From Enhydrobacter aerosaccus (GTDB taxonomy: Bacteria > Pseudomonadota > Alphaproteobacteria > Reyranellales > Reyranellaceae), in assembly GCF_900167455.1 (NCBI RefSeq), contig NZ_FUWJ01000001.1:1054001-1118000 (forward strand): a stretch of 64,000 bases of DNA, in the 5' to 3' direction. Below the pieces are notes generated by a model. It did no database searches and was not told the DNA's origin. It saw only the letters and a program-made list of their open reading frames with translations. Made by a program: the position numbers and the translations under genes. Shown here in pieces: positions 1-64,000 of the stretch (the stretch's first letter is position 1; every line of letters begins with the position of its first letter).

Positions 1-485
1 ATGTCGAGCGCCTGCAGCGAATCGGATCGGGGATCGTCCTGCGTCCGACCCTCGTCTATGGCCGTTACGACGATTTCTCGCCTCAGACCGGTCATTTCGT
101 TCCGACCTTGATCTCCAAGGTCGTGGATCGCGTTCGACCGATCGAGATCTGGGGCAACGGCGAGCAATCGCGCAATCTGCTGCACGGGGCCGATCTAGCA
201 CAGGCCGTGCTCGCGGCCTTGGACGCAGACCTGCCGACTTACGCGACATTCAACGTCGTCTCTCCGGACGACGTGACCGTAAACAGGATCGTGCGGGAGC
301 TTGTCGATCTGGACGGCTTCATCGACGCCGATATCCGCCACGATCTTGCGCGAGGCGGCGGCCCGTCCACCCTGGCAGTGTCAGGATCAGCGTTTGGAGC
401 GGCCACGGGCTGGAAAGCCAGGACTGGCCTCCGGGAAGGGCTTTCGGATGCTGTCGCATGGTACCGGCAGGCTAACAAGTCTTGA
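1..485 (+). CDS. NAD-dependent epimerase/dehydratase, C-terminal part (truncated by window edge)
   Basis: The reading frame is open from base 3 to the TGA at 483-485, so the N-terminal Rossmann half lies outside the window. The visible 160 residues contain the extended-SDR features RPTLVYGRYD, then IEIWGNGEQSRNLLHGADLAQA (split here by its role: substrate-side loop followed by the acidic helix) and a C-terminal EGLSDAVAWYRQ helix. These match the C-terminal sugar-binding half of NDP-sugar epimerases and reductases. It resembles the complete epimerase at 2646-3620 and opens the sugar-biosynthesis locus. The exact sugar cannot be told from this part. Confidence 0.85.
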   Translation, partial: VERLQRIGSGIVLRPTLVYGRYDDFSPQTGHFVPTLISKVVDRVRPIEIWGNGEQSRNLLHGADLAQAVLAALDADLPTYATFNVVSPDDVTVNRIVRELVDLDGFIDADIRHDLARGGGPSTLAVSGSAFGAATGWKARTGLREGLSDAVAWYRQANKS

Positions 486-606
486 TGGCTTGGCGGAAGC
501 GACGGCTCTGCTCCCAGGTTGGCGCATTGAAAGACCTTCCTCCTTTGGGTACGACTGTGGCGCCAATCCAGGTGAACAGTGGCCCTTGCGATGGGGAGAG
601 TCGAAT

Positions 607-1536
607 TTGAGCAGCCGTGACGAGTTATATCGCCGTCTCTTCAGAACCGCGCTTCTGATCAGACTCGTCGAACAGCGCATCATCGAGCTCTATCCCTCCG
701 ACAAGATCCAAAGCCCTGTGCATCTTTCCATCGGGCAGGAAGCCGTTGCCGTCGGCGCGTGCGATGCCTTGCGCAAGGATGACGTGGTCTTTGCGACTTA
801 TCGGTCGCATGCCTTCTATATCGCCAAGGGCGGTCGGCTGGATGCCATGTTTGCCGAGCTCTACGGCAGGATGGGGGGCGTTTCGAAAGGCAAGGCGGGA
901 TCGATGCACCTCTCTGCCCCGGAGGTCGGCCTCATGGGCTCGTCCGCCGTTGTCGCCAGTGCCATACCGCATGCCGTCGGTGCCGCCTTGGCTTTCAAGC
1001 GCCGGAAGAGCTCGCGTATCGCGGTGACTGTGTTCGGCGACGGTGCAACCGAAGAGGGCGTCTACCACGAAAGTCTGAACTTCGCCGCGCTGACGAAGGC
1101 ACCGGTTCTCTTCCTGTGCGAGGATAACGGTCTGGCGGTTCATAGCCACCGCCACATCCGGCAATCCTACGGCTTGTTGCAGCATGCCGCCTCCTACGGG
1201 ATTGCCACCCGGAGATTGGATGAAGGGTGGGACGCCGTTGCGGTCCGAGAGGCGACAGTCGAGGCGGTGGAGCGAGTGCGTGCAGGCGAGCCGTTCCTGC
1301 TCGAGATCGCCACCGCACGCTACAAGGAACATGTTGGCGTCGGCGAGGATTTCCATTTCGGCTACCGAGCCCAGGCCGATATCGACCGGTGGAAGCGGCA
1401 CGATCCGCTGATCCAGGACAGGCAGTTGGTCGAAGCGCTGACGCCGGAAGTCGAACGCGAGATCGCCCAGGCCGTGGCATTCGCCGAGAGCAGTCCCACG
1501 CCCGGACGGGCGGAACTGCTCACCGATGTCCTCTAA
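607..1536 (+). CDS. Thiamine-diphosphate dehydrogenase E1 component, alpha subunit
   Basis: This 309-residue protein is the alpha subunit of a 2-oxoacid dehydrogenase-type E1, which binds thiamine diphosphate and decarboxylates a 2-keto acid. The TPP motif is visible as GDGATEEG at residues 144-151, ending at Asn174 in CEDN, and the N-terminal SIGQEA segment is typical. The start is TTG at 607, six bases after GGGGAGAG; the frame stays open upstream, but those residues look non-coding. It overlaps the beta-subunit gene by 11 bp. No E2 or E3 gene is near, and the neighbours are sugar-nucleotide enzymes, so a role in making a modified sugar or side chain is possible (inference). Confidence 0.88.
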   Translation: MSSRDELYRRLFRTALLIRLVEQRIIELYPSDKIQSPVHLSIGQEAVAVGACDALRKDDVVFATYRSHAFYIAKGGRLDAMFAELYGRMGGVSKGKAGSMHLSAPEVGLMGSSAVVASAIPHAVGAALAFKRRKSSRIAVTVFGDGATEEGVYHESLNFAALTKAPVLFLCEDNGLAVHSHRHIRQSYGLLQHAASYGIATRRLDEGWDAVAVREATVEAVERVRAGEPFLLEIATARYKEHVGVGEDFHFGYRAQADIDRWKRHDPLIQDRQLVEALTPEVEREIAQAVAFAESSPTPGRAELLTDVL

Positions 1537-2641
1537 TTCGCGGATGCCGACAATGAACGTTACTGCGACGAAGCAGAAGCCCACCGCAACACGTGTCCTG
1601 TCTTATGCGGGTGCGCTTCTCGAAACGATGGATGCCGGTCTCGCCTCGAGCCCCAATGTCTTCATCATGGGGCAGGGGGTCGATGACTTTAAGGGCATCT
1701 TCGGGTCGACGACCGGGCTTGCTGAAAAATACGGTGCCGACCGCGTGTTCGACGTCCCACTCATGGAAGAGGGGATGACCGGTGCGGCGATCGGAGCGGC
1801 TTTGGTCGGTGATTATCCGATCACCACGCACATTCGCGCCGATTTCGCCTTCCTGGCGATGAACCAGATCATCAATCTGGCGTCCAAGTATTCCTATATG
1901 TTTGGCGGTCTAATGCGCTGCCCGATGCTGATCCGCGTCGTGGTCGGTCGCAGCTGGGGACAGGGGGCACAGCATTCGCAGAGCCCGCAGGCGACCTTCG
2001 CGCACTACCCCGGTCTGACGGTGGTGATGCCGGCGACCAGCCAGGCGATCGTGGACATGTATCCGCAGATCATCAACAAGCATCCGGGACCCGTGATCAG
2101 CATCGAGCATCGTCTGCTCTACAATCTCGACTTTTCGGTCGCCGACTCCGGATCGAAGATTCCGCTCACCAGCTACGTCGCTCGCCCCGGCAAGGACGTC
2201 ACCGTGGTGGCAACTTCTGTCATGGTAATCGAGGCACTGCGTGCTGCGCAGTATGCCGAGGACAAGGCGGGCATCCAGGCGGAGGTCATCGATCTCAATT
2301 CGATCAGCGATCCCGATTGGGATCTCGTGGTCGACAGCGTCCGCAAGACCGGTCGGCTGGTGATCGCCGATACATCCTGGCTCGAATATGGCCTCGCGGG
2401 CGAGGTGTGCCGGCAATTGGTCATGCGTGATCCGGGCTTGCTGAGGGTGCCGCCGGCGATGCTGGGCATGGCCAAGGCGCCTTGTCCGACGGCGAAGAGC
2501 CTCGAGGACCTCTACTATCCAAGCCAGCACGAGACCGTCGATGCGATCCTGACCCAGGTGAAGGGCCAGGAGCACGGAATTCCGCTGCCGACCGAACGGT
2601 CGATGACGGAAGGCTACAAGCGGTTCCGCGGTCCGTTCTGA
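1526..2641 (+). CDS. Thiamine-diphosphate dehydrogenase E1 component, beta subunit
   Basis: This 371-residue protein is the transketolase-like beta subunit that pairs with the alpha subunit just upstream to form an alpha2beta2 E1. DVPLMEEGMTG carries the glutamate expected to activate the thiamine ring, and the C-terminal transketolase domain starts near residue 215 (GKDVTVVATS). The gene begins inside the alpha gene, which points to translational coupling. ATG codons at 1544 and 1553 are alternative starts, and none has a strong ribosome binding site. The substrate is unknown; pyruvate, acetoin or branched-chain type E1s look alike at this level. Confidence 0.88.
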   Translation: MSSNSRMPTMNVTATKQKPTATRVLSYAGALLETMDAGLASSPNVFIMGQGVDDFKGIFGSTTGLAEKYGADRVFDVPLMEEGMTGAAIGAALVGDYPITTHIRADFAFLAMNQIINLASKYSYMFGGLMRCPMLIRVVVGRSWGQGAQHSQSPQATFAHYPGLTVVMPATSQAIVDMYPQIINKHPGPVISIEHRLLYNLDFSVADSGSKIPLTSYVARPGKDVTVVATSVMVIEALRAAQYAEDKAGIQAEVIDLNSISDPDWDLVVDSVRKTGRLVIADTSWLEYGLAGEVCRQLVMRDPGLLRVPPAMLGMAKAPCPTAKSLEDLYYPSQHETVDAILTQVKGQEHGIPLPTERSMTEGYKRFRGPF

Positions 2642-2645
2642 CCCG

Positions 2646-3620
2646 TCAGGCCGCGGCCATCTTGTTGGCTCGGTACCACTCGATCGTGCGGCGCAGCCCT
2701 TCCTCCAGGGAAAGGCGCGCCTCGAAGCCGAGCTTGGACCGCGCCAGGCTGTTGTCCATGAGACGCACCGGAATGGTGCTGGGGCGGGACGGGTCGAAGC
2801 GAATATCGGCGCCGGTATAGCCATCCACCTTGAGCAGGGCCTGCAGGATCTGCTCCACGGTATGTCCCTTGCCGGCACAGATGTTGACGGCAAAATGCGG
2901 AAGGTCAGTGGCGAAGGCGGCGAGCATGCCGTCGATGAAATCGTCGACATGGATCACGTCGCGGATGTCGCGTCCGGTTCCCCATACCTCGATCGGGGAT
3001 TGCCGCTCGACGACGCGGCGCAGCAGCGCCGCGGTGACATGGCTGACACCGAAATCGAATTTGTCGTAGGGGCCGAAGACATTGGAAGGGCGCACGACGA
3101 CGGTCGGCATCGGTGACGCGATCTTCTCGGCGTAGGTGCGGCAGAGGATTTCCGCATACCGCTTCATCCACCCGGCGGGGAAGTAGACGTCATCTGGATC
3201 GCCGTCGAACATCTCCGGCTCGGTCACCGGGCGGGCACCGGTCGGTGGGTAGGCAGCGCCGCTCGAGATGAAGCAGAACTTCTGGATGCGCGCCTGATAG
3301 GCGGCTTCGAGGAGAAGGGTATTGATCAGGACGTTGGGCGTGATGTGCACCAGCGGCGTCGCGCGAATGACTGCTGCTCCCGATGTATGAGCCGCGCAGA
3401 GGAAGACGAAATCCATGCCGTCGACGGCTCGCACGCAATCCTCGGCCTTGCGCAGGTCGAGCTGCAGGACCTCGGCATCCGGGAAAGCAGCCTGAAGCGG
3501 CTTATCGTGGATCGTCAGGCGCAGCCGCGCTCCTTCGCGGGCGAGCCTGAGCGCCAGATTTGTTCCAATGAAGCCGGCGCCGCCGGCGACCAGCACTCGC
3601 TTGCCCGTAAAGTCCATCAT
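2646..3620 (-). CDS. NAD-dependent epimerase/dehydratase (extended SDR)
   Basis: A 324-residue sugar-nucleotide SDR with the NAD motif GGAGFIG at residues 13-19, NVFGPYDKFDFG and the IEVWGTGRDIRDVIHVDD substrate-side segment. The usual Tyr-xxx-Lys pair is unusual: the Lys in AGWMKRYAE is present, but Ala occupies the position four residues before it, with a Tyr seven residues before. Two in-frame ATGs (3620 and 3617) follow GAGAG; the second has the better spacing. It converges on the E1 beta gene with a 4-base gap. Reaction type (epimerase, dehydratase or reductase) cannot be assigned. Confidence 0.87.
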   Translation of the reverse strand: MMDFTGKRVLVAGGAGFIGTNLALRLAREGARLRLTIHDKPLQAAFPDAEVLQLDLRKAEDCVRAVDGMDFVFLCAAHTSGAAVIRATPLVHITPNVLINTLLLEAAYQARIQKFCFISSGAAYPPTGARPVTEPEMFDGDPDDVYFPAGWMKRYAEILCRTYAEKIASPMPTVVVRPSNVFGPYDKFDFGVSHVTAALLRRVVERQSPIEVWGTGRDIRDVIHVDDFIDGMLAAFATDLPHFAVNICAGKGHTVEQILQALLKVDGYTGADIRFDPSRPSTIPVRLMDNSLARSKLGFEARLSLEEGLRRTIEWYRANKMAAA

Positions 3621-3747
3621 GCTCTCGACGTCACAACTGTGCCTTCGCCTTAGCATGCGCACGCCCGCGCAGCGAAGCCTTTGCCAGATCGTCCCTTTGC
3701 TGGCCATCGGCGTTGAAAGACACCAAGGGGCCCTCTAAAGGAGCGGC

Positions 3748-4719
3748 ATGAAATACCGGCCGCTAGGCAAGACGGGACTCCTGGTCTCCGAAATCGGGTT
3801 CGGCGCCTGGGGCATCGGCGGCCGGACGACCGGTCATACTTCCTATGGTGATACCGACGATCGCACCTCGCTGGCGGCACTCGCGCGCGCGTTGGAATGC
3901 GGCATCACGTTCTTCGATACGTCGAGTGCGTATGGCAGTGGTCACAGCGAGGAACTGATTGGCCGAGCGTTCCGGACCGAACGCCACCGGGTCGTGATCG
4001 CCACCAAGGCCGGCTATGAGTCGTGGGATCGTCCTCCCGATTTTTCGCCACGAGCGATCATCGCCTCGACAGAGGGCAGTCTCCGGCGCTTGCAGACCGA
4101 CTACATCGATCTCCTCCAATTGCACAATCCGGCTCGGGAGACGCTCGCGGTCGGTGAGGCGGTCGGCGCGTTACGGGACTTGCAGGAGGCGGGCAAGATC
4201 AGGGCATGGGGCGTATCCACCAAAGGTCCCGCGGAAGCGCTCGAGGCCGTAAGCATGGCGTCGGCGCCGGTCATCCAGATCAATTTCAACATGATGGACG
4301 TCCGCGCCGTGACGACCGGTCTTTTGCAGGAGGCGGTGAAACGGCAGGTCGGAGTCATTGGCCGCACGCCGCTGAACTTCGGCTTCCTGTCGGGCATGGT
4401 TCGGCGGGACACCACGTTCCCGCCGGGCGATCATCGGCTTGGCTGGTCCCGAGCCCAGCTCGACAACTGGATCGATGGCGCGGCCGATCTGCTTCACGCC
4501 GTGGGAGCCGAACCGGGGCCGTCGGCGGTTCAGGCTGCGTTGCGCTTCTGCTTGGCCTTCCCCGAACTCTCGACCACCATTCCGGGCATCCTCACATCCG
4601 ACGAAGCGGAACAGAACGCGCGGGCGAGCGACCTGGGGCCATTGCCGGCCGCTGCCGTGGCGGCGGTCCTCGAGATCAACCGTACTCGGGATTTCTTCGT
4701 CGGCAGGGCAGGCGCTTAG
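3748..4719 (+). CDS. Aldo/keto reductase
   Basis: A 323-residue NADPH-dependent reductase of the AKR superfamily with a (beta/alpha)8 barrel. The catalytic tetrad is visible: Asp and Tyr in FFDTSSAYGSG, Lys in VVIATKAGY and His in LLQLHNPA. The N-terminus KYRPLGKTGLLVSEIGFGAW is typical. AAAGGAG sits seven bases before the ATG. Its position among sugar-nucleotide enzymes suggests reduction of a keto sugar or aldehyde intermediate, but AKRs are common and the substrate is not shown. Confidence 0.9.
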   Translation: MKYRPLGKTGLLVSEIGFGAWGIGGRTTGHTSYGDTDDRTSLAALARALECGITFFDTSSAYGSGHSEELIGRAFRTERHRVVIATKAGYESWDRPPDFSPRAIIASTEGSLRRLQTDYIDLLQLHNPARETLAVGEAVGALRDLQEAGKIRAWGVSTKGPAEALEAVSMASAPVIQINFNMMDVRAVTTGLLQEAVKRQVGVIGRTPLNFGFLSGMVRRDTTFPPGDHRLGWSRAQLDNWIDGAADLLHAVGAEPGPSAVQAALRFCLAFPELSTTIPGILTSDEAEQNARASDLGPLPAAAVAAVLEINRTRDFFVGRAGA

Positions 4720-4726
4720 CCCACGG

Positions 4727-5812
4727 TCAGCCTGCCGGCACAGGTTCCGCGGCCGCGATTTCTTCCCAGGCAGCCCGGCACAGGGACCTGGTCTCGAGCT
4801 TTTCTGCCGCCAAGCCCCAATCCTCGGGCTGGGACGGGGTAGGCTTCTCGCCCCGGGCCCAGCGAGTCGCGGGCCAGACGAAATTTCGCTCGATCGAGGG
4901 GCCCAATACCGAATTGACGCCCCGCACCCGACGCCGCGGATAGTCCAGTAACATCCTGGCCTGGTGCGCGGCTTCGCTGCTGAATTTCCTCAGGAGATAG
5001 GCTTCGAGGCGGCGCTGCCACGGCCGCCAGACCTGGGTGACCCTGGCATTGTTCAAGTTGCCGTGGACCGGCTTGTAGACGCGGCAGGCCGCGGGCCATC
5101 GGCATTCCCGGGCTCCGAGTGCGGCCGCCGCATGCATGGCCAGAGAATCGACGTCGAGGGCGAGGACGGTGCGGTCTCGAGCGTGCCCGCGCAGACGATG
5201 CCAGTAGGATGCCGCCATGAGGGTGAAATCGCCGCAGGCGTTGGTGTGCAGGTCGCGAATTTGCCACAGCGGCGACTGTTGGAGGCACGATTGGGGCGTG
5301 GATGGTGCAGACCCCAGCCCCGTCAGCAACTCCGGCCCCTCGAGCTGCCAAACCGCGTCATCGGCGATGTCGTGGCGATCGATGCGGTACATGGTGTCGG
5401 GATCGAGGTCCTGGCGGGCGATCCGCTCGATGACCTCGGGCGAAAAGACGGTGTCGCTGGCTTTCGGGGTTATGAACCGGCCACGGGCGCGGCGGATGCC
5501 GACATTTGAGGCCTCGCCGCCGTTCAGGCCGCGTTCGTGCGCGCCGGCCAGGCGGTAATGATACTTCGGATCGACGATGATTCCGCGGACGGCGACGTGT
5601 CTCGATCGGTTGGGGATATCCAGCACATCCAGCAGGAGAGGCCGGTCCGGCGCCGGATTCCATTCGACCAAGACGATTTCCGAAGGCACGGACGCGTCGT
5701 CGAGCTGCCGGGCAAGGGTCGTGGTCGCGCGACTTACTCGTTCCACATAGCCTGGCGTATATCCGTCATTGCGGCCCCAGGTAACGAAGCTGACATAGGG
5801 TTGGGCGTTCAT
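4727..5812 (-). CDS. Glycosyltransferase-like protein with GRND motif
   Basis: A 361-residue protein whose N-terminus YVSFVTWGRNDGYTPGY resembles a GT-A (family 2-like) glycosyltransferase start, with the expected first beta strand followed by an arginine-asparagine-aspartate motif. LVEWNPAP and ARGRFITPKASDTVFSPE fit the nucleotide-sugar and metal-binding segments, although a classical DxD is not obvious. No membrane segment is seen, so it is probably cytosolic and acts before export. The protein at 10777-12354 shares the GRND start. Acceptor and donor are unknown. Confidence 0.7.
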   Translation of the reverse strand: MNAQPYVSFVTWGRNDGYTPGYVERVSRATTTLARQLDDASVPSEIVLVEWNPAPDRPLLLDVLDIPNRSRHVAVRGIIVDPKYHYRLAGAHERGLNGGEASNVGIRRARGRFITPKASDTVFSPEVIERIARQDLDPDTMYRIDRHDIADDAVWQLEGPELLTGLGSAPSTPQSCLQQSPLWQIRDLHTNACGDFTLMAASYWHRLRGHARDRTVLALDVDSLAMHAAAALGARECRWPAACRVYKPVHGNLNNARVTQVWRPWQRRLEAYLLRKFSSEAAHQARMLLDYPRRRVRGVNSVLGPSIERNFVWPATRWARGEKPTPSQPEDWGLAAEKLETRSLCRAAWEEIAAAEPVPAG

Positions 5813-6062
5813 TCGGCGGCCCGCTTATAGGGCATGGTTCACGGCTTGTCTGATCTTTCGCAGGCTATCGATGTGCCTTTACGGAGGCAAATTGCACACC
5901 TTCCCGCCCCAAGTACCAGCGGCCGCCTTCGGCCGACGCGGGCTATTGGTATTGCTTTCGGGGCGGCCTCAACTAATTTGAGGGATCAACACCACCCCGA
6001 CCACCGGACCATTCGGCCATGGGGCCGATCGTGCTCCCGGCGGGGAGAGCAACGGAGTCTGG
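5813..6062. other. Divergent intergenic region, no gene seen
   Basis: This 250-bp gap separates the divergent glycosyltransferase-like and radical SAM genes and should hold both promoters. It is less GC-rich than its flanks (for example GGGCTATTGGTATTGC and CTCAACTAATTTGAG). I could not place a convincing promoter pair, terminator or RNA. Confidence 0.5.
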
Positions 6063-8102
6063 ATGTCACCGCCGAACGAAACCCACGCTATGACGGAAGT
6101 CCGCGCGGCTGGAGATCGCGAGGATAGGGTTGCGGTGGGCCTCGTCCAGATCAACAATTCCTTTTCCGGGCAGAACTATCTGCCTTACTCGATCGCCTTG
6201 CTGCAGACCTATGTGCAGCAGAAGTCGCCCGATCCGGGCCGCTATCGCTTCCTCCCGGCCCTCTACAAGCGGATTCGCATTTCCGACGCCGTGAACGCCC
6301 TGCTGGGTGCCGATATCGTGGGATTCAGTACCTACGTGTGGAACGGTCGTATCTCACTGGAGATCGCGCGCCGGCTCAAGGCGTCGAAGCCCGGCATCAT
6401 GATCGTCTTTGGCGGGCCGCATGTCCCCGACCAGCCCGAGGCTTTTCTGCGCGCCAATCGGCAGATCGATCTCGCGGTCCACAACGAGGGTGAACGCACC
6501 TTCCTGAAACTGCTCGAGGCGTTTCCCGACCGCGAAGCGTGGCGAGGACTGCCCGGCGTGAGCTTCATCGCGGCCGATGGAAGCTTCGTGCGCAACCCGA
6601 ACATCGACCGGGTGCGGGACCTGGATGAAATCCCGTCGCCGTTCCTGGAGGGGGCATTCGACGAGATCATGGCGGCCAACCAGCACGAAAGCTGGATCGG
6701 GCTGTGGGAAACCAATCGGGGCTGTCCGTTCCGCTGTACCTTCTGCGATTGGGGATCCGCCACGGCGGGCAAGGTGACGAAGTTCGGCGAGGAACGGCTG
6801 TTCCGCGAAGTCGACTGGTTTGCCCAGAAGAAGATCGAGTACATCTTCTGTTGCGATGCCAACTTCGGCATCCAGAAGCGCGATGTCGACATCGCCAATT
6901 ACGTTGCCGAGACCAAGAGGAAGACGGGATATCCGGTCGCCTTGTCGGTGCAGAACACCAAGAACGCCACCGAACGCGCCTATCTGACGCAGAAGATCCT
7001 GTCGGATGCCGGCCTGAACAAGGGCGTGGCGCTCTCGATGCAGAGCGTCGACATGACGACGCTCGAGGCGATCAAGCGGGACAATATCTCGCTCGATACC
7101 TACATGGAGCTCCAGCGCCGCTTCACCAAGGACAAGGTCGAGACCTATTCGGATCTGATCCTCGGCTTGCCGGGCGAGACCTACGAGTCGTTCGTCAAGG
7201 GCGTCGACCAGCTGATCGAGAACGGCCAGCACAACCGCATCCAGTTCAATAACCTGTCGATCCTGCCGAATGCCGAGATGGGCGATGCCGCCTATCAGGC
7301 CAAGTACGGCATGGTCACGGTCGAGTCCAAGATCATCAACATCCACGGCGAGCGCGTCGAACTGGACGACGACGTGCCCGAGGTGCAGGACCTGGTCGTG
7401 GCGACGGCGGCCATGCCCAAGGCGGATTGGCGGCGGACGCGGACGTTCTGCTGGATGACCGCGCTGCTGCATTTCGACAAGCTGTTCCAGATTCCTCTCA
7501 TCATGGCGCATGGGATTTCCGGTATCTCCTACCGCGACATGATCGAGGCGTTCATGGCGGCCGATCCGGCCCGCTTCCCGATGATCGCCGAGATCAACGC
7601 CTTCTTCGAAAAGGAAGCCCAGTCGATCCAGAACGGCGGCGCGGAATACGTCTTCTCGAAGGAATATCTCGGCATCTATTGGCCGGCGGACGAGTATATC
7701 TTCGTCAAGCTGACCGCCGATGGGAAGTTCGATGCCTTCTATGCCGAGGCCGGGCGGCTGCTGGCCGAAACGGTGAAGCAGAAGAGCTCCAATCTGCCGA
7801 TGGATATCATCGACGAGGCGATCCGGCTGAACCATGCCCTGGTACATCAGCCCTTCGCCAAGACCGACCTGAAGGTCAGGCTGCGCTACGACCTGCTGGA
7901 TTACTGGCAGAAGGTGCGGGCCGGAGAGGAAGCGCTGCTGCGCGAGTCGCCGCTGGTGGTCGAGATCGACCGGACCAGCAAGCCCTACGACGATTTCCAG
8001 AAATGGTGCCGCGAAATCGTTTGGTGGGGCAACAAGAAGGGCGCCTATCTCTATTCACCGCGCGCCGCCGCCGTCACGCCGGAACTCGCGGGTCATTACT
8101 GA
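6063..8102 (+). CDS. B12-binding-type radical SAM protein
   Basis: A 679-residue enzyme with an N-terminal cobalamin-binding-like fold (about residues 20-160, GADIVGFSTYVWN and MIVFGGPHVPDQPE) followed by a radical SAM barrel. The [4Fe-4S] cysteines are C221, C225 and C228 in RGCPFRCTFCDWG. The usual B12 motif DxHxxG is not present, so cobalamin would bind base-off without a histidine ligand, or not at all. A C-terminal region of about 280 residues is not assigned. GGAG lies upstream of the ATG at 6063, with a second possible ATG at 6090. In this locus it could methylate or rearrange a glycan precursor (inference). It overlaps the convergent next gene by 7 bp. Confidence 0.82.
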   Translation: MSPPNETHAMTEVRAAGDREDRVAVGLVQINNSFSGQNYLPYSIALLQTYVQQKSPDPGRYRFLPALYKRIRISDAVNALLGADIVGFSTYVWNGRISLEIARRLKASKPGIMIVFGGPHVPDQPEAFLRANRQIDLAVHNEGERTFLKLLEAFPDREAWRGLPGVSFIAADGSFVRNPNIDRVRDLDEIPSPFLEGAFDEIMAANQHESWIGLWETNRGCPFRCTFCDWGSATAGKVTKFGEERLFREVDWFAQKKIEYIFCCDANFGIQKRDVDIANYVAETKRKTGYPVALSVQNTKNATERAYLTQKILSDAGLNKGVALSMQSVDMTTLEAIKRDNISLDTYMELQRRFTKDKVETYSDLILGLPGETYESFVKGVDQLIENGQHNRIQFNNLSILPNAEMGDAAYQAKYGMVTVESKIINIHGERVELDDDVPEVQDLVVATAAMPKADWRRTRTFCWMTALLHFDKLFQIPLIMAHGISGISYRDMIEAFMAADPARFPMIAEINAFFEKEAQSIQNGGAEYVFSKEYLGIYWPADEYIFVKLTADGKFDAFYAEAGRLLAETVKQKSSNLPMDIIDEAIRLNHALVHQPFAKTDLKVRLRYDLLDYWQKVRAGEEALLRESPLVVEIDRTSKPYDDFQKWCREIVWWGNKKGAYLYSPRAAAVTPELAGHY

Positions 8103-9322
8103 GGCGCTGTTGCCGTCTCTCCAACACGGCGAGCCGTCACGTGGCTTTTGACGAATTCGGCCAGGTTTCCGCCAGGAAACTTGAAGCCCGGGAGGCCGGC
8201 GGCAGCCGCCGCCTCCATGTCCGTATCGCGATCGCCGATCACGAATGACTTGGCAGGATCGGTCGGCCACTCCTGCTGGAGGCGGCGGATCATGCCCGGC
8301 TTGGGCTTCCTGAACTCCGACACCTGCCGGTAGCGATCGACCGCGCCCTCGGGGTGGAAGGGACAGTATTCGAACGCATCGACATGGGCGCCGCGGCTCT
8401 GCAGTTCTTCCGCCATCCAGCCGTGCAACTCATGGATCTGCTCTTCGGCATAGTAACCGTGCGCGACGCCCGCCTGGTTGGTGATGACGAAGACGTAATA
8501 GCCGGCATCGTTCAACCACTTGACGGCATCGATGGCGCCGTCGATCCACGTGACCTGATCGATGCGGTGGACATAGCCGTCGTCGCGGTTGAGCACGCCG
8601 TCGCGATCGAGAAATGCCGCCGGCCGACGCATGCAGGCCGGGATGAACGTCTGGGCTCGGGCGAAGTCGTCCGGCACGCCGATATCGATGAAGGCGCCTC
8701 GGGCCGCATACCCGAGGAGGCGTCCTTCCTGTGCCAGTTTGGGCAGGATCTCGCGCTCCAGGGAGCAGGGCAGAGTTTTGATCTCGTCGAGCAGGCTGCG
8801 ACGGGCCAGATAGATTCCGGCATTGATGGGCTGTGAACTGTCGCCTTCCGGATGGAAGCCCTTTATCCGTGCGCCGGCCAACTCGACTCGGCCGTAACGG
8901 CTGCCGACGATGCCGGTGGCAAGCGCCACGTGCATCGCCCAGTGTTCGTGCGCGTCTGCCGTCGCGAGATTCAGCCAGTTGAAGTCGAAAAAGGAATCTC
9001 CATTCAGGAGAAAGAAGGAGTCGTCGAGTCTGTCTCGAGCATGAAGAAGCGCTCCACCGGTCCCAGCCGGCTCCGCTTCGACAACGACATCGACGGCGAG
9101 CGAGTCGAAGCGCTTACCATCGTAACGCGAAACGATCTCGTGCGATTGATAACCGGCCAGCAACAACAGCCGATTCAGGCCGAAGCGACGAGCGTCATGG
9201 ATGAGATAGTCGAGGAAGGGACGGCCCCCTACGGCGAGCAGGGGCTTGGGCGTCTGGTCGGTGAGTGTCCCCAGCCTCGTGCCGCGGCCACCAACCAGGC
9301 AGACTGCTTGAGTGACAGGCAT
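8096..9322 (-). CDS. Bifunctional sugar-1-phosphate nucleotidyltransferase / HAD phosphatase (HddC-GmhB-like fusion)
   Basis: A 408-residue fusion. Residues 1-230 are a nucleotidyltransferase (CLVGGRGTRLGTLTDQTPKP at 8-27, LLNGDS at 105-110), as in heptose-1-phosphate guanylyl- and other sugar-phosphate transferases. Residues 235-400 are a HAD phosphatase of the GmhB/HisB type with DRDGVLN at 239-245, TNQAG at 281-285 and IGDRDTDM at 362-369. GmhB normally binds zinc through CxH and CxC. Here C320 and H323 remain, but the CxC is replaced by S335-E-F337. The fusion implies two successive steps of an NDP-heptose route in one protein. Confidence 0.8.
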   Translation of the reverse strand: MPVTQAVCLVGGRGTRLGTLTDQTPKPLLAVGGRPFLDYLIHDARRFGLNRLLLLAGYQSHEIVSRYDGKRFDSLAVDVVVEAEPAGTGGALLHARDRLDDSFFLLNGDSFFDFNWLNLATADAHEHWAMHVALATGIVGSRYGRVELAGARIKGFHPEGDSSQPINAGIYLARRSLLDEIKTLPCSLEREILPKLAQEGRLLGYAARGAFIDIGVPDDFARAQTFIPACMRRPAAFLDRDGVLNRDDGYVHRIDQVTWIDGAIDAVKWLNDAGYYVFVITNQAGVAHGYYAEEQIHELHGWMAEELQSRGAHVDAFEYCPFHPEGAVDRYRQVSEFRKPKPGMIRRLQQEWPTDPAKSFVIGDRDTDMEAAAAAGLPGFKFPGGNLAEFVKSHVTARRVGETATAPQ

Positions 9323-9612
9323 GTTTGGGGGCGAATCCGGGGCTGTGAATCAAAAAGCGGGGTTGATATATATGATCGCCGCTGGCGACACTAGCGCAAT
9401 GAAATTTGGGAAACCAAGGGCCGTGATCACGAAAAGCGCGGGCCGGCGCCGTCGCCTTGACTGATGAAGGTCTGTAAGCTAGCGGACGCCCACAATCAAA
9501 GATCGCCCCTCATCGACTTGAGATAATTGTCGTTTATGCCCCTTTCGAATCCCGGCTTTGCTGCCAACAGATACCCTCGGAACGGCTTGTTCATCCAGTC
9601 GGGAGCCTTGGG
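9323..9612. other. Intergenic region with AT island and possible gene remnant
   Basis: This 290-bp stretch separates two divergent genes. It contains a short AT tract, TTGATATATAT at 9363-9373, identical over 11 bases to part of the palindrome at 16141-16166. On the minus strand the last 39 codons before a TGA at 9496-9498 read like real protein (ending KSMRGDL), but no start or longer gene accompanies them. No RNA gene was recognised. Confidence 0.4.
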
Positions 9613-10752
9613 GTGACCGACGCCAGCCTGTTCATGCGGTTTTCCGGCGTGTTGCTCGACACCTGGAGAAAAGGCCTCGATCGCTTCGCAACTCATAGTG
9701 CACCCAAGCCTCCGGAAGAGACGGACCCGGAACTGCTCTATGTGCGCGCCCGCGGATTGGCGCGCGCCGGCGACTACGACACGGCGTCCCGATTGTTCGT
9801 TCGCGCTGGCGAGCTTGCTCCCACCATGGCCGAGGCTCTCGAGGCCCAGGGCGAAATTCTCGACATCGAGGGCAAGCCTGAACAGGCGATGTCGAAGTAC
9901 GAAGCCGTGCGCAAGCTGCGATCGCAGATCCGCGACAGTGCTCCCGATCGCCCGTTCGTGCTGCGCCAGCGCCGACGCTTCACGGCGGAGATCGCCGCCT
10001 ATACGTCGGTGCTGCACTCGATCAGACGCCATACCTTGCCGCATATCGCCCGCGGCAATGCCTATCTCGCCGAGGGTCGCCCCAAGGAAGCGCTGAACGA
10101 CTACAACGACATCCTGCGCTGGAAGCCCAACCATCCCGACGTGATGGCGCTGAAGGGTGAGGCGCTCGCCATGCTCGGTGAGCATGACAAGGCGCTGCAG
10201 GCGTTCGATGTCGCCGTTGCCGGACGATCCAAGAATCCCGACATCCTGAGTGGTCGCGCGATCTCGCGCTTGGCGGTGGGGCGGCTGGACCAAGCCGATG
10301 CCGATTGGCGCCGGCAGCTGGAGCTTCTGCCGGCGGAACACGCTTCGGCACGGGGCTGCGTGGCGCTGCGTCTTGCCGATTACGAGAAGGCCTTGCCGGA
10401 ATGGGAGCGGGCGCTCGAGAAGGAGCCTCACGATCCGTACTGGCAGCTTTATCGTTTGACGGCGTTGCATCGGCTGGATCGTTCTGCCGGTCCGATCCAG
10501 ATCGACACGATCGATGTCTGGCCGCAGCCATTGCTGGCGTTGCACGCCGCGAAGCTGACGGCGGACGAGGTGCTGGCCTGCGCCGATACACCGGAGCGGC
10601 GGGCGGAAGCCCTGTTCCAGATCGGCGTCCTGGCTCTGCCGTCGGATCCGGCCGAGGCGCGGAAGCGCTTCAACGAGGTGGTCGAGAAGGCCCCGCCCTC
10701 CATGATCGAGTATGCCGCGGCGCGCCACGAACTGGCGCGGCTCGGCTCGTAA
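9613..10752 (+). CDS. Tetratricopeptide-repeat protein
   Basis: A 379-residue protein made mainly of helix-turn-helix TPR units from about residue 40 onward. Typical units are LYVRARGLARAGDYDTASRLF, ALEAQGEILDIEGKPEQAMSKY (described as positions 42-62 and 75-96) and ALKGEALAMLGEHDKALQAF. TPRs bind proteins, so this is likely a scaffold. The start is GTG at 9613 after GGGAG; ATG at 9634 is an alternative. The glycosyltransferase-like gene follows 24 bases later on the same strand, suggesting that the two products work together. Confidence 0.83.
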   Translation: MTDASLFMRFSGVLLDTWRKGLDRFATHSAPKPPEETDPELLYVRARGLARAGDYDTASRLFVRAGELAPTMAEALEAQGEILDIEGKPEQAMSKYEAVRKLRSQIRDSAPDRPFVLRQRRRFTAEIAAYTSVLHSIRRHTLPHIARGNAYLAEGRPKEALNDYNDILRWKPNHPDVMALKGEALAMLGEHDKALQAFDVAVAGRSKNPDILSGRAISRLAVGRLDQADADWRRQLELLPAEHASARGCVALRLADYEKALPEWERALEKEPHDPYWQLYRLTALHRLDRSAGPIQIDTIDVWPQPLLALHAAKLTADEVLACADTPERRAEALFQIGVLALPSDPAEARKRFNEVVEKAPPSMIEYAAARHELARLGS

Positions 10753-10776
10753 TCGCATCAGTCGCACGAGGACCAG

Positions 10777-12354
10777 ATGTTCTCCGTCATCATCTACGGC
10801 CGCAACGATAGCCACGGCTACAACCTCCACAAGCGCGCTGCGATCAGCTTCAACGCGATCGCCGAGGTCATGTCGGATCCCGACGACGAGATCCTGTTCG
10901 TCGATTACAACACGCCCGACGATCATCCGACCTTCCCGGAAGCGATCCAGGATACACTGACGGAGAAGGCCAAGAAGGTGCTCCGCATCTTCCGCGTGCG
11001 ACCCGAGCAGCACGTGCATCTCAAGGCACGGACCCATCTGGTGGCCTTGGAGGCGCAGTCGCGCAACGTGGCGCTACGGCGCTCCAATCCGCGCAACCGC
11101 TGGATCCTCTACACCAACACCGACATGCTGCTGGTGCCGCGCGACGAGAAGCAATCGCTGAGCGACATCCTGGGCGAAATTCCGGACGGCTTCTATCAGG
11201 TGCCGCGCTTCGAGCTGCCCGAGATGCTGTGGGAGGCCGCCTTCGACCGCAAGGATGCGGTCGGCAACATCGCCAAGCTGCGCGACTGGTCCAGGCGCTT
11301 CCATCTCAATCAGGTCGTGCACAACTTCATGCCGATGCGCTACGACGCGCTGGGCGATTTCCAGGCCGCGCTGCGCGAGGACATGTTCGCGATCCACGGC
11401 TTCGACGAGGAGATGCTGCTGGGCTGGCACTGCGACTCCAACCTCGCGGCGCGGCTGGCGCTCTATCGCGGCTCCGTCGATACGCTGGTCGACAAGGTGT
11501 TCGGCTATCACTGCGATCACACGCGCGTCGCAGCGGCCAACAACAAGGGCCGGCAGACCAAGATGAACGACCAGGATCGGTTCATCTGGGACGTCTCGAC
11601 GCCGTATCTGCCGGATCAGGCCGAGAACTGGGGCTGGCCGGAGATGGAGATCGAGGAGATCCGCCTCGACAGGGATACCGCCTTCGAGCGCTTCTCTGCC
11701 GGCATCTCGGCCGCCCTCGAGCCGGCGGCCGAGCCGTACCGGACGACCAATCTCGAGTGGCATCTCTACAACGATCTGACCTACGACCTGCCGCACACCT
11801 TGCCGTTCGTGTGCGACCAGGTGCTGACCTATCCGCGCAATTCGGCGCTTATGTTCGTCGGCACTCGTCCCGATTTCCTGAGCCGTTTCGCGGTGGCGTG
11901 GCGCGCCATGGGATTCACCGGACCGATCCTGGTGCCGCGCGAATGCGAGGGCCTGCCCCTGGATACGCCGGGTGTGGAAGCGGGGCCGTTCAACGACCTG
12001 CTGCGACGGACCGACATGTTCATCTTCGAGTTCGGCGTGGCGACCCAGGGCATCAACGAGCCGGTGCGCACCGGGCGCATCCTCGAGGCGATCGACGAGA
12101 AGCGGCTCAAGGGCGTCGAGCGCCTGTTCCGACAGGCCGCCGCTCGCGAGGAAGAGACCCGACCGGCCCATCGCCGCCTGTCGCGCCGCTTCATCGGGGT
12201 CAATGTGATCTACAACCGGTTCTGGCCGCTGTTCACCGACTATATCAGCGCCAACATCAACCCGTTCTGCGGTCAGGTCCTGGCCGGCAATCCGCGCATC
12301 GACCCGACCATGAAGGGCAAGGTCCTGCGTCTGCGCGGACGATACGCGATCTAG
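10777..12354 (+). CDS. Two-domain glycosyltransferase-like protein with GRND motif
   Basis: A 525-residue protein. Its N-terminal half (about 1-290) looks like a GT-A transferase: MFSVIIYGRNDSHGY, DEILFVDYNTP, NRWILYTNTDMLLVP (with a DxD-like TNTDM) and the late HGFDEEMLLGWHCDSN segment. The C-terminal half (about 340-525) is a second domain with PRNSALMFVGTR and FEFGVATQGINEP that I cannot name. GAGGA precedes the ATG, and the TPR gene lies 24 bp upstream, so the two probably form an operon. It shares the GRND start with the protein at 4727-5812. No signal peptide or membrane segment is seen. Confidence 0.72.
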   Translation: MFSVIIYGRNDSHGYNLHKRAAISFNAIAEVMSDPDDEILFVDYNTPDDHPTFPEAIQDTLTEKAKKVLRIFRVRPEQHVHLKARTHLVALEAQSRNVALRRSNPRNRWILYTNTDMLLVPRDEKQSLSDILGEIPDGFYQVPRFELPEMLWEAAFDRKDAVGNIAKLRDWSRRFHLNQVVHNFMPMRYDALGDFQAALREDMFAIHGFDEEMLLGWHCDSNLAARLALYRGSVDTLVDKVFGYHCDHTRVAAANNKGRQTKMNDQDRFIWDVSTPYLPDQAENWGWPEMEIEEIRLDRDTAFERFSAGISAALEPAAEPYRTTNLEWHLYNDLTYDLPHTLPFVCDQVLTYPRNSALMFVGTRPDFLSRFAVAWRAMGFTGPILVPRECEGLPLDTPGVEAGPFNDLLRRTDMFIFEFGVATQGINEPVRTGRILEAIDEKRLKGVERLFRQAAAREEETRPAHRRLSRRFIGVNVIYNRFWPLFTDYISANINPFCGQVLAGNPRIDPTMKGKVLRLRGRYAI

Positions 12355-12360
12355 CGATCG

Positions 12361-12407
12361 CCGCTCCGGGCTCTCCGGAGCGGGTCGTCGGGGCGCTTAG
12401 CGCCCCG
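12361..12407. terminator. Double hairpin between convergent genes
   Basis: Two stem-loops lie back to back. CCGCTCCGG (12361-12369) pairs perfectly with CCGGAGCGG (12375-12383), and CGGGGCGC (12389-12396) pairs with GCGCCCCG (12400-12407). The three-base loop of the second is the TAA stop (minus strand) of the UDP-sugar dehydrogenase gene. There is no T tract, so intrinsic termination is uncertain; the position between convergent genes supports a 3'-end role. Confidence 0.5.
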
Positions 12408-13728
12408 AGCCGAGATACAGCACGTCGGCGACGTCGGCGAATTTGTCCGCGGGCAGGGTGCGCCACAGATCCAGGATCGTGAGGCGCTGGCCGTTGCGCT
12501 TGCACCAGGCCGGATCGATCGCCTTGTACTCCGGCCAGCCGGTGCCGACGATCAGCAGGTCGCAGTCGCGCACCGCGCTGTCCAGGGACGAGGCACCCAC
12601 GACCTTTTCTCCCAGCACGGTGAGGGCCGCATCCTGCGCCAGCGGATCGTGCACGGTGACGATGTAGCCGGCGTCAGCCAGCTTGGCCGCGATCTTGACG
12701 CTGTGGCTTTCCTCGACCACCGGCGTCTGCGGCTTGTACGACAGGCCGAGCAGGGCGATGCGGGTGCCGGCCTTGGCGAACTTGGCCACCAGGCCCGAGA
12801 CGCGTTCGATCTGGTGATTGTTGATACGGTCGGTCGCCTCGGCAACGTCGGCTCGGGCGCCGATCTTGCGGGCCAAGGCGGCGAAGGCGACGTTGTCGCG
12901 CGGGAAGCAGGGACCGCCATAGCCCATCGCGCCCTTGAGATACTTGGCGCCGATGCGGGTATCGGCACCCAGCGCCTTGGTCACGACGTCGACATCGGCG
13001 CCCGGCAGGCGGTCGCACAGGTCGGCCAGCATGTTGGCGTAGGAGATCTTGGTCGTGACGTAGGTGTTGACCGAGATCTTGGTGAGCTCGGCATTCACGA
13101 AGTTCATGCGCTGCACCGGCGGCTTCTTCTCGCACATCTGCAGATAGATGGTCTGCAGCATGTCACCGGCCTTGGCATCGCTTTCGCCGATCAGGATCGA
13201 GTCCGGATAGAGCATGTCGCGCACGACGCTGCCCAGCGCGATGAATTCCGGATTGTAGCAGAGGCCGAGCTCGGGCCCGACCTTGCGGCCCGATGCCGCT
13301 TCCAGCGCCGCCTTGATCTCGGTGCCGGTGGTGCCCGGCATCACGGTACTGGTGATGACGACGACGTGATAGCCCTTCTTGGTGCGGAGCGCCTTGCCCA
13401 GCGTCTCCATGGCCTGCAGCACGAAACGGTTGGAGAAGAAGCCGGTGCTGTCGGACGGCGTCGGCACGATCACGAAGCTGGCGTCGCTCTTCTGCACCGC
13501 CTCGTTGGCGTCCATGGTGGCCGACAGCCGCTCCTTGTTGGCGGCGATCAGCTCGTTGAGCTGCGGCTCGACGATCGGCATCTTGCCGGCATTCATGGCA
13601 TCGACGAAGGTCTTGTTGACGTCGAGGCCGATGACCGTGAAGCCACGGCTTGCCAGAACGGCGGCGAGGGGGGCGCCGAGCTTGCCGAGGCCGACGACGG
13701 AAACGCGAGGCAGAGAAGCTGAGGTCAT
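12397..13728 (-). CDS. UDP-glucose/GDP-mannose dehydrogenase family protein
   Basis: A 443-residue NAD-dependent enzyme that oxidises the C6 hydroxyl of an NDP-hexose to a uronic acid in two steps. The NAD motif GLGKLG is at residues 13-18, TSTVMPGTT near 127, and the catalytic cysteine is C274 in GYGGPCFPRDN. The C-terminal NDP-sugar-binding domain begins near 320 with LGLSYKPQTPVVEES. The ATG at 13728 follows GGGAATGG; the frame is open upstream but those residues look non-coding. It closes the surface-glycan locus, where it would supply an acidic sugar. Confidence 0.9.
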   Translation of the reverse strand: MTSASLPRVSVVGLGKLGAPLAAVLASRGFTVIGLDVNKTFVDAMNAGKMPIVEPQLNELIAANKERLSATMDANEAVQKSDASFVIVPTPSDSTGFFSNRFVLQAMETLGKALRTKKGYHVVVITSTVMPGTTGTEIKAALEAASGRKVGPELGLCYNPEFIALGSVVRDMLYPDSILIGESDAKAGDMLQTIYLQMCEKKPPVQRMNFVNAELTKISVNTYVTTKISYANMLADLCDRLPGADVDVVTKALGADTRIGAKYLKGAMGYGGPCFPRDNVAFAALARKIGARADVAEATDRINNHQIERVSGLVAKFAKAGTRIALLGLSYKPQTPVVEESHSVKIAAKLADAGYIVTVHDPLAQDAALTVLGEKVVGASSLDSAVRDCDLLIVGTGWPEYKAIDPAWCKRNGQRLTILDLWRTLPADKFADVADVLYLGSGR

Positions 13729-13875
13729 AATCCATTCCCGTTTTGAGGGCCGGTACTGATACTGTCGGCAGCGCCGGGACGCCAGCCCCGAATTTGCGTC
13801 CAATGGGCGCCGATTCGCGGCTTGCGCCGTCCCGTCGCAGGGGCGAAAACTCCGCTCCAAACCTGAGGGAATCCA

Positions 13876-15366
13876 ATGAAAGTGGAATTTTCGGCCTTTC
13901 CGAAGGCTCTTTCCGGCAATGTCGCGGTATTCGTTTCAGCCGATAAGCAACTCCTGCCGACGGCAGAGAGCCTCGACGAGGGGGCGGATGGCGCCATCGG
14001 CCGGGCCATCGAAGCGAGCCGCTTCACCGGTGCCAAGGGCCAGACCCTGGTCGTGCTGGGCCAGGCCGATATCGGCCGCCTGTTGTTGCTCGGTGTCGGC
14101 AAGGCGAGCGAGCTCGACGCCCGGGGCGCGGAGAGCCTGGGCGGCCTGGTCGTGGCCGATGCCAATGCCGCTGGCCAGAAGGCGGTGACGGTGGTCGTCG
14201 ACGTGGTGGAGAAGAGCAAGCTGTCGCCGGCCCAGATCGCGGCCCACATCGCCCTCGGCGCGCAGCTGCGGGGCTATCGCTTCGACAAGTACAAGACCAA
14301 GGAGAAGGCCGAGCAGAAGCCGACGCTGCAGAAGGTCACCGTCGTTGTCTCGGCCGTGGCCGAGGCCAAGCGGGCCTATGCGCCGCTCGAGCCCGCCGTC
14401 GATGCGGTCTTCTTCACCCGCGATCTCGTGAGCGAGCCGGCCAACGTGCTCTATCCGACCGAGTTCGCGCGCCGTGCCAGGGAACTCACCAAGCTCGGCG
14501 TCAAGGTCGAGATCCTGGGCGAGGCCGAGATGAAGCGGCTCGGCATGGGCGCGCTGCTGGGCGTGGGCCAGGGCAGCGATCGCGAGTCCCAGCTTCTCGT
14601 CATGCGCTGGATGAAGGGACCGAAGAACCAGGCCCCGGTCGCCCTGATCGGCAAGGGCGTGTGCTTCGACACCGGCGGCATCTCGCTGAAGCCCGCGGGC
14701 GGCATGGAGGACATGAAGTGGGACATGGGCGGCGCCGGCGCCGTCACCGGTGCCATGAAGCTGCTGGCGGGCCGCAAGGCGCGCGTCAACGTCGTCGCCG
14801 TCTGCGCCCTGGTCGAGAACATGCCGGACGGCAAGGCGCAGCGTCCCGGTGACGTGGTCAAGACCATGTCGGGCCAGACCGTCGAGGTCATCAACACCGA
14901 CGCCGAGGGCCGCCTGATCCTGTGCGACGCGATGTGGTACGCGCAGGAGAAGTTCAAGCCGCAGGCGATGGTGGAGCTGTCGACGCTCACCGGCGCCATC
15001 ATCGTGTCGCTGGGCCATGAGCGCGCCGGCCTGTTCTCCAACAACACCCCGCTGTCCAATCAGCTGCGGGCCGCGGGTGCTGAGATCGGCGAGAAGCTGT
15101 GGCGCATGCCGCTCGGTCCGAAGTACGACAAGCTGATCGATTCCGACATCGCCGACATCAAGAACGTCAGCAACGGCCGCGATGGCGGATCGATCACGGC
15201 GGCGCAGTTCCTGCAGCGCTTCGTGCAGGAGGGCGTGGCCTGGGCGCATCTCGATATCGCCGGCGTGGCGTGGTCGGCCAAGGGCAACGACACCACTCCG
15301 AAGGGCGCGACGGCCTTCGGGGTGCGTCTGCTCGATCGGTGGATCGCGGATAGCTACGAGCGCTGA
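13876..15366 (+). CDS. pepA: Leucyl aminopeptidase (M17 family)
   Basis: A 496-residue cytosolic dizinc or dimanganese aminopeptidase that trims N-terminal residues from peptides. The family signature NTDAEGRL is at residues 340-347, and the metal and active-site segment IGKGVCFDTGGISLKP precedes it. The N-terminal macrodomain-like region and the length match the family. GAGGGAA precedes the ATG. The holC gene follows 7 bp after its stop, an arrangement common in alphaproteobacteria. Confidence 0.96.
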   Translation: MKVEFSAFPKALSGNVAVFVSADKQLLPTAESLDEGADGAIGRAIEASRFTGAKGQTLVVLGQADIGRLLLLGVGKASELDARGAESLGGLVVADANAAGQKAVTVVVDVVEKSKLSPAQIAAHIALGAQLRGYRFDKYKTKEKAEQKPTLQKVTVVVSAVAEAKRAYAPLEPAVDAVFFTRDLVSEPANVLYPTEFARRARELTKLGVKVEILGEAEMKRLGMGALLGVGQGSDRESQLLVMRWMKGPKNQAPVALIGKGVCFDTGGISLKPAGGMEDMKWDMGGAGAVTGAMKLLAGRKARVNVVAVCALVENMPDGKAQRPGDVVKTMSGQTVEVINTDAEGRLILCDAMWYAQEKFKPQAMVELSTLTGAIIVSLGHERAGLFSNNTPLSNQLRAAGAEIGEKLWRMPLGPKYDKLIDSDIADIKNVSNGRDGGSITAAQFLQRFVQEGVAWAHLDIAGVAWSAKGNDTTPKGATAFGVRLLDRWIADSYER

Positions 15367-15373
15367 TGCCTCG

Positions 15374-15826
15374 ATGGCGACGGAAGTCAATTTCTACCAT
15401 CTGACTCGCTCGTCGCTGGAAGAAGCGCTGCCGCGCCTGCTGGTGAAGACCCTGCAGGCCGGCGAGCGCGCCGTGGTGATGCTGGGCTCGCCCGAGCGGG
15501 TCGATGTCCTCAACACCCATCTGTGGACCTACGATCCCAACGGCTTCCTGCCGCACGGCTCCGCCAAGGAAGGCGATGCCGACCGCCAGCCGATCTGGCT
15601 GACGCATCTCGACGAGAACCCGAACGGCGCCGGCTTCCTGTTCGTCGCCGACCACGCCCATTCGGACCGACTGGACAGCTACAAGCGCTGCTTCGAACTA
15701 TTCGATGGACGCGACGACCAGGCCGTCGCCGAGGCCCGCGATCGCTGGAAGGCCTACAAGGCCGCCGGCCACACGCTGGTCTACTGGCAGCAGACCGCGA
15801 CCGGTGGCTGGGAAAAGAAGGCCTGA
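15374..15826 (+). CDS. holC: DNA polymerase III subunit chi
   Basis: A 150-residue protein with the chi-subunit start EVNFYHLTRSSLEEALPRLL, the RVDVLNTHLWTYDPNGFLPHG segment and the C-terminal ALVYWQQ-like strand (TLVYWQQTATGGW). Chi links the clamp loader to single-stranded DNA-binding protein. The ATG at 15374 is 7 bp after the pepA stop, so the two are co-transcribed. The frame is open far upstream, but those residues are the pepA gene in another frame. Confidence 0.93.
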   Translation: MATEVNFYHLTRSSLEEALPRLLVKTLQAGERAVVMLGSPERVDVLNTHLWTYDPNGFLPHGSAKEGDADRQPIWLTHLDENPNGAGFLFVADHAHSDRLDSYKRCFELFDGRDDQAVAEARDRWKAYKAAGHTLVYWQQTATGGWEKKA

Positions 15827-15837
15827 GGTCCCCCCGA

Positions 15838-15877
15838 GACCTGCCCGAATTGCGCAAATCCACTTTCCGCAATTCCG
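15838..15877. repeat. REP-like inverted repeat, copy 1
   Basis: The left arm CTGCCCGAATTGCGCAAA (15841-15858) is followed by five bases and a shorter right arm TTTCCGCAATTCCG (15864-15877). It belongs to the family whose fullest copy is at 16801-16853. It starts 14 bp after the holC stop, so it could also stabilise or terminate that transcript. Confidence 0.75.
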
Positions 15878-15889
15878 CACCACGCCCGG

Positions 15890-15941
15890 CCTCGCATCCC
15901 CTCGTGACGCCGCTTCGCGGCTCCTCGGGATGAGGTCGAGG
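15890..15941. repeat. GC-rich palindromic intergenic repeat
   Basis: CATCCC (15895-15900) pairs with GGGATG (15927-15932), and the inner GCCGC-TTC-GCGGC (15909-15921) forms a tight hairpin. The layout resembles the dispersed palindromes with a GCCGCTTCGCGGC core known from many rhizobial-type genomes; that likeness is from memory. Only one copy is seen in this window. Confidence 0.6.
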
Positions 15942-15965
15942 TTTGGTGCTGCGTAGCTGCTCAAG

Positions 15966-16025
15966 GGAGCGCGCAACTCCAGTTGCGCTCATCTGTATGA
16001 ATGCGCCACTGGAGTGGCGCGCTCC
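15966..16025. repeat. Cruciform-like nested inverted repeat
   Basis: An outer stem GGAGCGCGC (15966-15974) / GCGCGCTCC (16017-16025) encloses two perfect palindromes: GCGCAACT-CC-AGTTGCGC (15971-15988) and GCGCCACT-GG-AGTGGCGC (16003-16020). The stems compete, so either two hairpins or one long stem can form. No T tract follows, so its role is unknown. Confidence 0.7.
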
Positions 16026-16071
16026 TATGAGTCTCCATCCGATCGGAGGACAGGTGGGGAGGGCATTCCGA

Positions 16072-16095
16072 TTTTCCGCAATTCGGGCAGCTCTC
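16072..16095. repeat. REP-like element, right-arm half copy
   Basis: TTTTCCGCAATTCGGGCAGC followed by TCTC matches the right arm of the element at 16801-16853 in the same orientation. It faces the left-arm copy at 16231-16252, and the pair brackets about 135 bp that include the AT palindrome. Confidence 0.7.
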
Positions 16096-16140
16096 ACGAC
16101 GGGGAGCATGTCTGCCGGGCAAAGAGAGAGAAGGGAATAG

Positions 16141-16166
16141 ATATATATCAATATATTGATATATAT
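16141..16166. repeat. Perfect 26-bp AT-rich palindrome
   Basis: ATATATATCAATA followed directly by its exact reverse complement, centred between 16153 and 16154. Only two of 26 bases are G or C. It sits in a gene-free, repeat-filled gap. Such sequences can melt or extrude easily and can bind dimeric or nucleoid proteins; no function is shown here. Confidence 0.85.
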
Positions 16167-16230
16167 TACTTATATCTAACTATCCAAGGACAGCCGATCA
16201 GCCGGCTTCCCGGAGGGACTCCGCCCCGGA

Positions 16231-16252
16231 AGAGCTGCCCGAATTGCGGAAA
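16231..16252. repeat. REP-like element, left-arm half copy
   Basis: AGAGCTGCCCGAATTGCGGA and two further A residues match the left arm of the full element at 16801-16853 in direct orientation. It ends 13 bp before the stop codon of the 160-residue ORF on the minus strand. Confidence 0.75.
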
Positions 16253-16265
16253 GTCCCGGCGGTGC

Positions 16266-16748
16266 TCAGGCGGAGGCGACAGCCCCGTTGGCGGCCTTGG
16301 CGAGCGCGGCATCCAGAAAGGTCATCATGCGATCGACTTCACCGCTGGTATCGCGTCGCACGGCGCCGTTGGGCAGCTTCCACCAGGTCTGGCGGTGGAC
16401 GTCCGCCATCGTCCAGTAGAGGCGGATGAAGCCCGCCAGCAATTCGGTCCGCAGCTCGCTCAGCGCCTGCCGTCTTGGCACACCCTGCGCATCCGCCCAG
16501 CGGCAGGTTGCGGCGATCTCTTGGTGGCAGATCTCTGTCACGAACGGCTCGATATAGGTGCCGCTCCAGAACAGATCCTTCGCGCCGGGTGATTCCTTAT
16601 CGGGGAAGGAGAGCGATTGGCCGTCATGGCTCGTCACGCGCACGCCGTCGTCGTTCATGTAGACCCAAGGCGTGACCTGGTCCCAGATCAGCTTGGAGAT
16701 GGCGTCCCGTACGCGCTTGCGGACGCCCGGCTCGACGGGGTTCGACAT
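16266..16748 (-). CDS. Hypothetical protein, 160 residues
   Basis: I do not recognise this protein. It has no signal peptide or membrane segment and is rich in aromatic residues (WDQVTPWVYMNDDG, LFWSGTYIEPFV, RLYWTMADVHRQTWW). A long helix is likely in the second half. It is the only sensible frame in the interval, but no clear ribosome binding site precedes the ATG at 16748. Copies of the REP-like repeat lie just beyond both ends (16231-16252 and 16801-16853), which may mean it was inserted as a unit. Confidence 0.55.
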   Translation of the reverse strand: MSNPVEPGVRKRVRDAISKLIWDQVTPWVYMNDDGVRVTSHDGQSLSFPDKESPGAKDLFWSGTYIEPFVTEICHQEIAATCRWADAQGVPRRQALSELRTELLAGFIRLYWTMADVHRQTWWKLPNGAVRRDTSGEVDRMMTFLDAALAKAANGAVASA

Positions 16749-16800
16749 GGCGGCTTATTTGCCCTCGGCCACTGATCCCGTCCAGCCTTGGGGCCTGGGA

Positions 16801-16853
16801 GGGAGCTGCCCGAATTGCGGAAAATCAGTTTGCGCAATTCCGGCAGCTCTCCC
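16801..16853. repeat. REP-like inverted repeat, fullest copy
   Basis: The left arm AGCTGCCCGAATTGCGGAAA (16804-16823) and the reverse complement of the right arm (16829-16853) differ at only two bases around a five-base loop. Both arms extend into GGGAG/CTCCC. This is the best-preserved of four copies within 1 kb. It lies between the 160-residue ORF and the end of the FkbM gene. Confidence 0.8.
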
Positions 16854-16880
16854 GGCGTATGGTAACGGCCGGGGCAAGCC

Positions 16881-17960
16881 CTAGCGCCGCGGCCGGACGA
16901 AGCCGCGCCAGGCGGCGGCCAGCCGCTCGCGCAGCGGGACATGGCCCTCGGGCCGATAGAATGCGGCCGAGTCCTTCTCGAACTGAGCGAGATAGTCGGC
17001 ATAGGAGCGGCGTCGCAGGCTGAAGGGCTGCACCTGCGCGGCCAAGGCATCCAGCGCCGCGTCGACCGAGAACAGCGGCTCGAAGACCGAGCGCTCGGCG
17101 AGCAGCAGCTCGGCCGCCACGTCGGGTACGTTCCACAGCGAGAAGATGGCCGCGAGCTTGGCAAGCTTGCCGGCATCGAGCGTGCGACCGCACCCTTTGG
17201 CGGCTGCAGGGTCGAGCGCGTAGTAGGCCTCGCCCATGAACGGGCGGCCGAATTCGGTTTCCGCCGGCGTCGGCCAGATGTAGCGGCCGGGCAGGGCGCG
17301 GGTGGAATAGCGCCGCACCTCGAGATCGAACAGCTCGAAACCCTGGCGGCGCATGAAGCGGTCCGTGTTGTGGAAGCTGTGCTGCAGATCCGAATCCGAG
17401 CCGATGAACATCACCTCGAGCTGGACGGCCATCAGGCCGAATTCCTCGAAGCGGCCGTCGAAGCTCAGCAGCACCTCGAAGTCGTCGCGATCGATGTCGA
17501 TCTTGAGATAGTCGACATTCTTCCAGCCGCGTTCGGCGAGGAGCTGCGGCACGACGATCGTGCGTGCCTCGTCGGCCAATTCCGTGGTTTGCCATTCGTT
17601 CTGGCGCATCCGCTCCTCGTGCGGCGCCTGCGCCAGCCACGCGCGGCGGATCTCGCGCGTCCGCATGTAACTGAAGCGCGGCTGGATCAGGTCTCCGATC
17701 GGCGCGACCGATGTCTTGTGGCGCAGCGGATGTCCTTCCGGCAGGCCGGCAAAGCCCGCGACATAATCCGCGTCGGCGCCTTTCTCGAGACTGGCCAGCC
17801 GCCGGCACTCGCCTTCGCTCGCATCGATGCCGAGGATCCTGAGCTGCGGTTCGAACACCCGCCACTTGGGATCGATGCCGCCGGAACAGCCGACATCGAC
17901 CAGGGCGAAGGGCTCGGACTTCAGGCTTCTTGCAACGAGCTCGGCAAAGGATGCGGGCAT
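16881..17960 (-). CDS. FkbM family methyltransferase
   Basis: A 359-residue SAM-dependent methyltransferase. FALVDVGCSGGIDPKW at about residues 18-33 is the SAM-binding motif I, LGIDASEGE follows as motif II, and VDYLKIDIDRDDFEVL near 160 is the FkbM hallmark. The protein is longer than a plain FkbM domain; the last 90 residues or so form an unassigned helical tail. FkbM enzymes O-methylate sugars and polyketides, so it may modify surface glycans. It lies 6 bp after the cyclase-family gene, likely in one operon. Confidence 0.87.
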   Translation of the reverse strand: MPASFAELVARSLKSEPFALVDVGCSGGIDPKWRVFEPQLRILGIDASEGECRRLASLEKGADADYVAGFAGLPEGHPLRHKTSVAPIGDLIQPRFSYMRTREIRRAWLAQAPHEERMRQNEWQTTELADEARTIVVPQLLAERGWKNVDYLKIDIDRDDFEVLLSFDGRFEEFGLMAVQLEVMFIGSDSDLQHSFHNTDRFMRRQGFELFDLEVRRYSTRALPGRYIWPTPAETEFGRPFMGEAYYALDPAAAKGCGRTLDAGKLAKLAAIFSLWNVPDVAAELLLAERSVFEPLFSVDAALDALAAQVQPFSLRRRSYADYLAQFEKDSAAFYRPEGHVPLRERLAAAWRGFVRPRR

Positions 17961-17966
17961 CGGCGG

Positions 17967-19004
17967 TCAGACCGTCGCGACCGGCGTCGCCGGCGATCCG
18001 ACCGCGCCGGGCAGGCGCAGTGGCGGCGCCGTCAGCAGGAAGCGGGAGCGCTTGCGGTCGCGCAGCCATAGCGCCAGGTCCTTCAGCCACCAGATCTCGC
18101 CGAGGTTGAGGCCGAGCTTGAACAGGCAGTGGTTGTGGATCGGCAGCGACGGATGCTCGGCGTTCTCCGGACCTGGCTTGGCGGGGACGGCCTCGACGCC
18201 GTAATTGTCGGCGATCAGGGCCGAGATCTGGCTGTCGGTGATCCATTGCAGCAGCCGCTTGTCGCGGCCGTCGAGCACGCAGCACATCGCATGGGCGCGC
18301 GCCGGATCGACCTTCTTGTCCATCGTCACGATCTCGTCGGTGAAGCCGGTGTAGAGCAGCAGCATGTCGCCGGGCTCGACCACCACCTTGTCGGCCTCGA
18401 GGACGCGGGCGAAGTCGTCGTAGTTAACGTACTTGTGGTCGCGGCCGTAATGCTTCTCCAGATCGACCAGCACGGCGCGGCCCTGGATGGCCTTGGCCGC
18501 CATGTTCTCGACGCCGAGCTTGTGGGCGTAGCTCATGTGGCCGCAGCCGTCGCGCCCGGCGTCGGGCTGCGGGCCGACCACGTCGGAGCCGGCCTTGAAG
18601 CCGTTGTAGTAGAGCGGCTCCGGCACGCCGTCGCCGTCGGCATCGAACATGCCGCCGACATGGGCCAGCGTGTCCCACTGGGTCGAATATTGCAGCGTCA
18701 GGATCACGCGGTCGTCGCTGGCCACGTCCATGAACAGCGGGTTGATGGTGTTGGTGAGGAAGTTGAAGCGCCAGCCATTCTCGTCGCCCGTCGGCGACAG
18801 CACAGGGGGCAGGCGGCGGGGGTTCAGGACGTTGCCGCCGGGAAGATCCAGCGGAAGGCTCAGGCAGAAGGACAGGCCTTCCTTCACCTCGGCGATGCCT
18901 TCCAGCACCTTCTTTGGCGTAATCAGGTTGAGCCGACCGAGCTGATCGTCGTCTCCCCAATCGCCCCATGTCGAGCCTTCGGGACGGAATTTCCAGCGCT
19001 TCAT
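17967..19004 (-). CDS. Cyclase family protein (kynurenine formamidase-like fold)
   Basis: A 345-residue protein of the putative cyclase family. TQWDTLAHVGGMFD matches the metal-binding HxGTHxDxxxH-type segment in altered form, and DKVVVEPGDMLLLYTGF and the C-terminal LPIHNHCLFKLG segments are typical. Members hydrolyse cyclic or formylated amides. The ATG at 19004 follows AAGGGAG; the upstream open frame looks non-coding. It is upstream of the FkbM gene and divergent from an MFS transporter. Substrate unknown. Confidence 0.85.
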   Translation of the reverse strand: MKRWKFRPEGSTWGDWGDDDQLGRLNLITPKKVLEGIAEVKEGLSFCLSLPLDLPGGNVLNPRRLPPVLSPTGDENGWRFNFLTNTINPLFMDVASDDRVILTLQYSTQWDTLAHVGGMFDADGDGVPEPLYYNGFKAGSDVVGPQPDAGRDGCGHMSYAHKLGVENMAAKAIQGRAVLVDLEKHYGRDHKYVNYDDFARVLEADKVVVEPGDMLLLYTGFTDEIVTMDKKVDPARAHAMCCVLDGRDKRLLQWITDSQISALIADNYGVEAVPAKPGPENAEHPSLPIHNHCLFKLGLNLGEIWWLKDLALWLRDRKRSRFLLTAPPLRLPGAVGSPATPVATV

Positions 19005-19146
19005 GGCGTTTCTCCCTTCTGAGCGCGGGGAGACTAGCCCTACTGTGTGCGTTGCGTCATCACGCTTGCATGGCACCCCCGCACGCAATTCCGCAGCAGC
19101 AAGCCGGCGGCATCGTTTATGATCCGTGCAACAAGGGGATCTCGAA

Positions 19147-20376
19147 GTGTCCGCAGCAGTCGCCGTTCCTGCCCGACGCGATGTCCGGGTCATCAGCCTG
19201 ATCGGTGTCGCGCACGGCGCCAGCCACTACTATCAGCTCGCGTTCGTCACGATGCTGCTGATCGTGCGCGACGAGGTGGGGCTGTCCTTCGGCGAGGTCG
19301 GGCTGCTGGGCAGTCTGTTCTATGCCGTCTCCGGCTTCGGCCAGACTGCGGCCGGGTTTGCCGTCGACCGCTTCGGGGCGCGTCCCATCCTGGCCGGTGG
19401 ACTCGCCGCGCTCGGGCTGATGCTGGGGCTGATCTCCATCGCCCATTCCTTCGCGGCCTTTGCCGCCATCGCCATCATCGGCGGGCTCGGCAACTGCGTC
19501 TTCCATCCCGCCGACTTCGCCATCCTCAATGCGTCGGTGGATCAGAAGCGGTTGGGACGTGCCTTCAGCATCCATGGTCTCGGCGGCTCGCTCGGATGGG
19601 CGGCGGGGCCGGCGATGTATTTCCTCGACCACAGCATCGGCTGGGTCGGAGCCGCTCTGATCGGCGCCATTCCCGGGCTCGTGCTGGCCTTCCTCGTGCT
19701 GGTCCATCGCACCGATCTCGTCGATCACCGCATCAAGGCACGCGCCGCTGCCGGCGCCCATGGTGGCGGTTCGATAAGGGCGCTGTTCCTGCAGATGCCG
19801 ATCCTGCTCTGCCTCGTCTACTTCGCCCTCCTGGCGACCAACACGGTCGGCATCCAGCAATTCGCGGTGCCCGCCTGGAAGAGCATGTTCGACGTGACCG
19901 AGAACTATGCCGCCTTCTGCCTGATGGTGTTCGTCGTCGGCTCGGCGGCGGGCATGCTGGCGGGCGGCTACTTCGCCGATCGCGTCCATCGTCACGAGCG
20001 CACGGCGGCGATCGGCCTGCTCGCCGCAGCGGCGCTGACGCTGCCGATCGCCACACAGACGGTACCGCCCGCGCTGCTGCCGGTGATCCTGGCGCTCGCC
20101 GGTTTCGCCGGCGGCACGACCGGCCCATCGCGCGACATGATCGTGCGCCAAGCCACGCCGGCCGGGGCCTCGGGCAAGGTGTTCGGCTTCGTCTATTCCG
20201 GCCTCGACCTCGGCTCGTTCCTGGCGCCGCTGGTGTTCGGGCAGCTCATGAGCCTCGGCCAGCCCGCGACGATGTTCTGGATCGCCACTGGCCTCTATGT
20301 CTTCAACGCCGGTCTCGTCACGATCATCCGCCAAGCGAGCCCGCCGGCCCGCGTTCCGGCCGCAGCGGCCGAGTAG
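19147..20376 (+). CDS. MFS transporter
   Basis: A 409-residue integral membrane protein with about 12 hydrophobic segments. FAVDRFGARPILAGG is the family loop between helices 2 and 3, and HPADFAILNASV and YFADRVHRHERTAAIG are similar repeats. GTG at 19147 follows AGGGGA with seven to eight bases spacing and is preferred over GTG at 19126. It is divergent from the cyclase-family gene, so it could import or export that enzyme's substrate (weak inference). Confidence 0.87.
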   Translation: MSAAVAVPARRDVRVISLIGVAHGASHYYQLAFVTMLLIVRDEVGLSFGEVGLLGSLFYAVSGFGQTAAGFAVDRFGARPILAGGLAALGLMLGLISIAHSFAAFAAIAIIGGLGNCVFHPADFAILNASVDQKRLGRAFSIHGLGGSLGWAAGPAMYFLDHSIGWVGAALIGAIPGLVLAFLVLVHRTDLVDHRIKARAAAGAHGGGSIRALFLQMPILLCLVYFALLATNTVGIQQFAVPAWKSMFDVTENYAAFCLMVFVVGSAAGMLAGGYFADRVHRHERTAAIGLLAAAALTLPIATQTVPPALLPVILALAGFAGGTTGPSRDMIVRQATPAGASGKVFGFVYSGLDLGSFLAPLVFGQLMSLGQPATMFWIATGLYVFNAGLVTIIRQASPPARVPAAAAE

Positions 20377-20379
20377 AGA

Positions 20380-22305
20380 TCAGGCCGCTTCGTAGGCTTC
20401 CTGGGCGACCAGCCATTCGTGCTCGGCATGGGCGAGCTCGCGCTCGAGTCGCGTCTTCTCCTTCTGCAGCTCGGCCGCCAGCGTTGGCGGGCCGCTATAG
20501 GTCGCGGGATCTGCCAGCTTGGCCTCGATCTCGCCGCGCTGCTTGGTGAGCTTGGCGATCGTCTTCTCGGCATTCTCCAGCGCGCGCTTCAAGGGGCCGC
20601 GCTTCACGCGCTCCTCGGCACCCTGCTTGCGCTGATCCTTCTTCGAGGTGGCGGCGGAAGCGCTGGCTGCAGCCGCCGCCTTTTCCTGCTCGCGCTTGGC
20701 CTTGGCCTCGGCCTTGGCTTCCTTGGCCGGGCGGCCGCCGCGTTCGCGCAGCAGCCGCGCCTGGTAGTCGTCGATATCGCCCTCGAACGGCGTGATGGTG
20801 CCGCCGGCGACGACCCAGAGCTGGTCCGCCACCATCTTCACCAGATGCGTGTCGTGGCTGACGAGGACGACGGCGCCCTCGAAATCGTTGATGGCATCGA
20901 TCAACGAGGCACGCGCATCCATGTCGAGATGGTTGGTCGGCTCGTCGAGCAGCAGCAGGTGAGGGGCGTTGCGCGTCGCCAGCGCTAGCAGCAGGCGGGT
21001 CTTCTCGCCGCCCGACATCACGCCGACCTTGAGATCGGCGCGATCGCGCGAGAAGCCGAAGCGGCCGAGCTGGGCCCGCACCTTGGCCTCGCCGACACCC
21101 GGTCCCAGCGCCCGGTTCATGTGATCGAACGGCGTCTGGTCGAATTCGAGCGACTCTTCCTGGTCCTGCGAGAAATAGCCCATGCGCAGCTTGGGCGTGC
21201 GCCTGACGCGGCCCTCGCGCGGAGCCAGTCGATCCGACAGCAGGCGGATGAAGGTCGACTTGCCGTTGCCGTTCTGGCCCAGCAGCGCAATGCGGTCGTC
21301 CATGTCCAGGCGCAGGTCGAGCTTGCGCAGCACCGGCGGGCCCTTGTCGTAGCCGACCGTCACCTCGTCCAGCGTCTCGATCGGCGAGGCGAGCTGCTCG
21401 GGCGAGGGGAAATTGAAGGTGATGCGCTCGTCGACCGGCACGGTGGCGACGGGGCCGAGCTTCTCGATCATCTTGAGGCGCGACTGGGCCTGGCGCGCCT
21501 TGCTGGCCTTGGCCTTGAAGCGGTCGACGAAGGCCTGCATGTGCTTGCGCTGGGCGGCGAGCTTGGCCTGCTGGGCGGCATCGTTGGCCAGCCGCTCGGC
21601 CCTCGTGCGCTCGAAGAAGTCGTAATTGCCGGTGTAGGTGACGAGCTTCTGCTGATCGATATGCACGATGTGATCGCATACGTCGTTCAGCAGGTCGCGA
21701 TCATGGCTGACCATCAGCAGCGTGTTGCGGAACCGCTTCAGATGCTCGGTCAGCCACAACTGCGCCTCGAGGTCGAGATGGTTCGACGGCTCGTCGAGGA
21801 TGAGCAGATCGGGATCGCTGAACAGCGTGCCCGCCAGCGCCACGCGCATGCGCCAGCCGCCCGAGAACTCGCCGCAGGCACGGCCCTGCGCGGCATTGTC
21901 GAAGCCGAGGCCGTTCAGGATCGAGGCTGCCCGGGACGGGGCCGAGGCAGCGCCGATCTCGTCCAGGCGCATGTGGATCTCGGCCAGCCGCAGCCCGTCC
22001 TCGCAGGTCTCCGACTCGGCCAGCAGGCGGGCGCGCTCGACGTCCGCCGCCAGCACGGCGTCGAGGACGGTGATGTCGCCGCCGGGCGGGTCCTGCGGGA
22101 CCGAGCCGATGCGGGTGCGGCCCATCAGGTTGATGGTGCCGCCATCGGCCTCGAGCTGGCCTTGGATCAGCTTCAGGAGCGTCGACTTGCCGGCGCCGTT
22201 GCGGCCGACCAGCCCGACCTTCCAGCCGTCTGAGAAGGCCGTGGAGGCGCGGTCGAACAGCACCCGCTCGCCGTGGCGGAAGGAAAGATCGGTGATGTGC
22301 AGCAT
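20380..22305 (-). CDS. ABC-F family ATP-binding cassette protein
   Basis: A 641-residue protein with two ABC ATPase domains and no membrane segments. The first domain has GRNGAGKST at 34-42, an FSGGWRMR signature and [12 protein letters not shown]. The second has [17 protein letters not shown] and [12 protein letters not shown]. The C-terminal charged, alanine- and lysine-rich coiled-coil tail fits the Uup/YheS type. ABC-F proteins act on ribosomes or DNA rather than in transport. The stop is 3 bp from the convergent MFS stop. Confidence 0.93.
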
Positions 22306-22359
22306 GGGGCCGGGGGCTTTAGCACGCGCACGGTGGCGGAACCAAGGCGATTGGCCCGC

Positions 22360-22388
22360 TTGCCGTGCCTAAACCCCGCGTTTATAAG
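22360..22388 (+). promoter_or_regulatory. Candidate sigma-70 promoter for ndk
   Basis: TTGCCG (22360-22365) and TATAAG (22383-22388) are separated by 17 bp, with the expected start near 22395 and the ndk ATG at 22429. The hexamers are close to consensus for this GC-rich background. Called by eye. Confidence 0.5.
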
Positions 22389-22428
22389 GCCCGCCCACTC
22401 GACCAATGCATACTGGCAAGAGGGTTTT

Positions 22429-22851
22429 ATGGCCGTCGAACGCACTTTCTCGATCATCAAGCCGGACGCGACGCGCCGGAACCTGACCGGCAAGATCAAC
22501 GCCCGCTTCGAAGAGAACGGCCTGCGGATCGTGGCCCAGAAGCGCCTGTGGATGAGCCGCCAGCAGGCCGAGCAATTCTACGGCGTGCACAAGGCCCGTC
22601 CGTTCTTCAACGATCTTTGCACTTTCATGACGTCCGGCCCGGTGGTCGTGCAGGTCCTGGAAGGCGAGAACGCCGTGGCCAAGAACCGCGAGATCATGGG
22701 CGCCACCAACCCGGCCAACGCCGCGGCGGGCACGATCCGCAAGGATTTCGCCGAGTCGATCGAGGCCAACTCGGTGCACGGCTCGGATTCGCCCGAGAAT
22801 GCCGCGACCGAGATCGCCTACTTCTTTGCGGGCACAGAGATCGTCGGCTGA
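22429..22851 (+). CDS. ndk: Nucleoside-diphosphate kinase
   Basis: A 140-residue enzyme that equilibrates nucleoside di- and triphosphates. The catalytic histidine is H117 in [12 protein letters not shown], and the N-terminus [15 protein letters not shown] and the [15 protein letters not shown] segment are diagnostic. The ATG at 22429 follows AAGAGGG. The gene stands alone, with a promoter upstream and a strong terminator at 22872-22899. Confidence 0.97.
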
Positions 22852-22871
22852 GCGTAACCACCGCAGCCAAC

Positions 22872-22899
22872 AAAAAAGCGGCCCGTAGGGGCCGCTTTT
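22872..22899. terminator. Bidirectional rho-independent terminator
   Basis: AAAAGCGGCCC (22874-22884), loop GTAG, GGGCCGCTTTT (22889-22899). A perfect stem with A/T tracts on both sides can end ndk on the plus strand and the small gene at 22919-23125 on the minus strand. Confidence 0.92.
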
Positions 22900-22918
22900 C
22901 ATGTCTATGGACCGGCCC

Positions 22919-23125
22919 TCAGGGCGCGAGGGCGGCGCCGATGAGCACGGCGACCGATCCGCCGACGCCCAGCAGCACGCCGATCACCGGCAGATGCGCG
23001 ATCAGCCCAAGCGCCATCGAGGCGAGCAGCACGATCAGCCACAAGACCATGAAGGTCACGAGCTTGTTGAAGCCCTGGTAGGTCTCCAGGTGAGCGCGAT
23101 ATTCGTCCTGAACTGCTTCGGCCAT
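22919..23125 (-). CDS. aa3-type cytochrome c oxidase subunit IV-like small membrane protein
   Basis: A 68-residue protein with a soluble N-terminus (EYRAHLETYQGFNKLV) and two hydrophobic helices, FMVLWLIVLLASMALGLI and VIGVLLGVGGSVAVLIG. The histidine-bearing leader followed by a membrane helix matches the short subunit IV of alphaproteobacterial aa3 oxidases (Pfam COX4_pro_2), from memory. Plain subunit IV usually has one helix, so the second is atypical. It lies 43 bp downstream of purN on the same strand. No other oxidase gene is in the window. Confidence 0.68.
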   Translation of the reverse strand: MAEAVQDEYRAHLETYQGFNKLVTFMVLWLIVLLASMALGLIAHLPVIGVLLGVGGSVAVLIGAALAP

Positions 23126-23167
23126 TGAAGGTCCCCCGTAAGAATTTCGTGGCTGTCTTATAGCGAA

Positions 23168-23818
23168 CTAGGGATCGGGCGAGAAGAGCAGGGTGGCATC
23201 CGGCGGAACGCCCGTGACCTCCACCTTGCCGCCGGACACGGTCACCCGGCGCTCGCCGAACCACCGCACGACCAGCGGATAGAGCCGATGCTCCTGGCGC
23301 AGGATGCGTGCCGACAGCGCTTCTTCGGTATCTCCCCGAAGAACCGGCACGGCGGCCTGCGCCACGATGGGCCCGCCATCGAGCTCGCCTGTGACGAGAT
23401 GCACAGTGCAGCCGCTGAGACGCACGCCGGCGTCGAGGGCCTGACGCTGGACATGGAGCCCCTTGAAGGCCGGCAGCAGGGACGGGTGGATGTTGATCAG
23501 CCGTCCGGCCCAATGCTGCGGGAACCAGGCGCTCAGAATCCGCATGAAGCCGGCAAGGACCACAAACTCGACGCCATGCTTCTCCAACGTCGCCGACACC
23601 GTGCGGTCGAAGCTTTCGCGATCGGCAAAATCCCGGTGCGAGACGACCTCGGTCGCGATGCCGGCCTTTGCGGCCATCTGCAGTCCCGGCGCCGAGGCGA
23701 CATTGCTCAGCACGCAGACGATCTCGGCCGGATAGTCGGATGCCTTAGCCGCCTCGATCAGCGCGGCCATGTTGCTGCCGCGTCCCGAGATCAGGACGCC
23801 GACTTTCAGCTTTGCCAT
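23168..23818 (-). CDS. purN: Phosphoribosylglycinamide formyltransferase
   Basis: A 216-residue enzyme that transfers a formyl group from 10-formyl-THF to GAR in purine synthesis. [10 protein letters not shown] at 7-16 binds the phosphate. The catalytic residues are N109 and H111 in [11 protein letters not shown] and D147 in GELDGGPI. The ATG at 23818 lies inside the end of purM (13-bp overlap), so translation is probably coupled. The length is normal for the family. Confidence 0.96.
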
Positions 23819-24897
23819 AGGCTGTCGGCGTGCTCGACCACGCAATCGGCTTCGGCAGTCGGGGCGGGTTCGATGACGCCGATTTCGGCAACGGTCTCGC
23901 CGCTGTCGCGCAGGGCCTGGGCGACCCGGGCTGCATCCGCGGCCGTCGTCACAACGACCATACCGAGTCCGCAGTTGAAGGTCTGCAGCATGTCGTCGGT
24001 CGGCACGTTGCCGACCTCGCGCAACCAGCTGAACACCGGCGGAGCCGTCCAGCGTCTGGCATCGAGGCGCGCGCGCAGGCCGTCCGGCAGGCAACGCGGC
24101 ACGTTGCCGGGCAGGCCGCCGCCGGTGATATGGGCCAGCCCCTTGATCGCGCCAGTGGCGCGGATGGCGGCCAGCAACTGCTTCACGTAGATGCGGGTCG
24201 GCTCGAGCAGGGCTTCGCCCAGCGAGCCGCTGCTGAAAGGCGAGGGCGCGGCGTAGGTGAGGCCGCTTCGCGCGACGATGCGGCGCACGAGGGAATAGCC
24301 GTTCGAGTGCGTGCCGCTCGAGCTCAAGCCGAGAACGATGTCGCCGGGGGCGATATCGGGTCTCGGCAACAGATGCTCACGCTCGGCGGCGCCGACTGCA
24401 AAGCCGGCGAGATCGTAATCGCCCTCCGCGTACATGCCGGGCATCTCCGCCGTCTCGCCGCCGACGAGGGCGCAGCCGGCGCGGCGACAGCCCTCGGCAA
24501 TGCCGGCGACGATGCGGCGGCCGATCTCGACCTCGAGATGGCCGGTGGCATAGTAGTCGAGGAAGAACAGCGGATCGGCGCCCTGGACGACGATGTCGTT
24601 CACGCACATCGCCACCAGGTCGATGCCGACCGTATCGGGGATGCCGGCCTCAATCGCGACCCTGAGCTTGGTGCCGACACCGTCGGTCCCGGAAACGAGG
24701 ATGGGATCGTGGAAGCCGGCGGCCTTGAGATCGAACAGGCCGCCGAAGCCGCCCAAGCCGCCCATCACGCCGGGACGGTTGGTGCTCCGGGCCAGCGGCT
24801 TGATGTGCTCGACCAGGGCGTCGCCCGCGTCGATATCGACGCCCGCGGCCTTGTAGGTCAGGGGAGGGAGATTGTGTCCGGGGGCGTCACGCTTCAA
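23806..24897 (-). CDS. purM: Phosphoribosylformylglycinamidine cyclo-ligase
   Basis: A 363-residue enzyme that closes the imidazole ring to form AIR using ATP, in purine synthesis. [18 protein letters not shown], the [10 protein letters not shown] phosphate loop, [13 protein letters not shown] and [10 protein letters not shown] are diagnostic. The likely start is TTG at 24897; the open frame reaches a further TTG at 24957, but those residues are not family-like. It is first in a purM-purN operon and divergent from the DUF2066 gene. Confidence 0.95.
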
Positions 24898-24956
24898 GCC
24901 AGGCTCATTCGTGCTAGATAGGTGGCGCGAACATAGCCAAAAACCGGACCCCCGCA

Positions 24957-26036
24957 ATGCCGCCAGCCCGCTGGTTTTCCACGATCCTTGTCATTCTGCT
25001 GGCCGCCGTCGCCGTTTCCGGCGCAGCCCGCGCGCAAATTGCAAGCAACAACACCTACACCATTCCGGGCGTGGAGGTGGATATCGACGGCGCCGATGCC
25101 GTGAAAGCGCGCGACCAAGGCATCCTGGAGGCCGAACGGCGGGCGGCCAAGATGCTGGTCGACAAGATGGTGGCGCCCGACGATCGGTCGAAAGTGCCGC
25201 CGCTCGACGATGCCCGCCTGCAGACCATGGTGCGCGGCGTCGAGTTCGCGCGCGAGCGGGCCGCCGGCAATCACTATCAGGCGACCTTGAATGTGGTCTT
25301 TGCCGCCGCGCCGGTGAAGGCGTGGCTGCAGGAGGCGGGCGTCGGCATTGCCGAAACCATCGCCCGGCCCGCGCTTCTGGTGCCGCTGTGGAAGGACAGA
25401 GACGGGGTCGAACCGCTCGACGACCACAATGCCTGGCGCGATGCCTGGCAGGCTCTGGATACCTCCTCCAGCGCCGTGCCTCTGACCGTCGTGCGCGGCG
25501 ACCAGCTCGATCAGAATGCGCTCTCGGTCGAAGAAGCCTATGTCGGCGACGTCTCCGCCCTGTCGCGGCTGAACGAGCGGTATCACGCTCCGACCATCAT
25601 CGTCGCGACTGTCGAGGGCGACAAGAACGGCGGACCGTTGACCGTCAGCGGCATGCGCTACGATACCCAGACGGGCGCGCGCACCGACCTTGCGAAGGCG
25701 ACGGTGGACAATGCGCAGGGGTTGGGCGATGCGGCCAAGAAGATGCATGCCGCCCTCGAGGAGCAGTGGCGCAGCATCGCCGTCGTGCGACGCGATTCGC
25801 AGGCCAGCCTCGAGGTCACGGTTCCGATCCGGACCTTGAGTGATTGGGTGCAGATCCGCCAGCGGCTGGGATCGGTCCCCGCGGTCAAGAACGTGGCGGT
25901 GCGCACGCTCGAATCGGATCACGCCGACTTGCGGCTCGACTATTACGGAACGCCGGAGCAGCTGCAGCAGACACTGACCCAGGTGGGGCTGCAGCTCGAC
26001 AGGGACGGGGACCAGTGGCGGCTGCAGGCACGGTGA
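24957..26036 (+). CDS. DUF2066 domain-containing exported protein
   Basis: A 359-residue protein with an N-terminal signal sequence ([22 protein letters not shown], residues 6-27) followed by the DUF2066 region with [18 protein letters not shown] and the [20 protein letters not shown]-type segment. The family is exported and of unknown function, and often sits next to purM and an AI-2E permease, as here. The ATG overlaps the purM upstream region on the other strand. It probably starts the operon running to the SDR gene. Confidence 0.85.
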
Positions 26037-26058
26037 CGGACCTGCCCCGAGACAACGC

Positions 26059-27141
26059 ATGAGCCGGCCAGCCGCCGTCAATCGCTGGCGCTTCTGGCTA
26101 GTGGTGGCTACGGCCTTCGTCCTGGGCCTATGGCTGCTGAACGATATCCTGCTGCCGTTCGTGGTGGGGGCGGTGGTCGCCTATTTCTTCGACCCGCTCG
26201 TGACGCGGCTGCAGCGGCAGGGCTTGTCGCGCACCTGGGCCACGACGACGGTCACCATCCTGGCAGCGCTGATCGCGATCGGCGTCGGCTTCGCCATCGT
26301 GCCTCCGCTTTTTGGGCAGGTGGAGGGACTCGTGACCAAGGCGCCGGAATACGTCGTCCAGGTCGCGACCCGCATCCAGCCGATGGTCGAGCCGATCAGA
26401 GGCCGGCTCGGCCTCGAACCGCTCAGTCTGCACGACCTTCAGGCGCAGGCCACGCAATGGGCGGGAGAGGCACTTTCCATCCTGGGAGGCGTGGCAGGAC
26501 GCGTGGCGCAACGCAGCGCCGCCATCATCAACGTACTGGGGCTGCTGTTCCTGACCCCGGTGGTGACGTTCTATCTGCTGCGCGACTGGGAGAAGGTGCT
26601 GGCGGCGATCGACAGCGGACTGCCGCTCGATCACGCCCAGACCGTGCGCCGCCTGGCGCGGGAGGCGAACGCGGCGGTTGCCGGCTATCTCCGTGGCCAG
26701 GCATTGGTGTGCGTGGCGCTGGGCACGGTCTACGGCGTCGGCCTGTCGCTGGTCGGTTTGCAGTTCGGATTCGTGATCGGCCTGATCGCGGGACTGATTT
26801 CGTTCATTCCCTTCGTTGGCACGCTGGTGGGCGCCACCATGGCGCTCGGCATGGCCCTGGCGCAGTTTCCACCGGACTGGATCTCGGTCATCAAGGTCGC
26901 CGTCGTGTTCGTCATCGGTCACCTCCTCGAGGGCAACGTGCTGTCGCCCAAGCTGGTCGGCGACCGCGTGGGACTCCACCCGGTGTGGATCATGTTCGCT
27001 CTGCTGGCGGGCGGCTCGCTGTTCGGTTTCGTCGGCGTGCTGGTCGCGGTGCCGACGGCGGCAGTGGCGGGCGTCGTCGTGCGCCATCTGTTCGAGCGCT
27101 ATCGTGCCAGCGCTCTCTATCGCGGCGCCGACGGTGAGTGA
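26059..27141 (+). CDS. AI-2E family transporter (PerM-like)
   Basis: A 360-residue integral membrane protein with about eight hydrophobic segments. The first is LVVATAFVLGLWLLNDILLP, and the late LISFIPFVGTLVGATMA and LEGNVLSPKLVGDRVGLHP motifs are diagnostic of the family. Members export small molecules; the family name does not prove autoinducer-2 transport. It lies 22 bp after the DUF2066 gene and 6 bp before hdaA. Confidence 0.92.
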   Translation: MSRPAAVNRWRFWLVVATAFVLGLWLLNDILLPFVVGAVVAYFFDPLVTRLQRQGLSRTWATTTVTILAALIAIGVGFAIVPPLFGQVEGLVTKAPEYVVQVATRIQPMVEPIRGRLGLEPLSLHDLQAQATQWAGEALSILGGVAGRVAQRSAAIINVLGLLFLTPVVTFYLLRDWEKVLAAIDSGLPLDHAQTVRRLAREANAAVAGYLRGQALVCVALGTVYGVGLSLVGLQFGFVIGLIAGLISFIPFVGTLVGATMALGMALAQFPPDWISVIKVAVVFVIGHLLEGNVLSPKLVGDRVGLHPVWIMFALLAGGSLFGFVGVLVAVPTAAVAGVVVRHLFERYRASALYRGADGE

Positions 27142-27147
27142 GCGGCA

Positions 27148-27855
27148 ATGGTGAACCAGCTCATCCTGGATCTTGGGCTGCCACCGCCGACCTACGCGCG
27201 TAGCGATTTCGTTGTCGCGCCCGGCAATCGCGAAGCTCTCGCCTGGATTGACCGGTGGCCGGACTGGCCAGCTCCGGCGCTGGCGCTCAGCGGCCCGCCC
27301 GGGTCCGGGAAGACACATCTCGGCCGGATCTGGGCAGTCCAAGCCGGCGCGGCGGTCATCGAAAGCCGGGAACTCGATGGCAAGACCGTGGCCGATCTCA
27401 CGGCCCTGGCCGATACATGGCCTGCTATCGTGATCGAGAACGCCGAGCGGACCGCAGAACGTGCCCTGTTTCATCTCTACAACCTGATGCGCGAATGCCG
27501 GCGCTCGCTGCTGCTGATTTCGGAGCGTCCGCCCGCTCACTGGCATATCGCCCTACCGGATCTCGCCTCGCGCCTGCGCGCCGCGCCGGCCGTGGCGGTG
27601 ACGCCGCCGGACGACGAGCTCCTGGGCTCGATCATCCTGAAGCAGCTCGCCGACCGCCAATTGCACGCCGGGCCGGGCGTCGTACACTATCTCGTGTCGC
27701 ACATGGAGCGCTCCGCCGATGCGGCCCGTCGTGTCGTCGCGGCGCTCGACCGGCGCGCTCTCGCCGAGCAGCGGGAAATCGATCGTCGATTGGCCGCGGA
27801 CGTCCTGGCGGAAGTGTCGGGTGGGGCACCGTCGCAAGAAGGGGGAGAGCGATGA
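27148..27855 (+). CDS. hdaA: DnaA-related regulatory ATPase (HdaA-type)
   Basis: A 235-residue AAA+ protein lacking the DNA-binding domain of DnaA. An N-terminal clamp-binding motif QLILDL is at 4-9 and Walker A GPPGSGKTH at 49-57. The Walker B position reads AIVIENAER, with Glu-Asn in place of the usual Asp-Asp/Glu. HdaA works with the beta clamp to inactivate DnaA-ATP after initiation in alphaproteobacteria. Its stop overlaps the start of the next gene (ATGA). Confidence 0.85.
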   Translation: MVNQLILDLGLPPPTYARSDFVVAPGNREALAWIDRWPDWPAPALALSGPPGSGKTHLGRIWAVQAGAAVIESRELDGKTVADLTALADTWPAIVIENAERTAERALFHLYNLMRECRRSLLLISERPPAHWHIALPDLASRLRAAPAVAVTPPDDELLGSIILKQLADRQLHAGPGVVHYLVSHMERSADAARRVVAALDRRALAEQREIDRRLAADVLAEVSGGAPSQEGGER

Positions 27856-28316
27856 AGAAGGTCGTGCTTGTCGCATTGGTGGCCGGCCTGTCGGCCATGG
27901 GGTCGGCCCAGGCGCAGTCCGTCATGGGAACGTGGCTGACGGCATCGGGTGCGGCGCAGGTTCGCATCGGTTCGTGCTCGGATCCGTCCAGCGGACCGAT
28001 CTGCGGCTTCATCGTCAGCCTCGCCAATCCCAAGGGGCCCGATGGCCAGCCCGTGACGCCGGATGCGGCCACCGACTTCCGCAATCCCAATCCGCAACTG
28101 CGCGGCCGTAAGGTGATCGGCATGCCGCTGATCTGGGGCTTCAAGAAGGCTGCCAATCCCAACACCTTCGAGGACGGGCAGATCTATAACGCTGAGAATG
28201 GCAAGATCTACAACGCCAACATCAGTCTCCAGGCCGACGGCACGTTGCGGCTGCGGGGCTATGTCGGCACGCCGATGTTCGGCGAAACGCAGGTCTGGAC
28301 CCGCGTCGGTCAGTAG
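27852..28316 (+). CDS. DUF2147 domain-containing exported protein
   Basis: A 154-residue protein with a signal peptide (residues 1-21, ending AQAQS). The mature part has the DUF2147 pattern: VMGTWLTASGAAQVRIGSC near the start, a two-cysteine segment (CSDPSSGPICGFI), then IGMPLIWGFK and EDGQIYNAENGKIYNA. The ATG overlaps the hdaA stop by four bases, and GGGGGAGAG precedes it. Members are small envelope beta-barrel proteins, sometimes stress-induced; the function is not known. Confidence 0.87.
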   Translation: MKKVVLVALVAGLSAMGSAQAQSVMGTWLTASGAAQVRIGSCSDPSSGPICGFIVSLANPKGPDGQPVTPDAATDFRNPNPQLRGRKVIGMPLIWGFKKAANPNTFEDGQIYNAENGKIYNANISLQADGTLRLRGYVGTPMFGETQVWTRVGQ

Positions 28317-28328
28317 GGAGCAAAACGC

Positions 28329-29108
28329 ATGGATATGGGCATCAAGGGGCGCAAGGCGATCGTCTGTGCGGCCAGCAAGGGATTGGGCAAAGGCTGCGCC
28401 ATGGCGCTCGCGCAGGAAGGCGTCGACCTCGTCATCAATGCCCGCACCAAGGCGGAGCTCGAGGCCACGGCGGACGAGATTCGCCGAAAGACCGGAGCGA
28501 AGGTCACGCCGATTGCGGTCGACGTGACGACGGAGGCAGGACGAAAAGAAGTGCTTGCTGCCTGTCCGAAGCCGGACATCATCGTCAACAACGCCGGTGG
28601 TCCGCCGCCCGGTGACTTCCGCGACTGGACGCGCGACGACTGGATCAAGGCGATCGATGCCAACATGCTGACGCCGATCGAGTTCATCAAGGCCACCGTC
28701 GACGGCATGATGGAACGCGGCTTCGGCCGTATCGTGAACATCACCTCGAGCTCGGTGAAGGCGCCCATCGATATCCTGGGCCTCAGCAACGGCGCCCGTT
28801 CCGGCCTGACCGGATTCGTCGCCGGTGTCGCCCGCGTGACGGTCCGGCGCGGTGTCACCATCAACGGTCTGCTGCCTGGGCCCTTCGCCACCGACCGTCT
28901 GCGCAGCACCTACAAGATGCGCGCGACCAAGAGCGGCAGGAGCTTCGAAGAGGAATTCAAGGCCGGCGAGAACGCCCATCCGGCCGGCCGTTTCGGCACG
29001 CCGGAAGAATTCGGCGCGGCTTGCGCGTTCCTCTGCAGCGTCCATGCCGGATACATCACCGGCCAGAACCTGCTCATGGACGGCGGCCAGTATCCGGGCA
29101 CCTATTAG
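28329..29108 (+). CDS. Short-chain dehydrogenase/reductase-like protein lacking the usual catalytic Tyr/Lys
   Basis: A 259-residue SDR-fold protein. The cofactor loop reads ASKGLGKG (15-22) rather than the usual TGxxxGIG, and NNAGG is at 87-91. The active-site Ser is present in NITSSS (137-142), but the YxxxK pair is replaced: S153 and R157 in LSNGARSGL. This fits the SDR subgroup annotated as beta-ketoacyl-ACP reductase-like that lacks a full catalytic tetrad. It ends the DUF2066-to-SDR run. The reaction is unknown. Confidence 0.87.
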   Translation: MDMGIKGRKAIVCAASKGLGKGCAMALAQEGVDLVINARTKAELEATADEIRRKTGAKVTPIAVDVTTEAGRKEVLAACPKPDIIVNNAGGPPPGDFRDWTRDDWIKAIDANMLTPIEFIKATVDGMMERGFGRIVNITSSSVKAPIDILGLSNGARSGLTGFVAGVARVTVRRGVTINGLLPGPFATDRLRSTYKMRATKSGRSFEEEFKAGENAHPAGRFGTPEEFGAACAFLCSVHAGYITGQNLLMDGGQYPGTY

Positions 29109-29116
29109 ACGCGGCC

Positions 29117-29638
29117 TCAGTCGCCGAGATCGCGCGGCCGCACGAAGGCCAGCAGATTAGCGGAGCCCGACTCCAGGTCAGGCCAGTGCTCCGCCGGCGC
29201 GCGCAGAACGGCGAGCGCAGCGGTCGGGAATTTGTCGCGCAACGCCTGGACCTGTTCGGCCGGGCCGGAGCCCACCAGCGCCGCGGCCAGCTGACCAATC
29301 CCGTCATTGTGGCCGATCAGCAAGGCGGTGCCGACGCTGTCGGGCAAAGCCTGCAGGCGACCCAGCAGCGCCGATTCGGGAGCCAGGTAAAGGTCCTTCT
29401 CCAGTGCGATCGGCGGCGCTGGCGGTTCGAATTGCTTGAGCAGGGGGGCAAGGGTCCGTCGTGTCCGGACCGCGGTCGAACACAAGATCAGGTCGGGCCG
29501 AGGGCAGCGGTCGGCGATGTACTGAGCCATGACCCTGGCGGCGTGTTCTCCTCGCCGGTTCAGGGGCCGCTCGTGATCGGGCAGGCCGGGCGTACCCCAG
29601 GCCGACTTTGCGTGGCGCAGCAGAAGGACGATCTTCAC
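29117..29638 (-). CDS. SixA-type histidine phosphatase
   Basis: A 173-residue histidine phosphatase. The phospho-accepting His is in LLLRHAKSAWG, followed by ERPLNRRGEHAA, and the second catalytic His is in LLIGHNDGIGQLA. The short single-domain form is that of SixA, which removes phosphate from histidine on phosphotransfer proteins. GTG at 29638 follows GGAA by seven bases; a TTG at 29665 is an alternative. It converges on the SDR gene and is divergent from ppk. Confidence 0.88.
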   Translation of the reverse strand: MKIVLLLRHAKSAWGTPGLPDHERPLNRRGEHAARVMAQYIADRCPRPDLILCSTAVRTRRTLAPLLKQFEPPAPPIALEKDLYLAPESALLGRLQALPDSVGTALLIGHNDGIGQLAAALVGSGPAEQVQALRDKFPTAALAVLRAPAEHWPDLESGSANLLAFVRPRDLGD

Positions 29639-29760
29639 AGGCTGGTTCCGGGAAAATCTATGCAAAACAGGTGTTTAATGAAATGCCATGACATGGTCAT
29701 GTAGTGAGGCTACCGTTTCACAATAACTTGCACAGGAGGAGGCCTCGGCCGAGGCGAGCC

Positions 29761-31920
29761 ATGGACGCCCTCGACAACTCTGCTGGCAACGACGCGACGA
29801 TGGCAATAGCGCCCGACAGCCCGCGCCGCTTCATCAATCGCGAACTGTCTTGGCTTGCTTTCAACACGCGCGTCCTCGAGGAGGCCAGCAACGCTCGCCA
29901 TCCGCTGCTCGAGCGCGTGCGCTTTTTGTCGATTTCGGCCGCCAACCTCGACGAATTCTACATGGTGCGGGTCGCGGGCCTGGTGGACATGCTGCCCAAT
30001 CGCTCGACCTTGCTGAGCGACGACGGACTCACTCCGGCTGAGCAGCTTGCCGCCATTCGCGAGCGCGCCTCCACGCTGATGGCCGAACAGCAGCATGTCT
30101 GGGCCACTCTTCAGGTCGAACTGCGCGAAGCCGGCATCGCCGTTCTCGGCGCCGAGGAACTGCTCGAGCGCGAACGGAGCTGGCTGGAGCAGTATTTCAT
30201 CGATCAGGTCTTTCCAATCCTGACACCGCTCGCCATCGATCCGGCGCATCCGTTTCCCTTCATCCCCAATGGCGGTTTCTCGGCCTTGCTCAAGCTGCAA
30301 CGCCGCGACGACAAGCGCACGCTGATGGCGCTGTTGCCGCTGCCGCCGCAAGTCGACCGCTTCGTCCGTCTTCCTGGAAGTGCCATTCGCTTCCTGCCCC
30401 TGGAGGAGCTGATCGCGATCTTCCTGCCGCGGCTCTTCCCCGGTTACGAGGTGAGGGCGCGCGGCTTCTTCCGGATCATTCGCGACAGCGACGTGGAGAT
30501 CAACGAGGAGTCCGAGGATCTCGTCCTTCTGTACGAGAGTGCGCTCAAGCGCCGCCGGCGCGGTGACCTGATCTCGATCGCCCTCGATTCGGCGATGCCG
30601 ACGGAACTCCGCGACTTCCTGTTCGATCAGCTCGAGATCGCCGGGCATACGGTGCATGTGTTCGAACTCGAGCGCATGCTCAACATCGAGGATGTGAAGG
30701 CGGTGATCGTCGAGGATCGTGCCGACCTGAAGTTCGCGCCTTACAACGCCCGCTTTCCGGAGCGCATTCGCGACTTCGGCGGCGATTGCTTTGCCGCCAT
30801 CCGGGCCAAGGACATCGTTGTTCATCACCCGTATGAGAGCTTCGACGTGGTGGTGCAGTTCCTGCGCCAGGCTGCCCGCGATCCGGCGGTGGTGGCGATC
30901 AAGCAGACCCTCTATCGCACCTCCGCCGACTCGCCGATCGTCAAGGAGCTCATCGCGGCGGCGGAAGCGGGGAAGACCGTGACGGCGCTGGTCGAGCTCA
31001 AGGCGCGCTTCGACGAGGAAGCCAACATCCGCTGGGCGCGCGATCTTGAGCGGGCGGGCGTGCAGGTCGTGTATGGCTTCATCGACCTCAAGACACACGC
31101 CAAGGTGTCGATGGTGGTTCGCCGCGAGGCCCAGTCGATCCGAACCTACGTTCATTTCGGCACCGGCAACTATCATCCGATCACGGCGCGCATCTACACG
31201 GACCTGTCTTTCTTCACCTGCGATCCGGCCATGGGGCGGGATGCTGCGCGCCTGTTCAATTTCATGACGGGATATGCGCGCCCGGAGAAGATGGAGAAGA
31301 TCGCGTTCGCGCCGGTGACGCTCCGGCCGACTCTCTACGAACTGATCGACGCCGAGATCGCCAATGCGTCCGCCGGCCGGCCGGCGGCGATCTGGGCGAA
31401 GGTCAATTCGCTGGTGGATCCGCTGATGATCGATCGCCTGTATGCGGCCTCGCGCGCCGGCGTGCAGATCGATCTCGTCGTGCGGGGCATCTGCTGTCTG
31501 AGGCCGGGCGTGCCAGGGCTGAGCGAGAACATCCGGGTGAAGAGCATCATCGGACGGTTTCTCGAGCATGCGCGCATCGTCTGTTTCGGCAATGGCAAAG
31601 CCCTGCCGTCGCCCGATGCCAAGGTCTTCATTTCCTCGGCCGACTGGATGCCGCGCAATCTCGACCGCCGGGTCGAGCTTCTGTGCCCGATCGAGAATCC
31701 GACCGTCCACGAGCAGGTCCTCGACCAGATACTTGTGGCCAATCTCAAGGATGACGGCCAGAGCTGGACAATGAAACCGGACGGCAGTTACGAGCGCCGC
31801 CACGCGGGCAAGGAACCTTTCATTGCTCATCACTATTTCATGACAAACCCATCGCTCTCGGGGCGGGGAAGTGCCCTGCGCCTGACAGGCGCGGTGCCGC
31901 GACTGGTTCTCAGTTCTTGA
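29761..31920 (+). CDS. ppk1: Polyphosphate kinase 1
   Basis: A 719-residue enzyme that makes polyphosphate from ATP. The N-terminal domain begins [19 protein letters not shown]. The catalytic histidines are in [15 protein letters not shown] and in [11 protein letters not shown], and [18 protein letters not shown] is diagnostic. ATG at 29761 follows GAGGCGAG, part of which lies in the palindrome GCCTCGGCCGAGGC (29742-29755), so the site might be partly hidden in a hairpin. It is followed by ppx. Confidence 0.96.
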
Positions 31921-32016
31921 TTGGCCGCGCCGGCGGCAATCGCCGGTCAGAGCGGCGTAGAGTCGCGCTGGGATTTCCGCTGCAATCCGGCTCGGTTTCG
32001 GCTAGACGGAGCGCGC

Positions 32017-33522
32017 ATGGACGGCGAACGGACCGTAGACGCCCCTGTCGAGCGCAATCGCATCGATAAAGGTCGCGTCGGGATCATCGATGTCGGCTCG
32101 AACTCGATCCGTCTGGTCGTGTACGAGCGCGCCAGTCGGGCGCCGTTACCGGTCTTCAACGAGAAGGTGTTGTGCGGCCTGGCGCGGGGGTTAGACGCGA
32201 CCGGCCGGCTCAATCCTGCGGGTGTCGAACTGGCCCTGGCCAACATCGACCGGTTCGTGACCCTGGCCCACAACATGAAGGTCAAGTCGCTCGATCTGCT
32301 GGCGACGGCTGCCGTTCGCGATGCCGCCGATGGGGCGGAATTCATGCGCCAACTGGCCAGCCGGCCCGGCCTGCGCGCGCATGTGGTCAGCGGGCAGGAC
32401 GAGGCACGCTTCTCGGGCTACGGCGTAATGTGCGGCATCCCGAACGCGGTCGGAGTGATGGGAGACCTCGGAGGCGGCAGCCTCGAACTCGTGGCTCTGG
32501 GCAACGGTCGGATCGGGGCATCGACAACGCTGCCGATCGGACCTCTGCGCCTCATGTCGTCGGGCAAGAGCGATCCCAAGCGCATCGTGGTCGAGGCCAT
32601 CGAGAACGTGCGCTGGTTGCGCGAGGAGACGGGCAAGACCTTCTATGCCGTCGGCGGCGCGTGGCGCGCCTTTGCCCGCCTGCACATGGAACAGGCCGGC
32701 TATCCGCTGCACATCATTCATCAATATGACATTCCGACCGACGAGGCGCGTGCGGTCGCGCGGCTGATTGCCGTACAGAGCGCGAAATCGCTGGAAAAGA
32801 TGCCGGGCGTGTCGCGTCGGCGTGTCGAGACGCTCCCGCTGGCCTGCCTGGCGCTCGATCGGCTGCTCGGCGCGCTGAAGCCCCGCAACGTCGTGTTCTC
32901 CGCCTTCGGCCTGCGCGAGGGCTTCTACTATTCGCGTCTGGCACAGGACGAACAGGCCCGCCACCCACTGATCGCTTTCGCCGAGGAGCAGGGGCAAGAC
33001 TGGCGACGCTTCGATTTGGCGCCGACCGAGATTTTCGACTGGTTGACGCCGGCCTTCGCCGGGGAAAGCGACGTCGAGCGCACACTGCGTCTGGCCGCCT
33101 GCCACCTGAGCGACATTTCGTGGGACGACCATCCCGACTATCGGGCCGACCAGGCCTATGTCCGGGTCCTGCACTTGCCGGCCCCGGGCATGAACCACCG
33201 CGAGCGAGCCATCCTGGCGATGGCGCTGGCCTATCGCTACAAGAGCGATCCCAAGTCGGCGATGCTGGATACCGCGCTCAAGCTGTCGGATGGCAAGGGC
33301 CGTGCCTTCGCGCGCCGGCTCGGCGCCTGTCTGCGGCTCGCCTACAACCTGTCCGGGGGAGCGCCGGGCCTGCTGCCGCAAATCCAGCTTCGGCGCACAG
33401 AGCGCGACCTCCGTCTACTCGTCCCGGCCCAGCTGACGCGCAGCCTGGGCGATGTCACCGCCCGCCGACTCGAGAGCGCGGCCGAAGCCTTCGACCTCAA
33501 ATCGGCGATTCTCTCGCTTTAG
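32017..33522 (+). CDS. ppx: Exopolyphosphatase (Ppx/GppA family)
   Basis: A 501-residue phosphatase that removes terminal phosphate from polyphosphate, and possibly from pppGpp. The ATPase-fold loops are GIIDVGSNSIRLVVYE and GDLGGGSLEL. A C-terminal HD-like helical region follows near residue 310 (ISWDDHPDYRADQAY, MNHRERAILAMAL). ATG at 32017 follows ACGGAG; the longer open frame upstream looks non-coding. It lies 96 bp after ppk and probably forms a polyphosphate operon with it. Confidence 0.93.
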   Translation: MDGERTVDAPVERNRIDKGRVGIIDVGSNSIRLVVYERASRAPLPVFNEKVLCGLARGLDATGRLNPAGVELALANIDRFVTLAHNMKVKSLDLLATAAVRDAADGAEFMRQLASRPGLRAHVVSGQDEARFSGYGVMCGIPNAVGVMGDLGGGSLELVALGNGRIGASTTLPIGPLRLMSSGKSDPKRIVVEAIENVRWLREETGKTFYAVGGAWRAFARLHMEQAGYPLHIIHQYDIPTDEARAVARLIAVQSAKSLEKMPGVSRRRVETLPLACLALDRLLGALKPRNVVFSAFGLREGFYYSRLAQDEQARHPLIAFAEEQGQDWRRFDLAPTEIFDWLTPAFAGESDVERTLRLAACHLSDISWDDHPDYRADQAYVRVLHLPAPGMNHRERAILAMALAYRYKSDPKSAMLDTALKLSDGKGRAFARRLGACLRLAYNLSGGAPGLLPQIQLRRTERDLRLLVPAQLTRSLGDVTARRLESAAEAFDLKSAILSL

Positions 33523-33524
33523 GG

Positions 33525-34688
33525 TCAGTCGCCCTTGGCGGGCGTGACCGGCATGAGCTTCGCGTGTTCGCCGTCGAGGGCGAGCGCCAGTCGGCCGTCG
33601 ATCAGATCGAGGGCGTCCCGTCCAAAGATTTCGTGCCGCCAGCCGCTCAGCACATGCACGTCTCGCTTACCGGCCGCGAGCTTGTCGAGTTCGTCGGCGC
33701 TGGCGACCAGCCGTGCCGCGACACCCGCCTGCTCGGCCTTGACCCGCAACAGGGTGCGCAGGAGGTCGACCACCGCACTCGGCGCTCGGATCTGTTCTGG
33801 GGGCTTTTCGCGCGTCGGCAACTCGGAGTCCGGAAGCTTGCGGGCTTTCTCGATGGCCTCGAGGAGTTCGCGGCCCTGCCATCCCTCGGCAAAGCCTCGG
33901 CCGAGGCCTCGCGTCATGGCGAGCTCCTCGACCGTCGTCGGGGCATGGCTGGTGATTTCCAGAAGCTGCTCGTCGCGCAACAGCCGCTGGCGCGGAATGT
34001 CGATGCGCTGGGCAGTGCGCTCCCGCCAGGCGGCGACCTCTTTGAGGATCGCCAGCACGCGGGGCGAGGCGCCGCGGGGCCTCAATTTGCGCCAGGCCAG
34101 ATCGGGATCGGCCCGATAGGTGGCGGGATCGTTGAGGACGGCCATTTCTTCGGCGATCCAGGGAAGCCGGCCGCTCTTCTCGAGCTGGCGCCGCAGCTTC
34201 TCGTAGACGACGCGCAGGTGGGTCACGTCCGACAGGGCGTAGGTGATCTGCCGCTCGCTGAGCGGGCGCCGGCTCCAGTCGGTGAAGCGGCTCGATTTGT
34301 CGATCCGCGCCTTGGCGAGCTTGGTGGCAAGCGACTCGTAGGATGCCGCCTCGCCATGGCCGCAGACCATTGCCGCCACCTGGGTGTCGAACAGGGGGTG
34401 TGGCACTCGATTCATGCGCAGGTAGAAAATCTCGAGGTCCTGGCGGGCGGCGTGAAAGACCTTCAGGACCCTGGGGTTTGCCATCAGCTCGTCGAGCGGG
34501 GACAGGTCGATCCCCTCGGCCAGGGCGTCGATGGCAGCGGCGTCATCCGGGCCGGCTACCTGGGCCAGGCAGAGCTTGGGCCAGTAGGTCCGCTCGCGCA
34601 TGAACTCGGTATCGACGGTGACGAATTCGGCGTCGGCCAGGGGTTTGCAGAAGGCCGCTAATGCGTCCGTCGTGGTAATTAGCTTCAT
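33525..34688 (-). CDS. rnd: Ribonuclease D
   Basis: A 387-residue 3'-5' exoribonuclease for tRNA and stable-RNA 3' ends. The DEDD residues are in [28 protein letters not shown] and [20 protein letters not shown]-type helical domains follow from about 205 ([18 protein letters not shown]). The stop is two bases from that of ppx on the other strand, so the genes converge without a visible terminator. A promoter at 34697-34724 would give an almost leaderless transcript. Confidence 0.93.
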
Positions 34689-34696
34689 TGTCTCTG

Positions 34697-34724
34697 TCTA
34701 TAGACCTGTCGGCGCTTCCGGCAA
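34697..34724 (-). promoter_or_regulatory. Candidate promoter for rnd
   Basis: On the minus strand TTGCCG (34724-34719) and TATAGA (34702-34697) are 16 bp apart. The expected transcript start, near 34691, is only a few bases before the rnd ATG at 34688, and no ribosome binding site is obvious, so the mRNA would be leaderless or nearly so. Confidence 0.4.
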
Positions 34725-34813
34725 AGCGGCTGAAGGGGATCGAGGCCCTATCCCTTGACTTGCCGCCGCGATCCGTGCCTTTTGCCGGGCCGTCAAATGC
34801 CGGAAAATCCGTG

Positions 34814-36622
34814 ATGTCTTCCGTTTACCGAACCCATACCTGTGGCCAGCTGCGGCCGGATCATGTCGGCCAGGAGGCCCGTCTTTCGGGCTGGGTCCAG
34901 CGCAAGCGCGACCATGGCCACCTCCTGTTCATCGACCTGCGCGATCACTACGGGGTAACCCAGATCGTTGTCGATGCCTCCAGCCCGGTCTTCAAGACGG
35001 CGGAGGCGGTGCGGACCGAGAGCGTCATCACGGTGAGCGGCAAGGTCGTCGCCCGCGACCCGGCCACGATCAATGCGAAGCTCGCCACTGGTGCCGTCGA
35101 GCTGGATGCACAGGAAATGATCGTGCAATCGATGGCCGAGCCACTGCCCATTCCGGTGTACCAGGAAAACGATACGACCCCGGAGGAGCTGCGCCTCAAG
35201 TATCGCTTCCTCGACCTGCGCAAGGACAAATTGCACCGGAACATCATGCTGCGCAGCCAGGTGATTGCCTCGCTGCGCCGGCGGATGATCGAGCAGGGCT
35301 TCACCGAGTTCCAGACGCCGATCCTGACCGCGGACAGTCCCGAGGGCGCGCGCTCCTACCTGGTGCCGAGCCGTCTCCACCCCGGCAAGTTCTATGCGCT
35401 GCCGCAGGCGCCGCAGATGTTCAAGCAGCTGCTGATGGTCTCCGGCTTCGACCGCTACTTCCAGATTGCCCCATGCTTCCGTGACGAAGACGCTCGCGCC
35501 GATCGCGCGCCGGGCGAGTTCTATCAGCTCGACTTCGAGATGAGCTTCGTCACCCAGGACGACGTGTTCGCGGCCATCGAGCCGGTGCTGGGAGGCGTGT
35601 TCCAGGAATTCGCGGGCTTCGATCGCGAGACGCCGCGAAAGGTGACGCCGTTCCCGTTCCCGCGCATTCCCTATGCCGAGGCGCTGCTGACCTACGGCAC
35701 CGACAAGCCGGATCTGCGCAACCCGCTCAGGATCTTCGATGTCGGTGAGGTCTTTGCCGGGTCGGATTTCAAGGTCTTTGCCGGGATCGTCGCCAAAGGC
35801 GGTGTCGTCCGCGCGATCCGGGCCCCCAACGCGGCCGTCCAGCCGCGCAGCTTCTTCGACAAGCTCAACAGCTGGGCGCAGGGTGAGGGTAAGCCGGGCC
35901 TTGGCTACATCGTGCTCGAGAACGGCGCCGGCAAAGGTCCGATCGCCAAGTTCGTGGCCGATGAGCGGCTCGCCAAGCTGCGGTCCCTGACCGGGGCTGA
36001 AGACGGCGATGCGGTCTTCTTCGTCGCCGACCAGGTTGAGGCCGCGTGGAAGTTCGCCGGCCAGGCCCGTACCAAGATCGGGCAGGAGCTGGGCGTCATC
36101 GCCGAAGACGAATTCCGCTTCTGCTGGATCGTCGACTTCCCGATGTTCGAGTACGACGACAAGCTCAAGAAGATCGATTTCAGCCACAACCCCTTCTCGA
36201 TGCCGCAGGGGGGCCTTGAGGCGCTGGAGACGCAGGATCCGCTGACGATCAAGGCGTGGCAGTACGATATCGTCTGCAACGGCATCGAGCTCTGTTCCGG
36301 AGCGATCCGCAACCATAAGCCCGAGATCATGTACAAGGCCTTCGGGATCGCGGGATACAGCCGGGAAGAGGTGGAGCATCGCTTCGGCGGCATGCTCAAC
36401 GCCTTCAAGTTTGGCGCGCCGCCGCACGGCGGTGCCGCGCCGGGTGTCGACCGGATCGTCATGCTGCTGGCCGACGAACCCAACATCCGCGAGGTCATCA
36501 CCTTTCCGATGAACCAGCAGGCCGTCGATCTGATGATGGATGCGCCGACGGAGGTTCCGGCGGAGAAGTTGCGCGAGCTACACATTGCTGTGCGGTTGCC
36601 GCAACAAGCAAAAAAAGACTAG
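34814..36622 (+). CDS. aspS: Aspartyl-tRNA synthetase
   Basis: A 602-residue class II synthetase of the bacterial type. It has an N-terminal OB fold ([30 protein letters not shown]-like), motif 1 [14 protein letters not shown], motif 2 [19 protein letters not shown], a GAD insertion, and motif 3 [19 protein letters not shown] at 34814 gives the family's usual start; the frame is open upstream but not family-like. Whether it discriminates Asp from Asn tRNA cannot be judged here. Confidence 0.97.
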
Positions 36623-36636
36623 CTGACTGCCTTTGC

Positions 36637-36664
36637 GAGAGCGGCATCATGCCTTGCCGCTCTC
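36637..36664 (+). terminator. Perfect hairpin downstream of aspS
   Basis: GAGAGCGGCA (36637-36646) pairs with TGCCGCTCTC (36655-36664) around an eight-base loop, 14 bp after the aspS stop. No T tract follows, so it may act with Rho or protect the 3' end. Confidence 0.5.
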
Positions 36665-36724
36665 CTCGCTCGCTGCCAGACTTTGGGTAATGCCGGCATT
36701 CGACCGGTGACCAAGGAGGAAGCG

Positions 36725-37744
36725 ATGACGGACAGGTTGAACAGAGGCAGGCGAGATTTCCTGAGCGTTGCATCCGTCGGTGGTGCCGCCGCAGCCCTTG
36801 GCGTCTTCGGAATAGGCCCTGTCATGGCCGCCGGTATCGCTGCCGGTCGTTCCGAGAAACCCCTCAAAGCGGCCTTTTCCAACGCAGGCTTACAGGCGAC
36901 CTGGTGCGCCCAGGGCAAAGCCGCCGCCGAGTATTGGGGCAAGCTGTTCAACGTCGAGGTGACTTGGTTCGACGGCCAGCTGGACGCCGTCAAGCAGCGC
37001 GCTGCGATCGACAATATGGCGTCCCAGAAGTGGGATTTCGTTGCCATCCAGGCCTTCGGTATCGGCACGCTGACGCAGCCGGTGCAGAAGATGATCGATG
37101 CCGGCATTCCCGTGATCGACATGGACACGTTGATCGCGCCTCTCGACAAGATCAACGTCCACAGCTTCCTGGCACCCGACAACGAATTCATGGGCGCGTC
37201 CGTGACGCAGGCCCTGGTCACCAAGCTCGGCGGCAAGGGCAAGATGATCATGACCCAGGGGGCACTTGGCCATACCGGCGCCCAGGGTCGCGCCCGCGGC
37301 TTCGAGTCCGTGGTGAAGCAGTATCCCGGTATCGAAGTGCTGGATCGGCAACCGGCCGATTGGGACGTCACCAAGACGGCCCGCCTGTGGGAGACCTATC
37401 TGACGAAGTATCCGCAGATCGACGCCGCCTTTTTCCATAACGACGACATGGCGCTGGCCGCCTACAACGTCATGAAGGCCCGGAACCGGACCAACATTCT
37501 GATCGGCGGCGTCGATGCCATGCCGCCCGCCATCAGCGCCGTCGCCGATGGCCGCATGTTCGCGACGGTGCGCAATCCGTCCTGCCGCATCCATGGCGGC
37601 GCGATCATTGCCGGAGTCGCGGCCGTCACCGCAGGGGAGAAGTCGGGCAGCGGCATTCCCAAGAGCGTCGTCACGGACGGGCCGGTCGTGACCAAGGAGA
37701 ACGCGGCCGGCATGCTGTGGATGGAAGATCATTTCCTGATCTGA
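36725..37744 (+). CDS. Sugar ABC transporter substrate-binding protein (twin-arginine signal)
   Basis: A 339-residue periplasmic binding protein of the ribose/galactose type (Peripla_BP_4). The N-terminus NRGRRDFLSVASVGG is a twin-arginine signal, followed by a hydrophobic stretch to about residue 38; most relatives use the Sec route. Core segments are WDFVAIQAFGIGTLTQPVQK, IPVIDMDTLI and AAFFHNDDMALAAYNVM. AAGGAGG precedes the ATG at 36725. It heads a three-gene importer operon; the sugar is unknown. Confidence 0.92.
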   Translation: MTDRLNRGRRDFLSVASVGGAAAALGVFGIGPVMAAGIAAGRSEKPLKAAFSNAGLQATWCAQGKAAAEYWGKLFNVEVTWFDGQLDAVKQRAAIDNMASQKWDFVAIQAFGIGTLTQPVQKMIDAGIPVIDMDTLIAPLDKINVHSFLAPDNEFMGASVTQALVTKLGGKGKMIMTQGALGHTGAQGRARGFESVVKQYPGIEVLDRQPADWDVTKTARLWETYLTKYPQIDAAFFHNDDMALAAYNVMKARNRTNILIGGVDAMPPAISAVADGRMFATVRNPSCRIHGGAIIAGVAAVTAGEKSGSGIPKSVVTDGPVVTKENAAGMLWMEDHFLI

Positions 37745-37749
37745 TCATC

Positions 37750-39270
37750 ATGAGCACGGAGCCCGCGAGCGCGCCGGAAGTCCGTCCGGCGCGATTGACG
37801 ATGCAGGGCATCTCCAAGTCCTTCGGCGGCGTCGCGGCGCTGCGGGAGGTCGACTTCGTTCTGCGCGAAGGGGAGATCCATGGGCTGGTCGGGGAGAACG
37901 GCGCCGGCAAGTCGACGCTGATGAAGATCATCGCCGGCGTGCATCCCCAGTATCAGGGCCGCATGACCATCGATGGGCAGGAGGTACAATTCCGATCAGC
38001 CCGCGATGCGCTCGCTGCCGGCATCGGCATGGTGCATCAGGAGCTCAGCATCGTCTCCGATCTGTCGGTGGCCGAGAACGTCTATCTCGGCAAGCAGCCG
38101 ACCCGCAGGGGGATCGTCGACTGGCGGGCCATGTTCGAGGGCGCGCGCGAGCAACTGGCCAGTCTGGGAATCGACGTCGATCCGCGAGTCCGGATGGGCT
38201 CGCTGGCGATCGGCCTGCAACAGCTGATCGAGCTGGCGCGGGTGCTGTTTTCCGGGGCGCGGATCGTCATCCTGGACGAACCGACCTCGGCCTTGTCGCC
38301 GCCGGAGGTGCACCGGCTGTTCGAAGTCTTGCGTGCCGTGCGTGCCGCGGGCTGCAGCATCGTCTTCATTTCGCACTTCCTCGACGACGTGCTTGCGGTT
38401 TCGGACACGGTGACGGTCTTCCGCAACGGCCAGCGTGTCGCGACCGAACCGGCGACCGGCATCGACAAGAGCTGGGTCATCCAGCGGATGATCGGCCGCG
38501 GTCACGAAGACCTCGAGGAAAGCTATACGGGCGACGTGACTCTCGACAGCAAGCCCGAGGCGCCCGTGGTGCTCGCCGTGCGCGGCCTGGCCGCCGGTCG
38601 GGCCTTCGATGACGTATCCTTCGATGTGCGTGCCGGCGAGGTGCTTGGCGTCTACGGCTTCATGGGGTCGGGGCAGATCGAGCTCGGGCGCGCCATGTTC
38701 GGCAAGTTGCGCCCCTCCGCCGGAACCTTGTCGATGGCGGAAAAGCCCCTGCGCCTGCGCAATACCGCCGATGCCTGTCGCGCCGGGCTCGCCTTCGTAC
38801 CGGAGAGCCGGCGGTCGATGCTGTTCTATCGCGAACCCGTCTACAAGAACGAGTCGATCAGTGTCCTCGGCCGTATTGCGCGCTTGTGGCTGAAGCCCGC
38901 GGTCGAGCGGGACATTGCACGCCGGCACGCCGAGGCGCTGTCCATCCGTCCGGCCAGTGTCGAGACGCTGCTGCAGAGCCTGTCGGGCGGCAATCAACAG
39001 AAGGTGGCTCTGGCCAAGTGGCTGACCTGGCCGCCCAAGGTCCTTGTCCTGAATGAGCCGACGCGCGGCATGGATGTCGGAGCCAAGGAGGACGTCGTCC
39101 GGATCGTGCGCGGGCTGCGGGACAAGGGCATCGGCATCGTCGTTGTGTCGACCGAGCCCGAGACCGTGCTCTCGATGGCCGACCGGATCGTGGTGATGAA
39201 GAAGGGGCGGATCGTGCGCGAATTCGCCGGCGAAACCGTAAGCAAGGACAGGCTGCTCGAAGCGGCGTGA
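37750..39270 (+). CDS. Sugar ABC transporter ATP-binding protein (RbsA-type)
   Basis: A 506-residue tandem ATPase. The first cassette has GENGAGKST and the Walker B ILDEPTSAL; the second has the degenerate P-loop GFMGSGQIEL, LSGGNQQKVALAKWL and LNEPTRGMD. Degeneracy of the second site is normal for this family. ATG at 37750 is 5 bp after the binding-protein stop, and the permease follows 13 bp later. It energises the importer. Confidence 0.94.
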   Translation: MSTEPASAPEVRPARLTMQGISKSFGGVAALREVDFVLREGEIHGLVGENGAGKSTLMKIIAGVHPQYQGRMTIDGQEVQFRSARDALAAGIGMVHQELSIVSDLSVAENVYLGKQPTRRGIVDWRAMFEGAREQLASLGIDVDPRVRMGSLAIGLQQLIELARVLFSGARIVILDEPTSALSPPEVHRLFEVLRAVRAAGCSIVFISHFLDDVLAVSDTVTVFRNGQRVATEPATGIDKSWVIQRMIGRGHEDLEESYTGDVTLDSKPEAPVVLAVRGLAAGRAFDDVSFDVRAGEVLGVYGFMGSGQIELGRAMFGKLRPSAGTLSMAEKPLRLRNTADACRAGLAFVPESRRSMLFYREPVYKNESISVLGRIARLWLKPAVERDIARRHAEALSIRPASVETLLQSLSGGNQQKVALAKWLTWPPKVLVLNEPTRGMDVGAKEDVVRIVRGLRDKGIGIVVVSTEPETVLSMADRIVVMKKGRIVREFAGETVSKDRLLEAA

Positions 39271-39283
39271 AGGAGGACCGGAC

Positions 39284-40321
39284 ATGGCGATGTCGTCGGG
39301 AGTCAGGGCAGGGGCCCAAACCGGCTCGCGGCTGGGTTCGTTCGTGCGCAGTCAGATGCGCAATATCGCGCCGTTCGTGACCTTGATCGTCCTGCTGGTT
39401 TTCTTCGGCATCGCCAGCCCGTCCTTCGCCACGATGGACAACGCCGCCAACATCCTGACCCAGGTATCGGTGGCCGGCATCATCGCGGTCGGACTGACCT
39501 TCGTGATCCTGTGCGCCGAGATCGATCTTTCGGTAGCGTCGGTCGCCAATGCGACCGGCATCGTGGTGGCCTACTTCACCTTGCAGGAATCCTACGTGAA
39601 CATCGCCAATGTCCCGCTGCCCGGGATCGTCGCGATCGCCCTGGCGCTCGTCGCCTGCATCTTCCTGGGCCTGGTGAACGCGGTCGGCATGACCGTCGTC
39701 GGCATTCCATCCTTCATCATGACGCTGGCCATGATGCAGATCGGGGCCGGCATCTGCGCCTTGCTGGTGCGGGGCCAGATCGCCTACGCGGTGCCACCCT
39801 TCATCGCCACCCTGGGGGCTGGATCGATCGAGGGTATTCCCTGGATCATCATCGTTCTGGTGGTCTTTCTGGCGTTGGGGCACGTCGTGCTGACCTACAC
39901 CCGGTTCGGCCGGTACGTGTACATGGTCGGCGGCAACCGCGAGGCGGCCGAGTATTCGGGCGTCAATGTGAAGCTGGTGCTGAGCGCCGTGATGGTGATC
40001 TCGGCGCTCTGCTCCGGCGTCGCAGGCATGCTGGGCGTCGCCCATTTCGGCAGCGCCCAGCAGAACGAATTCGACGGCTATCTGCTCGACGCCATTGCCG
40101 CCGTCGTGGTGGGCGGGACCAGCCTGTTCGGCGGCCGGGGCGGCATCGGCAACACGATCATCGGCCTCCTGATCCTGGGCGTCCTGAACAACGGTCTCGA
40201 CCACGTCGAGATCGACAGCTTCCTCAAGATCCTGATCCGCGGCCTGATCCTGCTCGGCGCCCTGATCATCAACGTCTATGTCCAGGCCGTGCGTGAGAAC
40301 GAGCGCGCGGCAGGCGGCTGA
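39284..40321 (+). CDS. Sugar ABC transporter permease (RbsC-type)
   Basis: A 345-residue membrane protein with about ten helices. GVTFVILCAEIDLSVASVANATG-type segment (here GLTFVILCAEIDLSV) and the late LDAIAAVVVGGTSLFGGRGG are diagnostic of ribose-type permeases. AAGGAGG precedes the ATG at the proper spacing. It completes the binding protein, ATPase and permease set. Confidence 0.94.
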   Translation: MAMSSGVRAGAQTGSRLGSFVRSQMRNIAPFVTLIVLLVFFGIASPSFATMDNAANILTQVSVAGIIAVGLTFVILCAEIDLSVASVANATGIVVAYFTLQESYVNIANVPLPGIVAIALALVACIFLGLVNAVGMTVVGIPSFIMTLAMMQIGAGICALLVRGQIAYAVPPFIATLGAGSIEGIPWIIIVLVVFLALGHVVLTYTRFGRYVYMVGGNREAAEYSGVNVKLVLSAVMVISALCSGVAGMLGVAHFGSAQQNEFDGYLLDAIAAVVVGGTSLFGGRGGIGNTIIGLLILGVLNNGLDHVEIDSFLKILIRGLILLGALIINVYVQAVRENERAAGG

Positions 40322-40364
40322 GGACGATCGAGCACATCATGCGGCAGGAGATGCGTTCGCCGAT

Positions 40365-40392
40365 TTGACGGTGCCCGTAAAACAAGTATATT
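40365..40392 (+). promoter_or_regulatory. Sigma-70-like promoter for the lipoprotein gene
   Basis: TTGACG (40365-40370) and TATATT (40387-40392) are 16 bp apart, each one or two bases from consensus. The expected start is near 40399, 26 bp before the ATG at 40425. It separates the lipoprotein gene from the importer operon. Confidence 0.65.
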
Positions 40393-40424
40393 CAGTGCAT
40401 TACGCGCAATTCCTCAGAGTCGGT

Positions 40425-41006
40425 ATGAGCTTCCCTCGGCTCACTTGTCTGATCCTTCCCTTGGCGCTCGGACTGCCGCTGCTGGTGGGCGCGTGCGCGG
40501 CGCCTCTTGGCGTGACCGCGGCGAGCTACGGTGCCGACGGCGTCTCGGTGGTCGAGACCGGCAAGACCGGCGCGGATCATCTGACCTCGATGGTCTCCAA
40601 GAAGGACTGCGCCGTACTGCGGACCTTCAAGAACCAGGACATCTGTCGTGATCGTGAGGGCGGCCGCGATCCCTACGACGTCAATTACAACGAGCCTTTC
40701 CGGCAAGCGGGAGAGGGCGGGGTCGAGTATGCACCACCGCCCCATGCGGCGGCCGATGCGCCCGCCGCCAGTTGGGATGCCGCTGCTTACCAGACGCCGA
40801 CGCAGAGCAGTTCGGCTGCCCTGCCTGCTGCGGCTCCCTCCAGCCCGCCGCCGCAGCCGGTGGCGGCCAGCGTCCCCACATCGACGTCGAAGTCGCCGGC
40901 TCCGGCCCCAGCCAAGCCCAAGAAACATGTCACGGGCCGGACCAAGACCAGGCACAAGCCGATCAGGAAGAAACCCGCACCAGGTCCGGCGGAGTCTGCC
41001 CTCTGA
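40425..41006 (+). CDS. Proline/alanine-rich lipoprotein of unknown function
   Basis: A 193-residue protein with a lipoprotein signal: hydrophobic LTCLILPLALGLPLL and lipobox LVGAC with the acylated cysteine at residue 24. A short folded part follows (SVVETGKTGADHLTSMVSKKDCAVLR and FKNQDICRD, with two cysteines). The second half is a proline/alanine/serine linker ending in a lysine/arginine-rich tail (KKHVTGRTKTRHKPIRKKP) that could contact peptidoglycan or nucleic acid. It overlaps the convergent dehydrogenase gene by 44 bp. No specific family was recognised. Confidence 0.82.
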   Translation: MSFPRLTCLILPLALGLPLLVGACAAPLGVTAASYGADGVSVVETGKTGADHLTSMVSKKDCAVLRTFKNQDICRDREGGRDPYDVNYNEPFRQAGEGGVEYAPPPHAAADAPAASWDAAAYQTPTQSSSAALPAAAPSSPPPQPVAASVPTSTSKSPAPAPAKPKKHVTGRTKTRHKPIRKKPAPGPAESAL

Positions 41007-41943
41007 GGAGATAGGCCTCGAGATTGTCGAGCGCCTTGAAGCCCATGGCGTTGCGGGTCTCGACGGTGGCCGAGCCCATGTGCGGCAGCAGGAACGCATT
41101 CTCGAGCGTGTAATAGCCCTGATGGATCCGCGGCTCGCCATCGAACACGTCGAGGCCGGCGGCGGCGAGATGGCCGGTCTTGAGCGCGGCGATCAACGCC
41201 TCGTCATCCACGACACCGCCGCGCGCCGTGTTCACCACCACAGCGCCACGCGGCAGCCTGGCGATCCGCTCGGCATTCACCCATTTGCGCGTGGCCGGCG
41301 TCAGGGGCGCGTTGATGGACAGAAAATCGCAATGCGCCAGCATCTCGTCGGCGTCGGCGTGGAAGATCGCGCCCTTCTCGAGGTCCGGCGGCAGGCGGCT
41401 GCGATTGTTGTAGTGGATCGTCATGCGGAAGGCGCGGGCGCGGTCGGCGACAGCCTGGCCGATGCGGCCCATGCCGAGGATGCCGAGGCGCTTACCGGTG
41501 ACGTGCACGCCCATCAGCTGGGTGGGGCTCCAGCCGACCCAGCTATGGGTCCGCAGCATGGTGGTGCCTTCGTGGGCCCGCCGCGCGGCGCCAAGCAGGC
41601 AGAGCATCGTGATATCCGCTGTTGCGTCGGTCAGGACGTCCGGCGTGTTGCTGACCAGGATGTTGCGGGCGGCCGCCGCTCCAACGTCGACATGCTCATA
41701 GCCGACGGAAAAGGTCGCGATCATGCGAATTGAGCTAGGCAGGACGCCGATGGTCGCCGCATTCAGGGCATCGCCGGCCGCGCACAGAATGGCGTCGCAA
41801 CCCTCCGTTGCCTTGGCCAGCGCGGGACCATCGAACGGCCGATCCTCGGGGTTGAGGACGGCATCGAAGTTGGCGGTAAGGCGCGATTCCACGTCTGGCG
41901 GAAAGTGCCGCGTCGCGAAGACACGGGGTTTGCGATTGCTCAT
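40963..41943 (-). CDS. D-isomer-specific 2-hydroxyacid dehydrogenase (glyoxylate/hydroxypyruvate reductase-like)
   Basis: A 326-residue NAD(P)H-dependent enzyme that reduces 2-keto acids. The cofactor loop GILGMGRIGQAVADR, the catalytic Arg in NTARGGVVDDEAL, and the catalytic His in LLPHMGSAT with an acidic residue in FDGEP are visible. GGGAGGAT precedes the ATG at 41943. It faces the lipoprotein gene, with a 44-bp overlap of coding ends. Glyoxylate or hydroxypyruvate are likely substrates by family, not proven. Confidence 0.93.
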   Translation of the reverse strand: MSNRKPRVFATRHFPPDVESRLTANFDAVLNPEDRPFDGPALAKATEGCDAILCAAGDALNAATIGVLPSSIRMIATFSVGYEHVDVGAAAARNILVSNTPDVLTDATADITMLCLLGAARRAHEGTTMLRTHSWVGWSPTQLMGVHVTGKRLGILGMGRIGQAVADRARAFRMTIHYNNRSRLPPDLEKGAIFHADADEMLAHCDFLSINAPLTPATRKWVNAERIARLPRGAVVVNTARGGVVDDEALIAALKTGHLAAAGLDVFDGEPRIHQGYYTLENAFLLPHMGSATVETRNAMGFKALDNLEAYLLRGQTPPDLVRVSS

Positions 41944-42056
41944 GGACGATATCCTCCCTGTGCAGCACTGCCGCAGACGATGATTCTGGAAATTCGCGCG
42001 CATGGATATTACGCTTGCGCGTCTGGCTACAAGGCCTAGCCCCCGCCAAGCGCCCG

Positions 42057-43010
42057 TTGAGCACGTATAGTTTTCGCTGTCCTCGCATTCAAACTGCAGC
42101 TCCTCGTGCGGCGGTAGCTCTGTGCGTTGTGCTGGCTCTGTGGATAAGCGCGGCAACCGAGGCTCAGCAACGGCCGCAGGCGACGCAGCAGCCCCAGGTG
42201 GATCAGCCCCAGGCCGCGCAGCGGTCCCAGGCGACGCCGACCTCGCCGGTCGAGCAGCCGCCCGACTCCGTGCTGGTGCCGAACCGTGCCACCTACGACA
42301 TGAAGCTGGCGATCGCCCGGCCCAACAGCGGCATCGTCGAGGTGAATGGCAACATGGTGCTGGAGACCGTCGACTCCTGTGATGGCTGGGAGATCAAGCA
42401 GCGCATCAAGCTCACCTTCCTCCGCAACGACGGCGAGGAATTCGAGACCGATTCGAGTTTCACGAGCTACGAGTCCAAGGACGGGCTGCAGCTGCGTTTC
42501 AGCGTGCGCAATGCACAGAACGACGAGGTGGAAGAGGAACTGCGCGGACGGGCCGATCTCGAAGCCTTGGGCGGGAAGGGTCGCGCCAGCTTCACCTTGC
42601 CGGAGGTGCGCAGCTTCGAGTTGCCGGCCGGGACGCTGTTCCCGACCACTCATCTGGCCCTCATCCTCAAGCACGCGCGCGAGGGCGACAAATCCGTCTC
42701 GTACAAGGTCTTCGACGGCGCCCGCTTGGACGGAGCCTTCCAGGTCAATGCCGTGATCGGGCGGCCACCGCGCCCGACACCGGGCACGCCGCCGACACGG
42801 GGCGATGTCAGCCTGTTGCGCAACCAGCCGGCCTGGAGCGTCCGCTTCGCCTTCTTCGCCAACGGCGACCAGGGAGCCCAGCCCGAGTACGAGCTGGCCC
42901 TGGATTTGCTGGGCAACGGCATCGCTCGCTCGATGCTGCTCGATTACGGCGACTTCGCCGTGAATGCCAACCTCGTTCAAATCCAAGCCCTTCCGAGGCC
43001 GAAATGCTGA
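42057..43010 (+). CDS. EipB family (DUF1849) cell-envelope protein, first copy
   Basis: A 317-residue exported protein. The signal segment is AAVALCVVLALWISAATEAQ, followed by a Q/P-rich linker of about 50 residues and then the EipB fold: RATYDMKLA, ETVDSCDGWEIKQRIKLTF, GTLFPTTHLALILKHA and a terminal PRPKC. The two cysteines (SCDGW and the last residue) match the conserved disulfide of EipB, a periplasmic beta-spiral protein needed for envelope integrity in Brucella. The start is uncertain: TTG at 42057, or TTG at 42015. It is translationally coupled to the second copy. Confidence 0.82.
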   Translation: MSTYSFRCPRIQTAAPRAAVALCVVLALWISAATEAQQRPQATQQPQVDQPQAAQRSQATPTSPVEQPPDSVLVPNRATYDMKLAIARPNSGIVEVNGNMVLETVDSCDGWEIKQRIKLTFLRNDGEEFETDSSFTSYESKDGLQLRFSVRNAQNDEVEEELRGRADLEALGGKGRASFTLPEVRSFELPAGTLFPTTHLALILKHAREGDKSVSYKVFDGARLDGAFQVNAVIGRPPRPTPGTPPTRGDVSLLRNQPAWSVRFAFFANGDQGAQPEYELALDLLGNGIARSMLLDYGDFAVNANLVQIQALPRPKC

Positions 43011-43822
43011 ATGTCCGCCGCTGGATGCTGCTGCCCGGTTGGGCTGCGGCAATTGCCTCGTTGGCTCTGCCGGCAGGGGCCCAGGATCTGCAACCGCATC
43101 GTGCTGCCTACGACGTGTCGTTGCTGGATCATGGCAAGGCGACGCCCGGCACGCCGGGAACCTATGCCTTCGAGCTCAAGGCTACGTGCGACAGCTACAT
43201 CCTCAGTCAACGCCTGCGTCTGGAACTGGATGGTCCGCGCGGGTCGGTGGTCACGGAGCAGCAGTCGCAGATGACGGAAAGCCGGGACGGGCGGAAGCTG
43301 CATTTCGAGCACCAAGCGAGTGCCAATGGCCGCCAGACGAGTCTGGTGCGCGGCGACGCCACCTTGGCGGCCGATGGCAGCGGCGAAGCGCATTTCACCG
43401 AGCCCGAGGACCAGACGGTGGCCCTGCCACCCGGCACGATGTTTCCCACGGCCATGACGCTCGCGACCCTGAAGCACGCGGCGGCGGGTGATGGTGGGTT
43501 CGATGCGCTGTTCTTCTTCGGCGAAAAGCCCAAGCCGCCCCAATCGGTCAATGTGGTGATCGGCCGGGTGCCCAAGCGGCTGGCCGACCTCAAGATCCCC
43601 GAGGAAGGCATCTCGATCGTCCAGGGCCGGTCGCGCATCTACTACCGCGGCGGCTTTTTCGACGCTGATTCGAAGAAGGAAGGGGAGCAGGCGGCCTTCG
43701 AGATGAGCAGCCTTACCCTCGACAATGGCGTCGAGCTCTATGGGACACATGAAGAAGGCGACAGCGGTTTCGAGTACCGCATTTCCCGCCTCGAGCCGCT
43801 GCCCAAGCCCAACTGCAACTGA
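43004..43822 (+). CDS. EipB family (DUF1849) cell-envelope protein, second copy
   Basis: A 272-residue exported paralogue of the preceding protein, with signal residues 1-26 (ending PAGAQ). The fold markers are HRAAYDVSLLD, KATCDSYILSQRLRLEL, PPGTMFPTAMTLATLKHA and the end PKPNCN. The cysteine pair is kept, while the tryptophan after the first cysteine is replaced by Tyr. The start overlaps the first copy by 7 bp. It lacks the Q/P-rich linker of its neighbour. Tandem copies suggest duplication with division of labour. Confidence 0.87.
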   Translation: MLNVRRWMLLPGWAAAIASLALPAGAQDLQPHRAAYDVSLLDHGKATPGTPGTYAFELKATCDSYILSQRLRLELDGPRGSVVTEQQSQMTESRDGRKLHFEHQASANGRQTSLVRGDATLAADGSGEAHFTEPEDQTVALPPGTMFPTAMTLATLKHAAAGDGGFDALFFFGEKPKPPQSVNVVIGRVPKRLADLKIPEEGISIVQGRSRIYYRGGFFDADSKKEGEQAAFEMSSLTLDNGVELYGTHEEGDSGFEYRISRLEPLPKPNCN

Positions 43823-43832
43823 TCTCCGCCGC

Positions 43833-44747
43833 TCACGCTTTCGAGCCCACCGGCCATAGCCACGCCGCCCCGCGTACGCCGCTCGAATCGCCATGGCGCG
43901 GGGGCAGCAGCTTGGTGGCGATGTATTCGGGTTCGGAGAAGATATGCCGCTTCCAGAGTTCGGGGACGCGCCGATAGAGCAGGGACATCTTGGACAGCCC
44001 GCCGCCCAGCACCACGGCATGGGGATCGAGGATGTTGACGATCATCGACAGGGCTCGGGCGAGGCGGTCGCAGTAAAGCTCCATCTGCGCCGCGGCCTCG
44101 GAGTCGCCGGAGGTGGCCGCCTCGGCAATGTCGGTTGCCCGCATCTGCCGCCCGGTTCGCTTGGCGAACTGCTCCTGCAGGCGCGGTCCGCTCAACCAGG
44201 TCTCGATACAGCCGACGCGGCCGCAATAGCAGGTGAGGCCAGGCCGCTCGTCGTCGCGCGGCGAGGGCAGGGGCGTATGTCCCCATTCGCCCGCGATTGC
44301 CTGGGCGCCGGTAAGAGGCTTCCCGTCGATGACGATGCCGCCGCCGACGCCGGTGCCGAGAATGACGCCGAAGACGATCCCCATCCCCGCCGCGGCTCCA
44401 TCGGCCGCTTCCGAAACCGCGAAGCAGTTGGCATCGTTGGCCATGCGCACTTCCCGACCCAGGGCGCGCTGCAGATCGACGGGTAGCGGCCGGCCGTTGA
44501 GGCGCGTGGAGTTGGCGTTCTTGATCAACCCCGTCGCCGGGGAGACCGCGCCCGGATGGGCGATGCCCACGGTGCAGCGTTCGCCGACACGCCGTTCGAG
44601 TTCCGTCACGAGGTCGACGATGGCCCGTACATCCTCTTCATACGAGGTGGCCGGCGTGGGCACGCGAAGACGGGCCTTTTCCGCTCCATCGTCGTCGAGC
44701 ACGAGTCCTTCGATTTTGGTTCCGCCGAGATCGATACCGATGCGCAT
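43833..44747 (-). CDS. ROK family sugar kinase
   Basis: A 304-residue sugar kinase of the ROK family. The ATP loop is MRIGIDLGGTKIEGLVLD, the catalytic Asp is in MANDANCFAVSEA, and the zinc site CYCGRVGCIETWLSG follows EWGHTPLP. The length matches fructokinase or N-acetylglucosamine kinase types; no DNA-binding domain is present, so it is not a repressor. It lies 9 bp downstream of the patatin gene on the same strand and could phosphorylate the sugar brought in by the nearby importer (inference). Confidence 0.93.
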   Translation of the reverse strand: MRIGIDLGGTKIEGLVLDDDGAEKARLRVPTPATSYEEDVRAIVDLVTELERRVGERCTVGIAHPGAVSPATGLIKNANSTRLNGRPLPVDLQRALGREVRMANDANCFAVSEAADGAAAGMGIVFGVILGTGVGGGIVIDGKPLTGAQAIAGEWGHTPLPSPRDDERPGLTCYCGRVGCIETWLSGPRLQEQFAKRTGRQMRATDIAEAATSGDSEAAAQMELYCDRLARALSMIVNILDPHAVVLGGGLSKMSLLYRRVPELWKRHIFSEPEYIATKLLPPRHGDSSGVRGAAWLWPVGSKA

Positions 44748-44756
44748 GGGCCTAGT

Positions 44757-45782
44757 TCACAGGAAGCGGGTGGCAATGTCGATGCTGGTCTTGACGCCGA
44801 TGGAGTCAAACGTCGAAGCCAGCCATCGGGTGGCGGCGGCGCGGCCGAGCTTGAACAGATAGTCGAGGAATTCCGGTTCGACATTGAACTTGCTGACGGC
44901 GCCGAGCGGCGCCAGCGAGTCGTCGTCGTTGATGGAATGGATCAGCATCATCTTGAGCCGGGCGCTGAATTCGCCCGTCAGTGCGCCTTCGCGGATCAGA
45001 TCCTGGACGAAGGCGATGGCTCGCATCTCGGCCATCAGCGCACCGCCGAAGGTGATCTCATTGAGCCGATTGGCGATTTCGGCATTGGATTTCGGAACCT
45101 CCTTCCGAGCCGTGGGATCCAGTTCCACGATGACGACATCGGGACTTTCGCTGGCATAGATGAACGGCCAGATCGGCGGATTGCCGCGATAACCGCCGTC
45201 CCAATAAGGGACGCCATCGATGACGACGGCATCGTGCACGTTGGGCAGGCAGGCCGATGCGAGCAACGCGTCGATCGACAGTTCGTGTCGTTCGAAGATG
45301 CGCACCTTGGCCGTCTGCACGTTCGTGGCGGCGATGAATGCCTTGATTTCCTTGCAGCCGCGGACCGACTCCTGATCGAAGTGCTTCCTCAGCAGATCCC
45401 GCAGCGGATCGAAATTCAGCGGATTGCGCTGACCCAGAGACAAGGTGCGCTGGATCAGGTCGCCCCATAGTGCTGCCGGCGAATCATCGAGATTCCAATT
45501 GCCCTGCAGCCTGTCGAGCGGCGTGCGCTGAATCGGACTTGCGGCCGCCATGCGAGCGACGTCGGTCCAGAAATCGGCCAGCGCCTGCCGCGCGCCATCG
45601 GGGCCGCCCCTGGCCCAGCCCTGCAGCATCATCGCCGCATTCATCGCGCCGGCGCTCGTGCCGCTGACAGCCTCGAAGCCGAGACGACCATCCTCGATCA
45701 GCGCGTCGAGCACGCCCCAGGTGAAAGCACCGTGTGAGCCTCCGCCTTGCAAAGCGATATTTATGCGTTTGATCGGACTCAT
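44757..45782 (-). CDS. Patatin-like phospholipase
   Basis: A 341-residue acyl hydrolase with a Ser-Asp dyad. The oxyanion loop is LQGGGSHGAFTWG at 11-23, the nucleophile is in SGTSAGAMNAA, and the Asp is in YWDGGYRGNPP. GGAGGAT precedes the ATG. There is no signal peptide, so it acts inside the cell on lipids or acyl groups, or is exported by another route. It shares a divergent promoter region with an MFS gene. Confidence 0.93.
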   Translation of the reverse strand: MSPIKRINIALQGGGSHGAFTWGVLDALIEDGRLGFEAVSGTSAGAMNAAMMLQGWARGGPDGARQALADFWTDVARMAAASPIQRTPLDRLQGNWNLDDSPAALWGDLIQRTLSLGQRNPLNFDPLRDLLRKHFDQESVRGCKEIKAFIAATNVQTAKVRIFERHELSIDALLASACLPNVHDAVVIDGVPYWDGGYRGNPPIWPFIYASESPDVVIVELDPTARKEVPKSNAEIANRLNEITFGGALMAEMRAIAFVQDLIREGALTGEFSARLKMMLIHSINDDDSLAPLGAVSKFNVEPEFLDYLFKLGRAAATRWLASTFDSIGVKTSIDIATRFL

Positions 45783-45824
45783 GCAGCTATCCTCCGCAGG
45801 GTACCTGCGTTACGCTTCCGTGAC

Positions 45825-47102
45825 ATGGATGGTCAGAGCAAGATGGGGGCGATAGTGACGGACGGCCTCGGGAAAAGGCCGTGGCGAAAGCGCCCATCGA
45901 CCATCCTGTGGGTATTGTCTCTCGGCCAGCTCATCACCTGGGGCCTCGTCTACTACACGTTCCCGCTGTTCGTGGCGCCGATGGAGAAAGAGCTCGGCTG
46001 GTCGCGTAACGAACTTTACGGCGCGTTGTCGGGCGGTCTGCTGGTCGCCGGCCTCTGCTCCATTCCCGTGGGAGCATGGATCGACCGGGGGCATGGGCGC
46101 GTGCTGATGACAGGTGGCTCGCTGCTTGCCGCCATCCTCATGTTCGCATGGTCGCGCACACAGTCTCTCCCGGTCTTCTATGTCATCTGGCTCGGGCTGG
46201 GCGCCTGCCAATCCGTCACGCTCTATGAGCCCGCCTTCGCGGTGATCACCCGAGTCTTCGGACCGCGCTATCGCCAGGCCATCCTGGTGATGACGTTCGT
46301 TGGCGGGTTGGCGAGCACCTTCGGTATTCCCTTTTCGCAATTCCTGATCGAGCGCATCGAGTGGCGACCGACGCTGGTGGTCCTTGCCGGCATCAATCTC
46401 GCTGTCGCGGTCTGCATTCACTGGCTGTTCGTTCCAGGACCCGCCGAGGAGGCGGTGCCGATCGCGCATGTGCCACCCGCGGCTGCCGGGACATCCCGGA
46501 AAAGTCCGCTTGCCGTGGCGGTGCGCATGCCGGCCTTCTGGGGCCTGGTTGTTGCCTTTGCCGGATACGGACTGGCGTTCTCGGCCATGAGCTTCCACCT
46601 CATTCCGCTTCTCGAGGAGCGTCGCGTCTCGATCGGCGTGGTCATGGCCATCATCGCCTTGATCGGACCGATGCAGGTGGTCGGCCGCGTCCTGTTGATG
46701 GCAGGCCAGCGCCATATCACGACCATCCAACTCGGGGCGCTGATCTATTTCGCCTTTCCGATTTCGATGGCGATGCTGGCGAGCGGTATCCGCGAGGTCT
46801 ATGCGCTGATTCTCTTTGCGATCGTCTACGGCGTGGCCAACGGCCTCGTAACGATCCTGCGTGGCATGGCGGTCCCGGAATTCATTGGGCCCGAAGGGTA
46901 TGGCGTCGTAACCGGCGCTCTTACCATGCCCACCAATATGATGCGCGCCGCCGGTCCACTGATGGCATCGCTCGCCTGGAGTCTTTTCGGCGGATATACG
47001 CCCGTTCTGTGGGGGCTGGCGGCGATCATGTTGGCCGCTGCCGCAGGCTTCGCCGCGGCAGCCATGTTCTCCAAGCGGCAATCGCCATACCCGGCTGTCT
47101 AG
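45825..47102 (+). CDS. MFS transporter
   Basis: A 425-residue membrane protein with about 12 helices, beginning STILWVLSLGQLITWGLVYYTFPLFVAPM. The loop GAWIDRGHGRVLM is the family motif. The start is uncertain among ATG 45825, ATG 45843 and GTG 45855; none has a strong ribosome binding site. The GWSRNE segment resembles oxalate/formate antiporter-like or monocarboxylate-type members. Substrate unknown. Confidence 0.88.
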   Translation: MDGQSKMGAIVTDGLGKRPWRKRPSTILWVLSLGQLITWGLVYYTFPLFVAPMEKELGWSRNELYGALSGGLLVAGLCSIPVGAWIDRGHGRVLMTGGSLLAAILMFAWSRTQSLPVFYVIWLGLGACQSVTLYEPAFAVITRVFGPRYRQAILVMTFVGGLASTFGIPFSQFLIERIEWRPTLVVLAGINLAVAVCIHWLFVPGPAEEAVPIAHVPPAAAGTSRKSPLAVAVRMPAFWGLVVAFAGYGLAFSAMSFHLIPLLEERRVSIGVVMAIIALIGPMQVVGRVLLMAGQRHITTIQLGALIYFAFPISMAMLASGIREVYALILFAIVYGVANGLVTILRGMAVPEFIGPEGYGVVTGALTMPTNMMRAAGPLMASLAWSLFGGYTPVLWGLAAIMLAAAAGFAAAAMFSKRQSPYPAV

Positions 47103-47119
47103 ATCTGGTGCTGCGCGCT

Positions 47120-47153
47120 CCATTTTCCCATTAAATAAATGGACGGAAAATGG
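47120..47153. terminator. Nested AT-rich hairpin after MFS gene
   Basis: CCATTTTCC (47120-47128) pairs with GGAAAATGG (47145-47153), and the inner CCATT (47128-47132) pairs with AATGG (47138-47142). It begins 17 bp after the MFS stop and is much lower in GC than its surroundings. A 3'-end role is likely but not certain. Confidence 0.5.
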
Positions 47154-47316
47154 AAGTGACGGGCGGCGCACCAACCTGTTGTGGGCTCGCCGAAGCGACG
47201 AAAACGACATCCATCCTCCCGGGCAGACGGAGACGACCTTACAGTGGTTTCCACTCAGCCTTGGATTCCGGTCGCCAACGGCGTCGAGCACGGCACGGCG
47301 ATCGCCTGCCCAAAAG

Positions 47317-47340
47317 AAAAGCCGGCCAGAGCCGGCTTTT
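47317..47340. terminator. Bidirectional rho-independent terminator
   Basis: AAAAGCCGGC (47317-47326), loop CAGA, GCCGGCTTTT (47331-47340). It lies 20 bp beyond the stop of the minus-strand LLM gene and can also stop readthrough from the MFS gene. The 258-bp gap 47103-47360 otherwise shows no gene. Confidence 0.9.
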
Positions 47341-47360
47341 CCGTCGCCTGAGGATGTTTC

Positions 47361-48470
47361 CTATTCGGCGGCCATTCGCTTCGGAGCGGTCGGCTTGAGA
47401 TGCTGCACCTTGGGCATCACCTCGCGCGATAGAAGCTCGAGCGAGCGACGCCAGGCGTCCGGCTTGTCGACGTAGTCGAAGCCGAACACCAGGAGCTGGC
47501 CGAAGCCGCCGACCTCGTCATAGATCTTCTCGATCTTCTCGATCACGGTCTTGGGCGAGCCGACGATCCAGTTGTGCTTGGCGCAGTATTCCGGCGTCAC
47601 GTCGGAATCCGGCACGCTGGGATCGTGCTTCAGGTATTCGAAGAAGCCGAACTGGGCGAGCAGGGGCAGGAAATACTCCCGCATCATCCGGCCCATGTTG
47701 GCACCGACCGAGAGCTTCATCGCCTCCTCGTCGGTATCGGCCACGAACACCTCACGTACGACCCGCCAGTCGCTGCGATTGGGCGTGCGGCCGACTTTTG
47801 CCGCGCCGACCTCTACCGAGTCCCAATGGCTGCGGACATAGCCCGGATTGAGGTTGAGGCTCATCGGCAGGAAGCCTTTTTCACCGGCCAGCTTGAGCGT
47901 GTCCGAATTCTTGGACAGACCCGCGACGCCGATCGGCGGATGCGGTGACTGCAGCGGCTTGATGTGCGGCTTCAGGAAGCCGAACATCGTGTCGGGCTTG
48001 GTCACGTGCCAGTACTTGCCCTTGTAGTCGAACGGCTCGTTCGAGCTCCACAGCTTCAGGATGATGTCGAGGGCTTCGCGGGTCATGTCACGGTTGACGC
48101 CCGACATGCCGTCGACATTGAACATCGCCCAGTCGCTTGGCAGCCCGGAAGCGGCAACGCCGAAATTCAGTCGGCCGCCGGAGATGTGATCGAGCATGGC
48201 GACTCGGTTGGCGAGTTCAGCCGGGTGATGGTACGGCAACAGAAAGCCGCCGGGACCAAGGCGGATCTTCTTGGTCTGCATCAACGCCTGCGCGACCAGA
48301 AGATCGGGTGAAGGGTGCGGCTCCCAGGGCGCCGTATGATGTTCACCGATCCAGCATTCGGTGAAGCCGAGTTCATCCAGCCATCGGATCACTTGAAGGT
48401 CCCACTCGTGGCCGTCTTTGAGCGGCCTCTCGGGTGGGTGCGATGGCATCGTGAAATATCCGAATTGCAT
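47361..48470 (-). CDS. LLM class flavin-dependent oxidoreductase
   Basis: A 369-residue luciferase-like monooxygenase that uses reduced flavin. The barrel begins MQFGYFTMPSHPPER, and WIGEHHTAPWEPHPSP and LGPGGFLLPYHHPAELANRVAMLDHISGGRLNFG-type segment (split: residues 70-105) are typical. GGAGGAAACG precedes the ATG, a textbook ribosome binding site. It is divergent from the isochorismatase-fold gene. The substrate is unknown; a flavin reductase partner is not seen nearby. Confidence 0.93.
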   Translation of the reverse strand: MQFGYFTMPSHPPERPLKDGHEWDLQVIRWLDELGFTECWIGEHHTAPWEPHPSPDLLVAQALMQTKKIRLGPGGFLLPYHHPAELANRVAMLDHISGGRLNFGVAASGLPSDWAMFNVDGMSGVNRDMTREALDIILKLWSSNEPFDYKGKYWHVTKPDTMFGFLKPHIKPLQSPHPPIGVAGLSKNSDTLKLAGEKGFLPMSLNLNPGYVRSHWDSVEVGAAKVGRTPNRSDWRVVREVFVADTDEEAMKLSVGANMGRMMREYFLPLLAQFGFFEYLKHDPSVPDSDVTPEYCAKHNWIVGSPKTVIEKIEKIYDEVGGFGQLLVFGFDYVDKPDAWRRSLELLSREVMPKVQHLKPTAPKRMAAE

Positions 48471-48538
48471 CGTTTCCTCCTGTCTTATGGGAGGAAGTCG
48501 ACTACCATTGTTCGGAAGGCGCAAGGGGATATGTACGC

Positions 48539-49087
48539 ATGACTGGAGAGGCGCTGATCCTCATCGACCAACAGAAGGCGATGGAGGATGCCAAATGGGG
48601 CCCTCGGAACAATCCCGACGCAGAGCAGAATATCGGTCGATTGCTGACGGCCTGGCGGCAGCGCAACTGGCCGATCTTTCATGTGAAGCACGATTCGAAA
48701 TCTGCCGGCTCGCCGTTCCGTCCGGGGCAACCTGGCAACGACTTCCTGCCCCTGACTGCGCCGCTGCCCGGAGAGCCGGTGATTGCCAAGTGTGTTCAGA
48801 GTGCCTTTGTCGGTACCGACCTGACCGTGCGCCTCGAGGCTCTCGGTCGTCCGCCCTTGATCATTTGCGGCGTGCTCCTGGCCAACTCCGTCGAAGCGAC
48901 GGTGCGCGTGGCCGCCAATCTCGGCTTCGACGTGTACCTGCCGGGCGATGCCTGTTGGTCGTGCGACAAGCGCGACCTGACCGGGCGACTGTGGTCGGCC
49001 GAGGATGTTCACCAACTGACTTTGGCCCTGTTGGATGGGGAATATGCAACGGTTACAACCACCGACGAGGTGTTGGGAAAGCGTTGA
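48539..49087 (+). CDS. Isochorismatase-fold protein with Ser at the catalytic Cys position
   Basis: A 182-residue protein of the cysteine-hydrolase (isochorismatase-like) family. Asp10 in ALILIDQQKAM and Lys84 in VIAKCVQSAF occupy two catalytic positions. The nucleophile motif, normally GVxTxxCVxxT, reads GVLLANSVEATVR, so Ser117 replaces the cysteine. True isochorismatases also lack that Cys, so it may be a hydrolase of another kind or an inactive member. AAGGGGATA precedes the ATG. It is divergent from the LLM gene and 55 bp upstream of the acyltransferase gene. Confidence 0.85.
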   Translation: MTGEALILIDQQKAMEDAKWGPRNNPDAEQNIGRLLTAWRQRNWPIFHVKHDSKSAGSPFRPGQPGNDFLPLTAPLPGEPVIAKCVQSAFVGTDLTVRLEALGRPPLIICGVLLANSVEATVRVAANLGFDVYLPGDACWSCDKRDLTGRLWSAEDVHQLTLALLDGEYATVTTTDEVLGKR

Positions 49088-49142
49088 CGTGATCGCGGGG
49101 CCGCAACGTGAGTTGGGGGCGGCGCGCTCTTGGGGAGAAACC

Positions 49143-50357
49143 ATGGGAGACGACAAAACGTCGGGCAGGAGGCGGTGGATCGACCTTGGCCAGACGTTGC
49201 AGGATCGGCTTGCAGAGACGCAAAGGCATCCATCGGGATTCGACTATCTACGGTTGATCCTGTCGTTCGTGTTCGTGGCGTACCACGCGTTCTTCGTCTG
49301 CTACGGCTGGTCGGTGTCGGATTGGGTGTTTCTGGGACCGGCTCGGCCGGTGGGCTACTTCCTGTTGCCGTCCTTCTTCGCGTTGAGCGGGTTCCTTGTG
49401 GCGGGCAGCCTGGAGCGCAACACGCTACCTGTCTTCTTCACGTTGCGCGTGCTGCGCATCATGCCGGCGCTGGCCGTGGAAGTGCTGCTCTCCGCCTTCT
49501 TGCTAGGCACCCTGCTGACGACCTGGAACTGGTCCGATTACTTCTCGCATCCCAGATTCTGGAGCTATCTCCTGAACGTCGTCGGTTACGTTCATATTCA
49601 GTTGCCCGGCGTGTTTCTGGACAATCCGTTGCCGGACAACGTCAACGGCCAGCTCTGGACCATACCCTACGAGCTGAAGAGCTATCTTATGGCCGGCTTT
49701 TTCGGCTTCCTGGGACTTGCGACACGCAGCAAATGGGTCCTCGGGATCTCGATCGCATTGATATCGTACCTGACCCTCAAGCAAGTGTTCGGAGCGGCGC
49801 CGCATGCCATGCAGTACGGTCCTCCCGGCCGCATGCTGATCATCTCGGCCATGGTCGGGCTGTGGCTGTATGTGGCGCGCCACCGCATTCCCTACAGCCG
49901 CATGCTGTTCTTCGCTTCACTGGCGGCGACGTGGATCCTGTTGTCGACGGCCGACCTCTTCTATGTCGCCGTGTTCCCGCTTTGCTACGTCACCGTCTAT
50001 CTCGGCTTGCAGAATCCGAGGCGGATCTGGGTGGTTGCCAGCGGCGACTATTCCTACGGCCTTTACCTCTACAGCTTCCCGATCCAGCAGGCGATCGTCC
50101 AGCTCCTGCCCGATCATCGCACCTGGATCGTCAACACCGCACTGGGTTTGCCGATCACCGGTATCTGCGCCTTCCTCTCGTGGCATCTCGTCGAGAAGAG
50201 GGTCCTGGCGTGGCGCAGGGTTGCGTGCGACTGGGCGATGGCCTGGTCCGCGCCGGTCGACAGGGCAAAGCGCCGATTCCTGGAGGCAGCCGCGTCGCGG
50301 CACGGCGGAAAAGCGCTGCAGCGCCCGCCGCGGTGGCCGGACCGACCGGCCCAATAG
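49143..50357 (+). CDS. Acyltransferase 3 family membrane protein
   Basis: A 404-residue membrane protein with about ten helices. FDYLRLILSFVFVAYHAFFV carries the conserved arginine and histidine of the first helix, and FFALSGFLVAGSLER matches the family's SGFL loop. These enzymes transfer acetyl or other acyl groups to surface polysaccharides or lipids from the membrane. ATG at 49143 follows GGGGAGA; the longer open frame overlaps the preceding gene and is less likely. The charged C-terminal tail is cytosolic. Confidence 0.9.
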   Translation: MGDDKTSGRRRWIDLGQTLQDRLAETQRHPSGFDYLRLILSFVFVAYHAFFVCYGWSVSDWVFLGPARPVGYFLLPSFFALSGFLVAGSLERNTLPVFFTLRVLRIMPALAVEVLLSAFLLGTLLTTWNWSDYFSHPRFWSYLLNVVGYVHIQLPGVFLDNPLPDNVNGQLWTIPYELKSYLMAGFFGFLGLATRSKWVLGISIALISYLTLKQVFGAAPHAMQYGPPGRMLIISAMVGLWLYVARHRIPYSRMLFFASLAATWILLSTADLFYVAVFPLCYVTVYLGLQNPRRIWVVASGDYSYGLYLYSFPIQQAIVQLLPDHRTWIVNTALGLPITGICAFLSWHLVEKRVLAWRRVACDWAMAWSAPVDRAKRRFLEAAASRHGGKALQRPPRWPDRPAQ

Positions 50358-50468
50358 GGGGCACCGCTCCTCGATCTTGCGACCGCCATTGCTCTAGGCG
50401 ATCAGTGTGGCGCTGGGTAACATGCCGGCATCATGGAAATCGTGTGATGCAGTTCGAGGAGGGATGAC

Positions 50469-51920
50469 ATGCTGGAGCGGCTTCAATTCTATATCGATGG
50501 CAAGTGGGTGGATCCCGTGACGCCAAAGACGCTCGACGTCATCAATCCCGCCAACGAGGAGGCTTTCGCGCGTATTTCGCTCGGCTCCAAGGCGGATGTG
50601 GACAAGGCGGTCGCGGCCGCGCGCCGAGCCTTTGAAACCTATTCGCGCACGACGCGCGAGGAGCGGGTCGCCCTCTTCGAGAAGATCATCGCCGCCTACA
50701 AGGGCAAGTATCAGGCGATCGCCGAGGCGATCAGCCAGGAAATGGGCGCGCCACTGTGGCTGTCCAAGGCAGCGCAGGCAGGCACCGGCCTCGGCCACTT
50801 GAATGAGACACTGAAGATCCTCAAGGAATATCCGTTCGAGGAGGTGCGCGGCACCACGGCCATCCTGAAGGAGCCGGTCGGCGTGTGCGGCTTCATCACG
50901 CCGTGGAACTGGCCGATCAACCAGATCGTCTGCAAGGTGGCGCCGGCTCTTGCTGCCGGGTGCACCATCGTCCTCAAACCCTCGGAAGTGGCACCGCTCA
51001 ACGCCATGCTGTTCGCCGAGGTGCTCCACGAAGCGGGCGTGCCGGCGGGAGTCTTCAATCTGGTCAACGGCGATGGGCCGAGCGTTGGCGAGGCGATGTC
51101 GTCCCATCCAGGGATCGACATGATGTCGTTTACCGGCTCGACCCGCGCAGGCATCGCCGTCGCCAAGGCGGCCGCCGATACCGTCAAGCGGGTGGCGCAG
51201 GAGCTGGGCGGCAAGTCGGCCAATATCGTGCTCGACGACGCCGATCTGACGAAATCCGTGTCGTCCGGGGTCATGAGCATGATGCTGAACTCCGGTCAGT
51301 CCTGTAACGCGCCTTCGCGCATGTTCGTGCCGCGGGCCAAGAACGATGCCGCCATCGCGGTCGCCAAGGCGGCGGCCGAGAAGATCAAGGTCGTGGATCC
51401 GGCCACTCCCGACGCCGGTCCCGGCACGATCGGCCCGGTGGTGAGTGAAGTTCAGTTCAACAAGATCCAGGCCCTGATCCAGAAGGGCATCGAGGAGGGG
51501 GCGACCCTGGTCACCGGCGGTCCCGGCCGTCCGGAAAACATGAACCGGGGCTACTATGTCCGTCCGACCGTCTTCGCCAATGTCACCAACGACATGACCA
51601 TCGCCCGCGAGGAGATCTTCGGACCGGTCCTGACGATGCTGGCCTATGACAGCGACGAGGACGCCATCAAGCAGGCCAACGATACGGTCTACGGTCTTTC
51701 GGGCTACGTCCAATCCGGCGATATCGAGCGCGCCCGCAAGGTCGCGTCGCGCCTGCGCACCGGCAATGTGCACCTGAATGGGGCTGGTCCCGATTTCGGC
51801 GCGCCGTTCGGTGGCTACAAGCAGTCGGGCAACGGCCGCGAATGGGGCGAGTATGGTTTCGAGGAGTTCCTCGAAATCAAGGCCGTCATGGGCTGGGTGC
51901 CCAAGCCCAAGGCGGCCTGA
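50469..51920 (+). CDS. NAD(P)-dependent aldehyde dehydrogenase
   Basis: A 483-residue enzyme oxidising an aldehyde to an acid. The nucleophile is C279 in NSGQSCNAPSR, the general base Glu is in QELGGKSANIV, and the Asn is in ITPWNWPINQI. AEEIFGPVL-type (here REEIFGPVLTML) and the C-terminal PFGGYKQSGNGREWG are diagnostic. A GGAGG sequence precedes the ATG. It stands alone, ended by a strong terminator at 51941-51967. Substrate unknown. Confidence 0.95.
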   Translation: MLERLQFYIDGKWVDPVTPKTLDVINPANEEAFARISLGSKADVDKAVAAARRAFETYSRTTREERVALFEKIIAAYKGKYQAIAEAISQEMGAPLWLSKAAQAGTGLGHLNETLKILKEYPFEEVRGTTAILKEPVGVCGFITPWNWPINQIVCKVAPALAAGCTIVLKPSEVAPLNAMLFAEVLHEAGVPAGVFNLVNGDGPSVGEAMSSHPGIDMMSFTGSTRAGIAVAKAAADTVKRVAQELGGKSANIVLDDADLTKSVSSGVMSMMLNSGQSCNAPSRMFVPRAKNDAAIAVAKAAAEKIKVVDPATPDAGPGTIGPVVSEVQFNKIQALIQKGIEEGATLVTGGPGRPENMNRGYYVRPTVFANVTNDMTIAREEIFGPVLTMLAYDSDEDAIKQANDTVYGLSGYVQSGDIERARKVASRLRTGNVHLNGAGPDFGAPFGGYKQSGNGREWGEYGFEEFLEIKAVMGWVPKPKAA

Positions 51921-51940
51921 TACCTGGCAGCCCTCCAACG

Positions 51941-51967
51941 AAAAAGCCGCCCGAAAGGGCGGCTTTT
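51941..51967. terminator. Bidirectional rho-independent terminator
   Basis: AAAAGCCGCCC (51942-51952), GAAA tetraloop, GGGCGGCTTTT (51957-51967). It ends the aldehyde dehydrogenase gene on the plus strand and can serve rpmG on the minus strand. Confidence 0.92.
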
Positions 51968-52005
51968 GCGTTTCCAGGCGATCCGGCGGGGATCGCGTCG
52001 GCTGC

Positions 52006-52173
52006 TTACTTGATCTTCGATTCCTTGAAGACGACGTGCTTGCGCGCAACCGGATCGTACTTCTTGAGTTCGAGCTTCTCGGTCTTGGTACGCGGATTCT
52101 TCTTGGTCACGTAGAAGAAGCCGGTGTCGGCGCTGGACACCATCTTGATGAGGATCGAGGTCGGCTTGGCCAT
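52006..52173 (-). CDS. rpmG: Ribosomal protein bL33
   Basis: A 55-residue protein of the large ribosomal subunit. It reads [20 protein letters not shown], then [20 protein letters not shown] and [15 protein letters not shown], which is the standard bL33 pattern of the form without the zinc cysteines. AGGGAAAA precedes the ATG at 52173. It has its own promoter (52219-52246) and shares a terminator with the preceding convergent gene. Confidence 0.96.
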
Positions 52174-52218
52174 GGTATTTTCCCTGTGCCCCGGCGGGCG
52201 AATTCCTGAGAGGCGGGC

Positions 52219-52246
52219 AAAGTAGTCAGCAAACGCGCCGTGTCAA
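52219..52246 (-). promoter_or_regulatory. Sigma-70-like promoter for rpmG
   Basis: On the minus strand a perfect TTGACA (52246-52241) and TACTTT (52224-52219) are 16 bp apart. The expected start, near 52212, is about 40 bp before the rpmG ATG. Confidence 0.65.
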
Positions 52247-52276
52247 GCGCCGCGAGAAAGGGCCGGACGGGCCCGG

Positions 52277-53857
52277 TCAGCGCGGCGCCGAAGCCTGGTC
52301 GATCGAGCCCAGTCGCACGGCATGTGCGTAGAGCGTCGGATTGTGCAGCAGCCGGGTCGCGATATCGACATCCCGTTCCGGGGAATCCTCGCCCGGTGGG
52401 CAGATCTTGCGCAAATCGGCCACTTCCTGAGGACCGGGATGACGCTCGGCATGCCAGTGCTGCAATAGCGAGCGGCTGCCGTCGACCAGGGATGCACCGA
52501 GCTTGTCGACGTCGGGCACCTTGGCGGTGCAGATGTTCGGCATCACGCCCAATTCGTTCCAGGTATAGCCGGAGGGGGCGATCAGCCGCGACCACGTCAG
52601 GATCAGCTCGCCCTGGTTGGGCAGCCGGACGACGGTCTGGACGGTGCCCTTGCCGTAGCTCGTCGTCCCGACGACGACAGCGCGGCCGCGATCCTGCAGG
52701 GCAGCGGCCACGATTTCCGCGGCAGAGGCCGAGTTTCCGTTCACCAGCACCACGATCGGCAGATCGCTGGCGCGATCGTGACTGTCGCTGCGGTAGGTCC
52801 GGTCGGCATCGGGATGGCGGCCCTTGGTCGAGAAGATCACGCCATCGCCGATGAACAGCTCGGCGACCGATTCGGCCTGGTCGAGCAGGCCGCCGCGATT
52901 GCCGCGCATGTCGATGATGATGCCACCGAGCTCCGGTCCGATCTCGGCCTTGGCCTTGTCGATGGCCTGCACGAGCGAATCCGTCGTCGCGGTATTGAAA
53001 CCCGTCAGATGGATCAGGGCCAGGTTGCCGTCACGCTCATAGGTGACCGTTGTCGGGATGATACGACCACGCCGCAGCGGCGCGGTGATGTTCTGACCGT
53101 CCTGGTGGAGCACGGTCAGCGAGACCGGCGCGCCGACCGGTCCGCGCAGCTTGTGAACGACGTCAATCAGCGGCCGCCCGACCATGCTTTCGCCGTCGAT
53201 CGCCAGGACCTGGTCGCCGACGCGGATCCCGCCCTTGGCGGCCGGCGACCCGTCCTGGATCGCCCGGATGACGATCTGGTTTTCGCCGGTCCGTTCGAGG
53301 GTGATTCCAATGCCGCCGCCGCCATCGCGCTGGAAGCGATTGTCGCGAGCCTCGTCCGGATCGGCGTAACGGGTATTCTTGTCGAGCTGGCTGGTGGTCG
53401 CCACCATGGCCGCCTTGGTCAAGGCTCCCCGGTCGGCTCGCTTCAGCACAGGAGAGGCCTCGATCGACGAGGCGAACAGGTCGGTCAGCATCGCGCCCCA
53501 GGCGCGGCCGTCGGCCGGATCGGTCGGTGCCGGTCGCGACAGGATTTCCTTGCCGTCCCGGAAGACCGTGAAGGTCTGGTCGTTGGCCTGCAGCGACAGT
53601 TCGGGATCGGCGCTGGCGAAGCCGCGATAGGTCTCGATCGCGATCTTGCGGAAATCCGGTTCGTTGACGTGGCGGTCGGCGATCAACCGATAGGCCTGGA
53701 GCACCACGCGTTCGGGGCTGGCCTCGGTGGCCGATGCCGCTGTGCTCGGGGGTGTGGACGGTCCGCCTCTCGTTTCACAGGAAGCGACCAACGAGGCGGC
53801 GAGCAGGGCGGCTGTGGTATGGAACAGCGCCAGACGGAAAAGACGGATCAGCGGCAC
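52277..53857 (-). CDS. S41 family C-terminal processing protease, lipoprotein
   Basis: A 526-residue serine protease with a lipoprotein signal: hydrophobic residues 8-26 and lipobox LVASC, cysteine at 27. A PDZ domain spans about 180-265 (GIGITLERTGENQIVIR, GGIRVGDQVLAIDG). The catalytic dyad is S378 in GNSASAAEI and K403 in SYGKGTVQTVV, 25 residues apart as in CtpA. The start is GTG at 53857. It would cleave envelope proteins from the inner or outer membrane face. DUF983 lies 49 bp upstream on the same strand. Confidence 0.92.
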   Translation of the reverse strand: MPLIRLFRLALFHTTAALLAASLVASCETRGGPSTPPSTAASATEASPERVVLQAYRLIADRHVNEPDFRKIAIETYRGFASADPELSLQANDQTFTVFRDGKEILSRPAPTDPADGRAWGAMLTDLFASSIEASPVLKRADRGALTKAAMVATTSQLDKNTRYADPDEARDNRFQRDGGGGIGITLERTGENQIVIRAIQDGSPAAKGGIRVGDQVLAIDGESMVGRPLIDVVHKLRGPVGAPVSLTVLHQDGQNITAPLRRGRIIPTTVTYERDGNLALIHLTGFNTATTDSLVQAIDKAKAEIGPELGGIIIDMRGNRGGLLDQAESVAELFIGDGVIFSTKGRHPDADRTYRSDSHDRASDLPIVVLVNGNSASAAEIVAAALQDRGRAVVVGTTSYGKGTVQTVVRLPNQGELILTWSRLIAPSGYTWNELGVMPNICTAKVPDVDKLGASLVDGSRSLLQHWHAERHPGPQEVADLRKICPPGEDSPERDVDIATRLLHNPTLYAHAVRLGSIDQASAPR

Positions 53858-53906
53858 CTATATACCCTACGATAAGCGGCGCGGAGCGCAAGCGAACACC
53901 GCGCCA

Positions 53907-54311
53907 TCACGAAGAAACGTCGATGCCGCTCGTCGAAGGCTTGGGCGCGGCCACGCGGTAGACCCACAGCAGCGAGATCACCGATCCCTTGAAGCGCGGC
54001 AGGAGCAGCAGCGCCAGCAGGACCGACAGGGGTAACCACAGCAACGCATGGAACCAGAGCGGCGGCTGGTTTCCGTAGCGCTCTACTATCAGCACGAGCG
54101 GGACGACAATATGACCTACAACAAAGATCGTGAAATAAGCTGGGGCGTCGTCCGCCCGATAGGGCTCGAGGCCCAGCCCGCAAGCGGGGCAGAGGCTTCG
54201 CATCTTCAGGTAGCCGCCGAAAAGCGTTCCCTCGCCGCAGCGAGGGCAACGGCCACGCCAACCTCGGTATAGCGCGGTCCGGAAATCCACGGGAGCGTGT
54301 GTTTGGGACAT
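53907..54311 (-). CDS. DUF983 zinc-ribbon membrane protein
   Basis: A 134-residue protein with an N-terminal zinc ribbon (CPRC at 22-25 and CPAC at 41-44) and two membrane helices (FTIFVVGHIVVPLVLIV and ALLWLPLSVLLALLLLP). This is the DUF983 layout common in alphaproteobacteria; the function is unknown. The ATG at 54311 is 23 bp after the rnr stop, so it is likely co-transcribed with topA and rnr. The upstream open frame overlaps rnr and is not real. Confidence 0.9.
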   Translation of the reverse strand: MSQTHAPVDFRTALYRGWRGRCPRCGEGTLFGGYLKMRSLCPACGLGLEPYRADDAPAYFTIFVVGHIVVPLVLIVERYGNQPPLWFHALLWLPLSVLLALLLLPRFKGSVISLLWVYRVAAPKPSTSGIDVSS

Positions 54312-54334
54312 TGCGCCCAAGATGGGCGTTTTGC

Positions 54335-56611
54335 CTACGTTCGTCGTCGCGACCGTTTGTCCCGACCGCCGGGCCGGCGCGCGACCGGACGACGCGGACC
54401 GTCTGGCCGCGCTCCCGGCCGCTTGCCGCGATGACCTCTCGGCAGCGCATGGCGCTCGACCCGCTCGACGACGTCGACGAACTCGAACAGCAGGCCGCCG
54501 GTCGAGGCGTCGGCTTCGACCAGCTTGATCCGCAGACGATCGCCGAGCCCGAAGCTCTCGCCGGTTCGCTCGCCGATCAGCATCTGCCGGCCTTCTTCGT
54601 GGCGGAAGAACTCCTGGCCGAGGCTGCGCACCGGCAGCAGGCCGTCGGCACCCGTGCCATCCAGGCTCAGGAAGAGCCCGAATCGGGTCACCGAGGTCAC
54701 GCGTCCGGCGAAGGTCGCGCCGACATGCTGGGCCATGTAAGCGGCGACATACCGATCCATGGCACCGCGTTCGGCCGCGACCGCGCGCCGTTCGCACATC
54801 GACAGATGTTCGCCGAATTCCTCGAAGCGGGTGCGATCGGCCTCGGCAAGACCGCCGTCGCCCAGCCCGAAGGCAGCGATCAGCGCACGATGCACGATCA
54901 GATCGGGGAACCGGCGGATGGGCGAGGTGAAGTGGGCGTAGCGGGCAAGGGCGAGGCCGAAATGCCCGACATTGTCGGGACTGTAGACCGCCTGGCTCTG
55001 GCTGCGCAGGATCGTTTCGTTGACCAGGCGCGCGACGGGCTTGTCGACGACGGCTTGGAGGATGCGATTGAGATCGGCCGGCCGCAGGCGCGGTCCCGCC
55101 GGTACCGAAAGCCCCAGGGTGCCGAGGAATTCGCGCAGCGCCTCGAGCTTGGCCGCATCGGGCTGATCGTGGGCGCGGTACAGGCAGGGGCTCCGGCGCT
55201 GTTCGAGCGCCTGGGCCGCCGCGACATTGGCCAGCACCATGAACTCCTCGATCAGCCGGTGGCTGTCGAGCCGTTCGCGGACGCCGATCTCGGCAATGCG
55301 TCCGTCCTCGCCCAACTTGACCAGCCGCTCCGGCAGGTCGAGATCGAGCGCTCCCCGTTTCTCACGCGCCTGCAGCAGCACGCGGAAGGCGCCGTAGAGA
55401 GGGGTGATGACGCTGTCCATCAGCGGCCCGGTTTCCTCGTCGGGCATGCCGTCCACCGCGCGTTGCACCCGCGAATAGGTGAGACGGGCGGCAGACCGCA
55501 TCATGGCGCGATGGAACCGATGGCGCTTGAGATGGCCGTCGGCATCGATCCACATCTCCGCGACCAGCACCGGACGGTCCTGGTTCGGCACCAGCGAGCA
55601 CCAGTGGTTGCTGAGCGCCTCGGGCAGCATCGGCACGACGCGATCGGGGAAATAGACCGAGGTGCCGCGGCGATAGGCGGCGCGCTCGAGCGCCTTGTCG
55701 TGCCGCACGTACCAGGCGACGTCGGCGATGGCGACCAGCAACCGCCATCCGCCTTCGTGATCAGGATCGGGTTCGGCAAAGACGGCATCGTCGAAATCGC
55801 GGGCATCCTCGCCGTCGATCGTGACCAGCGGCACCTGGCGCAGGTCGAGTCGATCGCCAAGCGGCGCCGCCTTGGCCCGCTCGGCTTCCTCGAGTGCGGC
55901 TTCGGGGAAGTCGACGGGGATATCGTTGGCGGCGATCGAGATCAGGCTCACGGTGCGCGGATCGCTCATGCGCCCGATGCGTTCGATCACGCGGGCGCGG
56001 CGCGACAGGTGGCCGCCGATCTCCTCGATCCAGACGATGTCGCCGGGCTCGGCTCCGTTGCGGTCGGCCGGCTTGATGTCGAATTCGCGCCGGAGCTTGC
56101 GGTCGGTCGGGCTGACCTTGCCGAGCCCGCCCGCGCCGGCCGGCTCCTCGTACAGGCCGAGGATCTTCTTGGGGCCGCTGCCGAGCCTGCGGATGATCCG
56201 CGCCTCGTAGCTCGTCTTGCCGCGTCGCTTGAGCGAGGCGAGCACGCGGTCGCCCACGGCGGGAGCGACGCCACCGCGCACGGCATGCGGATCGACGATG
56301 ATGCGCGGCGGTGGACCTTCGGTTTCCTCGTCGTGCCGCCGCGGCACGGCCAGCAGATGGCCGTCCTGGTCGACCTTGACGATCTCCAGCACGGCGATGT
56401 CGGCGAGCGCACCGGGTGGCTTGAAGGTCTTGGCGCGGTCGGCCGCGATGTCGCCCTTGTCACGCAGATCGCGCAGCAGCTCCTTGAGCTCGATGCGCTG
56501 ATCGCCCTTCAGTCCGAAGGCACGCGCGATCTCGCGCTTGCCGACCGGGGTTGTGCTCTCCTTGATGAAGGTCAGCAGTTCGTCGCGGGTTGGGACGCGG
56601 CCTTTAGCCAT
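54335..56611 (-). CDS. rnr: Ribonuclease R
   Basis: A 758-residue 3'-5' exoribonuclease. A winged-helix-like N-terminus (KGRVPTRDELLTFIKES) is followed by cold-shock-like OB domains. The RNB catalytic core starts near 265 with VTIDGEDARDFDDAVFA, which carries the magnesium-binding aspartates, and HFTSPIRRFPDLIVHR is diagnostic. An S1 domain near 640-715 (VGATFAGRVTSVTRFGLFL) and an arginine-rich tail follow. The ATG at 56611 lies inside the end of topA (8-bp overlap), so translation is coupled. Confidence 0.96.
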   Translation of the reverse strand: MAKGRVPTRDELLTFIKESTTPVGKREIARAFGLKGDQRIELKELLRDLRDKGDIAADRAKTFKPPGALADIAVLEIVKVDQDGHLLAVPRRHDEETEGPPPRIIVDPHAVRGGVAPAVGDRVLASLKRRGKTSYEARIIRRLGSGPKKILGLYEEPAGAGGLGKVSPTDRKLRREFDIKPADRNGAEPGDIVWIEEIGGHLSRRARVIERIGRMSDPRTVSLISIAANDIPVDFPEAALEEAERAKAAPLGDRLDLRQVPLVTIDGEDARDFDDAVFAEPDPDHEGGWRLLVAIADVAWYVRHDKALERAAYRRGTSVYFPDRVVPMLPEALSNHWCSLVPNQDRPVLVAEMWIDADGHLKRHRFHRAMMRSAARLTYSRVQRAVDGMPDEETGPLMDSVITPLYGAFRVLLQAREKRGALDLDLPERLVKLGEDGRIAEIGVRERLDSHRLIEEFMVLANVAAAQALEQRRSPCLYRAHDQPDAAKLEALREFLGTLGLSVPAGPRLRPADLNRILQAVVDKPVARLVNETILRSQSQAVYSPDNVGHFGLALARYAHFTSPIRRFPDLIVHRALIAAFGLGDGGLAEADRTRFEEFGEHLSMCERRAVAAERGAMDRYVAAYMAQHVGATFAGRVTSVTRFGLFLSLDGTGADGLLPVRSLGQEFFRHEEGRQMLIGERTGESFGLGDRLRIKLVEADASTGGLLFEFVDVVERVERHALPRGHRGKRPGARPDGPRRPVARRPGGRDKRSRRRT

Positions 56612-59297
56612 CGGTTCCGGTGCGCGGCGGGATGTCGGCCTTGGCTTTGGCCTTTCGCTTGGGCGCCGCCTTCTTCTTCTTGGGCGCGGTCTTCTTCGGC
56701 GGCGATGTCTCGCCGGCATCGTTGGCGGCGACCGGCGCGGCCTTCCGGGCTCGGCCCTTCGGCTTCTTGGCGCCGCCCTTGGCGGCACGCTCGGCCAGCA
56801 GGGACACAGCCTGCTCGACCGTGAGGTCGTCTGGCTTGATGTCGCGCGGGATGGTGGCATTGACGCCGCCATGCTTCACGTAGGGGCCGTAACGACCTTC
56901 ATAGAGCTCGATTGGCTGCTGATCGCCGGGATGCTCACCGATGACGCGCAGCGGCTTGGCGGCGGCCCGACCGCGCGCCTGCTTGGCTTCCGCCAGCAGC
57001 GCCACGGCGCGGTTCATGCCGATATCGAGCACGCTCTCGTCCGCCGGGATCGATTTGTACTTGCTGCCGTGCTTCACATAGGGCCCGAAGCGGCCGACGC
57101 CGGCCAGGATCGGCTGACCGTCCTCGGGATGCGGGCCGAGCTCGCGCGGCAGGGAAAGCAGCGCCAATGCCTTTTCGAGAGTGACCTCGTCGGGCGTCAT
57201 GCCGCGCAGCAGCGACTGGCGCTTGGGCTTCTCCTTGCCTTCGGGCTCGCCCAGCTGGACATAGAGGCCGTACGGCCCATTGCGCAGGGTGACTTCCTTG
57301 CCGGTGGCCGGATCGATGCCCAGCACCTTCGGCTTGTCGAGATTGGCGCCGGAGGCGGCATCGGCCTCGGCATCGACGATGCCGAGCTTGCGGGTGAAGC
57401 GGCACTCCGGATAGTTCGAGCAGCCGATGAAGGCGCCGAACTTGCCGAGCTTGAGGCCAAGGCGTCCATTGCCGCAGGACGGGCATTCACGCGGACTCTT
57501 GCCGCCATTGTCGTTGGCAGGAAAGAAGTGCGGTCCCAGCTCTTCGTCGAGCTTGTCCAGCACCTCGCTCACCCGAAGGTCCTTGGTCTCGCCGACGGCG
57601 GAGGAGAATTCGCGCCAGAAGTCGCGCAGCACCTGGCGCCAGTCGATCTTTCCGTCGGAAATCTCGTCCAGCTCTTCCTCGAGATGGGCGGTGAAGTTGT
57701 ATTCGACGTAGCGCGGGAAGTAGGTCTGAAGGAAGGCCGTGACGATACGGCCGCGGTCCTCCGGCACGAAACGCTTGCGGTCCAGGCGAACGTAATTGCG
57801 CCTCTGCAGCACCTCGATGATGCTAGCATAGGTCGAGGGTCTGCCGATGCCGAGTTCCTCCAGCTTCTTCACCAGGCTGGCTTCGGAATAGCGCGGTGGC
57901 GGCTCGGTGAAATGCTGCTCGGGGATGACCTCGCGCCGGTCGAGCGGCTCGCTCTCCGCCACGTCCGGCAGGATGGCACCGCTCTCCTCGTCCTCCGGGT
58001 TCTCGTCCCGGCCTTCGTCGTACAGCGTCAGGAAGCCGTTGAAGCGCACCACCGAACCGGTGGCGCGCAGGATCACGTTCTTGTCGCCGCTGGCGATATC
58101 GATCGTGACCTGGTCGAGCACCGCGCTTTCCATCTGGCTGGCAACGGTGCGCTTCCAGATCAGCTCGTAGAGGCCGAGCTGGTCCCTGTCGAGATAGGCG
58201 GCGACGTCCTGCGGCGTGCGGAACAGGTCGGTGGGCCGGATCGCCTCGTGCGCTTCCTGGGCGTTCTTGGCCTTGGAAGTGTAGACGCGCGGCTTTTCCG
58301 GCACATAGCTCGGGCCGTAGCGATCCTCGATGAGACGGCGCGTCTGACCGATTGCCTCGGGCGCGAGCTGCACGCCGTCGGTTCGCATGTAGGTGATCAG
58401 ACCCACCGTCTCGCCGCCGATATCCACGCCTTCGTACAGCTTCTGGGCGATGCGCATCGCCGTGGCCGCGCCCAGCCCCAGCTTGCGCGAGGCTTCCTGC
58501 TGCAGCGTCGAGGTGATGAAGGGCGGCGGGGGATTGCGCCTGACCTGGCGACGCTCGACGGACGAGACGGAGAAGGCGCGGCGCTCGATCTCGCGCTTGG
58601 CGGCTTCGGCGCGTTCGGCGGTGTCGAGGTCGAACTTGTCGAGCTTGCGACCGTCGAGATGGGTGAGGCGGGCCCTCAGCGTCTGCTTCTTGGTGGTGCC
58701 GAAGACGGCGTCGACGGTCCAGTATTCGCGGCTCTTGAAAACCTCGATCTCGGCCTCGCGCTCGCAGATCAGGCGCAGCGCCACGGACTGCACACGGCCG
58801 GCCGACCGGCTGCCCGGCAGCTTGCGCCACAGCACCGGCGACAGGGTGAAGCCGACCAGATAGTCCAGCGCGCGACGCGCGAGATAGGCGTCGATCAGGG
58901 GCTGGTCGAGGTCGCGCGGATGGGCGACCGCGTCGAGGACCGACTGCTTGGTGATGGCGTTGAAGGTGACGCGTTTGACGTCGACGCCCTGCAGTGCTTT
59001 CCGGCGCGCCAGAACGTCGAGGACGTGCCAGGAAATGGCTTCGCCTTCGCGATCTGGGTCGGTGGCGAGATAGAGACGGCCGCCCTTGCTGACCGCGCTG
59101 GCGATCGCGTCGAGACGCTTCTGGGAGGCCCCATCGACCTCCCAATCCATGGCGAAGTCCTCGTCCGGGCGAACCGACCCGTCCTTGGCCGGCAGGTCGC
59201 GCACATGGCCATAGGAGGCCAGCACGGTGTAGCCGGGGCCGAGATACTTCCCAATCGTCTTTGCCTTGGCAGGCGACTCGACGACCAACACATCCAT
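56604..59297 (-). CDS. topA: DNA topoisomerase I
   Basis: An 897-residue type IA topoisomerase that relaxes negative supercoils. The Toprim domain begins MDVLVVESPAKAKTIGKYLG and includes ATDPDREGEAISWHV. The active-site Tyr is in VGLITYMRTDGVQL. One C4 zinc finger (CPSC and CSNYPEC near 610-640) is followed by three C-terminal repeats of the FGPYVKHG type and a lysine/alanine-rich tail. GGAG lies upstream of the ATG. It follows dprA by 51 bp and overlaps rnr. Confidence 0.97.
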   Translation of the reverse strand: MDVLVVESPAKAKTIGKYLGPGYTVLASYGHVRDLPAKDGSVRPDEDFAMDWEVDGASQKRLDAIASAVSKGGRLYLATDPDREGEAISWHVLDVLARRKALQGVDVKRVTFNAITKQSVLDAVAHPRDLDQPLIDAYLARRALDYLVGFTLSPVLWRKLPGSRSAGRVQSVALRLICEREAEIEVFKSREYWTVDAVFGTTKKQTLRARLTHLDGRKLDKFDLDTAERAEAAKREIERRAFSVSSVERRQVRRNPPPPFITSTLQQEASRKLGLGAATAMRIAQKLYEGVDIGGETVGLITYMRTDGVQLAPEAIGQTRRLIEDRYGPSYVPEKPRVYTSKAKNAQEAHEAIRPTDLFRTPQDVAAYLDRDQLGLYELIWKRTVASQMESAVLDQVTIDIASGDKNVILRATGSVVRFNGFLTLYDEGRDENPEDEESGAILPDVAESEPLDRREVIPEQHFTEPPPRYSEASLVKKLEELGIGRPSTYASIIEVLQRRNYVRLDRKRFVPEDRGRIVTAFLQTYFPRYVEYNFTAHLEEELDEISDGKIDWRQVLRDFWREFSSAVGETKDLRVSEVLDKLDEELGPHFFPANDNGGKSPRECPSCGNGRLGLKLGKFGAFIGCSNYPECRFTRKLGIVDAEADAASGANLDKPKVLGIDPATGKEVTLRNGPYGLYVQLGEPEGKEKPKRQSLLRGMTPDEVTLEKALALLSLPRELGPHPEDGQPILAGVGRFGPYVKHGSKYKSIPADESVLDIGMNRAVALLAEAKQARGRAAAKPLRVIGEHPGDQQPIELYEGRYGPYVKHGGVNATIPRDIKPDDLTVEQAVSLLAERAAKGGAKKPKGRARKAAPVAANDAGETSPPKKTAPKKKKAAPKRKAKAKADIPPRTGTDG

Positions 59298-59348
59298 CGT
59301 CGAAACAAGCTCCAGTAAATCAATAAAAACCAGAGCTAAGTCACTGAT

Positions 59349-60404
59349 TTAAATCAGAGATACTCGGTTGCCCCGGTGCCTCTCCAGGCGGCCTTCCAGC
59401 TCGAGGGCCAGCAATACCTCCGCCACGGTGGCGGCGGACACTTGGCATCGGCGTACCAGTTCGTCAACCGCGGTGGGCGCCGAGCCCATCGCCTCCATTA
59501 CCTTTGCAGCCTCTGTGTCATGAAGCTTTTTTGCTGGTTTATCAGAGCGTTGTACCGGTGCCGGAGGTCGACCGAACACACTTATAATATCGTTCACGTC
59601 GCGGGCCAGAATCGCCCCTTCACGGATAAGGGTATTGGAGCCCTCGTAGCGGCAGTCCAGAGGCGAGCCGGGCACGACGAAGACTTCCCGTCCTTGCTCC
59701 GCAGCCCTGTGCGCCGTGATCAGCGACCCTGATTTCGCCGCAGCCTCGATCACCACCACACCCTTCGACAGGCCGCTGACGATGCGGTTGCGGCGTGGAA
59801 AGGCGCGGGCGACGGGCGGGGAGCCCCAGGCAGCTTCGCTGAGCAGGAGGCCTTGCCGGGCGATTGCCGCCTGCAGCGACGCGTTCTGCGGCGGATAGAC
59901 CTGGTCGATGCCGCCTGCAAGCACGGCGATCGTTCCTGTGGCCAGCGCCGCTTCATGGGCTGCGGTGTCGATCCCGCGGGCCAGGCCGGAGGCGACGGCG
60001 AAGCCGGCCTGACCGAGACCCGCGGCGAAGTCGGCTGCCAACCGGTAGCCCGCCATCGACGCGTTGCGGGCACCGACCACCGCCACCGTCTCCCGGGCGA
60101 GGAGTCCGAGGTCGCCAATGGCGGAGAGGACCGGTGGAGCATCCGGCAACGCGGCCAACGCCGGCGGATAAGCTGAATCGCCAAGGACCAGGAATTGTCC
60201 ACCGCGCGCTGCCAGCCCTTGCTCTTCGTGCGCAATTCGAGAGTCCGGCACGACGTCCAGTTCCTGGCAGGCCCGCCGCGCCGAGCCGAAATGATCCAGC
60301 GCCTCGTGGAACGAGACCGGACCGATGCGGGGCGTGCGCGCCAGGCGCAACCTTGCGCGCCGTTCGCCAGGATCCAGTTCACACGTCTCTGAGCCATCGA
60401 ACAT
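59349..60404 (-). CDS. dprA: DNA-processing protein DprA
   Basis: A 351-residue protein that loads RecA on incoming single-stranded DNA. The Rossmann-like core has AVVGARNASMAGYRLA, ASGLARGIDTAAHEAAL, LLSEAAWGSPPVARAFPRRNRIVSGL-type segment (residues 188-213) and EAAAKSGSLITAHRA. A winged-helix domain ends the protein (PTAVDELVRRCQVSAATVAEVL). AGGATC precedes the ATG. The stop falls in the palindrome CTGATTTAAATCAG (59344-59357), before topA. Confidence 0.95.
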   Translation of the reverse strand: MFDGSETCELDPGERRARLRLARTPRIGPVSFHEALDHFGSARRACQELDVVPDSRIAHEEQGLAARGGQFLVLGDSAYPPALAALPDAPPVLSAIGDLGLLARETVAVVGARNASMAGYRLAADFAAGLGQAGFAVASGLARGIDTAAHEAALATGTIAVLAGGIDQVYPPQNASLQAAIARQGLLLSEAAWGSPPVARAFPRRNRIVSGLSKGVVVIEAAAKSGSLITAHRAAEQGREVFVVPGSPLDCRYEGSNTLIREGAILARDVNDIISVFGRPPAPVQRSDKPAKKLHDTEAAKVMEAMGSAPTAVDELVRRCQVSAATVAEVLLALELEGRLERHRGNRVSLI

Positions 60405-60443
60405 GGCTAGATCCTAAAACGAGCGGGAACAAAAGTAAAACAA

Positions 60444-61637
60444 CTATAGGTTGCTTGCAGCCCTCGTCATGTGCCGGCAGAGGAAGGCGCCGATCCCGCC
60501 CAGAAAACCGAGCAGGGCGGCCAGCGGCCCGAAGCCTTCGAAGCCCACGATGCTGATCATCACGGCGCCCAGACCAGCCGCGCAGATCCAGCCCAGGCTT
60601 GCCGAAGTGCCGTTCAATCCCATGACCATGCCGCGTACATCGTCGGGAACAGAAGCGAGCGATGCCATGTAGGAGGGCCGGCCCAGCGCGTTGAGCATCA
60701 CGTAGAGGAAGCCCAGGGCCAGGGAGATCGCCGGACTTGGATGCCACATGAAGAGGCCGAGCGCGGCGACCCCGGACAGGACGATGGCAATGGCAAAGGT
60801 GAGGAGGCGATCGCGCAGGCGGTCGGCAAGCTGGCCACCGACAATGGTGCCGAGCACGTTGCCGAGTGCGAACACGGCCAGGGGAATGGCAATGTCCGCC
60901 AGCGAGAGATGATAGACGGCCTGCAGGAACGTGGCGAAGTAGATGGCGGCGAGGCCGTAGCAGATGCGTTCCGTGATGCCGGTACCAAGCAACGCCAGCA
61001 CACGAGCGGAGAGGACCCGGTGCAGGGCGGGCCGCCGCGTGGAGGTGCCCTTGCTGCTGCGCTCTGTCGGTTCGACGGTCAGCGCGAGGCTGAGGCTGGC
61101 GGCGAGGGCAAGGGCGGCCACGCAGAGATTCCAGCCGCGCCAGCCGATCATCGAGCCCACCCACGCCGCGAGCGGTACCCCCAGCACCAGCGTCAGCGAT
61201 TGGCCGCTCATGACCCATCCCAAGGCGCGGCCACGCTGGCTGTCCGGGACACGGGCTGAGACTTCGGCGAACACGACGCCCATGAACGCGCCGGCACACC
61301 CGCCACCGGCACTTGCTGAAATGGCCACCGACAGGAAATTGGCCGCGTTGGCCTGCGCACACATGGCCAGCGCCAGGGCCAGCAGGGCAACGATGATGAG
61401 CAGGCGCCGTCCGATCAGGTCGGACAAATAACCGCCGACCGCCGACGTGATGCCCCAAGCCGTTGCCGTCATCGAAACCAGATTGGCCACCAGCGGCATG
61501 CTGACGTCGAGATCGCGAGCCATTTCCAACAGGAACGGTGCGCGCGTCGTACCGCTCGACGTTGCGGCAAAGGAACCGAGGCAGGCGGCGCCGATGAGGG
61601 CCCAAGGCAGCGCGCGGGAAGCGTGAGAAGAAGTCAT
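60444..61637 (-). CDS. MFS transporter
   Basis: A 397-residue membrane protein with about 12 helices. GGYLSDLIGRRLLIIV is the loop between helices 2 and 3, and GWVMSGQSLTLVLGVPLAAWVG matches the helix-5 motif of drug/H+ antiporters of the 12-helix DHA1 type. ATG at 61637 gives a normal start; a TTG at 61682 would add 15 unlikely residues. It sits between dprA and plsY on the same strand and may be a later insertion in that conserved run. Substrate unknown. Confidence 0.88.
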   Translation of the reverse strand: MTSSHASRALPWALIGAACLGSFAATSSGTTRAPFLLEMARDLDVSMPLVANLVSMTATAWGITSAVGGYLSDLIGRRLLIIVALLALALAMCAQANAANFLSVAISASAGGGCAGAFMGVVFAEVSARVPDSQRGRALGWVMSGQSLTLVLGVPLAAWVGSMIGWRGWNLCVAALALAASLSLALTVEPTERSSKGTSTRRPALHRVLSARVLALLGTGITERICYGLAAIYFATFLQAVYHLSLADIAIPLAVFALGNVLGTIVGGQLADRLRDRLLTFAIAIVLSGVAALGLFMWHPSPAISLALGFLYVMLNALGRPSYMASLASVPDDVRGMVMGLNGTSASLGWICAAGLGAVMISIVGFEGFGPLAALLGFLGGIGAFLCRHMTRAASNL

Positions 61638-61705
61638 GGAGCCGACGCGCGCGACCCTATCGCCATGACCGGGCACGGGCAATTGCGGTCCGGCCGTCAG
61701 CCTCG

Positions 61706-62326
61706 CTATGCGGCCGGCGTATCTGTCCTGGTCTTGCTGGCGCCGATCTTCGGCTCAACGCCTTTGAGCAGGCGATCGATATTTTCGTGATGCCGGATCC
61801 AGACCAGAGGCACGAGCACGGTGATCGCCACCGCGAGTGGCGTTTCGAGCAGGAACCAGGAGGCGATCGCACCGACTGCGACGCTGACGAGCGCTGCCAG
61901 GGACGAATAGCGGAACAGGGCGGCGAGCACCAACCACGCAGCGCAGGTGATGGCTCCGACCGGCCAGCCCAGGCCCCACATGACACCCAGGGTGGTGGCA
62001 ACGCCCTTGCCGCCCTTGAAGGACAGCCAAACCGGGAACATATGGCCGATCACCGCGCCAAGCGCCGCCGCCGCTGCCGCGATCGGTCCGAACACGCCGC
62101 AGATCAGGACGGCGCCGAAGCCTTTCAGCGCATCCAGCAGCAGCGTCGCCGCCGCAAGACCCTTTCGCCCGGTCCGCAGCACGTTGGTGGCGCCGATATT
62201 GCCGGACCCGACTTTGCGGATGTCTCCCAGACCGGCGGCACGCGTCAGCAGCAGCCCGAAAGGAATCGAGCCCAGCAGATAGCCAAGAGCCGCTGGGACC
62301 ACGATATGAAAGGCGTACCACTGCAT
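61706..62326 (-). CDS. plsY: Glycerol-3-phosphate acyltransferase PlsY
   Basis: A 206-residue membrane enzyme that acylates glycerol 3-phosphate from acyl phosphate, the first step of phospholipid synthesis. The three conserved loops are visible: [23 protein letters not shown] and [12 protein letters not shown]. Five to six hydrophobic segments match the family. The C-terminal tail (KTRTDTPAA) is soluble. The next gene upstream, 8 bp away, is the proline-rich exported protein. Confidence 0.96.
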
Positions 62327-62334
62327 CGAAAGCG

Positions 62335-63135
62335 TCAGGGGCTCAGCGCGCGGCAGTTCACCGAATCGACATAGGCTGTCGTGGGCGGCCCGTACAGCTC
62401 GGTCGAGATCTGCTCACCGGGCGCCAGTGGTGTCGGGCCGAAATAGGCTTCGCCGACCGATCGCCCGGCATTCCGGAAGGTGCACTGGATCTGGGTATCC
62501 ACCGTCTTCGGCGTGTTCGACGTGATCGAGATCGACACCTGCCAATGGCGCGAGTTGCCGTAGGTCAGATTGCTGGCGCTCAGGGTGATCAGCGGCATCT
62601 GCTGCGACGAGTAGGGGATCGGCCGCGGGCCCGTACGGCGAATTGTCGGCTGCGGCGGCGGCCCGATCGGACCTCCCGAGCCGGCGCTCGCGGTGGGATC
62701 GAAAGCGCGATCCGGATCCGGCGATGTCGGAGCCGGTTGCATCTGCGAGCCGCCGAGGGTGGCGACACCGCCGCCCGGTACCGTTAGCGGCGGCGGCGAA
62801 AGCGGCGTACCGCTGATGCCTGAACCTCCCGTCGTCGGCTCCGGCGTCGAGGGAGCAGGTGGCGGGGCGAGCGGTTGCGGTGCCGGCGGCCGGCTGGTGG
62901 CGAGCGGTGTCGGCTGCGGCGCAGAAGGTGCCGGTGTCGAGACGTCTCCCACCTGCGTCTGCACCTTGTCGTAGCAGGCAAGCCGCTGCTGGCTGTCGCC
63001 GATCTCGGAACAGATCTGGATATGCCGCGTCAGCTCATCGAGCAGGTCTTCCCGGGAGCGGCCGGATTGGGCATGGCCAGTGCTGGCGACGGCGAGCAGC
63101 GCGCCGCCAAGAAGGAGGGAATGTCGGTGCATCAT
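62335..63135 (-). CDS. Proline-rich exported protein with RLxCYD motif
   Basis: A 266-residue protein with a signal peptide (residues 1-22, ending GHAQ). A short helical unit with [17 protein letters not shown] follows; this C...RLxCYD pattern occurs in several periplasmic proteins, including type VI-associated VasI, but no other type VI gene is here. A proline-rich linker of about 100 residues leads to a C-terminal beta-rich domain with two cysteines ([18 protein letters not shown]). Two ATGs, at 63135 and 63132, are possible starts. Function unknown. Confidence 0.8.
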
Positions 63136-63268
63136 TACGGTGCCTTGCTTACGGGAGGCGCGACCATAGCAGACCAAATGGCCGTTTCGAGGCATTTTCA
63201 GTCTGCTTATCGTCGCGCCACCCAACCCAACCCGGCACGGAGGAGCATCCGGCTAAGGAGTGGACCTT

Positions 63269-64000
63269 CTACGGCCGGACGTCTTCGACACGCTCCAGAT
63301 GAACACGCCGGCAGTCCATTTCGTATTCGAGGTCAACCACTGGCGGGCGGTTATAATGCCAGGTGAGACCGTTGCGAAGTACGCCGCGGCGGCCGAGCTC
63401 CGATTCGAGGAACGGATGGATGTCCTGGACGGTGTAGAGCTGGACGGCGGTGGTTCGCTGCCAATCGCCGCCAAAGGCACTCATGCGGCGCTCCATTTCG
63501 TCTAGCACCCACTTCGCCTTTTCAAGCATCCCGTCGGGACTGGTGTCGCCCAGGCGAACCGTGTGGTCGCGATAATTGGCTTTTCCTTCCACCGATTCCC
63601 CGGAGCCGGAAACGACGAACGAAGGCTGCGCCTCGGCTGCGGGCCGCGTAAAGCAGAAGGCGTGGAAGCCGGGCTCGGCGGGCGGCGCGAGCTTGGGGCA
63701 GACGTTGCTGCGGGCGATCGGATTGAAGCCGTCGATGATAATGTCCCACTCGGCCAAGGTCTCGACGTAGGTTTCGTTGAAAGCCTTGAAACCCTGCTCG
63801 CTGAAAGGTGCTGGAGACCGGAGTTCGCAGGCGCAGAATGCATGCAACGGTCGACCCGCCGCCTTCAGGATGTCGGCGATCTTCCTGAATCCCTGTTTCA
63901 TCGGCACGACTTCGCTGAAGCGGACACGTTCAATGGTGAAGCCGGGAAGCGCGGCCACTCCGCACGAATATTGGGACACACCGGGCATGAAGGTGTAGCC
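63269..64000 (-). CDS. Unrecognised protein, possibly RidA-like, truncated at window edge
   Basis: At least 243 residues, open to the right edge; an ATG at 63988 is possible, but the residues before it (GYTF) continue the pattern and no ribosome binding site is seen. FMPGVSQYSCGVAALPG and CACELRSPAPFSEQGFKAFNETYVETLAEW loosely resemble a RidA/YjgF strand-helix layout. The second half (VQLYTVQDIHPFLESELGRRG, then VVDLEYEMDCRRVHLERV) may be another such domain. There are many cysteines for its length. Function not assigned. Confidence 0.65.
   Translation of the reverse strand, partial: GYTFMPGVSQYSCGVAALPGFTIERVRFSEVVPMKQGFRKIADILKAAGRPLHAFCACELRSPAPFSEQGFKAFNETYVETLAEWDIIIDGFNPIARSNVCPKLAPPAEPGFHAFCFTRPAAEAQPSFVVSGSGESVEGKANYRDHTVRLGDTSPDGMLEKAKWVLDEMERRMSAFGGDWQRTTAVQLYTVQDIHPFLESELGRRGVLRNGLTWHYNRPPVVDLEYEMDCRRVHLERVEDVRP

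Follow-up and report, generated by a model that had tools for sequence, protein, structure and literature searches.

Organization of the region downstream of holC

The window analysed here comprises 64,000 nucleotides of the 6.77 Mb genome of Enhydrobacter aerosaccus (G000). It contains the gene holC for the chi subunit of DNA polymerase III (positions 15374–15826, plus strand; Pfam PF04364, 125.8 bits), which is followed by a gene-free gap of 439 bp reaching to an open reading frame of 160 amino acids on the opposite strand (16266–16748, minus strand). The right neighbour of this frame is an FkbM-type methyltransferase gene (16881–17960, minus strand; Pfam PF05050, 23.0 bits, barely above the cut-off of 22.7).

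The four types of inverted repeat named in an earlier note on this DNA are all present between 15827 and 16265, and they differ in nature: a doublet of inverted REPs (REPIN), copies of a second palindrome (here called palindrome B), a dispersed type of GC-rich repeat and an AT palindrome. The cluster is interesting but of an ordinary kind among repeat clusters.

The REPIN and its distribution in the genus

The structure at 15960–16031, rightly recognised before as a cruciform-like nested repeat, is an intergenic REPIN, as seen from repeat search, own-genome copies and folding. It is formed by two inverted copies of the REP GGAGCGCGCnACTCCAGTnGCGC with their GGAG heads outside. The left REP (15966–15988, plus strand) carries A-T and the right REP (16003–16025, minus strand) C-G at one variable stem pair, so the two arms are not identical. 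The arms of 29 nt are 86% complementary with 14 nt between them, and as single-stranded DNA the element folds with a z of −9.0.

With up to three mismatches the REP has 133 matches in the own genome compared with 2 for the reversed control. With up to two mismatches it is found in all 65 genomes of the genus, each containing between 1 and 218 matches, while the reversed controls sum to 5; the single match in G004 is no better than its control of 1. When the entire 439 bp were used as query, matches were obtained in 24 of 25 genomes of the genus and in one of 16 others (marginal, 8.6e-4), and among those listed they fall almost wholly in the REPIN part. On plasmids the REPIN had no match.

Half of the 100 REP places listed (of the 133) are taken up by 25 head-outside doublets, and in 16 of these the spacer measures 11–15 nt. 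Other neighbour pairs among the same places include 12 tail-outside and three same-strand pairs, all these frequencies being plain counts rather than comparisons with a formal null model. Five diverged copies of the REPIN, at intervals of about 77–84 bp, form a tandem array at G000:C13:370203-370587 (L004, L009, L014, L017, L020).

The structure of the REP was derived from 56 distinct instances in the fetched own-genome loci. Its commonest layout is TCATnGGAGCGCGCnACTCCAGTnGCGCTCAT, in which the TCAT flanks are looser than the core. One base separates the head from a palindrome with an 8-bp stem and a 2-nt loop, and each of the eight pairs is formed in 49–56 of the 56 instances. The variable pair, the only one not fixed by the search pattern, is paired in all of them (C-G 31, A-T 21, G-C 3, T-G 1). 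CT is found on both sides of the REP, with C in 42 and T in 51 instances at −6/−5 and C in 56 and T in 36 at +22/+23. The head is GGAG in 49 instances, GGGG in four and different in three, where it has to be considered that the pattern itself began with GGAG and allowed up to three mismatches.

RAYT genes and their association with REPs

Two genes for Y1_Tnp proteins are present in the own genome. The first (L048; G000:C13:724122-724673, with the ATG at 1252 taken as start) is flanked on both sides by exact REP matches. Upstream lie two inverted pairs of REPs and, next to the gene, one more REP whose TCAT tail overlaps the ATG; another two REPs follow the gene. Its product reaches 83.7 with the model for REP-associated tyrosine transposases (NF047646, cut-off 80) and matches TnpArep 4er8 (2e-8; HVH versus HMH, tyrosine aligned). 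This locus thus has the composition expected of a RAYT or REPtron, with cognate REPs on either side of a gene for an HUH tyrosine transposase. The second gene (L047; G000:C16:91148-94384) exceeds the NF047646 cut-off too and has GGGG-headed REPs around it.

From 57 Y1_Tnp matches in the genus 31 loci were examined, some of which end at contig ends. The REP of the present element was detected within about 800 bp in 13 of these 31 loci (11 of 29 if the two own-genome loci are excluded), and 18 lack it nearby. At holC only one of 56 loci has it within 900 bp downstream, the scans being unequal (four mismatches at the Y1_Tnp loci; three mismatches and one side only at the holC loci). Over the 65 genomes the median REP number is 45 with and 27 without a Y1_Tnp match (p 0.04). 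No Y1_Tnp match exists in four REP-rich genomes with 113–218 REPs (G006, G048, G080, G062), and only 4–6 REPs are present in four genomes that do have such a match. The genomic neighbourhood thus speaks for a REP–RAYT link that is clear for the two genes of the own genome and loose for the genus as a whole, since most of the loci examined lack this REP nearby, REP-rich genomes can be without the gene and genomes with the gene can be poor in REPs. The REPIN downstream of holC was likely mobilised by a RAYT encoded elsewhere in the own genome.

G048 and G006, with 200 and 218 matches, are the REP-richest genomes and have no Y1_Tnp match; their RAYT may have been lost, the part of the genome containing it may be missing, or these REPs may be served by another enzyme.

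Palindrome B and the 160-residue open reading frame

The repeat that the earlier note had called REP-like does occur in whole and half copies. Judged by its sequence it is a separate palindrome family of low copy number, distinct from the REP of the REPIN. Palindrome B has the layout GCTGCCnGAATTGCGnAAA, 5 nt and then the inverse. A whole copy with degenerate outer stem is located at 15840–15878, 13 nt past the holC stop (fold z −3.83). It is followed by an inverted right half (16070–16095, minus strand) and a direct left half (16231–16255, plus strand), the latter at a distance of 10 nt from the stop codon of the 160-residue frame. The best whole copy lies outside the gap at 16803–16850 (fold z −6.02).

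In the window GCTGCCCGAATTGCGGAAA has five matches with up to three mismatches, where 0.02 are expected. The own genome contains 14 matches of the half (up to one mismatch; control 0), and with the same tolerance the half is found in nine of the 65 genomes of the genus, some of the single hits being probably chance or coding. The strict whole palindrome was detected in one of 289 genomes of the class, i.e. the own one; this set covers only three members of the genus and does not include the nearest relative (G057), in which B copies are present as well.

Two further whole copies directly adjoin REPINs at C17:268676-269081. This region (L002, 1503–1900) is a tandem duplication of a unit of about 240 bp composed of B and REPIN, and by eye the REPIN flank of this unit recurs at C12:64785 (L011). 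An AT-rich stretch precedes the B copy at C8:97111 (L032).

The half copies, if extended to 16070–16106 and 16219–16255, resemble 37-nt terminal repeats. They could be read as terminal inverted repeats of a MITE of a DDE transposon, but this is doubtful, as no second copy of the unit was listed among the 40 candidates scored of 90. A mobiliser for palindrome B was not found.

The 160-residue frame has no match in Pfam, NCBIfam, PHROGs or PADLOC, and it was not found on plasmids or phages. Five distant homologues with 36–39% identity are encoded in G000, G057, G015, G003 and G002.

Comparison with related loci

Altogether 74 holC loci were found, of which 56 entered the REP scan and 57 the comparison of the gap; the remainder are more distant or incomplete. 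An FkbM-type match follows holC on the opposite strand in all 57. The ends of the holC and FkbM alignments are at most 30 bp apart in 32 loci, 31–300 bp in 17 and further in eight, two of which show about 3.7 kb. The 160-residue frame is shared by a single one of the 57 loci, L049 of the nearest relative G057 (contig JAFEFG010000073.1), whose HolC is 95% identical. Between holC and the convergent FkbM-type gene the window thus contains an insertion of about 1 kb (15837–16850) that, together with the frame, is common to L049 only and has the best whole B copy near its right edge.

In L049 the series of B copies is identical in order (whole, right half, left half, open reading frame, whole), the first whole copy having its counterpart at 4467–4513. 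In L049 the arm missing from the right half can partly be recognised by eye (about 4525–4550), which makes a decayed whole copy the best reading of this half. The alignment of the gap reveals neither a REPIN nor an aligned GC-rich palindrome in L049, and window and L049 are too diverged there for an exact insertion junction to be read. As L049 possesses B and the frame but not the two other elements, the cluster seems to have grown (or shrunk) in steps. The B copies and the frame would so represent an older insertion common to two species, with the REPIN and the GC-rich palindrome having been added here or lost in L049.

Among the proposals of the earlier note, a hot spot for repeat insertion fits best, given the dispersed nature of the REPIN, its absence from L049 and the presence of a GGGG-type REP of the same family a few bases past the holC stop in another Reyranella locus (L063). 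Nevertheless, 54 of the 56 holC loci scanned contain neither REP nor B within 900 bp, which argues for a tolerant convergent gap and not for a general target. Besides L049, more than 300 bp separate the holC and FkbM alignments in L053, L056, L057, L059, L068, L076 and L085. L056 is without the 160-residue frame and has by eye a different open frame, so genes may be taken up by this gap repeatedly.

The GC-rich and AT palindromes

The GC-rich palindrome (15895–15935, minus strand) resembles a degenerate copy of the dispersed repeat CATCCTGAGGAG...CGAAGGATG, which has seven strict copies in the genome whereas the reversed pattern has none. It was matched by BLAST (84%) to G000:C16:72256-72310, and a strict copy of the repeat sits at this very place.

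The perfect AT palindrome (16141–16166, 13 + 13 nt) is probably incidental. No second copy was seen among the 40 candidates scored of 90 in the own genome and in 252 fetched loci; the exact palindrome is contained in 15 of the latter, which by range all cover the site 16141–16166 itself. The copy searches comprised these 40 candidates and at most 16 per genome, so that the AT palindrome or the whole unit may have further copies. Two promoter-like matches (0.3 expected) both fall on this palindrome, one per strand, and were not counted as functional evidence.

Folding of the region

The assertion that the concentration of inverted repeats is far above the rest of the window holds for folding but not for exact stems. 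In a scan of 2556 windows of 100 nt, those at 15951, 16076 and 15876 rank first (z −5.0), fourth and sixteenth by fold z, the control being first-order Markov resampling with 25 sequences per window and not an exact dinucleotide shuffle. The 100-nt window at 16801, outside the gap, ranks tenth, and the remaining ones of the region are ordinary (for instance, z 0.0 at 16201). No excess is seen for exact stems (arms of at least 11 nt, loops of up to 40 nt): the whole window has four, one of them in the region, compared with 1–3 in each of six resampled sequences. A structured RNA had also been suggested for the cluster, and this reading found no support in Rfam: from 15000 to 17500 no family reached the gathering score, and of the five sub-threshold hits four are to microRNA models and one is to H19.

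Origin of the cluster

We consider it highly probable that the cluster formed by small palindromic elements, among them a RAYT-mobilised REPIN, accumulating in layers in a convergent 3′-end gap. The older layer would be the roughly 1-kb insertion that separates holC from the FkbM-type gene and contains the 160-residue gene and several B copies, some of which later decayed to halves. A second layer, present here but not in L049, would comprise the REPIN and the degenerate CATCCTGAGGAG-type repeat. Its position downstream of both flanking genes may be the reason why the gap tolerates such insertions.

Most likely the REPIN reached this site as a non-autonomous element that was moved by a RAYT, a single-strand HUH tyrosine transposase. 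The REP hairpins would form in single-stranded DNA, and the RAYT would recognise the GGAG head together with the stem, cut beside the REP, where the consensus has CT on both sides, and join the strand elsewhere. For the Escherichia coli enzyme cleavage at CT 5′ or 3′ of the REP is reported in the available part of PMC8266576. Either of the two RAYTs of the own genome may have moved the REPIN.

Alternatively, the cluster could act as a 3′-end RNA or as a termination or stability element whose transcribed hairpins block readthrough or exonucleases. This reading, which is compatible with an origin by REP insertion, is possible but rather doubtful. B copies are positioned about 10–30 nt from the stops of holC, the 160-residue frame and the FkbM-type gene, likewise in L049, the REPIN folds very stably, and published REPs are found mostly near 3′ ends, between convergent or unidirectional genes (PMC3733652, as far as its accessible text describes them). 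On the other hand, the cluster contains neither an intrinsic-terminator-like site nor an Rfam family at threshold, nearly all holC loci scanned manage with neither REP family (54 of 56), and the B copy at C17:268680 seems by eye to lie upstream of a gene start.

It is unlikely that palindrome B, as a separate lineage-restricted REP-like family, marks with its whole copies (15840 and 16803) the boundaries of a unit with which the 160-residue gene entered the gap and on which the REPIN later landed. The arrangement behind this reading is seen at one locus in two species, and as a general rule it is disfavoured because the loci of the five distant homologues have no B at up to four mismatches; B was for this reason rejected as general carrier of the gene. 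The inverted repeats at these five loci are GC-rich pairs with about 70–88% complementarity, unlike B. If B did carry genes, it would add to the REPIN another, unexplained type of small mobile unit.

Some enterobacterial REP clusters are reported to bind gyrase or IHF-like proteins. A comparable function as nucleoid-protein or supercoiling site, with an AT-preferring protein binding the AT tract and gyrase or IHF-like proteins the REPs, is quite improbable here. The tract (16120–16179) has a GC content of 22% in a window of 65% GC, is AT-rich by eye in L049 too and lies between convergent genes, and its palindrome folds better than shuffled sequences (z −3.37); against such a function, this palindrome has no second copy among those seen and is imperfect in L049.

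An accidental cluster of unrelated inverted repeats is extremely improbable, as copy number refutes it for the REPIN and for B (own-genome reversed controls of 2 and 0), and it is plausible only for the AT palindrome, of which no second copy was seen, and for the GC-rich palindrome with regard to its weak fold (z −0.74, equalled by 44 of 200 shuffles). The earlier note had been ready to accept an accident if the elements were single-copy and absent from relatives, and this applies to the AT palindrome as far as seen but not to the other three.

Relation to described REP systems

The REPIN and its likely RAYT have close parallels in the REPIN/RAYT systems described by Bertels and Rainey in 2011 and in a 2013 paper on the evolution of REP diversity (accessible parts of PMC3116915 and PMC3686654). 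These comprise inverted REP doublets with short spacers that form hairpins, are spread over the genome and belong to a RAYT flanked by the same REPs; tandem clusters and, in fluorescent pseudomonads, a short spacing between head and palindrome are reported too. The element downstream of holC likewise is an inverted REP pair whose short spacer allows a hairpin, and its REP is dispersed in many copies, frequently as doublets. Differences concern the head and the abundance. Canonical REPs have the head GT[A/G]G (PMC3686654, in the part available), which is replaced here by GGAG and in a minority by GGGG, although the palindrome follows just downstream of the head as in canonical REPs; the copy number, with 133 REP matches, is modest. 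Published definitions place the doublet among REPINs and the gene among RAYTs. With respect to the GGAG head we therefore assign the system to REPIN/RAYT with variant head and not to canonical GTAG REPs.

TnpAREP classes with flanking REPs that deviate from the GT[AG]G consensus exist according to the accessible text of PMC6006769, and such atypical REPtrons share the non-canonical heads with the present system; GGAG as the start of a word is absent from the main text of that paper. CGTC-tagged REPs, described in the part of PMC3733652 at hand as dispersed short palindromes mostly of Alphaproteobacteria and without a dedicated transposase, are similar in their dispersal. We do not assign the CATCCTGAGGAG repeat or palindrome B to these REPs, whose described tag and stem layout was matched with neither. 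Literature searches with sequence strings (CTCGAAGGATG and those of REP and B) yielded nothing relevant, the results for CTCGAAGGATG being judged by titles and the beginnings of abstracts.

Among open-licence papers no description of REPIN/RAYT in Reyranella was found. The data presented here document a GGAG-headed system of this type in the genus and one site at which the stepwise build-up of a repeat cluster can be read against a relative (L049). Two head variants are associated with RAYT genes in one and the same genome, GGGG at L047 and GGAG at L048, and they possibly represent two cognate pairs.
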